From Nitrospirae bacterium CG2_30_53_67 (GTDB lineage: Bacteria > CG2-30-53-67): 9,380 nt of DNA. The notes under the pieces are model-generated. The model was not told where the DNA came from, made no database searches, and was given only the letters and a program-made list of their open reading frames with translations. The translations under genes and the position numbers were made by a program. Within the stretch, counting starts at the first letter, position 1; every line of letters begins with the position of its first letter. Location: the NCBI GenBank assembly GCA_001873285.1, contig MNYV01000171.1, positions 1 through 9,380 of the forward strand, read 5' to 3'. Positions 1 through 9,380 of the stretch are shown here, piece by piece.

Positions 1-131
1 TCGTTTTCACTCTTGCAGGCGACGGAACAACTGTGACACCCGACGCAGTGTCTGAGATCAATCACCATCGCATAACGGGTCCTCCGCTTCTCATCACCGG
101 ATGAGGCATTCTGAGAGGGTTTATCGGGCAT
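1..131 (-). CDS. 4Fe-4S electron-transfer subunit of a DMSO-reductase-family complex (N-terminus only)
   Basis: Only the first 43 codons are inside the window; the gene continues past the left edge. The start ATG is preceded by a strong ribosome site (AAGGAGG, 6-nt spacer). After a hydrophilic lead of about 20 residues the protein reads [20 protein letters not shown] and then CK. The Cys spacing CxxCxxCxxxC at residues 29, 32, 35 and 39 is the first cluster motif of the DmsB/PsrB/TtrB/NrfC type of ferredoxin-like subunit. Such subunits carry four cubane clusters and pass electrons between a membrane quinol subunit and a molybdopterin catalytic subunit. No Tat signal is visible in this piece. 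Which substrate the complex reduces or oxidises cannot be told from 43 residues. A nearby consensus promoter (313-340) gives it a leader of about 175 nt. Confidence 0.85.
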
Positions 132-312
132 AAATTCCTCCTTCGAGATGAAACGACATCCATAATCCTTGGAGTGGCTGCAACCTTAATTATTTATTTG
201 GGAAGGGCTTGAGAAGACGGATGCGCCGCCATGGCATCAAAGCAATGGCGAACCTTCTTTAAACAATATGATTTTCCACCCCCCAGGAAATCACGCATCT
301 AAAAATATTCGC

Positions 313-340
313 ATCATAGCATGTTTTTCCATCATGTCAA
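313..340 (-). promoter_or_regulatory. Sigma70-like promoter for the iron-sulfur subunit gene
   Basis: Read on the minus strand: -35 TTGACA (340-335), a 16-bp spacer, and -10 TATGAT (318-313) preceded by TGC, which makes an extended -10. The predicted start is near 306. This leaves about 175 nt of untranslated leader before the ATG at 131. I recognise no riboswitch in the leader. It contains a possible 15-codon reading frame (ATG near 241, ending in a TAA) with no clear ribosome site. Confidence 0.65.
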
Positions 341-375
341 TATTTTTTTAAAGGGCGGCCCATTTAAAAAATGTT

Positions 376-404
376 TTGACACGGGAAAGGTTATTTGCTA
401 TAAA
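376..404 (+). promoter_or_regulatory. Consensus sigma70 promoter for the small membrane protein gene
   Basis: -35 TTGACA (376-381), a 17-bp spacer and -10 TATAAA (399-404) are close to the ideal sigma70 arrangement. The predicted start is near 411, about 38 nt upstream of the ATG at 449. It is divergent from the minus-strand promoter at 313-340, with about 35 bp between the two -35 boxes. The gene-free stretch 132-448 holds just this divergent pair and the leader of the iron-sulfur gene. Confidence 0.7.
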
Positions 405-448
405 AAGTTTAAAAAAAGAGGAACTGAATTACGGTGGGGGGTGAATTC

Positions 449-676
449 ATGTATGAGTTATTATCCGTTTTTAAAATAGTTTTCTATGCCTTGTTGATGG
501 TTTCGATTCTGTTGATCATGAGCATTTTCTTACTCAGTATCTTAAACGACGACATGGCATTCAGTCCGGAAACCATCGAGGTCAAGAAAGGGAGACTATT
601 AAATATCTTTTTAAAACTCTGCTTGTGCGGTGTGACCATGGCGGGTTACGTTGTCATGATGGTAGAAATCCGTTAA
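449..676 (+). CDS. Small two-helix membrane protein, unknown function
   Basis: Seventy-five residues from the ATG at 449, which has a G-rich ribosome site (GGGGGGTGA, about 6 nt upstream). A GTG at 434 in the same frame would add five residues but has no better ribosome site. Residues about 7-32 form one very hydrophobic segment rich in Leu, Ile and Met. A charged loop follows (NDD, then ETIEVKKGR, residues about 33-49). Residues about 52-72 form a second segment with two Cys (LCLCGVTMAGYVVMM). The near-consensus promoter just upstream makes real expression likely. I do not recognise a family. The stop codon coincides with the end of a transposase fragment on the other strand, so the original C-terminus may have been longer and cut by an insertion. 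Confidence 0.6.
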   Translation: MYELLSVFKIVFYALLMVSILLIMSIFLLSILNDDMAFSPETIEVKKGRLLNIFLKLCLCGVTMAGYVVMMVEIR

Positions 677-831
677 ACCCCGTTACAACCGTTGGAAATT
701 TCATCATAGGCAAAGTCAAAATCGATCAGTTCGTCAACCTTCCTCAGCGGATGGTTCTTACGGACTCGCTTATCAATGTTGATGTCAACATAGAACAAAC
801 TGCTCTGCGGTGGTTGCTGCACTCCCATCAT
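673..831 (-). pseudogene. IS1182-type transposase, N-terminal remnant
   Basis: Reading the minus strand from ATG ATG at 831 gives 52 residues, including LFYVDINIDKRV, NHPLRKVDELIDFDFAYDE and a stop. This matches the conserved start of IS1182-family transposases, where a QxxLFY-like motif is followed by an HPLRKI-DFxFxYDE block. An intact transposase would run to several hundred residues, and the DDE catalytic part is entirely missing. After YDE the sequence departs from the family (ISNGCNGV, then TAA). The fragment is therefore truncated or internally deleted and cannot transpose. It lies just downstream of the TusA-like gene and abuts the stop of the small membrane protein. I see no second IS end or clear target duplication. 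The IS family assignment is from memory of the N-terminal motif. Confidence 0.75.
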
Positions 832-881
832 GGCTCTCGACTCCTCTCGTCATGATTAATTGTGCAGTATAATAGCATGAT

Positions 882-1421
882 TCAACGCTTCGAGCTATAT
901 GATTTGGGCAACAGCCCGTGTAGGCGCGACCCTGGCAGCGCACGTTCCATATCGCACTCCTCCTCTGAAAACGACTGTTTTCTGCAAAGCAAGGATACGA
1001 GTGATGAAGGCGATCGATTTTCGAGTTCGTCAGGTTGCCTGTTCTGTGTTATATCGATTGTACGAATAGGCTTCTGCGGTGTGAGAACTAGTTGCGAAGG
1101 ATCTTGAACCGGCAGCCGGTCATCACCGCGTGTTCTAATGGTGAAGAAAAATGTTTGTCCTTCTTTCTCCACATCCATGACCTCATGGCCCAAGCGGTTA
1201 CAGATGTGTTCAATCTCCCAAGGCATCTCGATATCGCTGCTCCGTAGAATAAGAAGCCGGCCTGGCGGCATACGGTCTATCAGCGCTCGTATAAGAAATG
1301 CTTTGGGCGCCATCAAGGGAGCTACAAGGTCAATCTCCGGAATCAACAGATGCTGCTTCTTCACAATTCTGACATTGCAGCAAAGCTTTCTTAAACCTTC
1401 TTTTAAGAAGGCGGACCGCAC
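882..1421 (-). CDS. TusA/SirA-fold protein lacking the catalytic cysteine, with a long C-terminal tail
   Basis: With the GTG start at 1421 (ribosome site GGAAGGGGG just upstream) the protein has 179 residues. The frame is open back to a TTG at 1514 and ATGs at 1478 and 1451, but none of these has a visible ribosome site. Residues about 29-98 align with the TusA fold: IDL at the first strand, RMPPG at the turn, then LGHEVMDVEKEG and TFFFTIRTR as the last strands. TusA proteins carry a persulfide on a Cys-Pro motif at the start of helix 1. Here that position reads MAPK, so the Cys is replaced by Met (about residue 37). The tail of about 80 residues (99-179), with Cys in LLCRK and EEECD, matches nothing I know. 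Being last in a run with DsrE2 and TauE suggests a sulfur-relay accessory or scaffold, or a decaying gene next to IS debris. Confidence 0.6.
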   Translation of the reverse strand: MRSAFLKEGLRKLCCNVRIVKKQHLLIPEIDLVAPLMAPKAFLIRALIDRMPPGRLLILRSSDIEMPWEIEHICNRLGHEVMDVEKEGQTFFFTIRTRGDDRLPVQDPSQLVLTPQKPIRTIDITQNRQPDELENRSPSSLVSLLCRKQSFSEEECDMERALPGSRLHGLLPKSYSSKR

Positions 1422-1598
1422 AATACCCCCTTCCAACCGTCTGCGCTCCATAGGGAGCTGGACAGAATGGCTCAGCATCAGAGGATTACTGAGACTCAAG
1501 CGATTTTGCGCCAAGACTACTCGGCATCGGCCTAGTTGTAAACAAACGCGCTAAACCCCTCGATTCCCAATTCGCCCGCCCCCGTAATTTGTTCAGTC

Positions 1599-1637
1599 AG
1601 ATCAATCTTGAAGACCATCAAACAAAAAGATTGATCT
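1599..1637. repeat. Inverted repeat at the dsrE2 stop codon
   Basis: The 11-bp arms AGATCAATCTT (1599-1609) and AAGATTGATCT (1627-1637) are perfect reverse complements separated by 17 nt. The stem straddles the last codons and stop of dsrE2. There is no T-run on the minus strand after it, so it is not a standard terminator. It could slow RNA decay or weakly attenuate the downstream TusA-like gene. Confidence 0.5.
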
Positions 1638-2121
1638 TGGCGTCGCTTGCGATATCAAGATAGCTCGCCGCGCCCACAAACTCACACCCATCGATGAAAT
1701 CACTTTGATGAAAACCGAAGAGTTCCATGGTCATCTGGCAGGCCAGCAACTTGACCCCGGCTTCCATACACAGGCTTCTGAGCTGTTCGATGGTGGCAAC
1801 GCCGTTGTTGGCGATGGTCTTTTTCATCAGGACGGTAGCCAAGCTCTCATATCCAGGAATATTGGCCTGAACAATATTCGGGATGTTCCAGCTGATATTC
1901 CGGAACCACTTTGGTCCCATAGGCATCTTCATGGGCATGGCCGGGTTGCCCAAGGGGCTGACAGTGGCTGTGATCTTTTTCTTGAGCAGGGTCAGACCAT
2001 AAAAGGTAAAGAAGATGCTGACCTCGTAGTCGAGAGCGGCGGCCGTAGACGCGAGGATAAAGGGGGGGTAGGCCCAGTCCAACGTTCCTTTTGTTGATAT
2101 GATTGTCATTTTTGTTCCCAT
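1618..2121 (-). CDS. dsrE2: DsrE2-family protein (DsrE/DsrF-like sulfur carrier)
   Basis: The protein has 167 residues from the ATG at 2121, chosen because of a clear ribosome site (AGGAAAGGAG, 7-nt spacer); the frame is open further upstream without one. The start MTIISTKGTLDWAYPPFILA is the typical first strand and helix of the DsrE2 group. It is followed by FFTFYGL (about 37-43), the LGNPAMPM loop (57-64), and GVKLLACQMTMELFGF (122-137) with the conserved Cys at 128. It ends with a CEFVGAASYLD segment (146-156). DsrE2 proteins act in cytoplasmic sulfur transfer in rhodanese-TusA-DsrE2 clusters of sulfur oxidisers and related anaerobes, where the Cys binds persulfide sulfur. Here the neighbours are a TauE permease upstream (46-bp gap) and a TusA-like gene downstream on the same strand. 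No rhodanese gene is visible in the window. Confidence 0.85.
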   Translation of the reverse strand: MGTKMTIISTKGTLDWAYPPFILASTAAALDYEVSIFFTFYGLTLLKKKITATVSPLGNPAMPMKMPMGPKWFRNISWNIPNIVQANIPGYESLATVLMKKTIANNGVATIEQLRSLCMEAGVKLLACQMTMELFGFHQSDFIDGCEFVGAASYLDIASDAKINLFV

Positions 2122-2167
2122 AACTCTACTCCTTTCCTGTGGGCTGAAACGGTTTTCATCAGCCCTG

Positions 2168-2920
2168 TTAGTAAATCCATCCCTCTCTTTGATAGGTTTT
2201 GTTTTGGTACATCCAATAAAACACAAGTAAGAACAGCATGAGGCCCGACAAGCTGTAACAGATGATAGTCAGGTTTAAAGGTATCAATATCAAAGATGTC
2301 ACAACTTCTATGAGTATAAGCACCAATAGCATCTTCACGATCGCTTCTCTCGATAAAATAGAGCATATAAGCGCTCCAAGGGGGGCTCCCACCACCACGA
2401 CCGGAACAGAAGCTATCCAATAGCCTCGGACATTGTCTGTAACTCCTTGAAGGATAAATTGGTATATGAAAACTCCCACGATGGCATTTGTAGCCATTAG
2501 GACAACATTTGTAATATTAGGAACCAAGAGAGGGGAAAATGCAAAGGCGCCGCAGGTAATCCCGATCACTCCGCCTGAGCTTGCCCATAGCAGAACCCGC
2601 CTTTCGACCGGTATCCCGCCTATGAAAATAAGAAGCGATGCTGCCGACATGCCGATGCTCTGGATGAGAAGGGCGAAAACCTTTGCGTCATAAGGCGGTA
2701 TGTGTAGGAGCTTTGTGAACACAGGAAACGAAACGGCGGCGCCCCCTTCAGCGGTTCCGCCGGCTATAATGGACCCAAAGACCATTGTTATGGTTACTTC
2801 CCAATTGTCGAACAAACATGAAAGTAATTTATCCCGGCCCACTGCCACCAGCAAAAGCACCCAAGTGTATAACACAACAAGAACAGGGAGTTTAGAATGT
2901 AATTTATGCGGCGAGTTCAT
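2168..2920 (-). CDS. TauE/SafE-family membrane permease (putative sulfite/sulfonate exporter)
   Basis: The protein has 250 residues from the ATG at 2920 (AAAGG 7 nt upstream); a GTG at 2944 would add eight residues. About eight hydrophobic segments are visible. The second carries GSIIAGGTAEGGAAVSFPVF (about residues 48-67), resembling the family signature of glycine-rich turn then Pro. The second half has a matching repeat (VVVVGAPLGALICSIL), consistent with the two-repeat TauE/SafE (TSUP) architecture. The length is normal for the family. TSUP members move sulfite, sulfoacetate, thiosulfate or other organosulfur anions across the inner membrane, and direction and substrate cannot be read from sequence. 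Its position directly before dsrE2 on the same strand suggests that it handles a sulfur anion made or used by the sulfur carriers. Confidence 0.85.
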   Translation of the reverse strand: MNSPHKLHSKLPVLVVLYTWVLLLVAVGRDKLLSCLFDNWEVTITMVFGSIIAGGTAEGGAAVSFPVFTKLLHIPPYDAKVFALLIQSIGMSAASLLIFIGGIPVERRVLLWASSGGVIGITCGAFAFSPLLVPNITNVVLMATNAIVGVFIYQFILQGVTDNVRGYWIASVPVVVVGAPLGALICSILSREAIVKMLLVLILIEVVTSLILIPLNLTIICYSLSGLMLFLLVFYWMYQNKTYQREGWIY

Positions 2921-2982
2921 TTCCGGGCCTTTCAAATGATCCACTTGGGAAAGCTAACGGACACACCCCTACGTTACGCATT

Positions 2983-3430
2983 TTAAAATACGAGCGGCAA
3001 TAGCCGATACGTGTTCTTCCGATAGATAACATATTGTTCCCCGAAAGCCTCAAGCAGCGCCCGTTCTTCGATTGTTATGCGATAAAGGTACAAAGGAAGA
3101 GCAAGAAAGATGAAAGCGAGGATTCCAAAAGTACTTTGTAAGAAAATAAGGAGTCCAAGAAACCCGAGGATCAAACCCGTGTAGCTGGGATGTCGTATGA
3201 CGCTGTATATCCCATGGGTGACTAATTGATGCTTTTCCGTAATTTGCACCTTTGTTAAATGCAAGTAGCTGTGGATTCCATACAAAGCTTTGAGGAACGC
3301 GGGTTACCATAATGAAAGCCGATTCGAACAAGAAAACAGATAGAATGACCCGATATATGGGTTGAGATAATGCCGTTTGATAACGAGGAAAAGAGAGTTG
3401 ACGATAGAATCCTATTTTGCTTGACTGCAT
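2983..3430 (-). pseudogene. Isoprenylcysteine-carboxylmethyltransferase-like membrane protein, frameshifted
   Basis: The C-terminal part (about 3303-2983) carries the hallmark of the ICMT/PEMT-like methyltransferases: HQLVTHGIYSVIRHPSYTG, then a hydrophobic stretch, then EERALLEAFGEQYVIYRKN and a hydrophobic end. These bind S-adenosylmethionine at the membrane through the RHPxYxG and EE motifs. The N-terminal part (ATG at 3430, G-rich site upstream, membrane segment IYRVILSVFLFESAFIMV) is in a different frame. The switch must fall between about 3303 and 3285, because the C-terminal frame has a TAA at 3306-3304. Joined, the product would be about 150 residues, short for the family. Either the gene is broken, or only the C-terminal part is made from a TTG near 3285. 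A sequencing error in one base would also explain it. It sits between the HMA-like and TauE genes in the same direction. Confidence 0.7.
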
Positions 3431-3548
3431 TGTGAGCCCCCCCCTACTCACTCACATCAATGGGAATAAGAGCAAGCTGTTAAGTTAATCTGGCCTTCTT
3501 AAGAACAATCTCAGTCCTGTCCACCAGCACATGAATTCTACGGATGCA

Positions 3549-3776
3549 TCAGAGCCCTACAAGACGGCCTGTGAAACCGATTGCATGCAAGCGGACTAAT
3601 AGTTGATAAGAGGATGTTTTCTCTGGATCGTATGCGACAAGCAGGAGCCTGTCTTGACTTGGATTGAATCTCGGAGCGATCACTCCGGCCTCCTGCCGGA
3701 GTTGCTGTTCAAGTTTAGCCCGGTATTCAGGATGAACAGCATGGTCAAGGTAAATCATTATGTCGGCTAAATTCAC
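3549..3776 (-). CDS. Small HMA-fold protein without metal-binding cysteines
   Basis: Seventy-five residues from the GTG at 3776, chosen for its ribosome site (AAAGGAG, 8 nt upstream); the same frame is open further up but overlaps merR. The predicted order strand-helix-strand-strand-helix-strand fits a ferredoxin-like HMA fold: IMIYLD, then PEYRAKLEQQLRQEAG, VIAPRFN, RLLLVAYDPE, SSYQLLVRLHAIG and RLVGL. Heavy-metal-associated domains normally bind copper or similar through CxxC in the first loop. Here that loop (DHAVHPEY) has no cysteine, and the protein has none at all. It begins 47 bp after merR on the same strand. I recall similar stand-alone HMA-like proteins with PRFNP and LLVAYDP motifs but no assigned function. 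A partner-binding or regulatory role is a guess. Confidence 0.65.
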   Translation of the reverse strand: MNLADIMIYLDHAVHPEYRAKLEQQLRQEAGVIAPRFNPSQDRLLLVAYDPEKTSSYQLLVRLHAIGFTGRLVGL

Positions 3777-3823
3777 TTTGAGCGCTCCTTTCAAGTTAAT
3801 ATCGGGTTCAACAATTCTGAATA

Positions 3824-4306
3824 TTAAAGTATAGCCCCGAATGGCAAAGGAATTCGGCTCCTTCTGGTCACAATATCGCAAGCTATACAATTTTCTCTTG
3901 TGGGCCGGAGAGAACATCCCTTGCATTCAGAGACAAGAAGAATGGCTTGATCGAGCTCGTCTCTCAGTTGCATATATTCCTTTATCTTTTGGTCCATGAG
4001 ATCCCTTTCTTTCATGAGCTGTTCTAAGACCAAACCGTAGGCATCGTTCCCGGTTTGATGCTCTTTGCGAATCCGGTAGAGTGTTTTTATCTCTTTGAGA
4101 GGCATCCCTAAGCTTGTTAGTTTTTGAATAAACGAGACCTTGTCGACCACATCAGGGCTGAAGAGATAAAAACCACCAAGACTTCTTTCGCATGCTTGAA
4201 TAAAACCCTCCTCAAGATAATATCTCACGGTTCTAATAGTTGTCCCCGCTCTACGTGCAACGTTTCCTATTTGAAGGCGTTTCTTAGTGTCCATAAGTGC
4301 TACCAT
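3824..4306 (-). CDS. MerR-family transcriptional regulator with a C-terminal cysteine cluster
   Basis: The protein has 160 residues from the ATG at 4306 (an alternative ATG lies at 4294). Residues 13-36 form the MerR winged helix-turn-helix (IGNVARRAGTTIRTVRYYLE), followed by the wing with GGFYLFSPDVV and the LGMPLKEIK segment. A long dimerisation helix covers about 88-122. The C-terminus holds four Cys at 128, 131, 140 and 143 (CKGC and CIAC), a likely metal- or thiol/sulfide-responsive site, and ends LPFGAIL. MerR proteins bend promoter DNA in the -35/-10 spacer. The gene's own promoter has a dyad exactly there, so autoregulation is likely. It heads a same-strand run of sulfur-handling genes, which it probably controls. 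What it senses (metal, persulfide or sulfite) is not determined. Neither candidate start has a ribosome site. Confidence 0.88.
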   Translation of the reverse strand: MVALMDTKKRLQIGNVARRAGTTIRTVRYYLEEGFIQACERSLGGFYLFSPDVVDKVSFIQKLTSLGMPLKEIKTLYRIRKEHQTGNDAYGLVLEQLMKERDLMDQKIKEYMQLRDELDQAILLVSECKGCSLRPTRENCIACDIVTRRSRIPLPFGAIL

Positions 4307-4313
4307 AGATGCA

Positions 4314-4342
4314 TATATACATTAACGTTATTGTACTGTCAA
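4314..4342 (-). promoter_or_regulatory. Promoter of the merR-led operon
   Basis: Read on the minus strand: -35 TTGACA (4342-4337), a 17-bp spacer, and -10 TATATA (4319-4314). The predicted start is near 4307, right beside the merR ATG at 4306, so the transcript would be leaderless or nearly so. This matches the absence of a ribosome site. The alternative ATG at 4294 would leave only about 12 nt of leader. Confidence 0.65.
4318..4335. promoter_or_regulatory. Candidate MerR operator (18-bp dyad in the promoter spacer)
   Basis: TACATTAACGTTATTGTA is a dyad with a single mismatched pair (4322/4331), built around the perfect core TAACGTTA (4323-4330). It lies almost entirely between the -35 and -10 boxes of the merR promoter, the standard location of MerR-family operators. 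The 17-bp spacer is shorter than the 19-20 bp typical of MerR-activated promoters, which points to repression or mild autoregulation rather than classic untwisting activation. Confidence 0.6.
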
Positions 4343-4453
4343 GTCTTTTTTTATGTTTTTTGTATCTAAACCATACTTAATTTTATGAGGTGACTTAAAA
4401 AGAGTATTGATCCTCAGAGATTTCTATAAGAAACATTCAACTGATCGTAATAA

Positions 4454-4495
4454 AAAAAAAGAGACCCGAAATTGAACCTCCGGGTCTCTTTTTTT
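4454..4495. terminator. Bidirectional rho-independent terminator
   Basis: GAGACCCG (4461-4468) pairs with CGGGTCTC (4481-4488) around a 12-nt loop. An A-run lies on the left and a T-run on the right, each at least seven bases. On the minus strand it lies 23 nt after the cytochrome stop and so ends that transcript before the merR promoter. It would also stop plus-strand transcription. Confidence 0.9.
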
Positions 4496-4517
4496 GTTAA
4501 TTTGTTTGTGAATGATC

Positions 4518-5510
4518 CTAATGGAGGAATGTCTCCGGTTCTCTGTATTCATGGCACGTTTTGCACGTGGTTTTTGCAGCATCCTTCCCGACCTTCCACT
4601 CATGCGGCTTATGACAGATGATGCATTCCATACCGACCATATTGATATGGAGGTCGTGTTTGCCGACTTTCTGGATCTCCCGGTGGCACTTGAAGCAGTC
4701 GGACTGCTCGGGCTTGACCTGGGTATGAGGTTTATGACAGGTATAGCATTCAAAAGACATCGGGGCCCCTTGAGGGAATTTGATCCCTAACGTCGAGGCC
4801 TTCTGCACCATATTCGGATCAGGGATGAAGTGTTTGGTATCCACGGTCTTGGGGGCCAGGGCGATCCTTGATCGGGTTTCTGCGTCCCCATGGCAGGTCA
4901 GACATTTTTCCCTGTTCGGCCGGATATCCTTGGTTTTGTCCGTATGGCAGGCCAGGCAGGCCAGTCCTTCCATACCGAGGCCATGGACCTCCTTGCCTTC
5001 ATGACATTTCAAACAGAACCTGTCGCTGGGAAGGAACTCATGAAGGCCCGCCTTGTTCTCTTTGAGGTATCCATGACATTTGGAGCATTCAATCTGTTCA
5101 ATGAATACATGTTTTGCATGTCCAGGGGATTTTGAAATATTCGGCGCGCTTTCAAATCCTTTTTCTGTCTCCCAGTGACACTTGAAACAGAATTTCCAAG
5201 GGACAATGATCTTCCCGTGCCTTGCCTCAACGGCCGTGGGTTTCTTCAAGAGGGTCATCAGGAGCATCCTGTTCTGTTCCCGGGGTGTTGCGTAATGGCA
5301 TTCATGGCAGGTGACGCGGCTGTGGACGCTCTTCTCCCATGCATTGTAGGCGGTCTGCATCAGGTGGCAGCTGACACAGAATTTGGGATTATTTTCTGTA
5401 AAATCGTGAACATGATAGGCTATGGTCCCGCCCCCGGCAAAGATGACCAGGAGCAGAAGAATAATAATCAGGCGCCCCTTCAAAGATATCTTTTCCTTAA
5501 AAATATTCAT
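4518..5510 (-). CDS. Undecaheme membrane-anchored cytochrome c (NapC/NirT-like N-terminus)
   Basis: The protein has 330 residues from the ATG at 5510, chosen for its ribosome site (GAGGGGGG, 4 nt upstream); an in-frame start at 5543 lacks one. Residues about 12-33 form a single uncleaved-looking membrane anchor, so the rest should lie in the periplasm. Eleven CxxCH heme motifs start at Cys 45, 68, 108, 142, 166, 185, 203, 255, 272, 296 and 316. The first part (FCVSCHLMQTAYNAW and VTCHECH) resembles NapC/NirT quinol dehydrogenases. Those normally have four or five hemes and fewer than 200 residues, so this one carries a long extra heme-rich domain. The likely role is moving electrons from the quinol pool to periplasmic reductases or other cytochromes. 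It has its own terminator and an AT-rich promoter region; no partner reductase is next to it. Confidence 0.92.
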   Translation of the reverse strand: MNIFKEKISLKGRLIIILLLLVIFAGGGTIAYHVHDFTENNPKFCVSCHLMQTAYNAWEKSVHSRVTCHECHYATPREQNRMLLMTLLKKPTAVEARHGKIIVPWKFCFKCHWETEKGFESAPNISKSPGHAKHVFIEQIECSKCHGYLKENKAGLHEFLPSDRFCLKCHEGKEVHGLGMEGLACLACHTDKTKDIRPNREKCLTCHGDAETRSRIALAPKTVDTKHFIPDPNMVQKASTLGIKFPQGAPMSFECYTCHKPHTQVKPEQSDCFKCHREIQKVGKHDLHINMVGMECIICHKPHEWKVGKDAAKTTCKTCHEYREPETFLH

Positions 5511-5569
5511 TGATCCCCCCTCAGAGATGATGAACAAAAACAATGAAGATGATACCGAAATTATTCGAA

Positions 5570-5598
5570 ATATTATATTATACTAATATTCAAATCAA
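5570..5598 (-). promoter_or_regulatory. AT-rich promoter-like region for the cytochrome gene
   Basis: On the minus strand TTGATT (5598-5593) is followed after 17 bp by TAATAT (5575-5570). The same stretch also contains two overlapping TATAAT hexamers (5582-5577 and 5577-5572) with poorer -35 partners. At least one start here is plausible, giving a leader of about 50-65 nt, but the exact boxes are uncertain. Confidence 0.4.
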
Positions 5599-5673
5599 GC
5601 GAAAAATAAAGAGGTCCGGCATTTTTTCTTAAATTTAAAAATCCAAAGATTTTTCATCAGTTATAGAAAAGAC

Positions 5674-5701
5674 TTGAAGTTTTATTTAACGGTTATATAA
5701 T
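5674..5701 (+). promoter_or_regulatory. Sigma70-like promoter for radC
   Basis: -35 TTGAAG (5674-5679), a 16-bp spacer and a perfect -10 TATAAT (5696-5701). The predicted start is near 5708, about 64 nt before the radC ATG. A small AT-rich hairpin (5637-5654, stem AAAAATC/GATTTTT) lies just upstream of it. Confidence 0.6.
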
Positions 5702-5771
5702 CTCATCCATCAAGAAAAAATGGTTTTCTTCCTGACAAAACCCCGAACTGGAAAAAGGTGACCGGAGAAAA

Positions 5772-6479
5772 ATGATGGATGACCGTAGAACAAACCTTCC
5801 CATCAAGCAGTGGCCTGAAGAGGAACGCCCAAGGGAAAGACTGCATCAATATGGAGCGGAATCCTTGTCTGATGCCCAGCTCATGGCCATTCTCCTGGGA
5901 ACCGGGGATGCCGGCAGAAGCGCTGTGGGTGTGGCCGTGGATCTTCTCAGCCGGTACCGGGATCTCAGGGAAATGAGCACGGCAGGGGTTTCGGAGATTT
6001 GCAGGGTTCCGGGGATCGGCAAGGCCAAGGCCGCCCGCCTTCTTGCGGCCATGGAACTGGGGAAAAGGATCCAGGCATTTCCCTTGAAAGAGGGAGATCT
6101 GATTCGGGGAAGCCGTGACGTTTTTGAGTCCTGTCATCCCTATCTCAGAGACCTGAAAAAAGAGGTTTTTCGGGTGGTGCTGTTGAATGGGAAGAACAGG
6201 GTCATACGCACCCTGACCATATCGGAGGGGAGCCTGACCGCCTGTCTCGTGCATCCCAGAGAGGTTTTTGCGCCGGCCATTCGCGAATCCTCGGCTTCGG
6301 TCCTCCTGATCCACAATCATCCGAGCGGGGACCCGACTCCGAGCCCCGAGGATATCGAAATGAACAAGAGACTCGTTCAGGCCGGTGAACTCATCGGGAT
6401 CAAGGTCCTGGACCACCTGGTGATCGGAGACGGAAGGTATCTCAGTTTCGTGGACCAAGGGCTGATGACCGCAGGGTGA
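5772..6479 (+). CDS. radC: RadC-family JAMM/MPN+ protein
   Basis: The protein has 235 residues, the usual length for RadC. The ATG at 5772 has GGAGA four to eight bases upstream; a second ATG directly follows it. The N-terminal half has the helix-hairpin-helix type segment (VPGIGKAKAARLLAAMELG, about 79-97) that follows the typical PRERL and LSDAQLMAILLGTG stretches. The C-terminal half is the JAMM metalloprotease-like domain with HNHPSGDPTPSPED. His181, His183 and Asp194 are the expected zinc ligands, and all are present. RadC was once tied to DNA repair in E. coli, but that link was withdrawn, and its cellular role is still unclear; relatives are often found on mobile elements and near competence genes. 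The gene has its own promoter and may read through the repeat element into glnD, which has none that I can see. Confidence 0.95.
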   Translation: MMDDRRTNLPIKQWPEEERPRERLHQYGAESLSDAQLMAILLGTGDAGRSAVGVAVDLLSRYRDLREMSTAGVSEICRVPGIGKAKAARLLAAMELGKRIQAFPLKEGDLIRGSRDVFESCHPYLRDLKKEVFRVVLLNGKNRVIRTLTISEGSLTACLVHPREVFAPAIRESSASVLLIHNHPSGDPTPSPEDIEMNKRLVQAGELIGIKVLDHLVIGDGRYLSFVDQGLMTAG

Positions 6480-6523
6480 AAACATCAGGGGTCAAGGGTT
6501 CAAGGATTCCAGGGGTCAAGTGA

Positions 6524-6553
6524 ACCCCGTTAGAGGTTGTCCTCTAACGGGGT
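6524..6553. repeat. Perfect 13-bp palindrome with a 4-nt loop
   Basis: ACCCCGTTAGAGG (6524-6536) and CCTCTAACGGGGT (6541-6553) are exact reverse complements around TTGT. No T-run follows on either side, so it is not a normal terminator, although such a stable hairpin could still protect or block the radC transcript end. It sits at the inner edge of the left arm of the repeat element. Confidence 0.8.
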
Positions 6554-6556
6554 GAA

Positions 6557-6731
6557 GTGCTCAAACACTACAAGGAGTTAAAGGAAGGGCCCCAGTCTTA
6601 TCAATTATGATTGGAGATTTACAAAATAACAAAAAGATTTCCTGGAGAAGAAAGATAGTGATATCGAGGAGGTTGAGCGGATGCTCAAGGCACTGATCAA
6701 ATCACTGGAAAACAAACACTTGACCCCTTGA
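6557..6731 (+). pseudogene. Four-helix-bundle (S23/IVP-type) protein gene, broken
   Basis: The first part, from about 6557, reads HYKELKEGPQSYQL, then a TGA at 6608-6610, then LEIYKITKRFPGEER and a TAG at 6656. Intact family members have YKELKVWQKSYQLCLEIY and KFPxEE here, so the TGA probably replaces a Cys codon. In another frame, 6654-6731 reads DIEEVERMLKALIKSLENK and ends HLTP-stop, the usual C-terminus. About 60 central residues are missing, including the LTSQIRRAAVSIPANIAEG-type block. With a stop, a deletion and a frame change it cannot make the normal protein. These small proteins (about 120 residues) resemble those encoded in 23S rRNA intervening sequences and the accessory protein of diversity-generating retroelements; no retroelement is visible here. 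The right inverted arm overlaps its last codons. Confidence 0.8.
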
Positions 6732-6782
6732 ACTCTGGAATCCTCGAACCCTTCTTAATAAACATGAAAGAAAAAAATATAG

Positions 6783-9380
6783 GTGACGGTCATAGAAAAG
6801 GCGGGTTTACAACACTATCAGGATGCCTACAGTTTTGAGCTGCAGGAGAAACTTCGTGAGCAAGGGGTCATGGATTCTGCGAAAAGGGACAGAAGCGCCT
6901 ATGTGGCCGGTCTGAAGTCCATCTTTCAAGAGGGAAGGGAAGGCATCAAGCGGATCCACCTCTCCGGCGCGGCCGGGACCGAAGTGGTCTACCGGATGAC
7001 GGCATGGACCGATGTATTGTTAAGAGAGCTTTTTGATTCGGCAAAAAAACTTTCCGGAATAAAAGATGCCCGCTGTTCGCTCCTGGCCATAGGGGGCTAC
7101 GGCAGGGGCGAGTTAAATCCCTTCTCCGATCTGGATGTGATGTTTCTGACCGTCAAAGAGCCTGATCCGTTCGGCCGGACCTTGTCTGAAAACTGTTTAT
7201 ATCTCATGTGGGATTTGAAACTCGACATCGGACACAGCATGCGGAGCATCCAGGACTGTGTGACCTCGGCGGCATCGGATATCCGGGCGAAGACCTCCCT
7301 GATCGAGTCCAGGTTCATCGCGGGGAATCCGGATATCTATGGTCTTTTTTTGAAGGAGTCCCGAGGAAAAATTCTGAACAGGGATTCCGAGGCCTACCTG
7401 AGGACCAAGCTGTCGGACGTGAATGAACGCTGCAAGAAGTACGGAGGCTCACTCTATATGAAAGAGCCTCACATCAAGGAGGGGGTGGGAGGACTCCGTG
7501 ATATCCATACGGCTTTCTGGATTGCCAGGGTCAAATACGGCGTCGGCTCCTTTAGTGAATTGAAAGAAAAGCGGGTGATCTCTGAAAGGGAAGAAAGGAT
7601 TCTTCATCATTCGCTGGAATTCCTCTGGAAAGTTAGAAATCATCTCCATTTTATAAGCGGGAGGCGGAACGACCTTTTGACCATGGATATGCAGGAGGAG
7701 ATGGCTCCCTTTTTTAGGTACAAGGATTTTAAACACTATCTGGCCGTGGAACGTTTCATGAGGGCATACTATCTTCAGACGAGAAATATCCGGTATTTCA
7801 CAAGCCTCCTGATGAACCGATGTGCATCCTCCAGGAAGCGGAAGATGTTTCCAGGGATCTCTTTCCGAAAGAAAGAGATCGCGGAAGGGGTGACCCTGGT
7901 CGGGAACACCCTCTGCGTTCCGGACGGCCGGCAGGACGATTTCCGCCGGGAACCGGAACGGCTGATGCGGATCTTTTCCCTTTCTCAACGCTTCGGCGTT
8001 CTGCTGGCGGATGCCACCCAGCAGATGATCCTCTCTTCACTCAGCCTGGTGAATCATGACTTCCGCAGTTCCGCGCCTGTCCGGGATTTATTTCTCAAGA
8101 TTCTGAGAGGGGAACAGAGGGTCGTGAGCACACTACGACAGATGCATGAACTGCGTTTTCTGGGAAGGTACATCCCGGAGTTCGGAGCCCTGACCGCGCT
8201 GGTCCAGCATGATCTCTACCACACCTATACGGTGGATGAACATACGCTTTTTGCCATGGAGAAACTCGAAGGTCTTCGGGGGAGCCCGTATCCCGGCAAT
8301 CGTTTCTATTCCCGGCTCTTCATGGAGGTTCGGAAACCGGAGATCCTGTACCTTTCACTCCTCCTGCACGATATCGGCAAGGCCGTGGGTCCTGGTCACG
8401 TCCGGAAAGGGAGCCAGGCGATTCCTGCCGTAGCCCGCCGGATGGGCCTTTCCGAAGAAGACGCCGGCGCCATTGAATTCATGGTCAGGAATCATCTCCT
8501 CTTGGGACACCTCTCGCAGCGGCGGGATATCCATGATCCGAAACTGATCGGCCGTCTCTCCCGGCTGGTCGGCGACCAGGAACATCTCAGGATGCTGACG
8601 CTGGTTACCTATTGCGACACCAGTGCCGTCGGTCCCGGGGTCTGGAACGACTGGAAGGATACGCTCCTGCAGGAGCTTTTTCAAAGGACACGGGAACAGC
8701 TTCTTTCAGGCGCTGAACGGGCCATGGAGGTCGGGGCGGTATCTTCCCTTGAGAAAATCAAGAGCCGCATCCGTGAGGAAGGGAAAGCGATCTTCGGAGA
8801 AGAAATCGAGCATATCCTCGCGACGCTTCCGGACCGTTATTTTCTCTCTACCCCTCATTTCAGAGTGATGAAGCATCTATCCATGCTGAGGAGAATGGAG
8901 GATGATGGGTTTATTGCGGAGTGGACCCATTATGCCTCTCGGGGATATACGGAACTGAATGTCTGCACCTATGACACGGATACCCCCGGGCTTTTCTCAA
9001 GGATTGCAGGTGTGCTCGCCTCACGAGGACTCAATATTCTGGGGGCAAGTATTTTTACAAGCCGGGAGGGTAGGGTGATCGATTCCATTCAGGTGGAGCT
9101 CCCCGAAGAACATAAACGGATGGATCATGATTTTTGGGAAGAGATCGCACGGACCATGCGTTCTGTCGCACAGAGGACCAGCCAGGTCCATGAGATCCTG
9201 GCGGCGCATCAACCCCCATGGTATTTGAGGAAAAAGAAGAAGCACAAGATCACCCCTCGTGTTCTGTTTGACAATACGGTTTCCGACAAATACACCGTAA
9301 TCGATGTCTATGCCGAGGATCGTATCGGCCTTCTTTATCAAATCACCTCTTGTCTGGCCGATCAGGGGGTTTATATCCAC
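6783..9380 (+). CDS. glnD: Bifunctional PII uridylyltransferase/uridylyl-removing enzyme (C-terminus off window)
   Basis: Open for 866 codons to the right edge. A TAG lies directly before the GTG at 6783, so translation starts there or later; the ribosome site is weak (A-rich). A GTCATG 29 codons on is the first ATG. The nucleotidyltransferase motif GGYGRGELNPFSDLD is at 104-118, with catalytic Asp116 and Asp118. A GlnD linker domain follows (KEGVGGLRDIHTAFW). The HD hydrolase motif HDIGK is at 529-533. The first ACT domain is at about 724-790 (TDTPGLFSRIAGVLASRG) and the second begins at about 837 (YTVIDVYAEDRIGLLY) and is cut. GlnD uridylylates PII when glutamine is low and removes UMP when it is high; the ACT domains bind glutamine. 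Both active-site motifs look intact. The family is usually about 850-930 residues, so little is missing. No glnB or amtB is in view. Confidence 0.95.
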   Translation, partial: MTVIEKAGLQHYQDAYSFELQEKLREQGVMDSAKRDRSAYVAGLKSIFQEGREGIKRIHLSGAAGTEVVYRMTAWTDVLLRELFDSAKKLSGIKDARCSLLAIGGYGRGELNPFSDLDVMFLTVKEPDPFGRTLSENCLYLMWDLKLDIGHSMRSIQDCVTSAASDIRAKTSLIESRFIAGNPDIYGLFLKESRGKILNRDSEAYLRTKLSDVNERCKKYGGSLYMKEPHIKEGVGGLRDIHTAFWIARVKYGVGSFSELKEKRVISEREERILHHSLEFLWKVRNHLHFISGRRNDLLTMDMQEEMAPFFRYKDFKHYLAVERFMRAYYLQTRNIRYFTSLLMNRCASSRKRKMFPGISFRKKEIAEGVTLVGNTLCVPDGRQDDFRREPERLMRIFSLSQRFGVLLADATQQMILSSLSLVNHDFRSSAPVRDLFLKILRGEQRVVSTLRQMHELRFLGRYIPEFGALTALVQHDLYHTYTVDEHTLFAMEKLEGLRGSPYPGNRFYSRLFMEVRKPEILYLSLLLHDIGKAVGPGHVRKGSQAIPAVARRMGLSEEDAGAIEFMVRNHLLLGHLSQRRDIHDPKLIGRLSRLVGDQEHLRMLTLVTYCDTSAVGPGVWNDWKDTLLQELFQRTREQLLSGAERAMEVGAVSSLEKIKSRIREEGKAIFGEEIEHILATLPDRYFLSTPHFRVMKHLSMLRRMEDDGFIAEWTHYASRGYTELNVCTYDTDTPGLFSRIAGVLASRGLNILGASIFTSREGRVIDSIQVELPEEHKRMDHDFWEEIARTMRSVAQRTSQVHEILAAHQPPWYLRKKKKHKITPRVLFDNTVSDKYTVIDVYAEDRIGLLYQITSCLADQGVYIH

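Follow-up and report, generated by a model that had tools for sequence, protein, structure and literature searches.

A putative MerR-controlled operon of mixed origin in a Nitrospirae draft genome, with truncated methyltransferase and permease genes before conserved dsrE2 and tusA-like genes

The window, by which we mean the whole stretch of DNA that was analysed, is a complete contig of 9,380 bp (C171) from a draft genome of 2.36 Mb in 183 contigs (G000). It carries six genes on the minus strand in the order merR, HMA-fold gene, ICMT-like gene, tauE, dsrE2 and tusA-like gene, as an earlier, sequence-only reading had proposed and as Pfam and NCBIfam models and the open reading frames confirmed. 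The features of the locus are as follows:

4306-3824, minus strand: merR, regulator with a C-terminal CX2C-X8-CX2C motif (Pfam MerR_1, 1e-12)
3549-3776, minus strand: HMA-fold gene, 75 aa, cysteine-free (predicted structure, homologues)
2983-3285, minus strand: ICMT-like methyltransferase, a truncated gene with the C-terminal half only (57% identity to the Chromatium weissei homologue)
2168-2944, minus strand: tauE/TSUP gene with about 80 middle residues missing (likely ATG start at 2920; homologue alignment)
1618-2121, minus strand: dsrE2, intact (NCBIfam NF047629)
882-1451, minus strand: tusA-like gene without the CPxP cysteine (likely ATG start at 1451; the listed ORF begins at TTG 1514)

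With the likeliest starts, the intergenic gaps in gene order are 47, 281, 38, 46 and 166 bp, so that the description of the gaps as short does not hold for all of them. The HMA gene starts at a GTG after AAAGGAG, and its overlap with merR in the ORF list is an artefact of an early in-frame ATG. Upstream of merR, a multihaem cytochrome gene (4518-5543, minus strand), NapC/NrfH-like with eleven CXXCH motifs, is set apart from the locus by a terminator-like stem at 4481-4460 on the same strand. Elsewhere in the window, 434-676 on the plus strand encodes a plausible 80-residue membrane protein matching no family above cutoff, and an intergenic repeat lies between radC and glnD, where two segments (6489-6524 and 6717-6757) agree at 95-97% with the beginning of contig C143. 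Family-model scans recovered no rhodanese among the ORFs of 882-4306, in keeping with the sequence-only reading; Rfam gave no match, and the defence-system library yielded nothing beyond a weak match to the MerR helix-turn-helix.

A MerR-type promoter precedes merR at 4342..4312 on the minus strand, comprising a -35 box TTGACA (4342-4337), a 19-bp spacer and a -10 box TATATG (4317-4312), with TATATA and a 17-bp spacer as an alternative reading that also fits; a general promoter consensus scan missed it, being restricted to spacers of 16-18 bp and by further rules. Within the spacer, at 4318..4335, lies the palindrome TACATTAACGTTATTGTA, symmetric at 16 of 18 positions; read between TTGACA and TATATG, the spacer encloses TACAATAACGTTAATGTA, likewise symmetric at 16/18 positions. 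This operator palindrome is the sole match in the window (0.01 expected). A genome of the sister genus (G003) has a similar merR promoter layout (TTGATA, spacer 17 or 20 bp) and a perfect 22-bp palindrome at the equivalent position. The core operator pattern, at no more than one mismatch, occurs once in the window's genome and once in G003, both times at merR, with no occurrence in six class members lacking this MerR and none for a reversed-pattern control. A palindrome between the -35 and -10 boxes is the typical arrangement of MerR-family promoters, so a self-regulating single-target circuit at the predicted operator is likely. Neither the palindrome nor the promoter figured in the sequence-only reading, whose idea of a MerR-controlled locus of unusual composition is supported. 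For translation of merR, no Shine-Dalgarno sequence was seen in the window, and G003 merR has AAAGGAG; translation may start at 4294. In the window, the merR start codon coincides with the expected start of transcription or follows it closely (4294-4317), as in leaderless or weakened expression.

The MerR helix-turn-helix, together with an operator palindrome in a 19-20 bp promoter spacer, places the regulator in the MerR superfamily. Its orthologue in G003 is 63% identical and its homologue in the purple sulfur bacterium Chromatium weissei 31% identical with the same cysteine spacing, the C-terminal CX2C-X8-CX2C motif being common to all three. As the hallmark of mercury-type MerR we took one cysteine where the dimerisation helix begins and two more in the C-terminal loop. 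All three proteins have alanine at the helix position, where both Hg-type MerR proteins of another class member (G006) have cysteine; the missing helix cysteine weakens the case for a classical metal ligand. A classical mercury sensor was rejected on this ground and on the NCBIfam MerR score (51.9 bits vs. a cutoff of 150.85). SoxR was rejected as well, the motif being CX2C-X8-CX2C and not the CX2CXCX5C [2Fe-2S] site, with a SoxR model score of 50 bits vs. a cutoff of 116.9.

The description of the second gene product as a cysteine-free HMA-fold protein proved correct. An AlphaFold model built from two sequences (pLDDT 85) has HMA-type topology, and in Foldseek the nearest solved folds were an ATP7B domain (TM 0.82) and MerP 1osd (TM 0.78); the protein thus belongs to the HMA group by predicted fold and lacks the CxxC metal ligand. 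Homologues were found in G002, G004, G006 (two copies) and C. weissei, and those of G004, G006 and C. weissei also lack cysteine, as far as they are readable. As the lack is common to these homologues, the cysteine-free state is a trait of the HMA family and not part of decay. The idea of a selenoprotein (UxxU family NF041115, 17 bits vs. a cutoff of 95) was dropped, since the frame has no TGA and the product no cysteine; the readable homologues are also without the NF041115 UxxU motif. The second cysteine-free HMA gene of G006 (L187, 4831-5464) lies directly upstream of a DsrE/TusD-like gene. Plasmid searches with the HMA protein and with the TusA-like protein gave no match.

Both membrane genes of the locus are incomplete. 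The ICMT-like product belongs to its proposed family by its C-terminal catalytic domain (Pfam ICMT, 49.6 bits vs. a cutoff of 24), but it covers only residues ~122-215 of the C. weissei homologue (215 aa), at 57% identity, and the N-terminal membrane helices are absent. No in-frame N-terminus exists in the ~250 bp upstream; in another frame there is weak resemblance to the lost N-terminus, matched in score by ~4% of shuffles (p ~0.04), and loss by deletion plus frameshift is likely from these sequences. The TauE assignment also stands at the level of family. A TSUP/TauE exporter is a two-repeat membrane protein with both glycine-rich motifs, here of about 300-350 aa; the window protein has 258 aa, with an in-frame gap of 78-81 residues relative to all 30 aligned homologues. 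Within the missing stretch, about a quarter of the gene length, fall 15 columns that at least 27 of the 30 homologues conserve, including the second glycine-rich motif, and both homologous ends are in frame and align cleanly, so the protein falls short of a TSUP/TauE exporter. Its Pfam TauE score is 23.2 bits vs. a cutoff of 32.6, compared to 88.8 for the full-length C. weissei homologue. In an AlphaFold model from 31 sequences, the lowest internal confidence falls at residues 140-145, the deletion junction; a fold search with this model returned no solved relative. Over the rest of the protein, 6 of 51 conserved positions differ, a share that other distant homologues also reach. A search of genome contigs with TauE alone gave no match. 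A functioning sulfite exporter is unlikely, and export of sulfite, as the sequence-only reading had suggested, finds no support here, tauE having lost its second glycine-rich motif and the ICMT gene its N-terminal half.

A TauE family scan of 84,980 genomes returned 80 loci, and in one of these, in C. weissei DSM 5161 (L066, 4560-6966), HMA-like, MerR, ICMT and TauE genes stand in a row. Here ICMT (215 aa) and TauE (329 aa) are full length, TauE being 47% identical to the window protein. The HMA-like gene is without cysteine and of low similarity to that of the window (21%, E 5e-5), a match that we accepted on agreeing position, length and end points. This module thus resembles the window locus in all four genes, including the CX2C-X8-CX2C motif of MerR; it differs in its full-length ICMT and TauE, in having the HMA gene before MerR and in the absence of DsrE2 or TusA, neither of which was found near it. 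A TrfA-type plasmid replication gene follows the module, and its flanks (L066, 1-4443 and 6972-7952) hold phage-type genes (Gp157, ORF6N) and this replication protein; from such neighbours, the module probably rides on a plasmid or phage-plasmid. Elsewhere, TauE relatives were absent from 385 other genomes of many groups and from G001-G007; close TauE relatives occur in 5 of 369 genomes of C. weissei's class, and the ICMT subfamily in one of 210 genomes of its order, a rarity that fits transfer. Viral contigs searched with the ICMT and TauE alignments and phages searched with ICMT yielded none.

In contrast, dsrE2 and the tusA-like gene have the features of native genes. The DsrE2 assignment held (NF047629, 218.1 bits vs. 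a cutoff of 210), and all eight genomes of the window's class have dsrE2 as well as a homologue of the TusA-like protein. A second, stand-alone dsrE2 copy on contig C174 (L033, 7370-7870) has 96% protein identity to the window copy, with 91% DNA identity over the gene and ribosome-binding region only, the flanks being unrelated to the window. Between the copies dN is 0.018, dS 0.41 and dN/dS 0.04, and the low dN indicates purifying selection on dsrE2; the C174 copy and a same-genus orthologue differ by a dS of 0.20, half the inter-copy value, so that the duplication predates a split within the genus. The TusA-like protein scores 22 bits vs. a Pfam cutoff of 28.6 and has Ala-Pro in place of the CPxP cysteine, a position without cysteine in 10/10 homologues. 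It was correctly described as lacking its cysteine, but another, Cys105 (HxCN..LGH), is present and invariant in all 10. The core of the gene evolves slowly relative to G001 (dN/dS 0.07-0.16), unlike the ends of the listed ORF, which puts the probable start near 1451. G001 has a 3' end of dsrE2 ahead of its tusA-like gene, where a contig ends. Taken together, comparison within the class shows dsrE2 and the tusA-like gene to be native to it and under purifying selection. As to the sulfur relay proposed for the locus, DsrE2 is intact, but the sole TusA lacks the catalytic cysteine, as does its class-wide family, and this weakens the sulfur-relay reading.

Comparison with described systems gives partial matches. 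The rhd-tusA-dsrE2 and tusA-dsrE2 clusters of sulfur oxidisers (PMC4175335) likewise have dsrE2 adjoining a TusA-fold gene, possibly on a shared transcript, but the window has no rhodanese, Hdr or Dsr genes, a TusA-like protein without catalytic cysteine, and another order and regulator. The locus is like mer operons in its MerR-type promoter with a palindrome between -35 and -10 and in its small HMA-fold protein, and relatives of its TauE and HMA-like proteins occur in mer clusters: L098 has a TauE relative beside MerR, MerT and MerP, and in a mer-like cluster of G006 (L186, G006:C48, 5936-9976), comprising MerR, MerT, MerP, zf_CopZ, ArsR, cysteine-free HMA, a second MerR and a thioredoxin-like protein, the HMA gene follows the ArsR gene. 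Unlike mer operons, the window has neither MerT nor MerA, its MerR lacks the Hg-site helix cysteine and its HMA protein lacks cysteine. Alteromonas copper clusters (cupredoxin, Cu-ATPase, ICMT) similarly pair MerR with ICMT (PMC8478169), but the window has no Cu-ATPase or cupredoxin, an HMA protein without CxxC, and a TSUP permease instead. Most other TauE relatives have no metal context, nor do the neighbourhoods of plasmid ICMT relatives. The G006, L098 and Alteromonas links indirectly favour soft metals or thiol-reactive species, and sulfur oxyanions are indicated by the genomic links no more strongly than soft metals are.

We consider it rather probable that the locus is a decaying stress operon of mixed origin, autoregulated by MerR, with an acquired cassette placed before a native and maintained dsrE2 and tusA-like pair. 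A module of merR, cysteine-free HMA, ICMT-like and TSUP (TauE) genes would have arrived by transfer ahead of the native genes. MerR would sit on the palindrome that separates the -35 and -10 boxes, and ligand uptake at its C-terminal four-cysteine site would untwist the promoter so that all the genes are transcribed together. Where the module is intact, as in C. weissei, a soft metal or thiol-reactive species may be bound or passed on in the cytoplasm by the HMA-like protein, and a product may be methylated and expelled by the two membrane proteins. With both membrane genes broken in the window's genome, sensor, HMA-like protein, DsrE2 and TusA-like protein would be left, and these might buffer sulfur or metal but export neither. 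The sequence-only reading of a circuit for stress or detoxification, rather than an energy-metabolism cluster, is probable, with sulfite export by the present locus set aside. Several points speak against our explanation: the window is one whole contig of 183, in which an assembly fault could mimic deletions, although tauE is in frame at both homologous ends; the low identities of HMA (21%) and MerR (31%) to C. weissei mean that the four genes may not have moved together; and the scarcity of metal neighbours around TauE and plasmid ICMT relatives, like the missing helix cysteine of MerR, counts against it too.

In G003, the merR stop runs without any intervening base into the final 29 dsrE2 codons, behind which lies the tusA-like gene. 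One could argue from this merR and tusA-like gene without middle genes that merR-dsrE2-tusA-like is ancestral, G003 showing the older order, and that HMA, ICMT and TauE were inserted later in the window's lineage only. We regard this as unlikely: the junction behind the merR stop is a deletion scar, with most of dsrE2 gone, and HMA, ICMT and tauE, if once present, would have been lost with it; in addition, the C. weissei MerR, with the same four-cysteine motif, accompanies HMA, ICMT and TauE. The neighbourhood recurs in parts, as merR, ICMT, tauE and HMA-like genes in C. weissei and as merR, dsrE2 remnant and tusA-like gene in G003, so it is not the case, named beforehand as grounds for giving up the sequence-only reading, that no relative conserves it. 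Quite improbable, in our judgement, is a working circuit that traffics sulfur and exports sulfite or persulfide, its TauE and methyltransferase still being active despite their shortening; an intact DsrE2 from a conserved sulfur-carrier family, the TauE family name and the gene order with DsrE2 and TusA-like protein agree with it, but TauE lacks ~80 residues with 15 conserved columns, ICMT its N-terminal helices and the TusA-like protein its catalytic cysteine, and neither DsrE2 nor TusA lies beside the C. weissei module. That the truncations are assembly or binning artefacts of a really intact operon, as a complete 9.4-kb contig in a 183-contig draft might suggest, is just as hard to credit, given the in-frame TauE junction with clean alignment on both sides and the independent losses in related genomes (the G003 deletion; no TauE in G001-G007).

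Returning to the decaying operon of mixed origin, labelling the window as a sulfite-export operon would mislead; the locus would instead be a cassette caught decaying before native genes. A bolder proposal, possible but not likely in full, is that a mobile four-gene stress system, intact in C. weissei, responds to a sulfane-sulfur species, a metalloid or a soft metal by methylating a thiol or metal-thiol product, which it then exports, and that it is here wired to the native sulfur-carrier pair and shrinking to sensor and carriers. For experiments, the intact module of C. weissei is better suited than the window locus; as a detoxification cassette it would be small and easy to clone, and its MerR sensor is of an untested kind. 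The analysis also defines two small families that kept the fold and lost the usual ligand residue, the cysteine-free HMA proteins and the class-wide TusA-like proteins, the latter without a catalytic cysteine yet with an invariant cysteine elsewhere.
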